Assembly (NCBI RefSeq): GCF_012184385.1
Contig: NZ_VSRL01000073.1
Location: 1-36,547, forward strand
Direction of reading: 5' to 3'
DNA from: Lentzea indica
GTDB taxonomy: Bacteria; Actinomycetota; Actinomycetes; Mycobacteriales; Pseudonocardiaceae
Length of the DNA: 36,547 nucleotides
Shown here: positions 1-36,547 of the stretch, piece by piece
Numbering within the stretch: the stretch's first letter is position 1
How the letters are laid out: each line of letters begins with the position of its first letter
Translations under genes and position numbers: made by a program
Notes under the pieces: generated by a model
Told to the model about the DNA's origin: nothing
Database searches by the model: none
What the model saw: only the letters and a program-made list of their open reading frames with translations

Positions 1-220
1 CCACGGGTCGGCCGGGTGACGGGCACGACCGGCGTGGTCGGCCTGGTCACCGCCGGCGGCACCGCAGGGCGAGTGACCTTCTTCGTCACCTGCGGCTTCG
101 CCGGTGCCGGCTTGGGTTTCGGCTGCGCGGCTTCTTGCGTTCGGTCGCGCCGCACACGTCGCACTCGCGAACCGACATGACGTTGTTCGTGTCGCATTTG
201 GCGCACTGCCACGTGCTCAC
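1..220 (-). CDS. RanBP2-type zinc-finger protein with Pro-rich tail (partial, frameshifted)
   Basis: The GTG start at 218-220 overlaps the TGA of the preceding gene (GTGA), so translation is probably coupled. The first 25 residues fit the RanBP2 zinc-finger pattern exactly: W-x-C-x2-C-x3-N-x6-C-x2-C (W4, C6, C9, N13, C20, C23). The frame then breaks near 125-145. The start frame stops at 86, while another frame continues to the window edge with a Pro/Lys/Val/Thr-rich linker (PKPKPAPAKPQVTKKVTRPA and onward). One missing or extra base would join the two. The gene runs off the left edge, so any further domain is unseen. RanBP2 fingers bind RNA or protein; TerY-P kinases are often associated with zinc ribbons, so a partner role is inferred. 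Confidence 0.6.
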
Positions 221-972
221 GGTTCGGCCGCCTCGCTGGGCTGGACCATGTCGATGATCTCCGCGGTCTCCGGTGACGGGCGGAAGCACAGCCAGTCGCC
301 GCCCTCCGGTGCCGTCCGCACGCGCAGCCTGGGCAGCGAGGACGGTGACGGCTTCTCCGCGGGAACCGCGTCGACGACCAGAGGCGCGTCGTGGCCTACA
401 GGCGGCGGCACCGCTTCTTTCACCTGTTCTCGCACCGGTTCGCGCATCTGAGGCATGGGCGGCGGCGCGACCGGCGGCACGTTCCCCCGTTCCACCATCG
501 GCCGGACCTGGCGCCTGCGCTTCGGCCGATCCGGGTACAGCGCGTCGACGAAGCCGGTCAGCTCCCGCTCGCGTTCGCGCGGGTAGAGCAGCTCGACCAC
601 GGTGGCCGCCGCTGTGGGCGACTCGCCGATCCCCGTCTCGACGACCACCCTGAGCTTGACCAGGGCACCCGCCGGGAGAAGATCCATCGTGCACGCCGCC
701 ACCGGAGCCACGACCAGCGTGGACCCCCGATGCTGGCATTTGTTCGTCATCACCACGACCCGCTCGCCGACCACGCTGAGCGCGCCGGTGTCACCCTGGA
801 AGTAGAACCGCGCTTCCGGGTTGCGGCCGAACATGTGGTCCCACAGCTGAAGGTTGACGTGCCCGCTGGGAACACCCCGCTCGCCCCTCCACCGCTCCGA
901 GTACCTGCCCGTGTCGTCCGCGAACCACCCCGACGACTCGTCGTCAGGTCTGCGACCGATCCTGAACACCAC
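217..972 (-). CDS. Unrecognised 251-aa protein of the kinase/phosphatase operon
   Basis: I do not recognise this family. The N-terminal 140 or so residues are rich in alternating hydrophobic/polar segments (VVVMTNK, LVVAPVA, VKLRVVVETG, AATVVELLY) and look like a compact beta-rich domain. From about residue 150 the chain is Pro/Glu/Val-rich and probably disordered, with PRLRVRT near residue 213. Similar RLR elements occur in the tails of the kinase and the SPFH-like protein of the same operon. No signal peptide or membrane segment is seen. The start is GTG at 970-972, followed by a second GTG; no earlier in-frame start lies in the 13-nt gap after the vWA gene. The stop overlaps the start of the zinc-finger gene. 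It is probably a substrate or adaptor of the phospho-signalling module, by context only. Confidence 0.6.
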   Translation of the reverse strand: MVFRIGRRPDDESSGWFADDTGRYSERWRGERGVPSGHVNLQLWDHMFGRNPEARFYFQGDTGALSVVGERVVVMTNKCQHRGSTLVVAPVAACTMDLLPAGALVKLRVVVETGIGESPTAAATVVELLYPRERERELTGFVDALYPDRPKRRRQVRPMVERGNVPPVAPPPMPQMREPVREQVKEAVPPPVGHDAPLVVDAVPAEKPSPSSLPRLRVRTAPEGGDWLCFRPSPETAEIIDMVQPSEAAEP

Positions 973-985
973 GTGGACCCGCCCG

Positions 986-1675
986 TCAGAGACTGTTGGC
1001 GATCGTGTTGATGATCTCGTCCATCTCCCACTCCTCCAGCCCTTCGCCCGCTTCCGAGGGGAAGAACAGGGTGTGGTTCCACTGGTCGGCGATGTCCTCC
1101 CACGGCTGGTCCTCCGGAGCGAACAGCAGCAAGCGCTTCGCCGAGTTCTCCATCAGCGCATCACTGCTCTGCGCGTGGCCCCACTGGGAGAACAGCTCCT
1201 CCATCGAGTGCGGTACGGACTGCGGGTACGTGCGCACCGACACCTGCGACGGGCTGCCGAGCGGATGCGCTGGCGCGTCGGTGAACAGGACGATGACGTG
1301 ACGGCGGCGGTCGAGCCCCTGCTCCCACGGCGCCTGCACGGCGAGTGCCAGCGCCTCCAGCCCGGACTCGGGGATGTCACCGCCACCCCGTGCGGTCAGG
1401 TCGCGCACGAACCGCTCGAACTCGACCGCGCCGTCGGGGAAGGTGAGGAAGTCCGTCTGCTCGATGGCGTCGTCGGCGCGGTCGCCGAAGTCGCGGAACC
1501 CGATCACCTTCAGCCGCAGCTGGCTGATCGACCGGCCCTTCTCCTCCATCGCCGCCGCCAGCCTGGTGTGGAAGGACAACGCGCTGTCCTTCACGCGGTC
1601 CAGCGTCCGCTTCATGCTCATGGTCGCGTCGATGCACATGACGATGTCCACCGCGTACTTCAGGCTCTCGTTCAC
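986..1675 (-). CDS. von Willebrand factor A domain protein (TerY-like)
   Basis: A 229-aa single-domain vWA protein. The metal-ion-dependent adhesion site is visible: DATMS at residues 16-20 (a D-x-T-x-S form of DxSxS) after the hydrophobic strand VDIVMCI, a Gly/Asp loop (GGGDIPESG) and a third acidic loop (LFTDAP). TerY-type vWA proteins of the TerY-P triad bind a metal and are thought to act as scaffolds beside a kinase and a PP2C phosphatase, and both are the immediate upstream genes here. The GTG start (1673-1675) overlaps the kinase TGA as GTGA, which rules out the longer upstream reading of the frame. No signal peptide is seen, so it is cytoplasmic. The family call is firm; the TerY role rests on domain and context. 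Confidence 0.88.
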   Translation of the reverse strand: MNESLKYAVDIVMCIDATMSMKRTLDRVKDSALSFHTRLAAAMEEKGRSISQLRLKVIGFRDFGDRADDAIEQTDFLTFPDGAVEFERFVRDLTARGGGDIPESGLEALALAVQAPWEQGLDRRRHVIVLFTDAPAHPLGSPSQVSVRTYPQSVPHSMEELFSQWGHAQSSDALMENSAKRLLLFAPEDQPWEDIADQWNHTLFFPSEAGEGLEEWEMDEIINTIANSL

Positions 1676-2721
1676 GAGGTCTCCTTGCCGTTGAGATTGA
1701 TGCGCAGCCGGGGACCGGTGACCGGCCTTGGCGGTGGGGGCGGTGGTGCGGCACCGGTGAGGTTGATGCGCAACCGGCTGCTCCGTGCGGCCGGCGCCAC
1801 CGACGGGACGTGCACGGTCGGGGCTTCCGCGCGGACGCGAAGCTCCAGCATCGGTTCGTCGACCATCGCCCGAAGCTCGCTCACCGCGGGCCGGTGGCAC
1901 GGGTCGGCTGCCGTCGCCCGGCACAGCGCGTCCGTGAGATCCGGGTGCAGCCGGCGGTCGAACATCAGCTTGGCGCCCGCCTTCACCGCCTCACCCGCCG
2001 ACGCGAACCCGTCAGGGAACGACGGCTGCTCACCGGTGAGGTAGCGGTGCACGATCAGCGCGAGCGCGAAGACGTCGACAGCGGTGGTCAGCTGGTCAGG
2101 CCCGACCGAGTGGTCGTTCTGCATGTACCGCAACCACTCCGGCGCGCCGTGCACCGGGTCGCCGCCGATCTGGTCGCGCGGTTTCGGGTCGCCGGACACG
2201 TACGCGTCGTCGAAGTCGATGAGCTTCGCGGTGTAGAAACCCGTCTCCGTCGGGCGGTGCAGCAGGATGTTGTCCGGCTTCAGATCGCCGTGCACGATCT
2301 CGTGCTCGTGCAGGAACCGCAGGCTCGCCATCAGAGTGAGCAGCAGGATCCGCTTCTCCTTGACGCTCAGCTCGTGCGGGTTCGGCACGTCCGCGGGGTG
2401 CAGCCGTTCGGTGATCTTGTAGTAGCGGGTCTTCTCGAAGAAGAAGTCCTTTGCCATCACCAGATTTCCGGCACCGGTGTCCTTCGGGTCGAGCCGGTTC
2501 ATCACCGAGGTGTGCCTGCGTTCGAACTCGGCGCACTGAGCGAGCAGGCGCTCACGGTCCTCGGGTGAGGCCATGGAACCCGGCCGTTTCGGGTCGAGGA
2601 ACTCCTTCACGAAGTACTCGTGGCCGTCCTTCTCCGCGAACGCCCACATGCACTGCCCTGCGTCCTTGTTGGACGGACGGGAGGTGATCTCGTAGCCGTG
2701 CAGCACCTGACCGAGCTTCAT
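1672..2721 (-). CDS. Ser/Thr protein kinase with Pro-rich tail carrying a repeated RLRIN motif
   Basis: A 349-aa Hanks-type kinase with all core motifs: ATP-binding Lys39 (YFVKEF), catalytic loop HGDLKPDN (144-151), DFD in place of DFG (169-171) and GAPEW in place of the APE segment. It should be catalytically active. No transmembrane segment or PASTA domain is present, unlike PknB-type receptors, so it is cytosolic. The tail after about residue 300 is Ala/Pro-rich and holds two copies of RLRINL(T/N)G separated by a polyproline stretch, 22 codons apart. The ATG (2719-2721) overlaps the PP2C stop as ATGA, which fixes the start. With the PP2C and vWA genes it forms the TerY-P triad; the substrate is unknown. 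Confidence 0.92.
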   Translation of the reverse strand: MKLGQVLHGYEITSRPSNKDAGQCMWAFAEKDGHEYFVKEFLDPKRPGSMASPEDRERLLAQCAEFERRHTSVMNRLDPKDTGAGNLVMAKDFFFEKTRYYKITERLHPADVPNPHELSVKEKRILLLTLMASLRFLHEHEIVHGDLKPDNILLHRPTETGFYTAKLIDFDDAYVSGDPKPRDQIGGDPVHGAPEWLRYMQNDHSVGPDQLTTAVDVFALALIVHRYLTGEQPSFPDGFASAGEAVKAGAKLMFDRRLHPDLTDALCRATAADPCHRPAVSELRAMVDEPMLELRVRAEAPTVHVPSVAPAARSSRLRINLTGAAPPPPPPRPVTGPRLRINLNGKETS

Positions 2722-3707
2722 CGAGGCTCCTTCACGGGCATCAGGCGCTCGTAGTCCTCGCGGTACCGCGCCCACGAGTCCGCGCGCACCGCGGTGAGCG
2801 TCTCCAGGTCGCCGGGTGCGATGGCGGCGATCTGGGCCGCGTGCTCACGCACGACGGCGGTCCGGCCGCTCAGGTCATGACGCAGCTGCGAGAACCCGGT
2901 GAACCCGAGCGCGACGATCGCCAGCGACGCGTCGTCACCCGTGTAGCCGACCACCTCGTCCGCGAGCGCGTTTCCCCACTGCTGCATGGTTTCCGACCGT
3001 TCGAGGGTGCGCAGCAGAACGTCCTCGAACTCCGCGGGCGTTGTCACGTAACCGAAGTAGCCGTCGGTCGCACACACCAGCACGCACGGTACCTTCGTGC
3101 TGCCACGCGCAATGTGCACCTCGAACGGCCGGTCGGCGCACACCATGTTCGTCATCGGCGGGTCCTGGGTGAGCAGCTCCAGCGCGTCCGACGACTCGGT
3201 GTCGTCTCTGGTCACCTGCTGCAGGCCGTCCTGGGCGTCGAGCACGTAGGCGCGGGAATCTCCTGCCCACAGCGCGGCCCACTCGGCCGTCTCGTCGTCA
3301 CCCCAGCGGTAATGCAGCGCGGCCATGGTGGTCGGCAGCTCCCGCCGCATCGTGCCGAGGATCTTGCGACGGGCCGTGCCCCGTGCCTTCACGAGTGCGG
3401 TGGCGATGTGCTCATGCAGGTCCTCGTGCACCCGGTCGGTGCCGACGAACCAGTCCTCGACGAGCGCGCGGGTGAACCGCGAGGCGAGCCATGCCTGCGT
3501 GCGTTCGGCACCGCTCGCCGATGTGCCGGCGGCCGCCGCACCCGCGCCGCCCGCGCCGTCGAACACACCGACGACGCCCTCGCCGCTGGAGAACTGGTGG
3601 ACGAACAGCGGTTCGGCGTCCTCTCCCCGCCCCGGTTTCTTCTCCGTCCACACGCTCGCCGCCAGCAGCCACTCGCTCTCCGCCCACGCGACGCCCCTGC
3701 CGGTCAT
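2718..3707 (-). CDS. PP2C-family Ser/Thr protein phosphatase
   Basis: A 329-aa phosphatase with the PPM/PP2C metal-binding motifs in order: GRGEDAE near residue 27, GVFDGAGG near 47, AGDSRAYVL, CATDGYFGYV and TGDDASLAIVAL. These acidic residues coordinate the two Mn/Mg ions, so activity is expected. No transmembrane helix or regulatory domain is seen; the last 70 or so residues form a helical extension beyond the catalytic core. The ATG at 3705-3707 overlaps the upstream TGA (ATGA), and its own stop overlaps the kinase start. It probably opposes the adjacent kinase on shared targets within the operon. Confidence 0.93.
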   Translation of the reverse strand: MTGRGVAWAESEWLLAASVWTEKKPGRGEDAEPLFVHQFSSGEGVVGVFDGAGGAGAAAAGTSASGAERTQAWLASRFTRALVEDWFVGTDRVHEDLHEHIATALVKARGTARRKILGTMRRELPTTMAALHYRWGDDETAEWAALWAGDSRAYVLDAQDGLQQVTRDDTESSDALELLTQDPPMTNMVCADRPFEVHIARGSTKVPCVLVCATDGYFGYVTTPAEFEDVLLRTLERSETMQQWGNALADEVVGYTGDDASLAIVALGFTGFSQLRHDLSGRTAVVREHAAQIAAIAPGDLETLTAVRADSWARYREDYERLMPVKEPR

Positions 3708-4717
3708 CGGCCCCTCCGCTCGGCCGCGGAGCCGCGCAGCCTGCTGACCCGCTTCTCCGGTGCGGGTGGAGGTTCCGGAACGGGCGGCGGCGCGACCTCC
3801 CTCGGTTCGCGCGGTTCCACCGGCTCCGCCTCTCCGCCCGCGGTCACCTCGGCGGGCCCGCCATCGCGACGGGACGCGATGACGTCCCTGCGGGACAGGC
3901 GTTTGCGCTCCGGTGGCTTCAGCATCGCCGGGTCGCCGAAGATCTTGCCGAACACGTGCCTGCGCGCCTCGCGCATCTCCACCGGGTCCGCGTCCTCGTC
4001 GGTGGAGATGCGCACCATCTCGATCATGCGGTCCTTGTCGCGGTCGACGGCCTCCGCCTCGGCCGCGAGCAGCGAGGTCGGGTCGCCGTCGTGCTTGACG
4101 AGATGCTGCGCGATGAGCTCCTCGCGCCCGCCGTCGACGACACCGCGCATGTCCCTGCGGCGCATCGACTCGATTCGCATGTCGCGGGTGTGGTCGTAGT
4201 ACTCGGACTTGTTGAGCAGTTTCACGTGGAAGTTGCCGAGCGCGATGCCACCACGGCCGCGCAACACCTCCAGCTCCCGCTTCAACGTCTTCAGCGCGGT
4301 GTTGTACTCGGACACGTCGAACTCGCTGAGGACGTCGGACATGATGCCGGCGAGACTCGGCTGCACCGCCCTGGTCATGTCCCGGATGCCGCTGCGCACG
4401 ATCTCCACCGGATCCGTGACCTGGCAGGTGAACCGGACCTCCGCACGCTGCAGGAAACCGGGGTCGGCGGTCGGTATGTCGTCCTCGACGAACCTGCACT
4501 GCACCACGCGCAACGTGACCCGCGCGGCCCGCCGGTAGCGGCCGAGCACCGCGCCCGGCACCTTCTCGCCCGCGCTCACCAGCACCGGGTCGCCACGCAT
4601 GGGCTCCAGCACCAGCGCCGTGTCCATGGACGGGCTCTCCAGCCGGTCCAGCAGCCTCACCGCTCTCGGGAAGATCTCCTCGACGATCGGGTCGTAGGTG
4701 TCGATGTCTCCGATCAC
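3704..4717 (-). CDS. SPFH/band-7-like protein
   Basis: A 337-aa protein. Residues of about 45-170 resemble an SPFH (stomatin/prohibitin/band 7) domain: strands RVTLRVVQCRFVE and AEVRFTCQVTDPVEI, a helical stretch through SEFDVSEYNTALKTLKREL, then a Gly-rich turn leading to ALGNFHVKLL. A charged helical region follows (to about residue 260) and then a Pro/Glu-rich tail ending in RVSRLRGS. SPFH proteins oligomerise, usually at membranes, but no N-terminal membrane anchor is seen here. The GTG start (4715-4717) overlaps the ATPase stop as GTGA. The family call comes from pattern recognition of strand spacing and the F-x-V-x-DP signature; a profile search could overturn it. It could be a scaffold recruiting the phospho-signalling proteins. 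Confidence 0.5.
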   Translation of the reverse strand: MIGDIDTYDPIVEEIFPRAVRLLDRLESPSMDTALVLEPMRGDPVLVSAGEKVPGAVLGRYRRAARVTLRVVQCRFVEDDIPTADPGFLQRAEVRFTCQVTDPVEIVRSGIRDMTRAVQPSLAGIMSDVLSEFDVSEYNTALKTLKRELEVLRGRGGIALGNFHVKLLNKSEYYDHTRDMRIESMRRRDMRGVVDGGREELIAQHLVKHDGDPTSLLAAEAEAVDRDKDRMIEMVRISTDEDADPVEMREARRHVFGKIFGDPAMLKPPERKRLSRRDVIASRRDGGPAEVTAGGEAEPVEPREPREVAPPPVPEPPPAPEKRVSRLRGSAAERRGR

Positions 4718-6846
4718 CGCAGCGCCTCCTCCGCTTCCACGAGATCGTCGTGCGCCCGAGCCGCGGCGTGCGAGGGATCGCGCCAGTCCTCGGCCCAGAG
4801 CTCCAGCTGGTGCAGCAGATCGTCTGATTCCCGCTCGCCGAGGTCGGTGATGCCCGCGAGCACGTCCAGCACCGCGTCGTAGGCGGCGTGGTCGTGTTCG
4901 GCGAGCCGCAGCCACTCCCGCAGCACGTCGAGCGCGAGCGGGCGCACCCGCCGTTCGCACAGCGCGCGAGCCCACAGCACGGGCAGGTCCTCGTAGTGCT
5001 GCGCCGACTTCCGCAGCAGCACCGGCCAGCGCACCGTCCGGCCGGACTTCGGAGGGCGGGCGGCGATGACGAACGCGATCAGCACCTTCACCGCGAAGTC
5101 ACCGCGCCGGTGCGCGTCCGTCCAGTCCCGCAGCGTCGGCACCGTACGGACGTCGGCGCCATCCTCGACGAGCCGCGCCACGCTGAGCGCGGCGGGTTCG
5201 AGCAGGCTCCAGTCGTCGGCGGCCAGCAGCTCACGCAGCAACCACAAGGCGCGCAACGGGCTCGCGAGACCAGTGAGCCCACCCGCCGCCAGGGCGGCTG
5301 TCTGTGGCAACGGCAGGCCTTCGTCCCGTTTGGACTGTTCGGCGAACTCACCGAGCAGCTGCCAGACCCGGTCCACGTACTCGTCGTTCAACCCCACCAC
5401 GCCGAGCGCGAGCGCCGCGCTGTGCCGTTCCTCCGGCAGGTCGCTGCCCGCCCACTGCAACAGGAACGTGTGCAGCGCGTGCTGGAAGTCGCCGCGGGCG
5501 AGGAACCCCGCCGCCGTGGCCGCGCGGGCACGCACCTCGACGTCGGAGTGCCCTGCCATGTCGCGCAGCCACTCCTGGATGGCGTCGCGCATGCCGTCCA
5601 GCTCGTGCCAGGCGTGGGACAGGACGGTGAGCCGCAGGTCGGCGTTGCGGAACCGGACGATCTCCCCCGCGACCGCGCCGGTGCCGGTGCCGGTGGCGAG
5701 TTCGATCCACGGGTGGTCCGACCGCAGCAGGCGTCGCATGTGCGTGACCGGTTCCGCGGTCTTGCCGGCCAGCTTGCGGTGGAGGTCGGCCGCACCATCG
5801 GACACGGTGAGGTAGCCGCAGCCCTCCAGCACCGAGGTGGCGACCGCGAACGCGATCTCCGCCGGATCGACGGTGTCGCCGAACCACTCCGCGACCTGCT
5901 CCTGAGGGTCACGCAACCCGGCCACGACGGCCGCGAGGTCCTCGCGGTTGCCGACCGCGGTGAGGATCTCGGCGGCCGCACGCACCGCGAACCTCGGCCG
6001 GGGTCGTTCCCGCAGCAGCGCGTCGATGTCGGTGGACCGCAGCTCGCGCAACACGTCGCCCGGCGCCTTGAGGTCCGAGCACCTCAGCCGGGCCTCGAAC
6101 ACCTCGTGCGGGCTGGGCGCGGTGACGTTCTCCAGCACGAACTCGTGGCGCTTGGCCGCCATGGCGAGCTTGCCCCGTGGGGGTCCGGTGACGACGACGA
6201 GGAAGCTGCCGTCCTTGTTCAGCAGCTCACGGGCACGCGTCAGCCAGACGTCGTCGAGCACCTCAGCGCTGGCAAGTGGCTTCGACCCGCGAACGCGTTT
6301 GGGAGTCGAAGACTGCTCGTCCAGCACGACGTACCCGCACTCGCGCATCGGCGGTGTCCAGGTCGGATCGGCGCAGATGTCGACCGGCAGCTGTCGCACG
6401 CGCACCGGACCGGCGCCCTTGAGCACCCTCCGAAGCAGGTGCAGCGCCGCCGTGTATCGCCCGGTGCCCGTGGGGCCGGAGACGACGAGCAGTTTGCGGT
6501 GCACGAGCCGTTCGAACGCCTCGTCGTACCAGTCGGGTTGGACGTAGGCAGAGGTGTAGTCGTCGAGATAAGCGTCGGAGTACTCGGTGGGACCGATACT
6601 CGCTCTCGCAGAGGAGCGATTGCCCCTGCCGCCGACGTTCATATCGCCGCTGATGGACGTGCTTCCGTTGAACACGACAGTAGCGCCGCCGCGCAGGAAC
6701 TTGTGTGCGATCTCGGCGGAACGCGCACCCTCGAGCCGGTCCGCATTTGGCGAACCGAGCGCGGCGAGAGCGCCATCCGCTCCGACCTTCACGGAAAGGC
6801 GCGGGACGTCAGCCCCGCCGTCCGCTTCCGGAACAGGCGTGGTCAT
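4714..6846 (-). CDS. STAND-like P-loop ATPase with N-terminal shared motif and alpha-solenoid tail
   Basis: A 710-aa protein. Residues 57-71 (VVFNGSTSISGDMNV) match the C-terminus of the TIR protein encoded just upstream. A P-loop follows at 124-130 (GPTGTGR, with Arg where the Walker A Lys is expected) and a Walker B strand VVLDE at 173-177, then a winged-helix-like region. The second half is made of Ala/Leu-rich helical repeats (for example VRARAATAAGFLARG and HSAALALGVVGL), consistent with HEAT-type repeats. This is the architecture of STAND-type sensor ATPases in bacterial conflict systems: effector-linking N-terminus, NTPase core, repeat sensor. The Arg substitution suggests weak or altered nucleotide hydrolysis. 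The ATG at 6844-6846 has a weak GAGA Shine-Dalgarno that may be sequestered in a hairpin. Its stop overlaps the next start. Confidence 0.72.
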   Translation of the reverse strand: MTTPVPEADGGADVPRLSVKVGADGALAALGSPNADRLEGARSAEIAHKFLRGGATVVFNGSTSISGDMNVGGRGNRSSARASIGPTEYSDAYLDDYTSAYVQPDWYDEAFERLVHRKLLVVSGPTGTGRYTAALHLLRRVLKGAGPVRVRQLPVDICADPTWTPPMRECGYVVLDEQSSTPKRVRGSKPLASAEVLDDVWLTRARELLNKDGSFLVVVTGPPRGKLAMAAKRHEFVLENVTAPSPHEVFEARLRCSDLKAPGDVLRELRSTDIDALLRERPRPRFAVRAAAEILTAVGNREDLAAVVAGLRDPQEQVAEWFGDTVDPAEIAFAVATSVLEGCGYLTVSDGAADLHRKLAGKTAEPVTHMRRLLRSDHPWIELATGTGTGAVAGEIVRFRNADLRLTVLSHAWHELDGMRDAIQEWLRDMAGHSDVEVRARAATAAGFLARGDFQHALHTFLLQWAGSDLPEERHSAALALGVVGLNDEYVDRVWQLLGEFAEQSKRDEGLPLPQTAALAAGGLTGLASPLRALWLLRELLAADDWSLLEPAALSVARLVEDGADVRTVPTLRDWTDAHRRGDFAVKVLIAFVIAARPPKSGRTVRWPVLLRKSAQHYEDLPVLWARALCERRVRPLALDVLREWLRLAEHDHAAYDAVLDVLAGITDLGERESDDLLHQLELWAEDWRDPSHAAARAHDDLVEAEEALR

Positions 6847-6849
6847 TCA

Positions 6850-6888
6850 TTCTCACAAAGTTGTTGAACCGCTTTCACGCGGTGAGAA
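6850..6888 (-). promoter_or_regulatory. Stem-loop in the TIR-ATPase junction covering the ATPase ribosome binding site
   Basis: In the mRNA, TTCTCAC (6882-6888) can pair with GTGAGAA (6850-6856), enclosing an inner hairpin ACCGC-tttcac-GCGGT on the plus strand at 6868-6883. The 3' arm contains the only Shine-Dalgarno-like element before the ATPase ATG. This is the one large intergenic gap between overlapping genes of the operon, and the fold could lower ATPase translation relative to TIR. Seen as sequence symmetry only. Confidence 0.35.
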
Positions 6889-6893
6889 GCGAA

Positions 6894-7457
6894 TCAGTTC
6901 ACGTTGAAGTCACCGGCGATGTCGACACGGTCGTTGAACACGGCACCGACCTTCTCCGCGTGCCAGGTCACCCTCGGCCGCTCGATGTCGCGAACGGCCA
7001 CCTCTGGCACGAGCTCGGTCAGGCTCGCGACGAGCGCGGCCACGTCGAGGTGACTCTCGCGCCACCGCACCCGCACGTCCTGGCGTGCGGCCAGCGGACG
7101 CAGCTCGTCCGGCAGGTCAGCGGGTTTGAGCCGCTCAGCCCCCATGAGCACCGGCACGACTCGCACGTCGTGCTCGAACGCCTCGACGATCTCCCTGCGG
7201 ATGAAGTCGTGCGGCCGGTCGAGCAACCGGCTGCCGTCGGACTGCGTCCCCGTCCAGCCCTCCCCGATGACGACCAGCAGCACCGTGCTCTCCCGCACGG
7301 CCCGCATGATGTCGGGATCGAAGTCGTCACCCGGTGTCAGCGATCGGGCATCGCGAAAGACCTGTCCCTCGCCGAAGTGAGCGGTGAGCGCGGTGTCGAT
7401 GAGGCAGGCGCCATAAGGCACGTCGGAACTGCGGTAGCTGATGAAAATCTTGCCCAA
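6894..7457 (-). CDS. TIR-domain protein with C-terminal motif shared with the adjacent ATPase
   Basis: A 187-aa protein. Residues 3-130 or so are a TIR domain: KIFISYRSSD at 3-12, FRDARSL at 34-40, the strand LLVVIG at 60-65, and Glu89 in DFIRREI at the position of the catalytic Glu of NADase TIRs. The C-terminus (172-186) reads AVFNDRVDIAGDFNV and parallels the ATPase N-terminal motif. The start is TTG at 7455-7457, chosen because GAGGG lies 7 nt upstream; no nearer ATG or GTG fits. It is the first gene of the operon. Bacterial TIR effectors degrade NAD or make signalling nucleotides, leading to growth arrest; here it is probably the effector switched on by the ATPase. Function is inferred, the TIR call is firm. 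Confidence 0.88.
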   Translation of the reverse strand: MGKIFISYRSSDVPYGACLIDTALTAHFGEGQVFRDARSLTPGDDFDPDIMRAVRESTVLLVVIGEGWTGTQSDGSRLLDRPHDFIRREIVEAFEHDVRVVPVLMGAERLKPADLPDELRPLAARQDVRVRWRESHLDVAALVASLTELVPEVAVRDIERPRVTWHAEKVGAVFNDRVDIAGDFNVN

Positions 7458-7550
7458 GGATCGACCCTCGACGATTGCGGCGGAAGGAGGCCTGAACTAT
7501 GGCAACCGGCCGCGATCATGTCGAGCCCTACTGGCAAGTAGTGCGGAAGA

Positions 7551-7574
7551 CGTCAACTATTTGTCCACTTGACG
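7551..7574. promoter_or_regulatory. Inverted repeat upstream of the TIR-led operon (candidate operator)
   Basis: CGTCAA (7551-7556) and TTGACG (7569-7574) form a perfect 6-bp inverted repeat with a 12-bp AT-richer spacer, about 95 bp upstream of the TIR start. On the minus strand the second arm to be read (TTGACG) is also a -35-like hexamer, but no good -10 lies 16-18 nt after it. It is the only symmetric element in the upstream region of this operon. Confidence 0.3.
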
Positions 7575-7660
7575 ATTCCCGGCCGATTGGAAATGCAGCC
7601 CCAGAACGTGAGTCCTTCTCTCAAACGGATTCCCTGGTCTGCGCCACGCGGACATACCAA

Positions 7661-7691
7661 CAGAGGGCACAGCGCGTGGCTGTGCCCCCTG
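7661..7691 (-). terminator. Hairpin terminator downstream of nucS
   Basis: A perfect 9-bp stem, GGGCACAGC (7665-7673) with GCTGTGCCC (7679-7687), and a 5-nt loop. CAG/CTG flanks extend it after a one-base mismatch. It starts 13 bp after the nucS stop and has no T-run, as is common for actinobacterial intrinsic terminators. It separates nucS from the TIR-led operon on the same strand. Confidence 0.7.
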
Positions 7692-7703
7692 GCCGATCTC
7701 GTG

Positions 7704-8363
7704 TCAGAACAGGCGGAACTCGTCCGGTTCGATCCCGCGCAACGCGTCGTAGTCCAGCACCACGCACCGGATCCCGCGGTCCTCGGCCAGCACCCGCGCC
7801 TGCGGCTTGATCTGCTGCGCCGCGAACACGCCCCGGACCGGCGCCAGCAGCGGATCGCGGTTGAGCAGCTCCAGGTACCTGGTCAGCTGCTCGACACCGT
7901 CGATCTCGCCGCGCCGCTTGATCTCCACGGCCACCGACCCACCGGAGGAGTCACGGCACATCAGGTCGACCGGGCCGATGGGGGTCGGGAACTCGCGGCG
8001 CACCAACGTCCAGCCGTCGCCCAGGGTGGTCACGTGCTCGGCGAGCAGCTTCTGCAGGTCGGCTTCGACACCGTCCTTCTGCAGGCCCGGTTCGGGGCCG
8101 AGCTCGTGCTTGGAGTCGTGCAGAACCTCTTCGAGGGTGATGATCAGCTTCTCCCCCGCCTTGTTCTGCACTGTCCAGATGTCCGGGTCCTCGATCAGCC
8201 AGCAGGGCGGGCTCATCCAGTTCAACGGCTTGTACGCGCGGTCGTCGGAGTGGATCGACACCGAGCCGTCGGCCTTGATCAGCAGCAGTCGCTGAGCCAT
8301 CGGCAGATGGGCGGTGAGTCGTCCGACGTAGTCGACCTGGCAGCGAGCGATGACGAGACGCAC
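7704..8363 (-). CDS. nucS: Mismatch-specific endonuclease NucS (EndoMS)
   Basis: A 219-aa protein recognisable as NucS along its whole length, from [16 protein letters not shown] onward. NucS replaces MutS/MutL in most Actinobacteria and many Archaea: it cuts both strands at G/T, G/G and T/T mismatches. The RecB-like nuclease residues D133 (PVDLM), E147 and K149 (VEIKRRG) have the same spacing as D144/E158/K160 of the mycobacterial enzyme. It ends in DEFRLF, resembling the C-terminal beta-clamp-binding motif of the family. The start is GTG at 8361-8363, with no Shine-Dalgarno but a -10 hexamer 6 nt before it (leaderless). It is followed by a hairpin terminator and divergent from a Nudix gene. 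Confidence 0.95.
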
Positions 8364-8369
8364 CGCGAC

Positions 8370-8375
8370 AGGCTA
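8370..8375 (-). promoter_or_regulatory. -10 element of a leaderless nucS promoter
   Basis: TAGCCT on the minus strand, 6 nt before the nucS GTG, with no ribosome binding site. It fits the TANNNT consensus at leaderless spacing; no clear -35 is present. Confidence 0.45.
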
Positions 8376-8404
8376 CGGGGTGTGTCCAGAAACCGGTCGT
8401 TAGG

Positions 8405-8410
8405 TACGGT
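8405..8410 (+). promoter_or_regulatory. -10 element of a leaderless Nudix-gene promoter
   Basis: TACGGT, 7 nt before the GTG start at 8418, with no Shine-Dalgarno. The divergent nucS promoter lies about 30 bp away. Confidence 0.45.
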
Positions 8411-8417
8411 CCGTGGC

Positions 8418-8954
8418 GTGGAAAGCCTCGGCACCCGTGAGGTGTACTCAAACCCGTGGATGACCGTTCGCGAGGACGAGATCCAGCGCGCGGACGGTTC
8501 GAGCGGCATCTACGGCGTGGTCGACAAGCCGGACTTCGCGCTGATCATCCCGCTCGACGGCGAGCGCGTGCGGCTCGTCGAGCAGTTCCGGTACCCGCTC
8601 GGCCTGCGCCGCTGGGAGTTCCCCCAGGGCACCGCGCCCGAACGCGCCGACTCCGATCCGCTGGAGCTGGCCCGCCGCGAGCTGCGCGAGGAGACGGGGC
8701 TGCGCGCCGGCAGGATGATCGAGCTGGGCCTGCTCGACGTCGCGCCCGGCATGTCGTCGCAGCGCGGCCGGGTGTTCCTCGCCACCGAGCTCACCGAGGG
8801 CTTCCACGAGCGGGAGCCGGAGGAGCAGGACATGCGCTCGGCGTGGTTTCCGCGCGCCGACTTCGAGGCGATGATCGCGAAGGGCGAGATCACCGACGCC
8901 CAGTCGATCGCCGCCTACACGCTCCTGCTCCTGCACGAGCACGCTCAGCCCTGA
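8418..8954 (+). CDS. Nudix hydrolase, ADP-ribose pyrophosphatase-like
   Basis: A 178-aa protein. The Nudix helix ends canonically in ARRELREETGL (R-E-L-x-E-E-x-G-L, binding the catalytic Mg), with two more residues than standard between the leading Gly (QGTAPE) and this block. The N-terminal strands (VYSNPWMTVREDEIQ) and the segment VEQFRYPLG..RWEFPQG are typical of the ADP-ribose/NDP-sugar pyrophosphatase subfamily, which hydrolyses ADP-ribose to AMP and ribose 5-phosphate. GTG at 8418 is the only suitable start and is probably leaderless. The last 10 bp overlap the end of the convergent GlxA-type gene. It is divergent from nucS, but no functional link is claimed. Confidence 0.88.
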   Translation: MESLGTREVYSNPWMTVREDEIQRADGSSGIYGVVDKPDFALIIPLDGERVRLVEQFRYPLGLRRWEFPQGTAPERADSDPLELARRELREETGLRAGRMIELGLLDVAPGMSSQRGRVFLATELTEGFHEREPEEQDMRSAWFPRADFEAMIAKGEITDAQSIAAYTLLLLHEHAQP

Positions 8955-9862
8955 AAAGCCGCCCGATAGGCGTGGGGTGAGGTCCCGGCGATCCGCTTGA
9001 ACCTGTCGCGGAACGCCGTGGCCGATCCGAACCCCACCCTGCTCGCGATCAGCTCGACAGGGTCCTTCGTCGTCTCGAGCAAGTGCTGCGCCTGACGTAC
9101 CCGCGCCCGGTGCAGCCACTGCAACGGCGTCGTCCCCGTCTGCTCGCGAAACCGCCGGTTCAACGTCCGAGTGCTCATGCCGGCGTGGTTCGCGATGTCC
9201 GCGAGCGTCAGGTCCTGCTCGGCGTTGGATTCCATCCACCGCAGCACAGGTTCGAGCTCCGCACCTTGCGGCGCCACGGGCGGCGTCACGATGAACTGCG
9301 CCTGCCCGCCTTCTCTCTCCAGGGGCATCACGGCGAACCGCGCCGCATCGGCAGCCACCGCGGACCCGTGATCACGCCGGATCATGTGCAGGCACAGGTC
9401 CAGCCCCGCCGCGGCACCGGCGGACGTCAGGAACTGCCCGTTGTCGACGTAAAGCACGTCCGGATCGACCTCGACGGCGGGAAACCGCGCCGCCAGCTCC
9501 TCCGCTCCCAGCCAGTGCGTGGTGGCCCGCAACCCGTCCAGCAGCCCGGTCGCCGCGAACACGAACGCCCCCGTGCAGATCGACGCGATCCGGGTGCCCC
9601 GTGCCGCGGCCCGCCGCAGTGCCTCGATCAACCGCTGGGGAACGACCATGCCCGGGTCGTGGCCCGGCAGCACGATCGTGTCCACCTCGGACAGCAACTC
9701 CAAGCCGTGTGGCACTTTCATCTGGAAGCAGCCCGCATCGACGGTCCTCTTCGGACCGCAGACCCGGACCCGGTACCGCCCGGTCCAGTTGAACGCGTCG
9801 ACCGGCGTCGCGAAGTCGAACGGAACGACGCTGTCCATCGCTACCACTGCCACATCGTGCAC
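8945..9862 (-). CDS. GlxA-family transcriptional regulator (DJ-1/PfpI domain plus AraC-type HTH)
   Basis: A 305-aa protein. Residues 1-180 or so are a DJ-1/PfpI (class I glutamine amidotransferase-like) sensor domain: DVAVVAMDSVVPFDFATP, TIVLPGHDPG, and ASICTGAFVFAATGLL with the nucleophile-elbow Cys. The C-terminal 100 residues are a double HTH of the AraC type (LADIANHAGMSTRTLNRRFRE; LIASRVGFGSATAFRDRFKR). I place the start at GTG 9860-9862 because a TAGGGT -10 lies 6 nt upstream (leaderless); a GTG at 9868 in the same frame is possible. It is divergent from a truncated DJ-1/PfpI gene, probably its former target, and a nested inverted repeat lies between them. Confidence 0.9.
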   Translation of the reverse strand: MHDVAVVAMDSVVPFDFATPVDAFNWTGRYRVRVCGPKRTVDAGCFQMKVPHGLELLSEVDTIVLPGHDPGMVVPQRLIEALRRAAARGTRIASICTGAFVFAATGLLDGLRATTHWLGAEELAARFPAVEVDPDVLYVDNGQFLTSAGAAAGLDLCLHMIRRDHGSAVAADAARFAVMPLEREGGQAQFIVTPPVAPQGAELEPVLRWMESNAEQDLTLADIANHAGMSTRTLNRRFREQTGTTPLQWLHRARVRQAQHLLETTKDPVELIASRVGFGSATAFRDRFKRIAGTSPHAYRAAFQG

Positions 9863-9868
9863 GCCCAC

Positions 9869-9874
9869 ACCCTA
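9869..9874 (-). promoter_or_regulatory. -10 element of a leaderless GlxA-type regulator promoter
   Basis: TAGGGT on the minus strand, 6 nt before the GTG at 9862. It decides between the two in-frame GTG starts (9862 and 9868), since 9868 would directly abut the hexamer. Confidence 0.45.
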
Positions 9875-9875
9875 G

Positions 9876-9912
9876 CTGGCGAGAATCCGTTGGAACATGG
9901 CATTCCAGCCAG
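9876..9912. promoter_or_regulatory. Nested inverted repeat, candidate operator of the divergent regulator/PfpI pair
   Basis: TGGAA (9891-9895) and TTCCA (9903-9907) flank a 7-bp centre, nested inside CTGGC (9876-9880) and GCCAG (9908-9912). It lies in the 106-bp divergent gap immediately behind the regulator -10, a usual place for autoregulation by AraC-type proteins. Confidence 0.4.
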
Positions 9913-9968
9913 TTCTGCGCGAAGGCCTCCGCTCCTACCGTTTTGATCACCGACATGAGGAGGGGCAG

Positions 9969-10139
9969 ATGCTTGCTCAGGTGGTGTTGTTCGACGGGTT
10001 CGACCCGTTGGACGCGATCGGGCCGTACGAAACGTTGACGGGAGGCGGGATGCGGGCCGAGCTGGTGAGCGCGGCCGGGCCGCATGAGGCAGACGTCGGG
10101 CTGTTGCCGCTGAAGGCAACCGCACAGCCGATCTCGCAT
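9969..10139 (+). pseudogene. DJ-1/PfpI family protein, N-terminal fragment
   Basis: An ATG at 9969 with a strong GAGGAGGGG Shine-Dalgarno opens a frame that begins like an intact DJ-1/PfpI protein (MLAQVVLFDGFDPLDAIGPY, then AELVSAAGPHE and LLPLKATA). After about 56 residues the similarity ends and none of the three frames continues with the expected nucleophile-elbow region. The frame stays open to 10541, but the composition no longer looks like a protein of this family. The gene has probably lost its last two thirds by deletion. The divergent GlxA-type regulator upstream is intact. Confidence 0.75.
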
Positions 10140-10437
10140 CGGGCGGCCGCCATCACGACACCCGGAGATGCCGCGGCACCAAGCGGAAGGCAAGATCATC
10201 GTCCGGCGCGCAGCCCCCGCCCTCCTCGGGGGAGCGGCCCTCTTCCAGCGTACCGAGCGAGCGGTCACGACGGGCGCCGCTTGCAGATCTGTGGACAACC
10301 GCCCGGACCGGGCCACGCAGCGTCGAGTTGTCCACAGATCGCCGAGCGGGGCCTTGACAGTGCTCTTCCGCATCTAAAGTTGAACCCGACGCTGTGTGGT
10401 GGTCAGCCCCCTGGGTGGGCGGGGCCCCAGCGTGGTC
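10140..10437. other. Region without a convincing gene, holding a DnaA-box pair
   Basis: No frame in this stretch reads like a protein on either strand. It lies between the truncated DJ-1/PfpI gene and a small membrane-protein gene and is probably what is left after a deletion or insertion event. It contains the 14-bp inverted repeat described separately, and TTGACA (10354-10359) with TAAAGT (10375-10380), a 15-nt spacer that is short for a vegetative promoter. Confidence 0.5.
10286..10340. repeat. 14-bp inverted repeat, each arm containing a perfect actinobacterial DnaA box
   Basis: GATCTGTGGACAAC at 10286-10299 and its exact complement GTTGTCCACAGATC at 10327-10340, separated by 27 bp. Each arm contains TTGTCCACA, the preferred Streptomyces DnaA box, one on each strand (10290-10298 and 10328-10336). 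There is no dnaA or dnaN gene nearby, so this is not the chromosomal origin. Confidence 0.7.
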
Positions 10438-10442
10438 AGCTT

Positions 10443-10541
10443 TTGCGCCTGATCGAACGCGACATCAGCGCCCAGAAGGCTTTCGAGGTCGAGCAACTCC
10501 CAGCCCACGAACGCCGCGGCACGGTGTGGTGCGCGGCGTGA
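10443..10541 (+). pseudogene. Possible gene remnant preceding the small membrane protein
   Basis: The frame LIERDISAQKAFEVEQLPAH and onward has actinobacterial codon use (G/C at most third positions), and its TGA overlaps the GTG of the next gene as GTGA, as in a translationally coupled pair. No credible start with a ribosome binding site is present, and the frame degenerates upstream into Gly/Pro/Trp-rich sequence. It may be the 3' end of a gene lost together with the DJ-1/PfpI end. I do not recognise the family. Confidence 0.3.
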
Positions 10542-10945
10542 GCAAGCTCTTCCTCTCGCTGCACGTCCTCGCCGCCATCATCGCCATCGGGCCGGTCACG
10601 GTCGCCGCCAGCATGTTCCCCAAAGCCGTGACCACCGGCGGCAATCCCGAGCTCCTGCACCGGATCTGCCGCGTCTACGCCCTGATCGGCATCTCCGTGC
10701 CGGTCTTCGGGTTCGCGACGGCCGGCGTGATGGGCGTGACCGGCCACCCCTGGGTGATCGTGTCGATCGCGCTCACCACCGCCGCCGCGTTCGTGCTGGC
10801 CCTCAAAGTCCTTCCCGGCCAGGAGAAAGCGCTCAAGACCAAGAACGTCAAGCACCTGGCGATGTACACCGGGATCTTCAACGTCCTGTGGGCCGTGGTC
10901 ACCGTGCTGATGATCCTCAGGCCGGGCTCGACGACCGGCGCCTAG
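10538..10945 (+). CDS. Small integral membrane protein, DUF2269-like
   Basis: A 135-aa protein with four predicted membrane helices: residues 4-24 (LFLSLHVLAAIIAIGPVTV), 48-68, 72-92 and 111-131. The opening LHVLAAIIAIGPV, with His in helix 1, resembles the DUF2269 group of actinobacterial membrane proteins of unknown function. The GTG at 10538 was chosen for its overlap with the preceding TGA and because the helix starts just after it; GTG codons at 10526 and 10529 are also in frame. It ends 8 bp before the end of the convergent SDR gene. Confidence 0.6.
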   Translation: MSKLFLSLHVLAAIIAIGPVTVAASMFPKAVTTGGNPELLHRICRVYALIGISVPVFGFATAGVMGVTGHPWVIVSIALTTAAAFVLALKVLPGQEKALKTKNVKHLAMYTGIFNVLWAVVTVLMILRPGSTTGA

Positions 10946-10953
10946 CGCTGTGT

Positions 10954-11652
10954 CTACCTTTGCGACACCGGCCGCACCACGATCTCGTTCACGTCGACCT
11001 CGGCCGGCTGCGAGATCGCGTACGCGATGGCGTCACCGATCGCCGACGCCGGCAGCGCAAGCTTGCGGAAGTCCTCCATCAACGACGCCGCGTACTCCTC
11101 GGTGATGGTGTCCGCGAGCTCGGACTCCGTGACACCGGGCGAGATCACCGTGACCCGCAGGTCAGTGCGCTCCTGACGCAGGCCCTCGGACAGCGCCCAC
11201 ACCGCGTACTTCGTCGCGCAGTACACGGCGGCGGTCGGCATCACCATGTGCGCGCCGATCGAGGCGACGTTCACGACGTGCCCACCGTCCGCGAACCGGG
11301 GCAGCACCGCGGCGATGCCGTTCAGCACACCGCGGATGTTCACGTCGACCATGCGGTCCCACTCGTCGACCTTCAACGACTCCAGGAGGGACAACGGCAT
11401 CACGCCCGCGTTGTTCACCAGCACGTCGACCCGGCCGTAGCGCTCGACCGCAGCATCCACAAAGGACTGGAAGGACTCCCGCGAGGTCACGTCCAACGGC
11501 GCGTAGGCGCCGCCGATCTCGGCCGCCAGCGCCGCCAGCCGGTCCTCCCGCCGCGCTCCGAGGAACACCTGATGCCCAGCCGCGGCCAGCACGCGGGCCG
11601 TGGCCTCACCGATACCGCTCGAAGCTCCACTGATCACCACAACTTTGCTCAT
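10954..11652 (-). CDS. Short-chain dehydrogenase/reductase (SDR)
   Basis: A 232-aa classical SDR with cofactor motif GASSGIG near residues 9-15, NNAG near 86-89, and the catalytic Ser/Tyr/Lys (VASIG..., then YCATK). Arg residues (GARRED) after the second strand suggest a preference for NADP. Such enzymes oxidise or reduce alcohols and ketones; the substrate cannot be told. The ATG at 11650-11652 fits the family's N-terminus exactly. It is divergent from an XRE-type regulator, a common pairing in actinomycetes in which the regulator controls the SDR gene. Confidence 0.9.
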   Translation of the reverse strand: MSKVVVISGASSGIGEATARVLAAAGHQVFLGARREDRLAALAAEIGGAYAPLDVTSRESFQSFVDAAVERYGRVDVLVNNAGVMPLSLLESLKVDEWDRMVDVNIRGVLNGIAAVLPRFADGGHVVNVASIGAHMVMPTAAVYCATKYAVWALSEGLRQERTDLRVTVISPGVTESELADTITEEYAASLMEDFRKLALPASAIGDAIAYAISQPAEVDVNEIVVRPVSQR

Positions 11653-11741
11653 GGCCACAACGATGGCCAGGGCCAACGCCGTCAACCAGGACACCTTCTC
11701 CCTAGGTGCGACACACCCAGGCAGAAGCCACCCACACCGAA

Positions 11742-11747
11742 TAACCT
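11742..11747 (+). promoter_or_regulatory. -10 element of a leaderless XRE-regulator promoter
   Basis: TAACCT, 7 nt before the ATG at 11755, with no Shine-Dalgarno. A weak inverted repeat (CACCT, 7 bp, AGGTG) lies about 45-60 bp upstream of the ATG and could be an operator. Confidence 0.45.
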
Positions 11748-11754
11748 CGGCACC

Positions 11755-12609
11755 ATGCTCGGCGAGTTCCTGAAAGCCCACCGCGCCCGCGTCAACCCGG
11801 AGGACGCGGGCCTGCCGAGCCACACCCAGCGCAAGGTCAAAGGGCTGAGGAGAGAAGAAGTCGCCGTCCTGGCCGGTGTCAGCGCCGACTACTACGCCCG
11901 CCTCGAACAGGGACGCGAGACCAACCCGTCAGCGCAGGTCCTCGACGCCCTCAGCCGTGCGCTCCAGCTCGACGCCGACGCACGAGCACACATGCACCGG
12001 CTCGCAGGAGTCGTCGCCGAGGAGGGCCACGAAACCCACGTCGTGAGCCCGGAGCTGCGGCAGCTCATCAGCGGAATGCACGACATGCCGGCGTTCGTGA
12101 TGAACTCGGTGCTCGACGTCCTCGCCATGAACGCGCTGGCCGACGCCCTCTACGAACCGTTCACACCGGCCGACAACGCGGCCAGGATGACGTTCCTCGA
12201 TCCCGCCGCCACGAGCTTCTACCCGCGCTGGCAGTGGGTCGCCCAGAGCACCGTCGGACACCTGAGGCAGACCGCGGACCCGAAGTCGCCGCGCCTCAGG
12301 CAAATCGTCGAGGAGCTCAGCAAGAGCCCGGTGTTCAAAGAGCTGTGGGAACAGCACGAGGTGCGCGGGAAGACCCAGGACGCCAAGGAGTTCGTGCATC
12401 CCGCGGTCGGCCCGTTGAAGCTGAACTACCACTCGTTCGACGTGCGCGAGGCACCTGGCCAGTTCCTGGTGATCTACCAGGCCGAGCCGGGCCCGAACGC
12501 GGACGCGTTGAGGCTCCTGGCGACTAGTCGGGCCACACGGGCGGCCGCTTCTCCAGGAACGACGCCCGTCCCTCTTTGGCTGACGGGGACTGCGAAGTCT
12601 CGGCCATGA
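11755..12609 (+). CDS. XRE-family regulator with MmyB-like ligand-binding domain
   Basis: A 284-aa reading with an N-terminal HTH (REEVAVLAGVSADYYARLEQGR at about residues 35-56) and the C-terminal MmyB-like sensor domain found in many actinomycete regulators (the segment MPAFVMNSVLDVLAMN through FDVREAPGQFLVIYQAEPG). The family normally ends soon after ALRLLA, at about residue 255. Here the frame runs 28 more residues with no family character and overlaps the convergent crotonase gene by 86 bp. A single missing base just before 12522 would end the protein at TAG 12525-12527, giving a 4-bp CTAG overlap instead. It probably controls the divergent SDR gene. Confidence 0.85.
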   Translation: MLGEFLKAHRARVNPEDAGLPSHTQRKVKGLRREEVAVLAGVSADYYARLEQGRETNPSAQVLDALSRALQLDADARAHMHRLAGVVAEEGHETHVVSPELRQLISGMHDMPAFVMNSVLDVLAMNALADALYEPFTPADNAARMTFLDPAATSFYPRWQWVAQSTVGHLRQTADPKSPRLRQIVEELSKSPVFKELWEQHEVRGKTQDAKEFVHPAVGPLKLNYHSFDVREAPGQFLVIYQAEPGPNADALRLLATSRATRAAASPGTTPVPLWLTGTAKSRP

Positions 12610-13282
12610 CGGCCAGCGCGATCTCGTAAGCGTCAGCCTCCGGCCGGTCCAGCTGCGCGTAGATCGTCCGCTTGCCGACAGCCTTCGACACCCGGCTCCC
12701 CCGCGTCGCGCGCGCCAGCAACTCGTCCGTCGAGGCATCCAGCTCGCCGGCAGGCACAGCCCGGTTGATCAGACCCCACTCGACAGCCGTCGCGGCGTCG
12801 ATGACGTCACCGGTGAGCACCATCTCCATCAGCCGTTTGCGCCCGACGGACCGCGCGACCGGCACCGCCGGCGTGTGGCAGAACCACCCGGCCTTCCCGC
12901 CGGGCAGGGCGAAACCCGCGTCCAGCGAAGCCACCGCGAGGTCGCACGACGCCACCAGCTGACACCCTGCAGCCGTCGCCAGCCCCTGAACCCGCGCGAT
13001 CACCACCTGCGGCACGGCCTGGATGGTCTTCATCAGCACCGTGCACAGCTCCAGCAACAGCCGCACGCCCTCTTCGTCACGGGCGTGCACGTCCGCGAAG
13101 TCGTGCCCCGCGGAAAACACCGGCCCCTCGGCGGCCAGCACGATGCCGGCCGCGTCGGACGAACCGGCCTCGCGGAAAGCTTCCAGCAGCTCGGTCAGGT
13201 GCTCGGCGGACAACGCATTGCGCCGAGCCACCCGATTCATCGTGATCCGGACGACGGACCCGTCCCGCGCGACGTCAACCAT
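12524..13282 (-). CDS. Enoyl-CoA hydratase/isomerase (crotonase) family protein, ECHDC3-like
   Basis: A 252-aa crotonase-fold protein with the two oxyanion-hole segments (VFSAGHDF and GLATAAGCQLVASCDLAVAS). The segment FALPGGKAGWFCHTP resembles ECHDC3-type members, in which the usual catalytic Glu pair is altered, so classic enoyl-CoA hydratase activity is uncertain. The C-terminus SFLEKRPPVW is conserved, which supports this stop. It starts 17 bp after the mutase gene on the same strand, so the two are probably co-transcribed and may act in the same acyl-CoA pathway. Confidence 0.85.
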   Translation of the reverse strand: MVDVARDGSVVRITMNRVARRNALSAEHLTELLEAFREAGSSDAAGIVLAAEGPVFSAGHDFADVHARDEEGVRLLLELCTVLMKTIQAVPQVVIARVQGLATAAGCQLVASCDLAVASLDAGFALPGGKAGWFCHTPAVPVARSVGRKRLMEMVLTGDVIDAATAVEWGLINRAVPAGELDASTDELLARATRGSRVSKAVGKRTIYAQLDRPEADAYEIALAVMAETSQSPSAKEGRASFLEKRPPVWPD

Positions 13283-13299
13283 CCCGAGAATCTAAGCCC

Positions 13300-15294
13300 C
13301 TACGGCAAAGAACGCACCTCACGGATCACGGTGACGATCTCGTCCATGATCTCGGTCAGCTCGTAGTCCTTCGGCGTGAACACCCGCGCCACGCCCCGGT
13401 CGCGCAGCTTCGCGGCGTCGTCCGGCGGGATGATGCCGCCGACGATCACCGGGATGTCCCCGGCACCGGCCGCGCGCAGCCCGTCGACCACCGCGGGCAC
13501 GACCTCGAGGTGCGAACCGGACAGGATCGAGAGACCGACGACGTGCACGTCCTCCTGCACGGCGGCAGACACGATCTGTGACGGCGTGAGGCGAATGCCC
13601 TGGTAGACGACCTCGAAGCCGACGTCGCGGGCCCGCACGGCGACCTGCTCGGCGCCGTTGGAGTGCCCGTCGAGGCCCGGCTTGCCGACCAGCATGCGCA
13701 ACCGCTCGCCGATCTCCTCGCCAGTCGCGCGCACCCGGTCGCGCACCCGTGCGATCTCCGAGCCTGCCTCTCCCGACGCCGAAGCGCCGGAAACACCGGT
13801 GGGCGCACGGTATTCGCCGAACGTCTCACGCAGCGCCTGCGACCACTCACCGGTCGTCACGCCGGCACGCGCGCAGGCCAGCGTCACCTCGACGAGGTTC
13901 TGGTCGGTCTTGGCGGCCTCGCGCAGAGAGTCCAAAGCAACGGCAACTGCGGCGTTGTCGCGGTTGGAGCGCCATTGCTGGATCGCCTCGACCGCGTGCA
14001 TCTCGACGACCGGGTCGATGGTCTCGATCGCGTTCGCGCCCTCGGCCTGCAGCGGCGACGGCTCGGTGGTGTCGAACTTGTTGACACCGACGACGATCTC
14101 CTCGCCGGACTCGACGCGACGACGCCGGTCGGCCAGCGACGACACCAGCTGCGACTTCATGTAGCCGGACTCGACGGCCGCGACGGCACCGCCCATCGCC
14201 TGCACGCGGTCGATCTCCTCGCGCGCACCGGCGAGGATCTCGTCGACCTTCGCCTCGATGACCGGTGAGCCGTCGAAGATGTCGTCGTACTCGAGAAGAT
14301 CGGTCTCGTAGGCGAGCACCTGCTGCATGCGCAGCGCCCACTGCTGGTCCCACGGGCGCGGCAGGCCGAGCGCCTCGTTCCACGCCGGCAGCTGGATCGC
14401 GCGGGCGCGGGCGTTGCGGGACAACGACACCGCGAGCATCTCGAGCACGATGCGCTGGACGTTGTTCTCCGGCTGCGCTTCCGTGAGCCCCAGCGAGTTG
14501 ACCTGCACGCCGTAGCGGAACCGGCGGTGCTTCGGGTCCTCGACGCCGTAGCGCTCGCGCGTGATCTCGTCCCAGAGCTGGGTGAACGCGCGCATCTTGC
14601 ACATCTCCTCGATGAACCGCACGCCGGCGTTCACGAAGAAGGAGATGCGCTGGACGACCTCGCCGAACTTCTCCTGCGGCACCTGTCCTGAGTCGCGCAC
14701 CGAGTCGAGCACGGCGATCGCGGTGCACATCGCGTACGCGACCTCCTGCGCCGGCGTCGCGCCGACCTCCTGGAGGTGGTAGCTGCAGATGTTGATCGGG
14801 TTCCACTTCGGCACGTTCGACACGGTCCACGCGACCATGTCGGTGATCAGCCTCAGCGACGGTCCCGGCGGGAACACGTACGTGCCGCGGGACAGGTACT
14901 CCTTGATGATGTCGTTCTGCGTCGTGCCGGCGAGCGCCGACGGGTCCGCGCCCTGCTCCTCGGCCACGGTGACGTAGAGCGCGAGCAGCCACATGGCCGT
15001 CGCGTTGATCGTCATCGACGTGTTGGCGGCGCCGAGCGGGATCTGGTCGAAGAGCTGCCGCATGTCGCCGATGTGGCTGATCGGCACACCGACCTTGCCG
15101 ACCTCGCCCTTCGCGAGCTCGTCGTCGGGGTCGTAGCCGGTCTGCGTCGGCAGGTCGAACGCCACCGACAGACCGGTCTGCCCCTTGGCGAGGTTCCGGC
15201 GGTAGAGGGCGTTGGAAGCCGCGGCCGAGGAGTGACCCGCGTACGTGCGCATCACCCAGGGGCGGTCGCGTTCACGGTCACTCGGGTACGGCAC
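13300..15294 (-). CDS. meaA: Ethylmalonyl-CoA mutase-like, B12-dependent mutase (MeaA)
   Basis: A 664-aa protein joining the substrate-binding TIM barrel and the B12 domain in one chain. The N-terminus RPWVMRTYAGHSSA and the substrate-site segment AFDLPTQTGYDPDD fit the MeaA/ethylmalonyl-CoA mutase group rather than methylmalonyl-CoA mutase. The cobalamin-binding DxHxxG is GLDGHSNG near residue 545, followed by GLSILSGSH. Ethylmalonyl-CoA mutase makes methylsuccinyl-CoA in C2 assimilation; Streptomyces homologues also feed polyketide precursor pools. The GTG at 15292-15294 has GGGAGG 6 nt upstream. A cobalamin adenosyltransferase gene lies 1.7 kb away. Confidence 0.87.
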   Translation of the reverse strand: MPYPSDRERDRPWVMRTYAGHSSAAASNALYRRNLAKGQTGLSVAFDLPTQTGYDPDDELAKGEVGKVGVPISHIGDMRQLFDQIPLGAANTSMTINATAMWLLALYVTVAEEQGADPSALAGTTQNDIIKEYLSRGTYVFPPGPSLRLITDMVAWTVSNVPKWNPINICSYHLQEVGATPAQEVAYAMCTAIAVLDSVRDSGQVPQEKFGEVVQRISFFVNAGVRFIEEMCKMRAFTQLWDEITRERYGVEDPKHRRFRYGVQVNSLGLTEAQPENNVQRIVLEMLAVSLSRNARARAIQLPAWNEALGLPRPWDQQWALRMQQVLAYETDLLEYDDIFDGSPVIEAKVDEILAGAREEIDRVQAMGGAVAAVESGYMKSQLVSSLADRRRRVESGEEIVVGVNKFDTTEPSPLQAEGANAIETIDPVVEMHAVEAIQQWRSNRDNAAVAVALDSLREAAKTDQNLVEVTLACARAGVTTGEWSQALRETFGEYRAPTGVSGASASGEAGSEIARVRDRVRATGEEIGERLRMLVGKPGLDGHSNGAEQVAVRARDVGFEVVYQGIRLTPSQIVSAAVQEDVHVVGLSILSGSHLEVVPAVVDGLRAAGAGDIPVIVGGIIPPDDAAKLRDRGVARVFTPKDYELTEIMDEIVTVIREVRSLP

Positions 15295-15396
15295 AGCAAC
15301 CTCCCACGACGTTGTTCATTCGGAGCGTACTGGCCGGTAACCAATGCTGCGCGTGCGCTTGCTCACTGAATCGTGAAGGCGGAGCAGAATGGAGGG

Positions 15397-15684
15397 GTGA
15401 CGGCGATTTACCAGACAGTGGTCGTGTTCGGGGTGATCGGACTGCTGGCTCTGGCGTTGCGCTACTTCGTGGGCAACGACAAGCGGCCCGTGCCGGATCT
15501 GGACGGCACCGACTTCGGTTTGCTGAGCGAGGTGGCCGTCGTGCCCACGGAGGAGGCCGCGAACGTTCTCGTGCAGAAGCTGAAGGCGAACGGGGTGCGT
15601 GCCACGCGTTCGCGAAACGCGCCCTACCGGGTGATGGTGTTCCCGTCGGACGTCGCGAACGCGCGCCTGGTGCTCAGGACGTGA
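15397..15684 (+). CDS. Membrane-anchored DUF2007-like small protein
   Basis: A 95-aa protein with one N-terminal membrane helix ([21 protein letters not shown]) and a soluble domain. The pattern [21 protein letters not shown] and then [15 protein letters not shown] resembles the ACT-like DUF2007 fold (putative signal-transducing domain). The GTG at 15397 follows GGAGGG closely; an in-frame GTG at 15373 would add eight residues. The gene is divergent from meaA, and its last 11 bp overlap the end of convergent murA. Confidence 0.6.
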
Positions 15685-16942
15685 CGCGCTCCACGTCGGC
15701 CCCGAGCTTGCGGAGGTTTTCCACGAACCCAGGGTAACCGCGCTCGATGTGGAAGATCTCGTAGACCTCGGTGGCCCCGTCCGCGCACAGACCGGCGAGA
15801 ACCAGCCCCGCACCAGCGCGAATGTCCGACGCCCACACGGGCGCGCTCGACAGCTTCTCGACGCCGCGGATCACCGCGTGGTGACCGTCCGTGCGCGCGT
15901 CCGCCCCGAGCCTGATCATCTCGTCGATGAACCGGAACCGCGCCTCGAACAGGTTCTCGGTGATCATCGAGGTGCCCTCGGAGACCGCGGACAGCGCGAT
16001 CGCGAACGGCTGGTTGTCCGTGGCGAAACCGGGGTACGGCAGCGTCACGAAGTCGACGGCCTTCGGGCGGCCGTCCATGACGACGCGGAAGCCCTCGTCC
16101 TCGCCGCCCTCGTAGACGGTCACCTCGGCGCCCGCCATCCGCAGCTTCTCCAGCACCAGGTCGAGGTGGTGCGGGTTGACGCCGCGCACGCGCACGTCGC
16201 CACGCGTCATGACGGCGGCGAACCCCCACGTGGCGCCGACGATCCGGTCACCGATGACGCGGTGCTCGGTCGGCTTGAGCTCGGTCACGCCGTGGACCGT
16301 CAGCGTGGACGTGCCCGCGCCCTCGATCTTCGCGCCCATCTGGGTCAGCATCAGGCAGAGGTCGATGATCTCCGGCTCGCGCGCGGCGTTGTCGATGACC
16401 GTCGTGCCGTTGGCCAGAACGGCCGCCATCAGGATGTTCTCGGTCGCGCCCATGCTCGGGAAGTCGAGCCAGATCTGCGCGCCGTGCAGCCCCTCGGCCT
16501 CGGCGACGATGCAGCCGTGCTCGATCCAGGTCTTGGCGCCGAGCTTCTCGAGCCCGCTCTGGTGCATGTCGAGCGGCCGCGAGCCGATCGCGTCACCACC
16601 CGGCAACGCCACGACCGCGCGCTTGCACCGGCCGACCAGCGGCCCCAGCACGCAGATCGACGCGCGCAGCTTGCCCATCGCCTCGGAGTCGGCGTGGAAG
16701 CTCAGCTCCGCCGGCGTCGTGATCCTCGCCACGTCACCTTCGAGCTCGACCTGGCACCCGAGGCTGCGCAACGCGTCCGCCATCAGCGGCACGTCGAGGA
16801 TGTCCGGGCAGTTGGTGATGGTTGTTGTGCCCTCAGCGAGCAGGGCAGCCGCCATCAGCTTGAGAACGCTGTTCTTGGCGCCGACGACATCAACTTCGCC
16901 GACCAGACGTGCGCCACCGTGTACCCGGAAATGCTCGCTCAC
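15674..16942 (-). CDS. murA: UDP-N-acetylglucosamine 1-carboxyvinyltransferase MurA, Asp-type
   Basis: A 422-aa full-length MurA, which transfers enolpyruvate from PEP to UDP-GlcNAc, the first committed step of peptidoglycan synthesis in the cytoplasm. Lys23-Asn24 (GAKN), the RAS segment at 93-95 and the repeated EPT-synthase fold are present. In the active-site loop [10 protein letters not shown] the usual Cys (E. coli Cys115) is Asp117, as in Mycobacterium tuberculosis. The GTG start at 16940-16942 has no Shine-Dalgarno but a TAGGAT hexamer 6 nt upstream. It is divergent from the adenosyltransferase gene across 35 bp. Confidence 0.96.
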
Positions 16943-16948
16943 GCGGCA

Positions 16949-16954
16949 ATCCTA
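16949..16954 (-). promoter_or_regulatory. -10 element of a leaderless murA promoter
   Basis: TAGGAT on the minus strand, 6 nt before the murA GTG; no Shine-Dalgarno and no good -35 (GAGTGG at the expected place). Confidence 0.5.
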
Positions 16955-16964
16955 CGGACGGTCA

Positions 16965-16970
16965 TAGAGT
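16965..16970 (+). promoter_or_regulatory. -10 element of a leaderless adenosyltransferase promoter
   Basis: TAGAGT, 7 nt before the ATG at 16978, with no Shine-Dalgarno. It is 10 bp from the divergent murA -10, so the two polymerases would compete for one short region. Confidence 0.5.
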
Positions 16971-16977
16971 GCCACTC

Positions 16978-17550
16978 ATGGCGGTACATCTCACCAAGAT
17001 CTACACGCGGGTCGGCGACGACGGCACGACCGGACTCGGCGACTTCTCCCGCGTCCAGAAGACCGATCCCCGAATCGAGGCGTACGCGGACGTCGACGAG
17101 ACCAACGCGTCGCTGGGCGTGGCCCTGGCGCTGGGACAGCTGGCCGAGGACGTCCACGACGTCGTGCGCAAGGTGCAGAACGACCTGTTCGACGTCGGAG
17201 CGGACCTGTGCACGCCGATCGTCCCGGACCCGAAGTACCCGCCGCTGCGCGTGACTCAGGCGTACGTCGACCGCCTGGAGGGGTACTGCGACACGTTCAA
17301 CGAGCGGCTGGGGAAGCTCGACTCGTTCATCCTGAACGGCGGCACGCCCGGCGCGGCCCTGCTGCACCAGGCACGCACGATCGCGCGCAGGGCTGAGAGG
17401 CGTGCGTGGGCGTTGATCGAGGCCGAACCGGAGCAGACGAACGTGCTCACGGCGAAGTACCTGAACAGGTTGAGCGATCTGCTGTTCATCCTGGCCCGCG
17501 TGGCGAACCCGGACGGTGACGTGCTCTGGCAGCCAGGCGAGAACGCCTAG
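16978..17550 (+). CDS. PduO-type ATP:cob(I)alamin adenosyltransferase
   Basis: A 190-aa enzyme that adenosylates cob(I)alamin to make adenosylcobalamin. Family motifs are clear: the N-terminal ATP-binding loop KIYTRVGDDGTTGLGD, the helix AYADVDETNASLGVAL, RRAERRAW and NRLSDLLFILAR. A trimeric cytosolic enzyme is expected. ATG 16978 is the only sensible start. It probably supplies the cofactor for the meaA-type mutase encoded nearby. Its stop shares the CTAG at 17547-17550 with the stop of the convergent DUF2550 gene. The same gene neighbourhood (DUF2550, adenosyltransferase, murA) occurs in mycobacteria. Confidence 0.94.
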   Translation: MAVHLTKIYTRVGDDGTTGLGDFSRVQKTDPRIEAYADVDETNASLGVALALGQLAEDVHDVVRKVQNDLFDVGADLCTPIVPDPKYPPLRVTQAYVDRLEGYCDTFNERLGKLDSFILNGGTPGAALLHQARTIARRAERRAWALIEAEPEQTNVLTAKYLNRLSDLLFILARVANPDGDVLWQPGENA

Positions 17551-17978
17551 CTGGCCCAGGGAATGGATCGGCCCGGAGGCGCTGACTCAAGCCAGGACAG
17601 GAATCCTGTCAGCGCATCCGGGCCCATCGCGATCTCGACCTCGCCAGAAGCGGAACGGCAACGCAGCACTGTGGCGCCGACCGGCATGGCGTACGCCTCC
17701 GGCCCTGTCGGCTCACGGCGCGCGTCGATCTCGAGCCCGGCTCTGGAGATCAGCTGGTTGGGCCCGGACCCGAGCGAGAGCACCCGGAACCAGGCGAACG
17801 AGTCGCCCCGGTAGTGCCCCACGCCCAGGTGCCAGCCACGGCCTCGATCGTCGAACTGACTGCGCAGCGCGACGTGCACGCCACCCTCACGCAGCAGCCG
17901 GATGCGGCGCCAGGCGAAGCAGGCGATGATGATCGCCACTCCAAGCAGGATCAGGCCGGCAATCTCGGTGATCCCCAC
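17547..17978 (-). CDS. DUF2550 membrane-anchored protein
   Basis: A 143-aa protein with one N-terminal membrane helix (ITEIAGLILLGVAIIIACFAW) and a basic stop-transfer (RRIRLL), followed by a cytosolic domain with the pattern GWHLGVGHYRGDSFAWFRVLSL characteristic of DUF2550 (Rv1312 family). The GTG at 17976-17978 was chosen because GAGGG lies upstream and the helix begins at residue 3; a longer frame upstream would only add basic sequence overlapping the atpC end. It follows atpC by 22 bp, its conserved place in actinobacteria. The function is unknown. Confidence 0.85.
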   Translation of the reverse strand: MGITEIAGLILLGVAIIIACFAWRRIRLLREGGVHVALRSQFDDRGRGWHLGVGHYRGDSFAWFRVLSLGSGPNQLISRAGLEIDARREPTGPEAYAMPVGATVLRCRSASGEVEIAMGPDALTGFLSWLESAPPGRSIPWAS

Positions 17979-18000
17979 GGCTGGGCCCTCGCGCCCGGTC

Positions 18001-18366
18001 TCAGGCCGACTGTTCCACGGCCCGCACGCGCGCTGCCGCACGTGCGCGCTCTGCGTCGTCCGCGTCCTGCAGCGCCGAACGCGCCGCGTCCACGTCGATC
18101 TCGCCCGCGAGCTCGGCGTCCTCGGCGAGAATCGATACGCCGGTGCCCGTCACGGAGAGGAAGCCACCGTGCACGGCGGCGGTGACAAGAGCACCGTCCG
18201 TCGTGCGGACGCGGACCACACCTCCCTCGACCAGCTGGCCGAGAACGGGCTCGTGACCGGGCAGGATGCCGATCTCGCCCTCGGTCGTCTGCGCCGACAC
18301 GGACGTGGCCTTACCGGACCACAGGCGGCGTTCAACGGCGACCAGTTCAACGGTCATCTCGGCCAC
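18001..18366 (-). CDS. atpC: ATP synthase F1 epsilon subunit
   Basis: A 121-aa epsilon subunit: N-terminal beta-sandwich ([33 protein letters not shown]) and a C-terminal helical hairpin ([19 protein letters not shown]). It belongs to the central stalk and regulates rotation and ATP hydrolysis. The start is GTG at 18364-18366, with GGGAGA 7 nt upstream; an ATG three codons on is an alternative. It lies 6.4 kb from atpD, which is followed by a terminator, so it needs its own promoter. A TAGACT hexamer just before 18390 on the minus strand is a possible -10, without a good -35. Confidence 0.95.
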
Positions 18367-18422
18367 GCGTATCTCCCTCGTCGTCTGGAGTCGAACTGAG
18401 TCTAAACGGTCGCCTGACAACC

Positions 18423-18450
18423 TTGCCGCCCCGCCCGGTGTCAGTACCTT
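18423..18450 (+). promoter_or_regulatory. Candidate promoter of the SigE-family sigma gene
   Basis: TTGCCG (18423-18428), a 16-nt spacer and TACCTT (18445-18450). A short leader with an AAGGGGGG Shine-Dalgarno follows before the ATG at 18473. Only the hexamers support it. Confidence 0.35.
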
Positions 18451-18472
18451 CGACAACCGCCGAAGGGGGGAC

Positions 18473-18961
18473 ATGCAGGACTTCGAAGACTTCGTGGCGT
18501 TGCGTTCGCAGGCACTGCTGCGCACCGCCTACCTGCTGTGCGGCGGTGACAAAGGCGCCGCTGAGGACATTCTGCAGGACGTCCTCATGAGCATGTACGG
18601 CAAGTGGCGCCGCATCAGGACCTCTCCGGAGGCATACGCCCGCACCGCGCTGGCCAACGCAGCGGCGAACCGCTGGCGACGGCGTGCCCGCAAGCCGGAG
18701 GCACCGCTGGACCTGGGGGCGGTACCTACGTCTCGCGGGCACGAGGAACACGTCGTGGACGCGGACAGCGTGGTGCGCGCGTTGGCGCAGCTGCCGAAGA
18801 AGATGCGCGCCGTTCTGGTGCTGAGGTTCTTCGACGACCTCAGCGAGGCCGAGACCGCCCGCACGCTCGGCTGCGGCGTCGGCACGGTGAAGAGCCAGAC
18901 CTCGCGCGGACTCGCTCGCATGCGGGAGCTGATGGGTGAGCAGGTGTTGACGTGGAACTGA
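18473..18961 (+). CDS. SigE-family ECF RNA polymerase sigma factor
   Basis: A 162-aa sigma factor with region 2 ([34 protein letters not shown], then [17 protein letters not shown]) and region 4 ([41 protein letters not shown]) joined by a short linker. It is typical of the actinomycete SigE group. It directs polymerase to a small regulon, usually including its own promoter. The ATG at 18473 has a strong AAGGGGGG Shine-Dalgarno. The next gene starts inside its 3' end (10-bp overlap) and encodes a membrane-anchored partner, the usual position of an anti-sigma factor. Confidence 0.93.
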
Positions 18962-20171
18962 AAGAAGCAATGGAGACCGCTACGGCAGAGCTGGACGTGC
19001 GGCCGGGATTCGTGGGGGACGTGATGGCCGGTGCGCGACGACGACACACGCGCAAGCTGCTGGCGGTGACCGCGGCGGTGGCGCTGCTCGCGGGCGTGAC
19101 GTCGGGTGTGGTGCTGACCCGCTCCTCCTCCGAGCCGCCCTTGGCCGACGACGTGCGCCTGACCGCGGCGATCGGCGGTGATTTGGCGGACCAAACCGAG
19201 TTCATCCAGCAGTCGCTGACCGCGTGGACGAAAGGGACGGCTGTCGGCGACCTCGTGACGGAGGTCTCACCGGACGCGCACGTGTTCTGGGCGGGGAACA
19301 CCCAGGACGGGCGGGTGTCGCTGATCGCGCAGTCGGTGCGGGTGCCCAGCTATACCAAGCCGCAGACGCTGGTGGGCCTGGTGCGCGACGACACCGTGGT
19401 GGATCAGGAGATCGTGTACAAGGGCGCCCGCGAGCAGGGCATCTACCGCCTCGGCAGCGACGAGAACGCGACGTACGTGGTGCTGAGCCTCGGGCAGAAG
19501 GTCTTCTGGTCGGTGAGCCCGGTGCGCGGCCAGGACCTCCGGTACTCGCGCAAGTGGCACGAGGCGTCGTTCCACGACGGGGTCGCCGTGGTGAGTGCCA
19601 AGCCGACGGAGAAGCCCGTGTTCATCCGCACGGACAACGGTCCACCCGCCGACGACGTCAACCGCGTCGGGGAACGTATCCTGCCTCGCCAGGAGATGGA
19701 GCAGCAGAAGGTGATGCAACCGCACACCGGTCTCGGCTGGCGTGACGTGATGTGGGCCTCGGCCAGGCAGGAGCCCAGCAGGCCGGGCTCGAGTGCCGAC
19801 AAGCTCGTGGCCGAGGACCTCATGCGGCGGGGCTACCTGGACTACGACACGCCGTACCTGCTGTGGGAGGTGCGGGCCTGGCTCCCGGACGGCCGGTTCG
19901 CCGTGGTGACCGAGACGAACGACGAGCTGGTCGGCGCTCTCTACCAGCCCGACGGCACGTTCGACCGCGTGCTGCCCGGCGGCCCGTGGTGAAGGGCACG
20001 CCGGTGCCGGTACGGCTCACGCTGCCGGACGGCCAGGGCACGATCCTCGCCGACCGCAATGCGTTGCTCGGGACCGGGACCGACGAGCGCGAGGACGCGT
20101 GGCTGGCACCGCCCGGCACCACTGAGGTGACCGTCTGGCGCGACGGCAGCTCGACCGTCATCCCGCTCTAA
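18952..20171 (+). CDS. Membrane-anchored partner of the SigE-family sigma factor (frameshifted)
   Basis: The GTG at 18952 overlaps the sigma gene by 10 bp. The chain starts with about 40 cytosolic residues ([21 protein letters not shown]), one membrane helix (KLLAVTAAVALLAGVTSGVVL) and a long extracytoplasmic domain. This is the topology of an anti-sigma factor, although no zinc-binding HxxxCxxC motif is seen. The frame stops at 19992. A second frame from 19986 to 20171 continues smoothly (VVKGTPVPVRLTLPDGQGT to VWRDGSSTVIPL), so one base is probably missing near 19985. The alternative is a separate 60-residue gene starting at GTG 19989. The second frame ends in a 4-bp overlap with the convergent ABC gene. 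I do not recognise the extracytoplasmic domain. Confidence 0.7.
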
Positions 20172-21898
20172 CCGCCGTGCCAGGAGCGCCAGAGCGTCGC
20201 GTAGGTGCCGTCTCTGGCGACCAGGTCGTCGTGGGATCCCAGCTCCACGATGCGACCTGCGTCCACGACCGCGATCCGGTCAGCGTCACGCGCGGTCTGC
20301 AGCCGGTGCGCGATCGCGATCACCGTGCGTTTCTCCCGCACGGCCGCGATCGCGCGCTCGGCATGCCTGGCCGTGGCCGGATCCAGCGATGACGTCGCCT
20401 CGTCCAGCACCAACGTGTGTGGGTCGGCGACCTCGACCCGTGCGAGCGCGAGTTGTTGTGCCCGCCCAGGATCCAACTCCACCCCACCCGCGCCGAGAAC
20501 CGTGTCCAGTCCTTCCGGCAACTCGTCGAACCAGCGCGCGTCAACGGTGCGCAACGCCTCAACGAGCCGTTCGTCCGGAGCGTCCGGTGCGGCCATCGCC
20601 AGGTTCTCCCTGACGGTGCCGATGAACACGTGATGCTCTTGCGTCACAAGCACAATCCGTTGCTCACCCGCAGCCGCGAGGTCCGCCACCGGTACTCCGC
20701 CGACGTGCACCGACCCCTCCGCGGGCCGGTCGATCCCGGCGATCAGTCTGCCCAGCGTGGACTTTCCGGCGCCGGAGACACCGACGATCGCGAGCCGTTC
20801 ACCCGGCTGCACCACCAGATCAACGCCGTGCAACACCTCGTGTCCGTCCACATAGGAGTAGCGGACGCCGCGCACTTCGATGCGATCGTCGTCCGGCTCG
20901 CGGACAGCCGGCGCGGGTTCGACATGAGTGCCGATCCCCTCGACCCGTGCGAACGACGCACCGCCGCGCTGCAGGAACTCGACCCAGAACAGGATGCGGT
21001 CCAGCGGCTCGATGAGACGCCAGACGTAGAGGCTGCCCGTGACGACGACCTCGATCTGAACGCCGTCCGCCGCGTAGACCAGGCCGCCGACGAGCAGCAC
21101 CAACGCGGTGGGCACGGTGTTCACGAAACTGGTCACCGGGAACAGCACGTTCCTCAGCCGCAACGTCCCCAGCCGCGTCCGGTACGACCGCGCGATCGTG
21201 TCGTCAGCGGCGGCCACCATCCGGTCCCGCAGCCCGTACGTCTCGATCGTCCGGCTGCCCTCGCCGACCGCCGCGGAAATCTCCGCCACGTCACCGTTGG
21301 CCGCGCTCTCCGCCAGGTACGCGTCGCGCGCACGGGAGAGGTACCAGCGCAGAACCCACACGAGGAACGGCATCCCGACCAACGAGACCAGGCCCAGCAC
21401 CGGATCCAGCCAGAACATCGCCACGAACACGACGACGAGGTGCACCACTCCCGTGAACACCTCGGGCACGCTGTCCCGCAGCGCCTGACCGACCGTGCCG
21501 ACGTCACTCGTCACACGAGCGAGCAGATCACCGGTGCTCAGCCGGTCCACCACCCGCGCAGGCAATGCCAACGAGCGGGTCACTGCTTTCTCGCGCAACG
21601 AGGCCAGCAACCGTTCACCGAGCCGTGTCGTCTGCAAAGCGCTGTACCGCACCAACAACAGGTGCGCCACCGCTGCGCCCAGCACGCCCAGCGCGAGCAG
21701 GTCCACGGTGGACACGGTCAGCCCACCGCGTTCCACGCCACCCACGATCTTGCCGACCAGGTACGGCCCGACCAGCCCCGACAACGCCGTCAGCGCGGTG
21801 AGCACGAGAACCACCGCCAGCGCACGTCGTTCGCCCCGCATCAGCCGCGCGGCAGCCCGCCGCACCTGCCGCCGGTCCGCGATCGGCAGCCGGTTCAT
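20168..21898 (-). CDS. ABC exporter half-transporter, subunit with intact Walker A and degenerate signature
   Basis: A 576-aa protein: an ABC type I exporter membrane domain of six helices (residues 25-310 or so), then a nucleotide-binding domain. The Walker A is GVSGAGKST, the Q-loop VTQEHH, Walker B TLVLDEATSSLD and the switch His in AIAHRL, all intact. The signature LSGGQ is replaced by LDPGR. Its ATG overlaps the stop of the preceding ABC gene as ATGA, so the two are made together and should pair as a heterodimer. Substrate unknown; drug, lipid or natural-product export is usual for the family. Confidence 0.92.
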   Translation of the reverse strand: MNRLPIADRRQVRRAAARLMRGERRALAVVLVLTALTALSGLVGPYLVGKIVGGVERGGLTVSTVDLLALGVLGAAVAHLLLVRYSALQTTRLGERLLASLREKAVTRSLALPARVVDRLSTGDLLARVTSDVGTVGQALRDSVPEVFTGVVHLVVVFVAMFWLDPVLGLVSLVGMPFLVWVLRWYLSRARDAYLAESAANGDVAEISAAVGEGSRTIETYGLRDRMVAAADDTIARSYRTRLGTLRLRNVLFPVTSFVNTVPTALVLLVGGLVYAADGVQIEVVVTGSLYVWRLIEPLDRILFWVEFLQRGGASFARVEGIGTHVEPAPAVREPDDDRIEVRGVRYSYVDGHEVLHGVDLVVQPGERLAIVGVSGAGKSTLGRLIAGIDRPAEGSVHVGGVPVADLAAAGEQRIVLVTQEHHVFIGTVRENLAMAAPDAPDERLVEALRTVDARWFDELPEGLDTVLGAGGVELDPGRAQQLALARVEVADPHTLVLDEATSSLDPATARHAERAIAAVREKRTVIAIAHRLQTARDADRIAVVDAGRIVELGSHDDLVARDGTYATLWRSWHGG

Positions 21899-23406
21899 CG
21901 GCTCTCCTCCAGGTGCACGGTCTGATCAGCCTGTCCGATCCACAACGGCGACGACGACACGACCACGGTGGTCCGCCCGAACCGCGTCTCCTTCACCCGC
22001 CGCACCACCGCCGCCTCCGTCACCGCGTCGAGCGCCGACGTCGGCTCCACGAGCACCAGCACGTCCGGTTCGCTGAGCAACGCCCTGACGAGCCTGAGTC
22101 GTTGGCGCTGGCCTCCGGAAACGTTGCGCCCCTGCGATTCCAGGTGCGAGTCGAGCCCGTCCGGCAACGCCTCGACGACATCTGCGGCGGCGGCCGCCCA
22201 GATCGCCTGTTCCAGTTCGGCGTCGTCGTGCTCGGCAACCGACACCGCCTCGCGCACCGATCCAGGGAACAGGTAGTCGTCGTTGTCCGCCACAACGACC
22301 TGTCCTGGCAGCCGTTCCACCGCTTCCCGTGCCAGCGTTGTGTTCGCCGAGACCACCACCGTCAGCGCACCGCTCTTCACGTCCAGAGGCTCGGCATCGC
22401 TTTCGTCGGCGTCCGGCTGCAACGCCAGCAGATCCACCACGCGCCGTGCGGACACCAACGCCCGTGGGATCGCGTCCGCGCCCTCCATGAAGAAGCTGAC
22501 CGGCACGATCAACGTCGTGACGTACAGGTACACCGCGACCATCTCTTCGATCGAGATCGCGCCGGTCACCGTCAGCCGCGCCGCGATCCACGTGACCACC
22601 GCGAGGAACAGCGCCGGCAGTCCCCACGTCAGCGCCTGCACCCAGCTGAGCCACGCCGACACCCGATAGCCGTCCCGCAGCACCTCACGCGACTTCGCCC
22701 GGAAGCGCTCCTCGAACGCCGGCTTGCCGCCGATCCCCGACAGCACCCGCAGCCCGGCCACGATGTCACCGGCCCGCGAGCTCAGCTCACCCTGGCTGTG
22801 CCGATAACCGGCCTCCACCGCGTGCAGGCGGCGCAACACCGGCCCGGTGACCACCGCCAGCACCGGGACGCCCAGCAACACGACCACCGCGACCAGTGGT
22901 GAAATCCGCACCAGCAGCACCGCCGTGACCACGTACGCGATCACCGAGCCCACCCCGGGACCCGTGCTGGTGAGCGCGTGCGCGATCCGCGCGGTGTCGC
23001 CGTTCTGCAGGTACGTCAACTCCCCTGTGGACAGCTTCCGCCGCACCACACCACCGAGCCGCGTGACGTGCCTGACCACGACCTGCGCCGTCCGCAACGA
23101 GGCATCGGTCCGCACCAACGTCATCGTGCGGTGCCTCGCGATCCCGATGAGCGCCAGCAACCCCGCCACCGCGACCAATGCCGCGCACCACCACACCAGC
23201 GCAGTGCGGTCGCCCGCCCTCAGACCGTCCTTGATGGCCCGCGCGATCAGATACGGCGGCAGGATCAGCCCGCACATCCACAGCGACCCCCACCACGCCC
23301 CGGCAAGCACCCGCCGGCGCTGCACCTTCACCAGCCACCACAGATACCGCCAGGGCGATCGGAGGTCAGGCGTTCCCGGATCGTCGTACGGGGCATGTCG
23401 GGACAT
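21895..23406 (-). CDS. ABC exporter half-transporter, subunit lacking Walker A but with intact signature
   Basis: A 503-aa protein with a six-helix exporter domain (about residues 30-315) and a shortened nucleotide-binding domain. Where the Walker A is expected the chain reads GALTVVVSANTTLAREAV and has no GxxGxGK(S/T). The Q-loop is VVADNDD, Walker B is LVLVEPTSALD with Asp replaced by Val, and the switch His is missing (VVVSSSPL). The signature NVSGGQRQ is canonical. It therefore cannot bind ATP by itself but can complete the ATP site of its partner. It lies 15 bp after the MFS gene on the same strand. Confidence 0.9.
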   Translation of the reverse strand: MSRHAPYDDPGTPDLRSPWRYLWWLVKVQRRRVLAGAWWGSLWMCGLILPPYLIARAIKDGLRAGDRTALVWWCAALVAVAGLLALIGIARHRTMTLVRTDASLRTAQVVVRHVTRLGGVVRRKLSTGELTYLQNGDTARIAHALTSTGPGVGSVIAYVVTAVLLVRISPLVAVVVLLGVPVLAVVTGPVLRRLHAVEAGYRHSQGELSSRAGDIVAGLRVLSGIGGKPAFEERFRAKSREVLRDGYRVSAWLSWVQALTWGLPALFLAVVTWIAARLTVTGAISIEEMVAVYLYVTTLIVPVSFFMEGADAIPRALVSARRVVDLLALQPDADESDAEPLDVKSGALTVVVSANTTLAREAVERLPGQVVVADNDDYLFPGSVREAVSVAEHDDAELEQAIWAAAAADVVEALPDGLDSHLESQGRNVSGGQRQRLRLVRALLSEPDVLVLVEPTSALDAVTEAAVVRRVKETRFGRTTVVVSSSPLWIGQADQTVHLEESR

Positions 23407-23421
23407 GACCCGACTGTGCCA

Positions 23422-24588
23422 TCACCCCGCGTGCGACACGACCGATTTGGTCCGCAGTCCGACGGCCGTCACAGCCACCGCGCCCAGCGCCGCCACGACC
23501 GCGAAAGCGTAGAAACCCCACGGATGCGCCAGCCCCGCGGTGAGGAGGGCACCACCGAGCAACGGCCCGCTGATCGCACCCAACCGTCCGATCCCAGCGG
23601 CCCACCCGATGCCCGTGGCCCGGTTGTCCTCGTAAACCCGCCCCGCGTAGGCGTAAACCAGCACCTGCGCGCTGAAGACGAAGCACCCGGCGAGCAACAC
23701 CGCCACGTAAACACCGGCACCGGGCAACTTGATGCTGAGCAACGCCAGGAACACCACGGCCCCGGCGAACCACCCGATCGCCGCCGGCCGGACCCCGATC
23801 CGGTCCGCGACCGTGCCCGCGATCAGAAGTCCAATCACAGCACCGATGTTGAGCGTGAGGAGAAGGGCGAGTGCGGTACCGAGCTCGTATCCCGCACTGC
23901 GCATGATCTGCGGCAACCACGTGTTGAGCCCGTACACGAGCAACAGCCCCATGAACGACGCCGCCCAGAACGCCACCGTCGCCTTCCGCAGCCCGGGCTT
24001 GAACAGCGAGCCGACCGCCTCCCGCGCGGGCGCCTTGCGCGCCACCGTCTCCGGCAAGTGCTTGACCATCAACGGAATCAGCACGAGCGCCGGCAACGCC
24101 CCCGCCACGAACAACGACCGCCACCCGAGCTGGGGAATCAGCACGATCCCGAGCAGAGCCGTGATGACGGCCCCGACGTGGTATCCGGTCATGATCAGCG
24201 TGGTGGCCCGCCCACCCTGCTGCGGCCGCGCGTCGTTGACCATCGCGATCGCCGTCGGGAGACACCCGCCGAGCCCGAGCCCAGCCAGGAACCTGAACAC
24301 GCCGAACGTCGTCGCGTCCTGCGCCACCGCACAGGCCAGCGTGAACACCGAGAACCCGGCCACCGCGAACATCATCACCTTGCGCCGCCCGAGGACGTCG
24401 GTGATGGTGCCGATGATCAGCGCTCCCAGCATCATCCCGACCAGCCCTGCCGTCGACACCGCGCTCGCACTCGCCGTGGTGAGCAGCTTTTCCTGCAGCA
24501 GCACGGGAATCACCGTGCCGAGCACCACGAGGTCGAAGCCGTCGAGCAGGACAGCGGTCCAACACAGCGGCAACACCCATTTGTTCAC
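23422..24588 (-). CDS. MFS transporter, aromatic acid:H+ symporter (AAHS) type
   Basis: A 388-aa twelve-helix permease. The first helix contains the DGFD motif (LLDGFDLVVLGTVIPVL) typical of the AAHS family (PcaK/BenK), and the loop GTITDVLGRRKVMM matches the MFS signature between helices 2 and 3. RFLAGLGLGGCLPTAIAMVND follows in helices 4-5. The family usually imports benzoate-type acids, but the substrate cannot be assigned. GTG 24588 is preceded by AGGAG. It is the first gene of an operon with the two ABC subunits. Confidence 0.87.
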   Translation of the reverse strand: MNKWVLPLCWTAVLLDGFDLVVLGTVIPVLLQEKLLTTASASAVSTAGLVGMMLGALIIGTITDVLGRRKVMMFAVAGFSVFTLACAVAQDATTFGVFRFLAGLGLGGCLPTAIAMVNDARPQQGGRATTLIMTGYHVGAVITALLGIVLIPQLGWRSLFVAGALPALVLIPLMVKHLPETVARKAPAREAVGSLFKPGLRKATVAFWAASFMGLLLVYGLNTWLPQIMRSAGYELGTALALLLTLNIGAVIGLLIAGTVADRIGVRPAAIGWFAGAVVFLALLSIKLPGAGVYVAVLLAGCFVFSAQVLVYAYAGRVYEDNRATGIGWAAGIGRLGAISGPLLGGALLTAGLAHPWGFYAFAVVAALGAVAVTAVGLRTKSVVSHAG

Positions 24589-24662
24589 GTGCTCTCCTCC
24601 TCGGCGAGGGGTCTGGTGTGCCGTGCATCGTGCGACTTCAGACCCTGCAGCGGGGAGTGCGG

Positions 24663-24679
24663 TTTCCATCCACCGGAAA
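24663..24679. promoter_or_regulatory. Inverted repeat upstream of the MFS-ABC operon
   Basis: TTTCC (24663-24667) and GGAAA (24675-24679) with a 7-bp centre, about 75-90 bp before the MFS start. It could be an operator; no -35/-10 pair was found with confidence in this gap. Confidence 0.3.
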
Positions 24680-24702
24680 TGTCATGTGTCCCGGGAACGG
24701 CA

Positions 24703-24739
24703 GAAGGGCCGTCCCTCCACAAAGGAGGAACGGCCCTTC
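24703..24739 (-). terminator. Strong hairpin terminator after atpD
   Basis: GAAGGGCCGTCCCTCC (24703-24718) pairs with GGAGGAACGGCCCTTC (24724-24739) with one mismatch and a 5-nt loop. It begins 17 bp after the atpD stop. It should end the atp transcript here, cutting atpC off from the rest of the subunit genes. Confidence 0.9.
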
Positions 24740-24756
24740 GTCAAGCCAGACCTAAC

Positions 24757-27100
<2,344 letters not shown>

Positions 27101-27108
27101 GGCTCAGA

Positions 27109-28755
27109 TCACTTCTTGGTGGGCTCGGGCTTGTGGAGCTTCACCGATTCCTGGGCGACCTTGTCGGCGTCCATCGCCTTCTCCGGCGCCTCGTTGACGA
27201 TCGTCGTGCCGTCAGAAGCGGTGAACTGCTTCTTGAACTCGGTCACGGCGGCGGCAACGCGGTTCTGCGCGTCCTCGGGGAACTTCTTGGTCTCGATGAT
27301 GCTGCCCAGCAGGTCCGCGTGGTTGCGGCGCAGCGAGTCCTTGAAGTCCGCGACGAAGCGGCGGATGTCGGCGACGGGGACGTCGTCCAGGTGACCCTTG
27401 GTCGCGGCGAAGATCTCGACGACCTGCTCCTCGACGGGCACCGGCGAGTACTGGCCCTGCTTGAGCAGCTCGACCAGACGGGCACCGCGGTCCAGCTGGG
27501 CGCGCGACGCGGCGTCGAGGTCGGACGCGAACGCGGAGAAGGCCTCCAGCTCGCGGAACTGCGACAGGTCGAGACGCAGCGAGCCCGCGACGTCCTTCAT
27601 CGCCTTGATCTGCGCGGCACCACCGACGCGGGAGACGGAGATACCCACGTTGACGGCCGGGCGGACACCGGCGTTGAACAGGTCGGACTCGAGGAAGCAC
27701 TGACCGTCGGTGATCGAGATGACGTTGGTCGGGATGTACGCCGACACGTCGTTCGCCTTGGTCTCGATGATCGGCAGACCCGTCATCGAACCGCCACCGA
27801 GGTCGTCGGAGAGCTTCGCGCAACGCTCGAGGAGACGCGAGTGCAAGTAGAAGACGTCGCCGGGGTAGGCCTCGCGGCCCGGCGGGCGGCGCAGCAGCAG
27901 CGAGATCGCGCGGTACGCCTCCGCCTGCTTGGTCAGGTCGTCGAAGATGATCAGGACGTGCTTGCCCTGGTACATCCAGTGCTGGCCGATGGCGGAGCCG
28001 GTGTACGGCGCCAGCCACTTGAAGCCGGCCGAGTCAGAAGCGGGGGCGGCGACGATCGTCGTGTACTCGAGTGCGCCCGCCTCCTCCAGCGCGGTCTTGA
28101 CGCCCGCGATGGTGGAGCCCTTCTGGCCGATGGCGACGTACACGCAGCGGACCTGCTGCTTGGGGTCGCCCGACTCCCAGGCCTTCTTCTGGTTGATGAT
28201 CGTGTCGATGCAGACCGCGGTCTTACCGGTCTTGCGGTCACCGATGATCAGCTGACGCTGACCGCGGCCGATCGGGGTCATCGCGTCGATGGCCTTGATG
28301 CCGGTCTGCATCGGCTCGGACACCGGCTGACGCTGCAGCACGGAAGCCGCCTGCAGCTCCAGGGCGCGGGTGTCGTCCGCGACGATGTCGCCGAGACCGT
28401 CGATGGGCTGGCCCAGCGGGTTGACGACGCGACCGAGGAAGCCGTCGCCGACCGGCACGGACAGGACCTTGCCCGTCCTGCGGACCTCCTGGCCCTCTTC
28501 GATCTTGTCGAAGTCACCGAGGATGACCGCACCGATGTTGCGGACCTCGAGGTTCAGGGCAACGCCGAGGACGCCACCGGGGAACTCGAGCAGCTCGTTC
28601 GTCATCGTGCCAGGAAGGCCCTCGACGATGGCGATGCCGTCGTAGGTCTCGGCGACGGTACCGACCTCTTCCCGGCTGACCTCCGGGGAGTAGCTCGAGA
28701 CGTACTTCTCGATCGCACTGCGGATCTCGTCCGACGAGATCGTCAGCTCCGCCAT
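27109..28755 (-). CDS. atpA: ATP synthase F1 alpha subunit
   Basis: A 548-aa non-catalytic nucleotide-binding subunit. The P-loop is [10 protein letters not shown]; the arginine finger segment is [18 protein letters not shown]. The C-terminus has the extra 35-40 residues (ending [10 protein letters not shown]) typical of actinobacterial alpha subunits, which in mycobacteria help to suppress ATP hydrolysis. The ATG at 28753-28755 gives the conserved N-terminus [15 protein letters not shown]. It follows atpH by 46 bp. Confidence 0.97.
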
Positions 28756-28801
28756 GTCGTTCCTGCTCTCACTTCTTCGTTCTTGGGAAAGGGCTCGGGG
28801 G

Positions 28802-29630
28802 CTAGCTGGCGAGATTGCGGCGCAGTGCCGCCAACCGGCCGGCGATGCTTCCGTCGATGATCTCGTCGCCGATCTTGATCTGGAGACCACCCGCGAGCGA
28901 GGCGTCCACCTCGACGTGCAGCGCGATCGGGCGCGAGTAGATCGTGGTCAGCGTCGCGGTCAAGCGGTCGACCTGCTCTGCGGTCAGCGCCACCGCGGAC
29001 CGGACGTGCGCGACGGAACGCTGACGGCGCTTGGCCGCCAGGTCGGCGAGCTCGCCGAGGCCGTTCGCGACGCGGACACCGCGCGGGTGGCGGACCAGCT
29101 GGTCCACCAGCGTCTTGGTGACCGGGCTGACCTTTCCCTCGATGAGGGTGTCGACCAGCGCGACCTTGCCGTCGACCGCGCCGGCGTGGTCCGCGAGCAG
29201 GAGCTCGAGCTCGTGCGAACCCGCCACGATGCGGCCGAGCCGGAACAGCTCGTCCTCCACCGAGTCGAGCTGACCATCGCGCTCGGCACGCACCAGCAGC
29301 GTGGTGCGGGCGAGCGACTCGACACCGTCGACGAGCTCACGGCGGGCTGGACCAGCGTGCGGTCACGACGGCGGCCAGGACCTGCAGCGTCGCATCGCTC
29401 ACCTTGCCCGCGAACAGGCCGCGGATGAGCTGCTCGCGACCGGCGGGCTCCGACGAGGCGTCGGCGGCCGCACGGCGCAGCGCGGGCTGCTCGATCAGCA
29501 GACCCAGCACGGCGAAGAGCTCCTCGCCCAGCTTGGCGAGCTCGTCCGTCGACGTGGTGGCGTCGGCCAGCTCCAGCAGCCGCAGTTCAGCGGCTGCCAG
29601 AGCTTCACGACTTGCGGCATGCAGCGTCAT
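28802..29630 (-). CDS. atpH: ATP synthase F1 delta subunit, interrupted by a single-base frameshift
   Basis: Two frames together make one delta subunit of about 275 aa, the normal actinobacterial size. The first part (ATG 29628-29630 to a TGA at 29337-29339) gives [20 protein letters not shown] through VTARWSSP. The second, in another frame, gives [20 protein letters not shown] through ALRRNLAS, ending at 28802. The expected junction is WSSPRELV; one extra base in the GC-run at 29340-29349 explains the break. Delta joins the F1 head to the b-subunit stalk and is essential, and no second copy is seen, so a sequence error is more likely than a real mutation. The slippery features of known +1 frameshift sites are absent. 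Confidence 0.9.
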
Positions 29631-29639
29631 CGGCAGCCT

Positions 29640-30188
29640 CTACTTGCTCGCCGGCGCCGCGACGGCGTCCAGCTCGTTGAGGAAGCGGTCGACGGTGCCG
29701 CGGCGGCGGGCCTCGTCCTCGAGGGACTCGCCCACGACCTTGCTCGCCAGCTCGACGGCGGTGCGGCCGAGGTCGGCACGCAGCTCGGCGACGATCTGAG
29801 CGCGCTGAGCGTCCAGCTGGTGCTGGCCCTGCGCAACGATGCGGGCGGACTCGGCCTGCGCCTGCTCGCGCAGCTCCTCGATGATCTGCAGGCCCTCGGC
29901 CCGCGCGTCGTCGCGGATGCGCGCGGCCTCGGCGCGAGCCTCGGCCAGCTGCTCCTTGTACTGCTCAAGAGTGCGCTGAGCCTCGGCCTGGGCCTGCTCC
30001 GCCTTCTCGATGCCACCCTCGATCTTGGCCGTCCGCTCCGCGTACAGCGCCTCGAACTTCGGCGACACGAACTTCTTGATGACGAAGAGGAGGAGCAAGA
30101 ACGCGACGAGACCGAGGATGATCTCTGACGTGTGCGGAAGGACCGGGTTGAGCGGTTCCTCCGCAGCCAGGATGAGGGGGGTGACCAC
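29640..30188 (-). CDS. atpF: ATP synthase Fo b subunit
   Basis: A 182-aa peripheral stalk subunit: one N-terminal membrane helix ([19 protein letters not shown]) and a long Ala/Glu/Arg-rich coiled coil (residues 45-165). The GTG at 30186-30188 is the start, with AGGAG upstream (TTAGGAGACGTC). It lies 28 bp after atpE and 9 bp before atpH. A single b subunit gene is present; the fused b-delta protein found in mycobacteria is not, since atpH is separate. Confidence 0.95.
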
Positions 30189-30216
30189 GACGTCTCCTAA
30201 CGCGATCAGGGTTCGA

Positions 30217-31312
<1,096 letters not shown>

Positions 31313-31335
31313 TGTGTTCCTTCCGGTTCTCCCGG

Positions 31336-31354
31336 CCGGCGTTCACTCCGCCGG
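31336..31354 (-). promoter_or_regulatory. Hairpin in the atpB leader
   Basis: CCGGCG (31336-31341) and CGCCGG (31349-31354) with a 7-nt loop, about 25 nt before the atpB start and just upstream of its Shine-Dalgarno. It could stabilise the 5' end of the atp mRNA or mark a processing point. The atp promoter itself could not be placed with confidence. Confidence 0.35.
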
Positions 31355-31462
31355 GGGAATCGTCACGATCTGGACTTAACGTACCTTACGGTTCGCAAGC
31401 GACTACGAGAGGCACCCCTGCTATCGGGTGTCCCTGGTCTGCGCGGACCATATCAGCAGGTC

Positions 31463-31909
31463 TCAGGCGCCTTCGGAGGCGGGCACGACCATCTGACTAC
31501 GGCTGCGCTTGGAGGCTCTGGCCTCCAGGAACGACGTGACGAGCACCGTCGCCACCAGGGTGATTCCCAGCGCCTTGGGTTCCAGCCACGACTGGTTGCG
31601 CAGGAGGATCACCGCGATCAGCAGAACGATCAGCTTGGCCATGAATCCGCCGAGTGCGGCGACCATCACGAACATCGGATCGAGCGCCGCGGTCTTGCGC
31701 ATCAACAACAGCGTGCCGAGGCTCGAAGCGATGGCGATCGCACCACCGATCAATGACCCGAAGAGACCAGCGGTCCCCCAGATCACAGTTGACACGACGA
31801 CGCCGAGGACAAACGTGCCGAGCGCGGCCCATGCGGCCGCGCGGAACATTTCCCCGGCGAGCCGCTGGACGGTCAGCTCGTGCGTGACGGCCTTGTCCGC
31901 GTCGCTCAT
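31463..31909 (-). CDS. AtpI-like membrane protein
   Basis: A 148-aa protein with four membrane helices (AAWAALGTFVLGVVVSTVIW, SLIGGAIAIASSLGTLLLM, MFVMVAALGGFMAKLIVLLIAVILL and ALGITLVATVLVTSFLEA) and a basic C-terminus. Position and topology match AtpI-type proteins, which help c-ring assembly or Mg uptake. The ATG at 31907-31909 has no Shine-Dalgarno but a TACACT hexamer 7 nt upstream, so a leaderless transcript is likely. It lies between wecA and atpB, as Rv1303 does in M. tuberculosis. Confidence 0.8.
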   Translation of the reverse strand: MSDADKAVTHELTVQRLAGEMFRAAAWAALGTFVLGVVVSTVIWGTAGLFGSLIGGAIAIASSLGTLLLMRKTAALDPMFVMVAALGGFMAKLIVLLIAVILLRNQSWLEPKALGITLVATVLVTSFLEARASKRSRSQMVVPASEGA

Positions 31910-31916
31910 GTCTCGA

Positions 31917-31922
31917 AGTGTA
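31917..31922 (-). promoter_or_regulatory. -10 element of a leaderless atpI promoter
   Basis: TACACT on the minus strand, 7 nt before the ATG at 31909, with no Shine-Dalgarno. A transcript from here could run through into the atp genes. Confidence 0.45.
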
Positions 31923-31998
31923 GGAACTCGCACAGCAACGCCTGCGGGCAGCCCCGCGTTAACGGCGGTTAAGCGGATCCAAACAAGATGAACGGCGT

Positions 31999-33180
31999 TT
32001 ACGACTTGCGGGTTTCCCTCAGCCGCGGGATCGCCGACACCACGAACGCGACGATCAGCCCGATGACGAAGCACGTCGCCACGATGATCGGATCGAACAA
32101 CGTGAGCGCCACCGCGCCGAACGCCAGCACGCCGGCCCACAAGTAGATGAGCAGCACCGCACGCCGTTGCGAGTGCCCGATCTCCAGCAACCGGTGGTGC
32201 AGGTGCATCTTGTCCGGCGAGAACGGACTTTCACCGCGACGCGTGCGGCGGATGATCGCCATCAGCAGGTCGAGCAGCGGCACGAACAGCACCGCGGCCA
32301 CGACGATCAACGGCGAGAGCAGACCGAGCAGGTCGGCCGCGCTGCCGGTGGCCTGGTTGATCTTGCCGGAGGCGCTGGTCGTGGCGGCGGCGAGCATCAG
32401 GCCGATGAGCATCGAGCCCGAGTCGCCCATGAAGATGCGCGCCGGGTTGAAGTTGTGCGGCAGGAAGCCCAGGCACGCGCCGGCGAGCGCGGCGGCGATC
32501 AGTGCCGGCGGGTAGGCCTCGACCGCGCCCTGTCGTTCGACCAGCAGACCGATCGAGAACGCACAGGTGGCCGCGGCGGCGATGAGCCCGATGCCGGCGG
32601 CCAGCCCGTCCAGGCCGTCGACGAAGTTCATCGCGTTGATCATCGTGACCGCGAGCAGCACGGTCAGCAGCGCGCCCTGGTTCTGGTCGAGGGAGATGGT
32701 CGCGCCGCCGTCCCACGGCACCCACGCGATCATCCACTGCAGACCGAACAGCACGAGAATGCCCGCCGCCGTGACCTGACCGGCCAGCTTGGTGAGCGAG
32801 TCGAGCTCGAACCTGTCGTCGATCGCACCCACGAGCACGATGACGCCGCCCGCGACGATGACACCCCACGGATCGTTGGAGAAGTCGAACGCCGCCCGCA
32901 GCACCGGCAACTGGTGCGCCACGAACATGCCGCACAACACGCCGCCGTAGATGGCGACACCACCCATGCGCGGCATCGGCTGCACGTGCACGTCACGTTG
33001 CCGCGGGTAGGCCACCGCCCCGAGCCGGAACGCCATCACGCGAACCAGGCCGACGAGCAGGAACGTCACGACGGCAGCGATCAACGCGACGAGCAGGTAC
33101 TCGCGCACGGGAAGGACGAACGAGGATGCGGGCCCCACGGGCCTACCAATCAATCGGGGGAAATCGGGGGTGCTCGCCAC
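31999..33180 (-). CDS. wecA: Undecaprenyl-phosphate GlcNAc-1-phosphate transferase, WecA-type
   Basis: A 393-aa polytopic membrane enzyme of the MraY/WecA family, with ten or eleven helices. Family motifs: VAIYGGVLCGMF, VGAIDDRFELDSLTK with the Asp pair, NAMNFVDGLDGLAAG, FLPHNFNPARIFMGDSGS, and the HLHHRLLEIGHS loop. It transfers GlcNAc-1-phosphate to decaprenyl phosphate to start arabinogalactan linker or other cell-wall glycan synthesis. The GTG at 33178-33180 is the start; a downstream start near residue 24 (PVREYLL) is possible. It follows tsaC by 39 bp, as in mycobacteria (Rv1301-Rv1302). Confidence 0.93.
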   Translation of the reverse strand: MASTPDFPRLIGRPVGPASSFVLPVREYLLVALIAAVVTFLLVGLVRVMAFRLGAVAYPRQRDVHVQPMPRMGGVAIYGGVLCGMFVAHQLPVLRAAFDFSNDPWGVIVAGGVIVLVGAIDDRFELDSLTKLAGQVTAAGILVLFGLQWMIAWVPWDGGATISLDQNQGALLTVLLAVTMINAMNFVDGLDGLAAGIGLIAAAATCAFSIGLLVERQGAVEAYPPALIAAALAGACLGFLPHNFNPARIFMGDSGSMLIGLMLAAATTSASGKINQATGSAADLLGLLSPLIVVAAVLFVPLLDLLMAIIRRTRRGESPFSPDKMHLHHRLLEIGHSQRRAVLLIYLWAGVLAFGAVALTLFDPIIVATCFVIGLIVAFVVSAIPRLRETRKS

Positions 33181-33219
33181 GGTACTCGCGGCGCCATGAT
33201 CAATTCTGGCAGCAGCGTC

Positions 33220-33870
33220 CTACCGCGCCACGTCGACCTCGATGCCGAGCACCTCGTTGACCTGTTCCTTGCTGACCGCGCCCTCACGCAGGATCAACGC
33301 GTCCGGCCCGGTGAGATCGACGATGGTCGAGGCGATGTTCTCACCGCTGAGCCCACCGTCGAGGTACACGGGCACGGCGTCGCCGAGCTGGTCACGAGCC
33401 TCCTGCGCACTGGAAGCCGGGGCGTGCCCGCTCTTGTTCGCGCTGGACACGGCCATCGGACCGACGTCACGGAGAAGCTCCAGCGCAACCGGATGCAACG
33501 GCATGCGCAACATCACCGTGCCGCGCGTCTGCCCCAGATCCCACGCCAGGCTCGGCGCGTGCGGCAGCACGATGCTCAACCCACCGGGCCAGAACGCCTC
33601 GATGAGCGCCCGAGCCTGCCGCGGCACGCTGAGAACCAGCCCGTCGATCGTGGTCCAGGACCCGACCAGCACAGGCACGGGCATGTCAGGCCCACGCCCC
33701 TTGGCCTCGAGAAGAGTCCGGACAGCTTCGGCGTCGAACGCGTCGCAGCCGATCCCGTAAACGGTGTCGGTGGGCAGGACGACAAGTCGCCCGCTCCGCA
33801 CCGCACCGGCGGCAGCGGCAAGTCCCGCCGCGCGATTGCTCGGTTCGCTGCAGTCGTAGACCGTGCTCAC
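33220..33870 (-). CDS. L-threonylcarbamoyladenylate synthase (Sua5/YrdC/TsaC family)
   Basis: A 216-aa YrdC-fold enzyme that makes threonylcarbamoyl-AMP from Thr, bicarbonate and ATP for the t6A37 modification of ANN-decoding tRNAs. Seen motifs: VLPTDTVYGIGCDA, the KGRGPDMPVPVLV loop and SSANKSGHA, with LRMPLHP in between. It lacks the C-terminal Sua5 domain, so it is the short type. The GTG at 33868-33870 has no Shine-Dalgarno but a TAGGCT hexamer 7 nt upstream. It is probably the first gene of the tsaC-wecA transcript. Confidence 0.93.
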   Translation of the reverse strand: MSTVYDCSEPSNRAAGLAAAAGAVRSGRLVVLPTDTVYGIGCDAFDAEAVRTLLEAKGRGPDMPVPVLVGSWTTIDGLVLSVPRQARALIEAFWPGGLSIVLPHAPSLAWDLGQTRGTVMLRMPLHPVALELLRDVGPMAVSSANKSGHAPASSAQEARDQLGDAVPVYLDGGLSGENIASTIVDLTGPDALILREGAVSKEQVNEVLGIEVDVAR

Positions 33871-34303
33871 CTTGGTGAGCCTAGCCAGGCTTCCCGACCG
33901 GGTGACGCAAGGCCCGCCTTAATCACGCTGGGTCGCAGCCTGCCCGCCCTGCTATTTGTGCAGCCTGGTGGTTGACCGTGGAACGGCAGAACCGGTGGAC
34001 GGCGGGAACACCGTCCTCTTCTCCGGCTACTTCTGCTTCGTTCGGGCTCGTCATCGGCCTTGTCCTGCGCGGCGTGCATGCCAGACCGCGAGCGCCGAGG
34101 CGTACAAGACAACCTTCCCCCACCCCAACTCCGATCCACCGTCCATCGTGGACGCCGGCTACCGCTGGACGCGCCGATCCCAGACACCCAGTGCGGCTAC
34201 CGCAACGCCCGCCAAGCCGAACTCTCCCGCACGGACAGCAACATCGTCTCGTGCAGTGCCCTCAACATGGACAAGCACCGCTCCCTGCAAAATCGACCTC
34301 CCA
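33871..34303. other. 433-bp region without a convincing gene
   Basis: Apart from the tsaC -10 at its left end, no frame on either strand reads as a recognisable protein. A short plus-strand stretch at about 34190-34290 (GYRNARQAELSRTDSNIVSC) has plausible codon use but no start or continuation. A 43-residue minus-strand frame near 33925-34055 also has no support. The region may be a decayed gene between the conserved tsaC block and the type VII-type genes. Confidence 0.4.
33878..33883 (-). promoter_or_regulatory. -10 element of a leaderless tsaC promoter
   Basis: TAGGCT on the minus strand, 7 nt before the GTG at 33870; no Shine-Dalgarno is present. Confidence 0.45.
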
Positions 34304-34522
34304 GTGTGGATCCCGGAGAAGGCAGCAGACCTCAGCAACGACGCCGACTACGCCCCGAGCTACAGCGGCAGCCAGGAGAACTGCGCCGAGGTGGCGTTGA
34401 CCATCACCCACGCAGGCGTCCGCGACTCCAAGCACCCCACTGGACCTGCGCTTTCATTCTCACTTAGCGCATTCAAAGCCTTCCTGACCAGGGGAAGTTT
34501 TAGCCCAAACAGGGTTAAGTAG
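34304..34522 (+). CDS. DUF397 domain protein
   Basis: A 72-aa protein whose core, SYSGSQENCAEVAL then GVRDSKHPTGPALSFSLSAF and FKAFL, matches the DUF397 pattern (S-x-S...C-x-EVA...VRDSK.P.GP.L.F...F). DUF397 proteins are small actinobacterial proteins usually encoded beside an XRE-type HTH gene, where they act as partners or antagonists of the regulator. No such HTH gene is recognisable upstream, so this may be an orphan or the survivor of a decayed pair. The GTG at 34304 is the best start in frame but lacks a clear Shine-Dalgarno. Confidence 0.6.
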   Translation: MWIPEKAADLSNDADYAPSYSGSQENCAEVALTITHAGVRDSKHPTGPALSFSLSAFKAFLTRGSFSPNRVK

Positions 34523-34603
34523 TTCAACGCATCCTCCGAACGGGCGCACCACTGTAAGGTCATATGCCGACCACAGAGCGCTATCGGGGAGGGTCGAGCT
34601 TCT

Positions 34604-35053
34604 GTGTCCGAAGAAGCAGTGACAAGCGGCAAGGTCGGCAGCTTCGCCGACAAGGCCGCGGGCGGCACGTGGGACGGCATCTTCGGGAGCGGTCTTCAAG
34701 CTGTCATGGATGCCGGCAAGGCAGTCGCGGTGGCAGTGGAGACCCAGGCGTTGTCAGTCGATCCGCACCTGGTCGACGCCATGATCAAGAAGCTCACCGC
34801 GATGGGGGACGAGCTCGAGAAGGTTGGTGCACGTTCGACTGTTCTCAGCCAAGAGACCAAGCTCGGCGGGGGATACGCCGAGGAGATCAGCCGAGGCAAC
34901 AGGACGTTCGGTACCGCTGGGCAGCAGACTCTCAAAAGCCTCGCCAAGGCGATCAACGAACTGAAGACGCAGATCGAGAAGAGTCGCGCCTCTTACCACA
35001 ACGTCGACCAGGCCGGCCGCGACTCTTTCAAGAAAATCGACGGGAAGTCATGA
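34604..35053 (+). CDS. Helical ESX/type VII secretion-associated protein with YxxxD motif
   Basis: A 149-aa, mostly helical protein without signal peptide or membrane helix. The C-terminal half forms two long helices (DAMIKKLTAMGDELEKVGARS; TLKSLAKAINELKTQIEKS) around a Gly turn (LGGGYAEEISRGN). It is followed by YHNVD at residues 131-135, which fits the YxxxD/E export signal of type VII secretion substrates. A clear WxG turn is missing. The GTG at 34604 has GGGGAGGG upstream. Its stop overlaps the ATG of the lipoprotein gene (ATGA). The family is not recognised by name; the role is inferred from fold, signal and the neighbours. Confidence 0.65.
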   Translation: MSEEAVTSGKVGSFADKAAGGTWDGIFGSGLQAVMDAGKAVAVAVETQALSVDPHLVDAMIKKLTAMGDELEKVGARSTVLSQETKLGGGYAEEISRGNRTFGTAGQQTLKSLAKAINELKTQIEKSRASYHNVDQAGRDSFKKIDGKS

Positions 35054-35582
35054 AGCGCATCCTTATTGCCACGACGATCGGCCTCGCGGTCCTCAGCGCC
35101 GGATGCACCGGCACCAAGGAAAACGGCAACCCGACACCGACCAGTGGCCCTGCCCCGACCAGCGACTCCAACTCCGCGTCGGGCCTGGAAACGGTCAAAC
35201 CATGCGACCTGCTCGCTGAAGCCGAGGTCACCAGCCTGGGCCTCAAGTACCCAGGCGAAGCAGTGAAGGTGGGCACCGCTGAGACCTGCGAGTGGCAGGT
35301 CAGCGGCAAGGGAGGGCTCTCTGTCGCCATCCGCGCCAAGTCCGGCATCACAGACCTGAACCTCAACAGCGAGAAGGTGACGGACACCAAGGTCGGCAAG
35401 TAGACGCGAAGAAAGTCGAGGCACCAGACGGAGCCACGAGCATGTGCCATTTTGTGATCTCAATCAGCGAGTCGTCGTCGGTGACGGTCGTTGGAAACAT
35501 TGGCCTGATCTCGGACGACACCGCAGCCGCATGTGAACGTGCGTCCAAAGCCGCCGACCTCATCGCACCGAAGCTGCCGTAA
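35050..35582 (+). CDS. DUF3558-type lipoprotein, interrupted by a single-base frameshift
   Basis: It begins with a lipoprotein signal peptide (KRILIATTIGLAVLSAGC, acylated Cys19), then a Pro/Thr/Ser-rich spacer and a DUF3558-like domain: KPCDLLAEAEVTSLGL, TCEWQ, GLSVAIRAK. The frame stops at TAG 35401-35403 after DTKVGK. In another frame the domain continues as VDAKKVEAPDGATSMCHF through ACERASKAADLIAPKLP to the stop at 35582. Restoring one G (AAGTAGAC read as AAGGTAGAC) gives one protein of about 177 aa with the two Cys pairs expected in this family. DUF3558 lipoproteins are surface proteins common next to type VII secretion genes. The start is coupled to the previous gene by ATGA. Confidence 0.82.
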
Positions 35583-35605
35583 CGACGCCCGAGGGGGGAA
35601 TTCTC

Positions 35606-36547
35606 ATGGCGCCCGGACCCATCAAACCCACTGTTCCGCACCCGAACGCCAACTACGCAGGCCAACCGCACGAACAAATGCAGCAGTTGGTCACCCAGAA
35701 CTACAATCCTGAGACCGCAACCACCGTCAGCGACGCGTGGAAGACGATGGGCAACACGTTCAAGGAGCTGGCTACCGACTTCAGCATCCTGGTCAACGGC
35801 TCTCAGGATGGTTGGAAAGGGCGTGCCGCGGAAGGGGTTCGGGCGGCTCTGGGCAAGGTAGGAACGTTCTCGGACCAAACCGGCGAAGCCTTCACACGTA
35901 CCGCCAGCGCCATCGAGCAGCAGCGAGACGCGGCGGTGCAAGCGAACAAGAGCATGCCCGCCCCGGTCGAGTTCAATCCGATGAAGATCGCCGGTGACTG
36001 GCTCACGAACAAGGGCGGCTTCATCAGCCCCGTGATGATGGTGGGCGCTCCCGTCGAGATGATCTCCACCTACAACAAGCAGCAGGGCGCCAAAGAAGAA
36101 GCTGTTCAGGTCATGCAGACGCGTGACAACACCATGATGGCCGCCGCGATGTCCATGCCCACCATGGAATCCACGCCGCAGGTCACGCAAGATCAGGGCG
36201 TCACGCAGACGAGCAGCAGCACGAACTCGCAGAGCCTGAGCAACGTCAACGGTTACCGGCCACCCGCCAACACCGGCATGCCGGGGATGCCTCCGGGCTC
36301 CAACAACGGCACGACGAACCCGTCGTGGGTCGCCCCGCAGACGAAGGACCCGAACCTGCCGGGCAACTACGACCCGAACAGGCCGCCCGGCGGCGGCGAT
36401 CGGAACAGGCCGCCCGGCATCCCGAACCCCGGCCCGTTCCCGCCTGGACGGATCGCCCTCCCGGTGGCGGTACTCCGGGACGGCCTCCTGGCGGCGGACG
36501 GTCCGGGCATGCCCGGTGGCGGCGGAGGCGGTCGCGGCATGGGTGCG
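35606..36547 (+). CDS. WXG100/PPE-like type VII secretion protein (partial at the right edge)
   Basis: The ATG at 35606 follows GAGGGGGGAA. The N-terminal 170 or so residues are helical, with the turn DGWKGRAAEGVRAAL containing the WxG motif of ESX proteins. They are followed by a Thr/Ser/Gln-rich linker and a long Pro/Gly/Asn-rich region (NGYRPPANTGMPGMPPGS, NYDPNRPPGGGDRNRPPG). Near 36450-36510 the frame briefly reads RIALPVAVLRDGLLAADG, out of character, while another frame there reads DRPPGGGTPGRPPGGG; two compensating indels are likely. The gene continues beyond the window. It is probably a secreted PPE-like substrate, made together with the two genes upstream. Confidence 0.78.
   Translation, partial: MAPGPIKPTVPHPNANYAGQPHEQMQQLVTQNYNPETATTVSDAWKTMGNTFKELATDFSILVNGSQDGWKGRAAEGVRAALGKVGTFSDQTGEAFTRTASAIEQQRDAAVQANKSMPAPVEFNPMKIAGDWLTNKGGFISPVMMVGAPVEMISTYNKQQGAKEEAVQVMQTRDNTMMAAAMSMPTMESTPQVTQDQGVTQTSSSTNSQSLSNVNGYRPPANTGMPGMPPGSNNGTTNPSWVAPQTKDPNLPGNYDPNRPPGGGDRNRPPGIPNPGPFPPGRIALPVAVLRDGLLAADGPGMPGGGGGGRGMGA

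Follow-up and report, generated by a model that had tools for sequence, protein, structure and literature searches.

A short motif shared by the facing ends of a TIR protein and an adjacent NLR-like ATPase of Lentzea indica suggests homotypic signalling

Why do a TIR protein and the ATPase encoded next to it carry the same short motif at their facing ends? The question arises from a stretch of DNA from Lentzea indica (assembly GCF_012184385.1, contig NZ_VSRL01000073.1, positions 1-36,547, forward strand), the 36,547 nucleotides of which are together referred to as the window. A run of genes on its reverse strand begins with the TIR effector (6894..7457; 187 aa, TTG start) and the ATPase (4714..6846; 710 aa). 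The third gene (3704..4717) overlaps the stop of the ATPase gene by 4 bp and belongs to a family with weak SPFH/Band-7 likeness: 5 of 17 homologues match Pfam Band_7 (best E 1.3e-6), the window's own protein has no Band_7 match in Pfam, and a sequence search against solved structures found no match for it. The run continues with a PP2C-type phosphatase (2718..3707; Pfam PP2C_2, 7.8e-9) that is kept in some loci, a Ser/Thr protein kinase (1672..2721; Pfam Pkinase, 1.9e-18), a stand-alone vWA protein (986..1675; Pfam VWA_4, 1e-9) and a last gene (217..972) without a Pfam match, which has weak relatives in two sister loci, L039 and L041. PADLOC, applied to 7 proteins, returned nothing beyond partial matches for the TIR protein and the kinase, and none of 9 proteins reached a curated NCBIfam cut-off.

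The original prediction described the shared motif, and its coordinates and residues are confirmed. The TIR protein ends in AVFNDRVDIAGDFNVN, so that the effector-side segment AVFNDRVDIAGDFNV is numbered residues 172-186 (6900..6944, reverse strand), at the C-terminus; the ATPase-side segment VVFNGSTSISGDMNV comprises residues 57-71 (6634..6678, reverse strand), and both have VFN....I.GD.NV in common. When the C-terminal 50 aa of the TIR protein are compared with the N-terminal 110 aa of the ATPase, the Smith-Waterman score is 41 (p 0.003, 2000 shuffles), and in a wider comparison of 70 aa against 330 aa, 5 of 200 shuffles did as well. Taken alone, the window's pair is modest, even weak, evidence for a match; it is the homologues that make the case strong.

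The TIR protein matches Pfam TIR_2 (E 2.9e-8), with a TIR domain at approximately residues 3-150, and its best solved relative, both by sequence profile and by fold (Foldseek E 3.6e-7), is the TIR domain of SARM1. Glu89 (7191..7193, reverse strand), the candidate catalytic glutamate, is invariant in all 16 close relatives described below and lies in a stretch that aligns with DWVHKE of SARM1, the glutamate of which we take to be E642. The protein thus has a TIR fold and a SARM1-like glutamate, and is likely a NAD-cutting suicide enzyme (a putative NADase). Among the matches listed in a search for TIR homologues, 14 besides the window's own extend to query residue 171 or beyond, 11 of which are TIR proteins beside this ATPase; for the other 4 of 15 ATPase-linked TIR proteins the alignment stops at residue 154-155 because their tails are divergent. 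All other TIR matches among those listed stop at query residue 170 or before.

The ATPase had been predicted to be NLR-like. In Pfam, NACHT or NB-ARC is not matched, and nSTAND3 and HEAT_2 score below the cut-off. The AlphaFold2 model aligns with AAA+ chains and with HEAT/ARM chains, and looks like a low-confidence N-terminal region followed by an AAA+-like part (approximately residues 84-320) and HEAT-like repeats (approximately 320-710). In the model, an AAA+-like NTPase is followed by superhelical repeats, as in STAND/NLR proteins. The Walker A lysine of these proteins is absent: the Walker-A-like loop GPTGTGRY (6454..6477, reverse strand) has Arg for the usual Lys in 16 of 16 ATPases, with G129 and R130 invariant, which renders ordinary ATP hydrolysis uncertain. 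A sequence search against solved structures gave nothing convincing (a single match, E 0.53), and relatives of the ATPase are absent from 72,556 plasmid records. The top Foldseek match of the whole ATPase, SAMD9 (E 8.8e-5), was rejected, with a TM score of 0.17 and an rmsd of 26.5.

Both segments lie outside the modelled folds. AlphaFold2 assigns a pLDDT below 50 to residues 54-83 of the ATPase, and likewise to residues 159-177 and 183-187 of the TIR protein, in each case beyond the folded parts; placement within unrelated folded domains, which would have spoken against a signalling role, was thus not what the models predict. The other adverse outcome, conservation of one motif and not the other, was sought in homologues. 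Among 297 genomes of the same family there are 16 close relatives of the ATPase, the window's included, and a TIR gene lies directly upstream in all of them, with a spacing, dependent on the start codons we chose, that ranges from a 20 bp overlap to a 47 bp gap. Like segments occur at the same two places, the TIR C-terminus and the N-terminal region of the ATPase, and both are recognisable in 16 of 16 pairs. Two phenylalanines, F59 in VFN of the ATPase and F184 in GDF of the TIR protein, are invariant, and the remaining motif positions vary. A change common to both partners is found in L039 and L041 (VEEF/VETF). There are also one-sided changes, namely RDF (L031, L043, L044), GHF (L042) and GNF (L045) on the TIR side and GGF (L038) on the ATPase side. 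Conservation of one motif without the other is not the rule, as most close relatives keep it in both partners; together with the position of the segments outside the modelled folds, this supports the original interpretation.

Quantitatively, the 16 pairs give a Fisher p of 8e-14 and a score of 35.1 for own against 30.0 for swapped partners (permutation p 0.003), whereby the pairs are related sequences and hence not independent samples. Profiles were built separately for the segments of the ATPases and for the tails of the TIR proteins, all selected for holding the motif, and the two align with an hhalign probability of 95.2% (P 2.7e-8, 18 columns). The ATPase-side profile matches the C-terminal tail of 10 of the 16 TIR proteins (E ≤ 0.041), that of L042 not being among them, and the TIR-tail profile matches the N-terminal region of 11 of the 16 ATPases (E ≤ 0.08), the window's own not being among them; all E-values refer to a set of 16 sequences. 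The RHIM tetrad has the pattern [VI]-Q-x-G. Membership of RHIM/BASS3 was considered because VxQA or a similar string occurs in the TIR tails of L033, L038, L042, L044 and L045, and was not adopted because, among 22 loci, the tetrad itself occurs in a single effector tail, that of L044, and in none of the ATPase N-terminal regions.

A wider set of 60 loci was assembled from the window, 43 of 46 other matches of a first search, 12 of 12 later matches and 4 of 14 loci from a third search, the remaining 10 of which were left out as apparent repeats of included loci. Three matches of the first search were left out: G055 and G108, which resemble G086 and are represented solely by L026 and L030, and G138, whose match is truncated where the contig ends. 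Genes were called by a simple script that picked some starts wrongly. Pair tests cover 57 loci, excluding L056 and L081 (no co-directional gene ending within 400 bp upstream) and L082 (contig end). In 38 diverse loci own pairs score 36.2 against 24.9 for swapped pairs (p 1e-5), a comparison in which the ATPase N-terminal region was mis-cut in at least 4 loci (L080, L083, L092, L094); three ways of cutting this region all reached the minimum attainable permutation p in these loci. The difference is found in the close clade (15 loci, p 0.006) as well as in remote loci (23 loci, p 1e-5), with the relatedness of the sequences left in place by the permutation. Taken singly, 26 of the 57 pairs have p > 0.05, 10 of them among the 22 of the close clade and 16 among the 35 remote ones. 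Remote loci have motifs that are unlike each other and matched internally, for example GNVNGDVVGRD/GDVTGDVVGRD, HAQQVFGGDQ/RAQQVFGGSQ and VVNEFHGPVDARRANFGF/VVNNFHGRVDAGGASFGF, and each of four searched genomes (G059, G119, G125, G184) has two such ATPases.

The effector is replaced in several of these loci, and the match of the tails that persists is clearest in L131. L131, outside the 16 close relatives, encodes a class III cyclase-like effector that matches PDB cyclases (A4, E 1.4e-7), and its partners are matched (NTLFAGPVTAHRDFVI vs NYFAAEVHAGRDFII, p ≤ 0.05), with RDF in both; there is hence at least one case of an unrelated effector bearing the motif of its ATPase. The replaced effector of L079 also has a matched tail (p ≤ 0.05), those of L078 and L141 are alike by eye but not significantly so (p 0.19 each), and in L138 the partners have no match. 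The TIR tail of L135, HNTVHGPVHGTVFQTGKQIGGIFF, has no counterpart in its ATPase or elsewhere in the locus, and in L053 and L089 the upstream gene is apparently unrelated. Related bacteria mostly keep the match of the tails, at times despite a different effector.

We put the probability at roughly 0.7 that the segments are matched homotypic signalling motifs, through which an NLR-like ATPase of AAA+ and HEAT-repeat build recruits a SARM1-like TIR protein and clusters it. The comparisons suggest that the tails are the means by which the switch locates and activates its partner, the ATPase being the likely sensor-switch of the TIR protein. In the mechanism that we infer, the ATPase would act like an NLR whose HEAT-repeat half senses a trigger or is restrained by some factor, and whose AAA+ half forms a ring that would gather the unstructured N-terminal motifs of many subunits. 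From these a stack rich in beta structure, probably cross-beta (amyloid-like), would nucleate, which would bind directly and capture the matching motif on the TIR C-terminus. The clustered TIR domains would then become an active NADase that depletes NAD or makes a signal nucleotide, and an infected or damaged cell would stop growing or die. A BASS-like, cross-beta contact between the segments is likely, and the ATPase may template amyloid assembly of the TIR protein, as had been proposed; a short shared motif could also mediate a non-amyloid contact.

Such a contact, formed by beta-strand addition or by co-binding to a third protein such as the Band-7-like one, with no amyloid stack, is an unlikely alternative in our judgement. 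SPFH proteins oligomerise, and a homologue of the third gene constantly accompanies the ATPase, adjoining it in 20 of the 22 close loci and, with weak likeness, in 15 of the 38 remote ones. However, an unrelated effector that bears the ATPase's own motif, as in L131, is what direct tail-to-tail contact predicts; length and position of the segments also fit published amyloid signalling pairs (PMC8086366, PMC7889193). Adjacent genes can readily exchange sequence at the ends that face each other, which is where the segments sit, and the segments could be a functionless remnant of an old duplication or sequence exchange, but this is very improbable, since they are kept on both sides in ATPases 34-44% identical to the window's, occur on the unrelated effector type of L131, and are closely matched in L081, a locus with divergent genes separated by 865 bp. 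Chance likeness of two low-complexity, G-rich termini, for which the 5 equally good shuffles of the wide comparison could be adduced, is scarcely credible against the profile-profile match, the permutation tests and the conservation of both segments in homologues.

The preferred reading, recruitment through a homotypic motif, has parallels in known systems. In SARM1 and in plant TIR resistosomes the TIR NADase is activated by clustering; SARM1 is the best match of the window's TIR protein. In both of those systems TIR and oligomeriser belong to a single chain, and here they are two proteins that share a motif. Bacterial amyloid signalling sequences (BASS) were reportedly defined by Dyrka et al. 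(2020, J Mol Biol). BASS likewise consist of a short motif shared by the effector C-terminus and the receptor N-terminus, encoded by adjacent or overlapping genes in filamentous actinobacteria (PMC7889193, PMC8086366, PMC12261475, PMC9815663), and the homologues support the prediction that the present pair has this geometry. The effector, TIR_2, is of a kind reported with BASS, whose effectors include Bell, TIR and CHAT; TIR is named among them in a study in which the published families are mostly Bell-domain effectors beside NLRs, with unknown outcome (PMC7889193). In contrast to BASS, the receptor is AAA+/HEAT-like and not called NACHT or NB-ARC by Pfam, genes for Band-7-like, PP2C, kinase and vWA proteins are also part of the operon, and the motif is without the RHIM tetrad. 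In the effector-associated domains (EADs) of Kaur et al. (2020, 2021) a core NTPase similarly shares a homotypic adaptor with the effector encoded beside it, and effectors are swapped; kinase, PP2C and vWA genes occur together in actinobacterial GAP1-N2 systems (Kaur et al. 2020) (PMC7159879, PMC8195603). Most EADs (9 of 12, PMC8195603) are folded alpha-helical domains, whereas the element shared here has approximately 15-20 residues and low model confidence (pLDDT < 50), and is not a folded adaptor domain on both proteins.

The principle of a shared signalling motif is already published, TIR effectors included. Compared with open-access papers, a new variation on it appears to be formed by the motif, the operon with its Band-7, PP2C, kinase and vWA genes, and the ATPase family in which Arg replaces the Walker A Lys; we do not claim that the motif is absent from print. 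Amyloid signalling connects cell-death pathways of bacteria, fungi and animals. Here the effector is a putative NADase, which would provide a simple read-out, the receptor apparently belongs to another NTPase family, and natural swaps exist, with matched tails on TIR proteins and, in L131, on a cyclase-like protein. With such a read-out and such swaps, peptides and chimaeras could test directly whether the motifs act as addresses and how specific co-existing ones are. We tentatively consider, at somewhat less than even odds, that the window belongs to a large class of immune signalosomes, apparently unrecognised so far, which actinobacteria would build from an AAA+/HEAT-like switch, a Band-7-like partner and a private address motif per copy. 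If so, a TIR, class III cyclase-like, BTAD-type or small helical protein would be attached via the private motif, Arg for Lys in Walker A would be a feature of the window's clade, and a private motif per system would allow parallel systems in one cell to avoid cross-talk.

In the window, the TIR gene (6894-7457, minus strand; protein P0001) lies 47 bp from the ATPase gene on the same strand (4714-6846; protein P0002), and overlaps of 4 bp join it in turn to the next four genes (third protein, PP2C phosphatase, Ser/Thr kinase, vWA protein); a final unknown gene follows the vWA gene after 13 bp. The endonuclease NucS gene upstream of the TIR gene (7704-8363, minus strand; Pfam NucS_C, 6.7e-41) is apparently without relation to the TIR/ATPase system. 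The original prediction held that the facing ends of the two proteins share a short motif, VFN....I.GD.NV, and both segments were verified at TIR residues 172-186 and ATPase residues 57-71. Taken alone, the window pair is only suggestive of a matched motif (narrow shuffle comparison, p = 0.003; in a wide one, 5 of 200 shuffles do as well).

Matches to P0002 (E <= 1e-10) are present in 43 of 297 same-family genomes; 16 matches, the window's own included, reach E <= 3.6e-93 across most of the length. In all 16 a P0001-like TIR gene is located immediately upstream, with spacing from a 20 bp overlap to a 47 bp gap. Ten of these loci were placed in Crossiella, Amycolatopsis, Actinophytocola, Actinokineospora, Goodfellowiella, Actinocrispum and Saccharothrix; four further loci were found, two from Amycolatopsis and two from Actinomadura. 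The distribution of the close ATPase is patchy, since among the 24 same-genus genomes listed only the window's own harbors a copy. A class-wide search of 394 genomes gave matches in 13 (E <= 1e-12, window included), the best besides the window at E = 2.5e-81 and 2.5e-60.

The motif occurs on both partners in most of the 16 homologous pairs. The approximate consensus is N-[VIL]-F-x-G-x-[IVF]-x-V-x-G-D-F-x-x-G on the ATPase side and, for the TIR tail, [VN]-x-[QN]-x-x-[RD]-[VIF]-x-[VI]-x-G-D-F-[NH]-x-G, with departures at one or more positions in many members; ATPase F59 and TIR F184 are unchanged in 16 of 16. A profile of the ATPase segments matches the C-terminal tail of 10 of the 16 full TIR proteins (E = 4.5e-6 to 0.041) and five more weakly (E = 0.18 to 1.7), with the TIR protein of locus L042 unmatched. 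Conversely, the TIR-tail profile matches 11 of the 16 ATPases at E = 5.6e-5 to 0.08 and four at E = 0.39 to 1.8, the window's own ATPase being unlisted. Compared directly, the two profiles agree over 18 columns (95.2%, P = 2.7e-8). Across called genes totalling 233,583 aa, a hand-made regular expression matched 23 times, with 18 of the matches in the expected tail or N-region; these counts are descriptive because the expression was tuned on the same sequences.

Motifs of remote ATPases are mostly unlike the window's, and many are still matched within their locus (e.g. L054, L061, L080, L084, L087, L088, L096). Across 38 loci with ATPases less than 60% identical, own pairs score 36.2 on average versus 24.9 for swapped pairs, and the own-pair mean is equalled by none of 100,000 permutations; the own pair takes the top rank in 11 rows and one of the top three ranks in 19. 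By subset, p is 0.006 for the close clade (n = 15) and 1e-5 for remote loci (n = 23); the permutation test leaves kinship among loci uncorrected. Single-pair tests give p <= 0.05 in 31 of 57 loci and <= 0.01 in 22.

Outside the 16 close loci, the effector is sometimes other than TIR. In L131 (Amycolatopsis decaplanina) it is a class III cyclase-like protein (effector end NTLFAGPVTAHRDFVIN, ATPase NYFAAEVHAGRDFII; p <= 0.05), and in L079 a called protein of 120 aa to which Pfam has no match and whose in-frame upstream sequence resembles a BTAD region by eye (effector end VVFEEEVKVKGNFSF, ATPase ALFNDTVTAGGGFS; p <= 0.05). The ends are alike by eye (p = 0.19 each) for the BTAD effector (Pfam) of L141, from Actinomadura macrotermitis (VVTFNDKVRMRDFN, ATPase ALFQDSVEFAGDLN), and for the small L078 effector with a hydrophobic first helix (NVFNEKVQISGDWN, ATPase ALFNDTVRFGGGF); L138, also with a BTAD effector, gave no significant own-pair match. 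Many remote ATPases (L048-L065, L080-L097) adjoin proteins resembling class III cyclases, several with matched tails of their own; an alignment (A4) of the five such effectors aligned and tested matched PDB cyclases at E = 1.4e-7, and Pfam recognised none of the three that were run against it. Exceptions to the matched pairing are L053 and L089, whose upstream genes are apparently unrelated. In L081, a divergent gene 865 bp off (3312-3956 of the oriented stretch) ends in ISAGRDIYGPGYAAAPTTYNF, which closely resembles VQAGRDFLGPGYAAAPTNYNF of the ATPase N-region; here matched motifs occur outside any operon. The upstream protein of L094, from the window's genus, ends in SYSVVFNGTTSIGTQHNGDAVHHNYF; its VVFNGTTSIG resembles VVFNGSTSIS of the window's ATPase, though the two ATPases are only remotely related.

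That both motifs are kept together among homologues is borne out in part. Changes are common to both partners in the sister loci L039 and L041 (ATPase VEEF, TIR VETF) and in L131 (RDF in both); against this stand changes in the TIR only (RDF in L031, L043 and L044, GHF in L042, GNF in L045) or in the ATPase only (GGF in L038), and L135 (Amycolatopsis iheyensis). There, TIR (L135:3011-3616) and ATPase belong to the window's families, and the TIR tail is an unlike G/H-rich segment, HNTVHGPVHGTVFQTGKQIGGIFF, without counterpart in its own ATPase; a pattern scan of L135 in all six frames did not find the TIR-tail segment elsewhere. L135 is possibly a broken or re-wired pair. The L038 TIR tail (L038:10057-10677) carries a VVQA-type unit in three tandem copies (KVVQAEHIDRVVQADHVDKLWQAEHM) ahead of GDF.

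In the Walker A motif (6454-6477, within the ATPase gene), Arg replaces Lys in all 16 aligned ATPases, as well as in L078, L138 and L141; L131 apparently has Gln, and L135 the ordinary Lys. Of the 22 close loci, 20 have a homologue of the third gene beside the ATPase, as do, with weak similarity, 15 of the 38 remote loci. Among 17 homologues, five match Pfam Band_7 (best 1.3e-6); the protein encoded in the window does not. PP2C, kinase and vWA genes are all downstream in the window, L032-L037, L039, L041, L078, L079 and L131; L138 and L141 have PP2C and kinase, L038 vWA only, and none was found in the stretch examined of L031, L040, L042-L045 and L135. Kaur et al. describe actinobacterial GAP1-N2 systems with kinase, PP2C and vWA genes together (PMC7159879).

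The shared motif is thereby confirmed, and its interpretation as a signalling motif is supported, the amyloid step aside. An NLR-like switch would explain the system most simply: upon a trigger the AAA+ part of the ATPase would assemble, its displayed N-terminal motifs would nucleate a stack to which TIR tails would be added, and the TIR domains, once clustered, would cleave NAD. An amyloid contact goes a step further and is proposed by analogy with BASS pairs, for which TIR effectors are named in a review (PMC7889193) and whose peptides were shown to aggregate (PMC8086366). One conjecture is that the switch is tuned or localised by the kinase, the phosphatase and the Band-7-like protein. The kind of system is already known; as far as the open-access literature allows us to say, this one is a new version of it by virtue of its motif, receptor family and operon.
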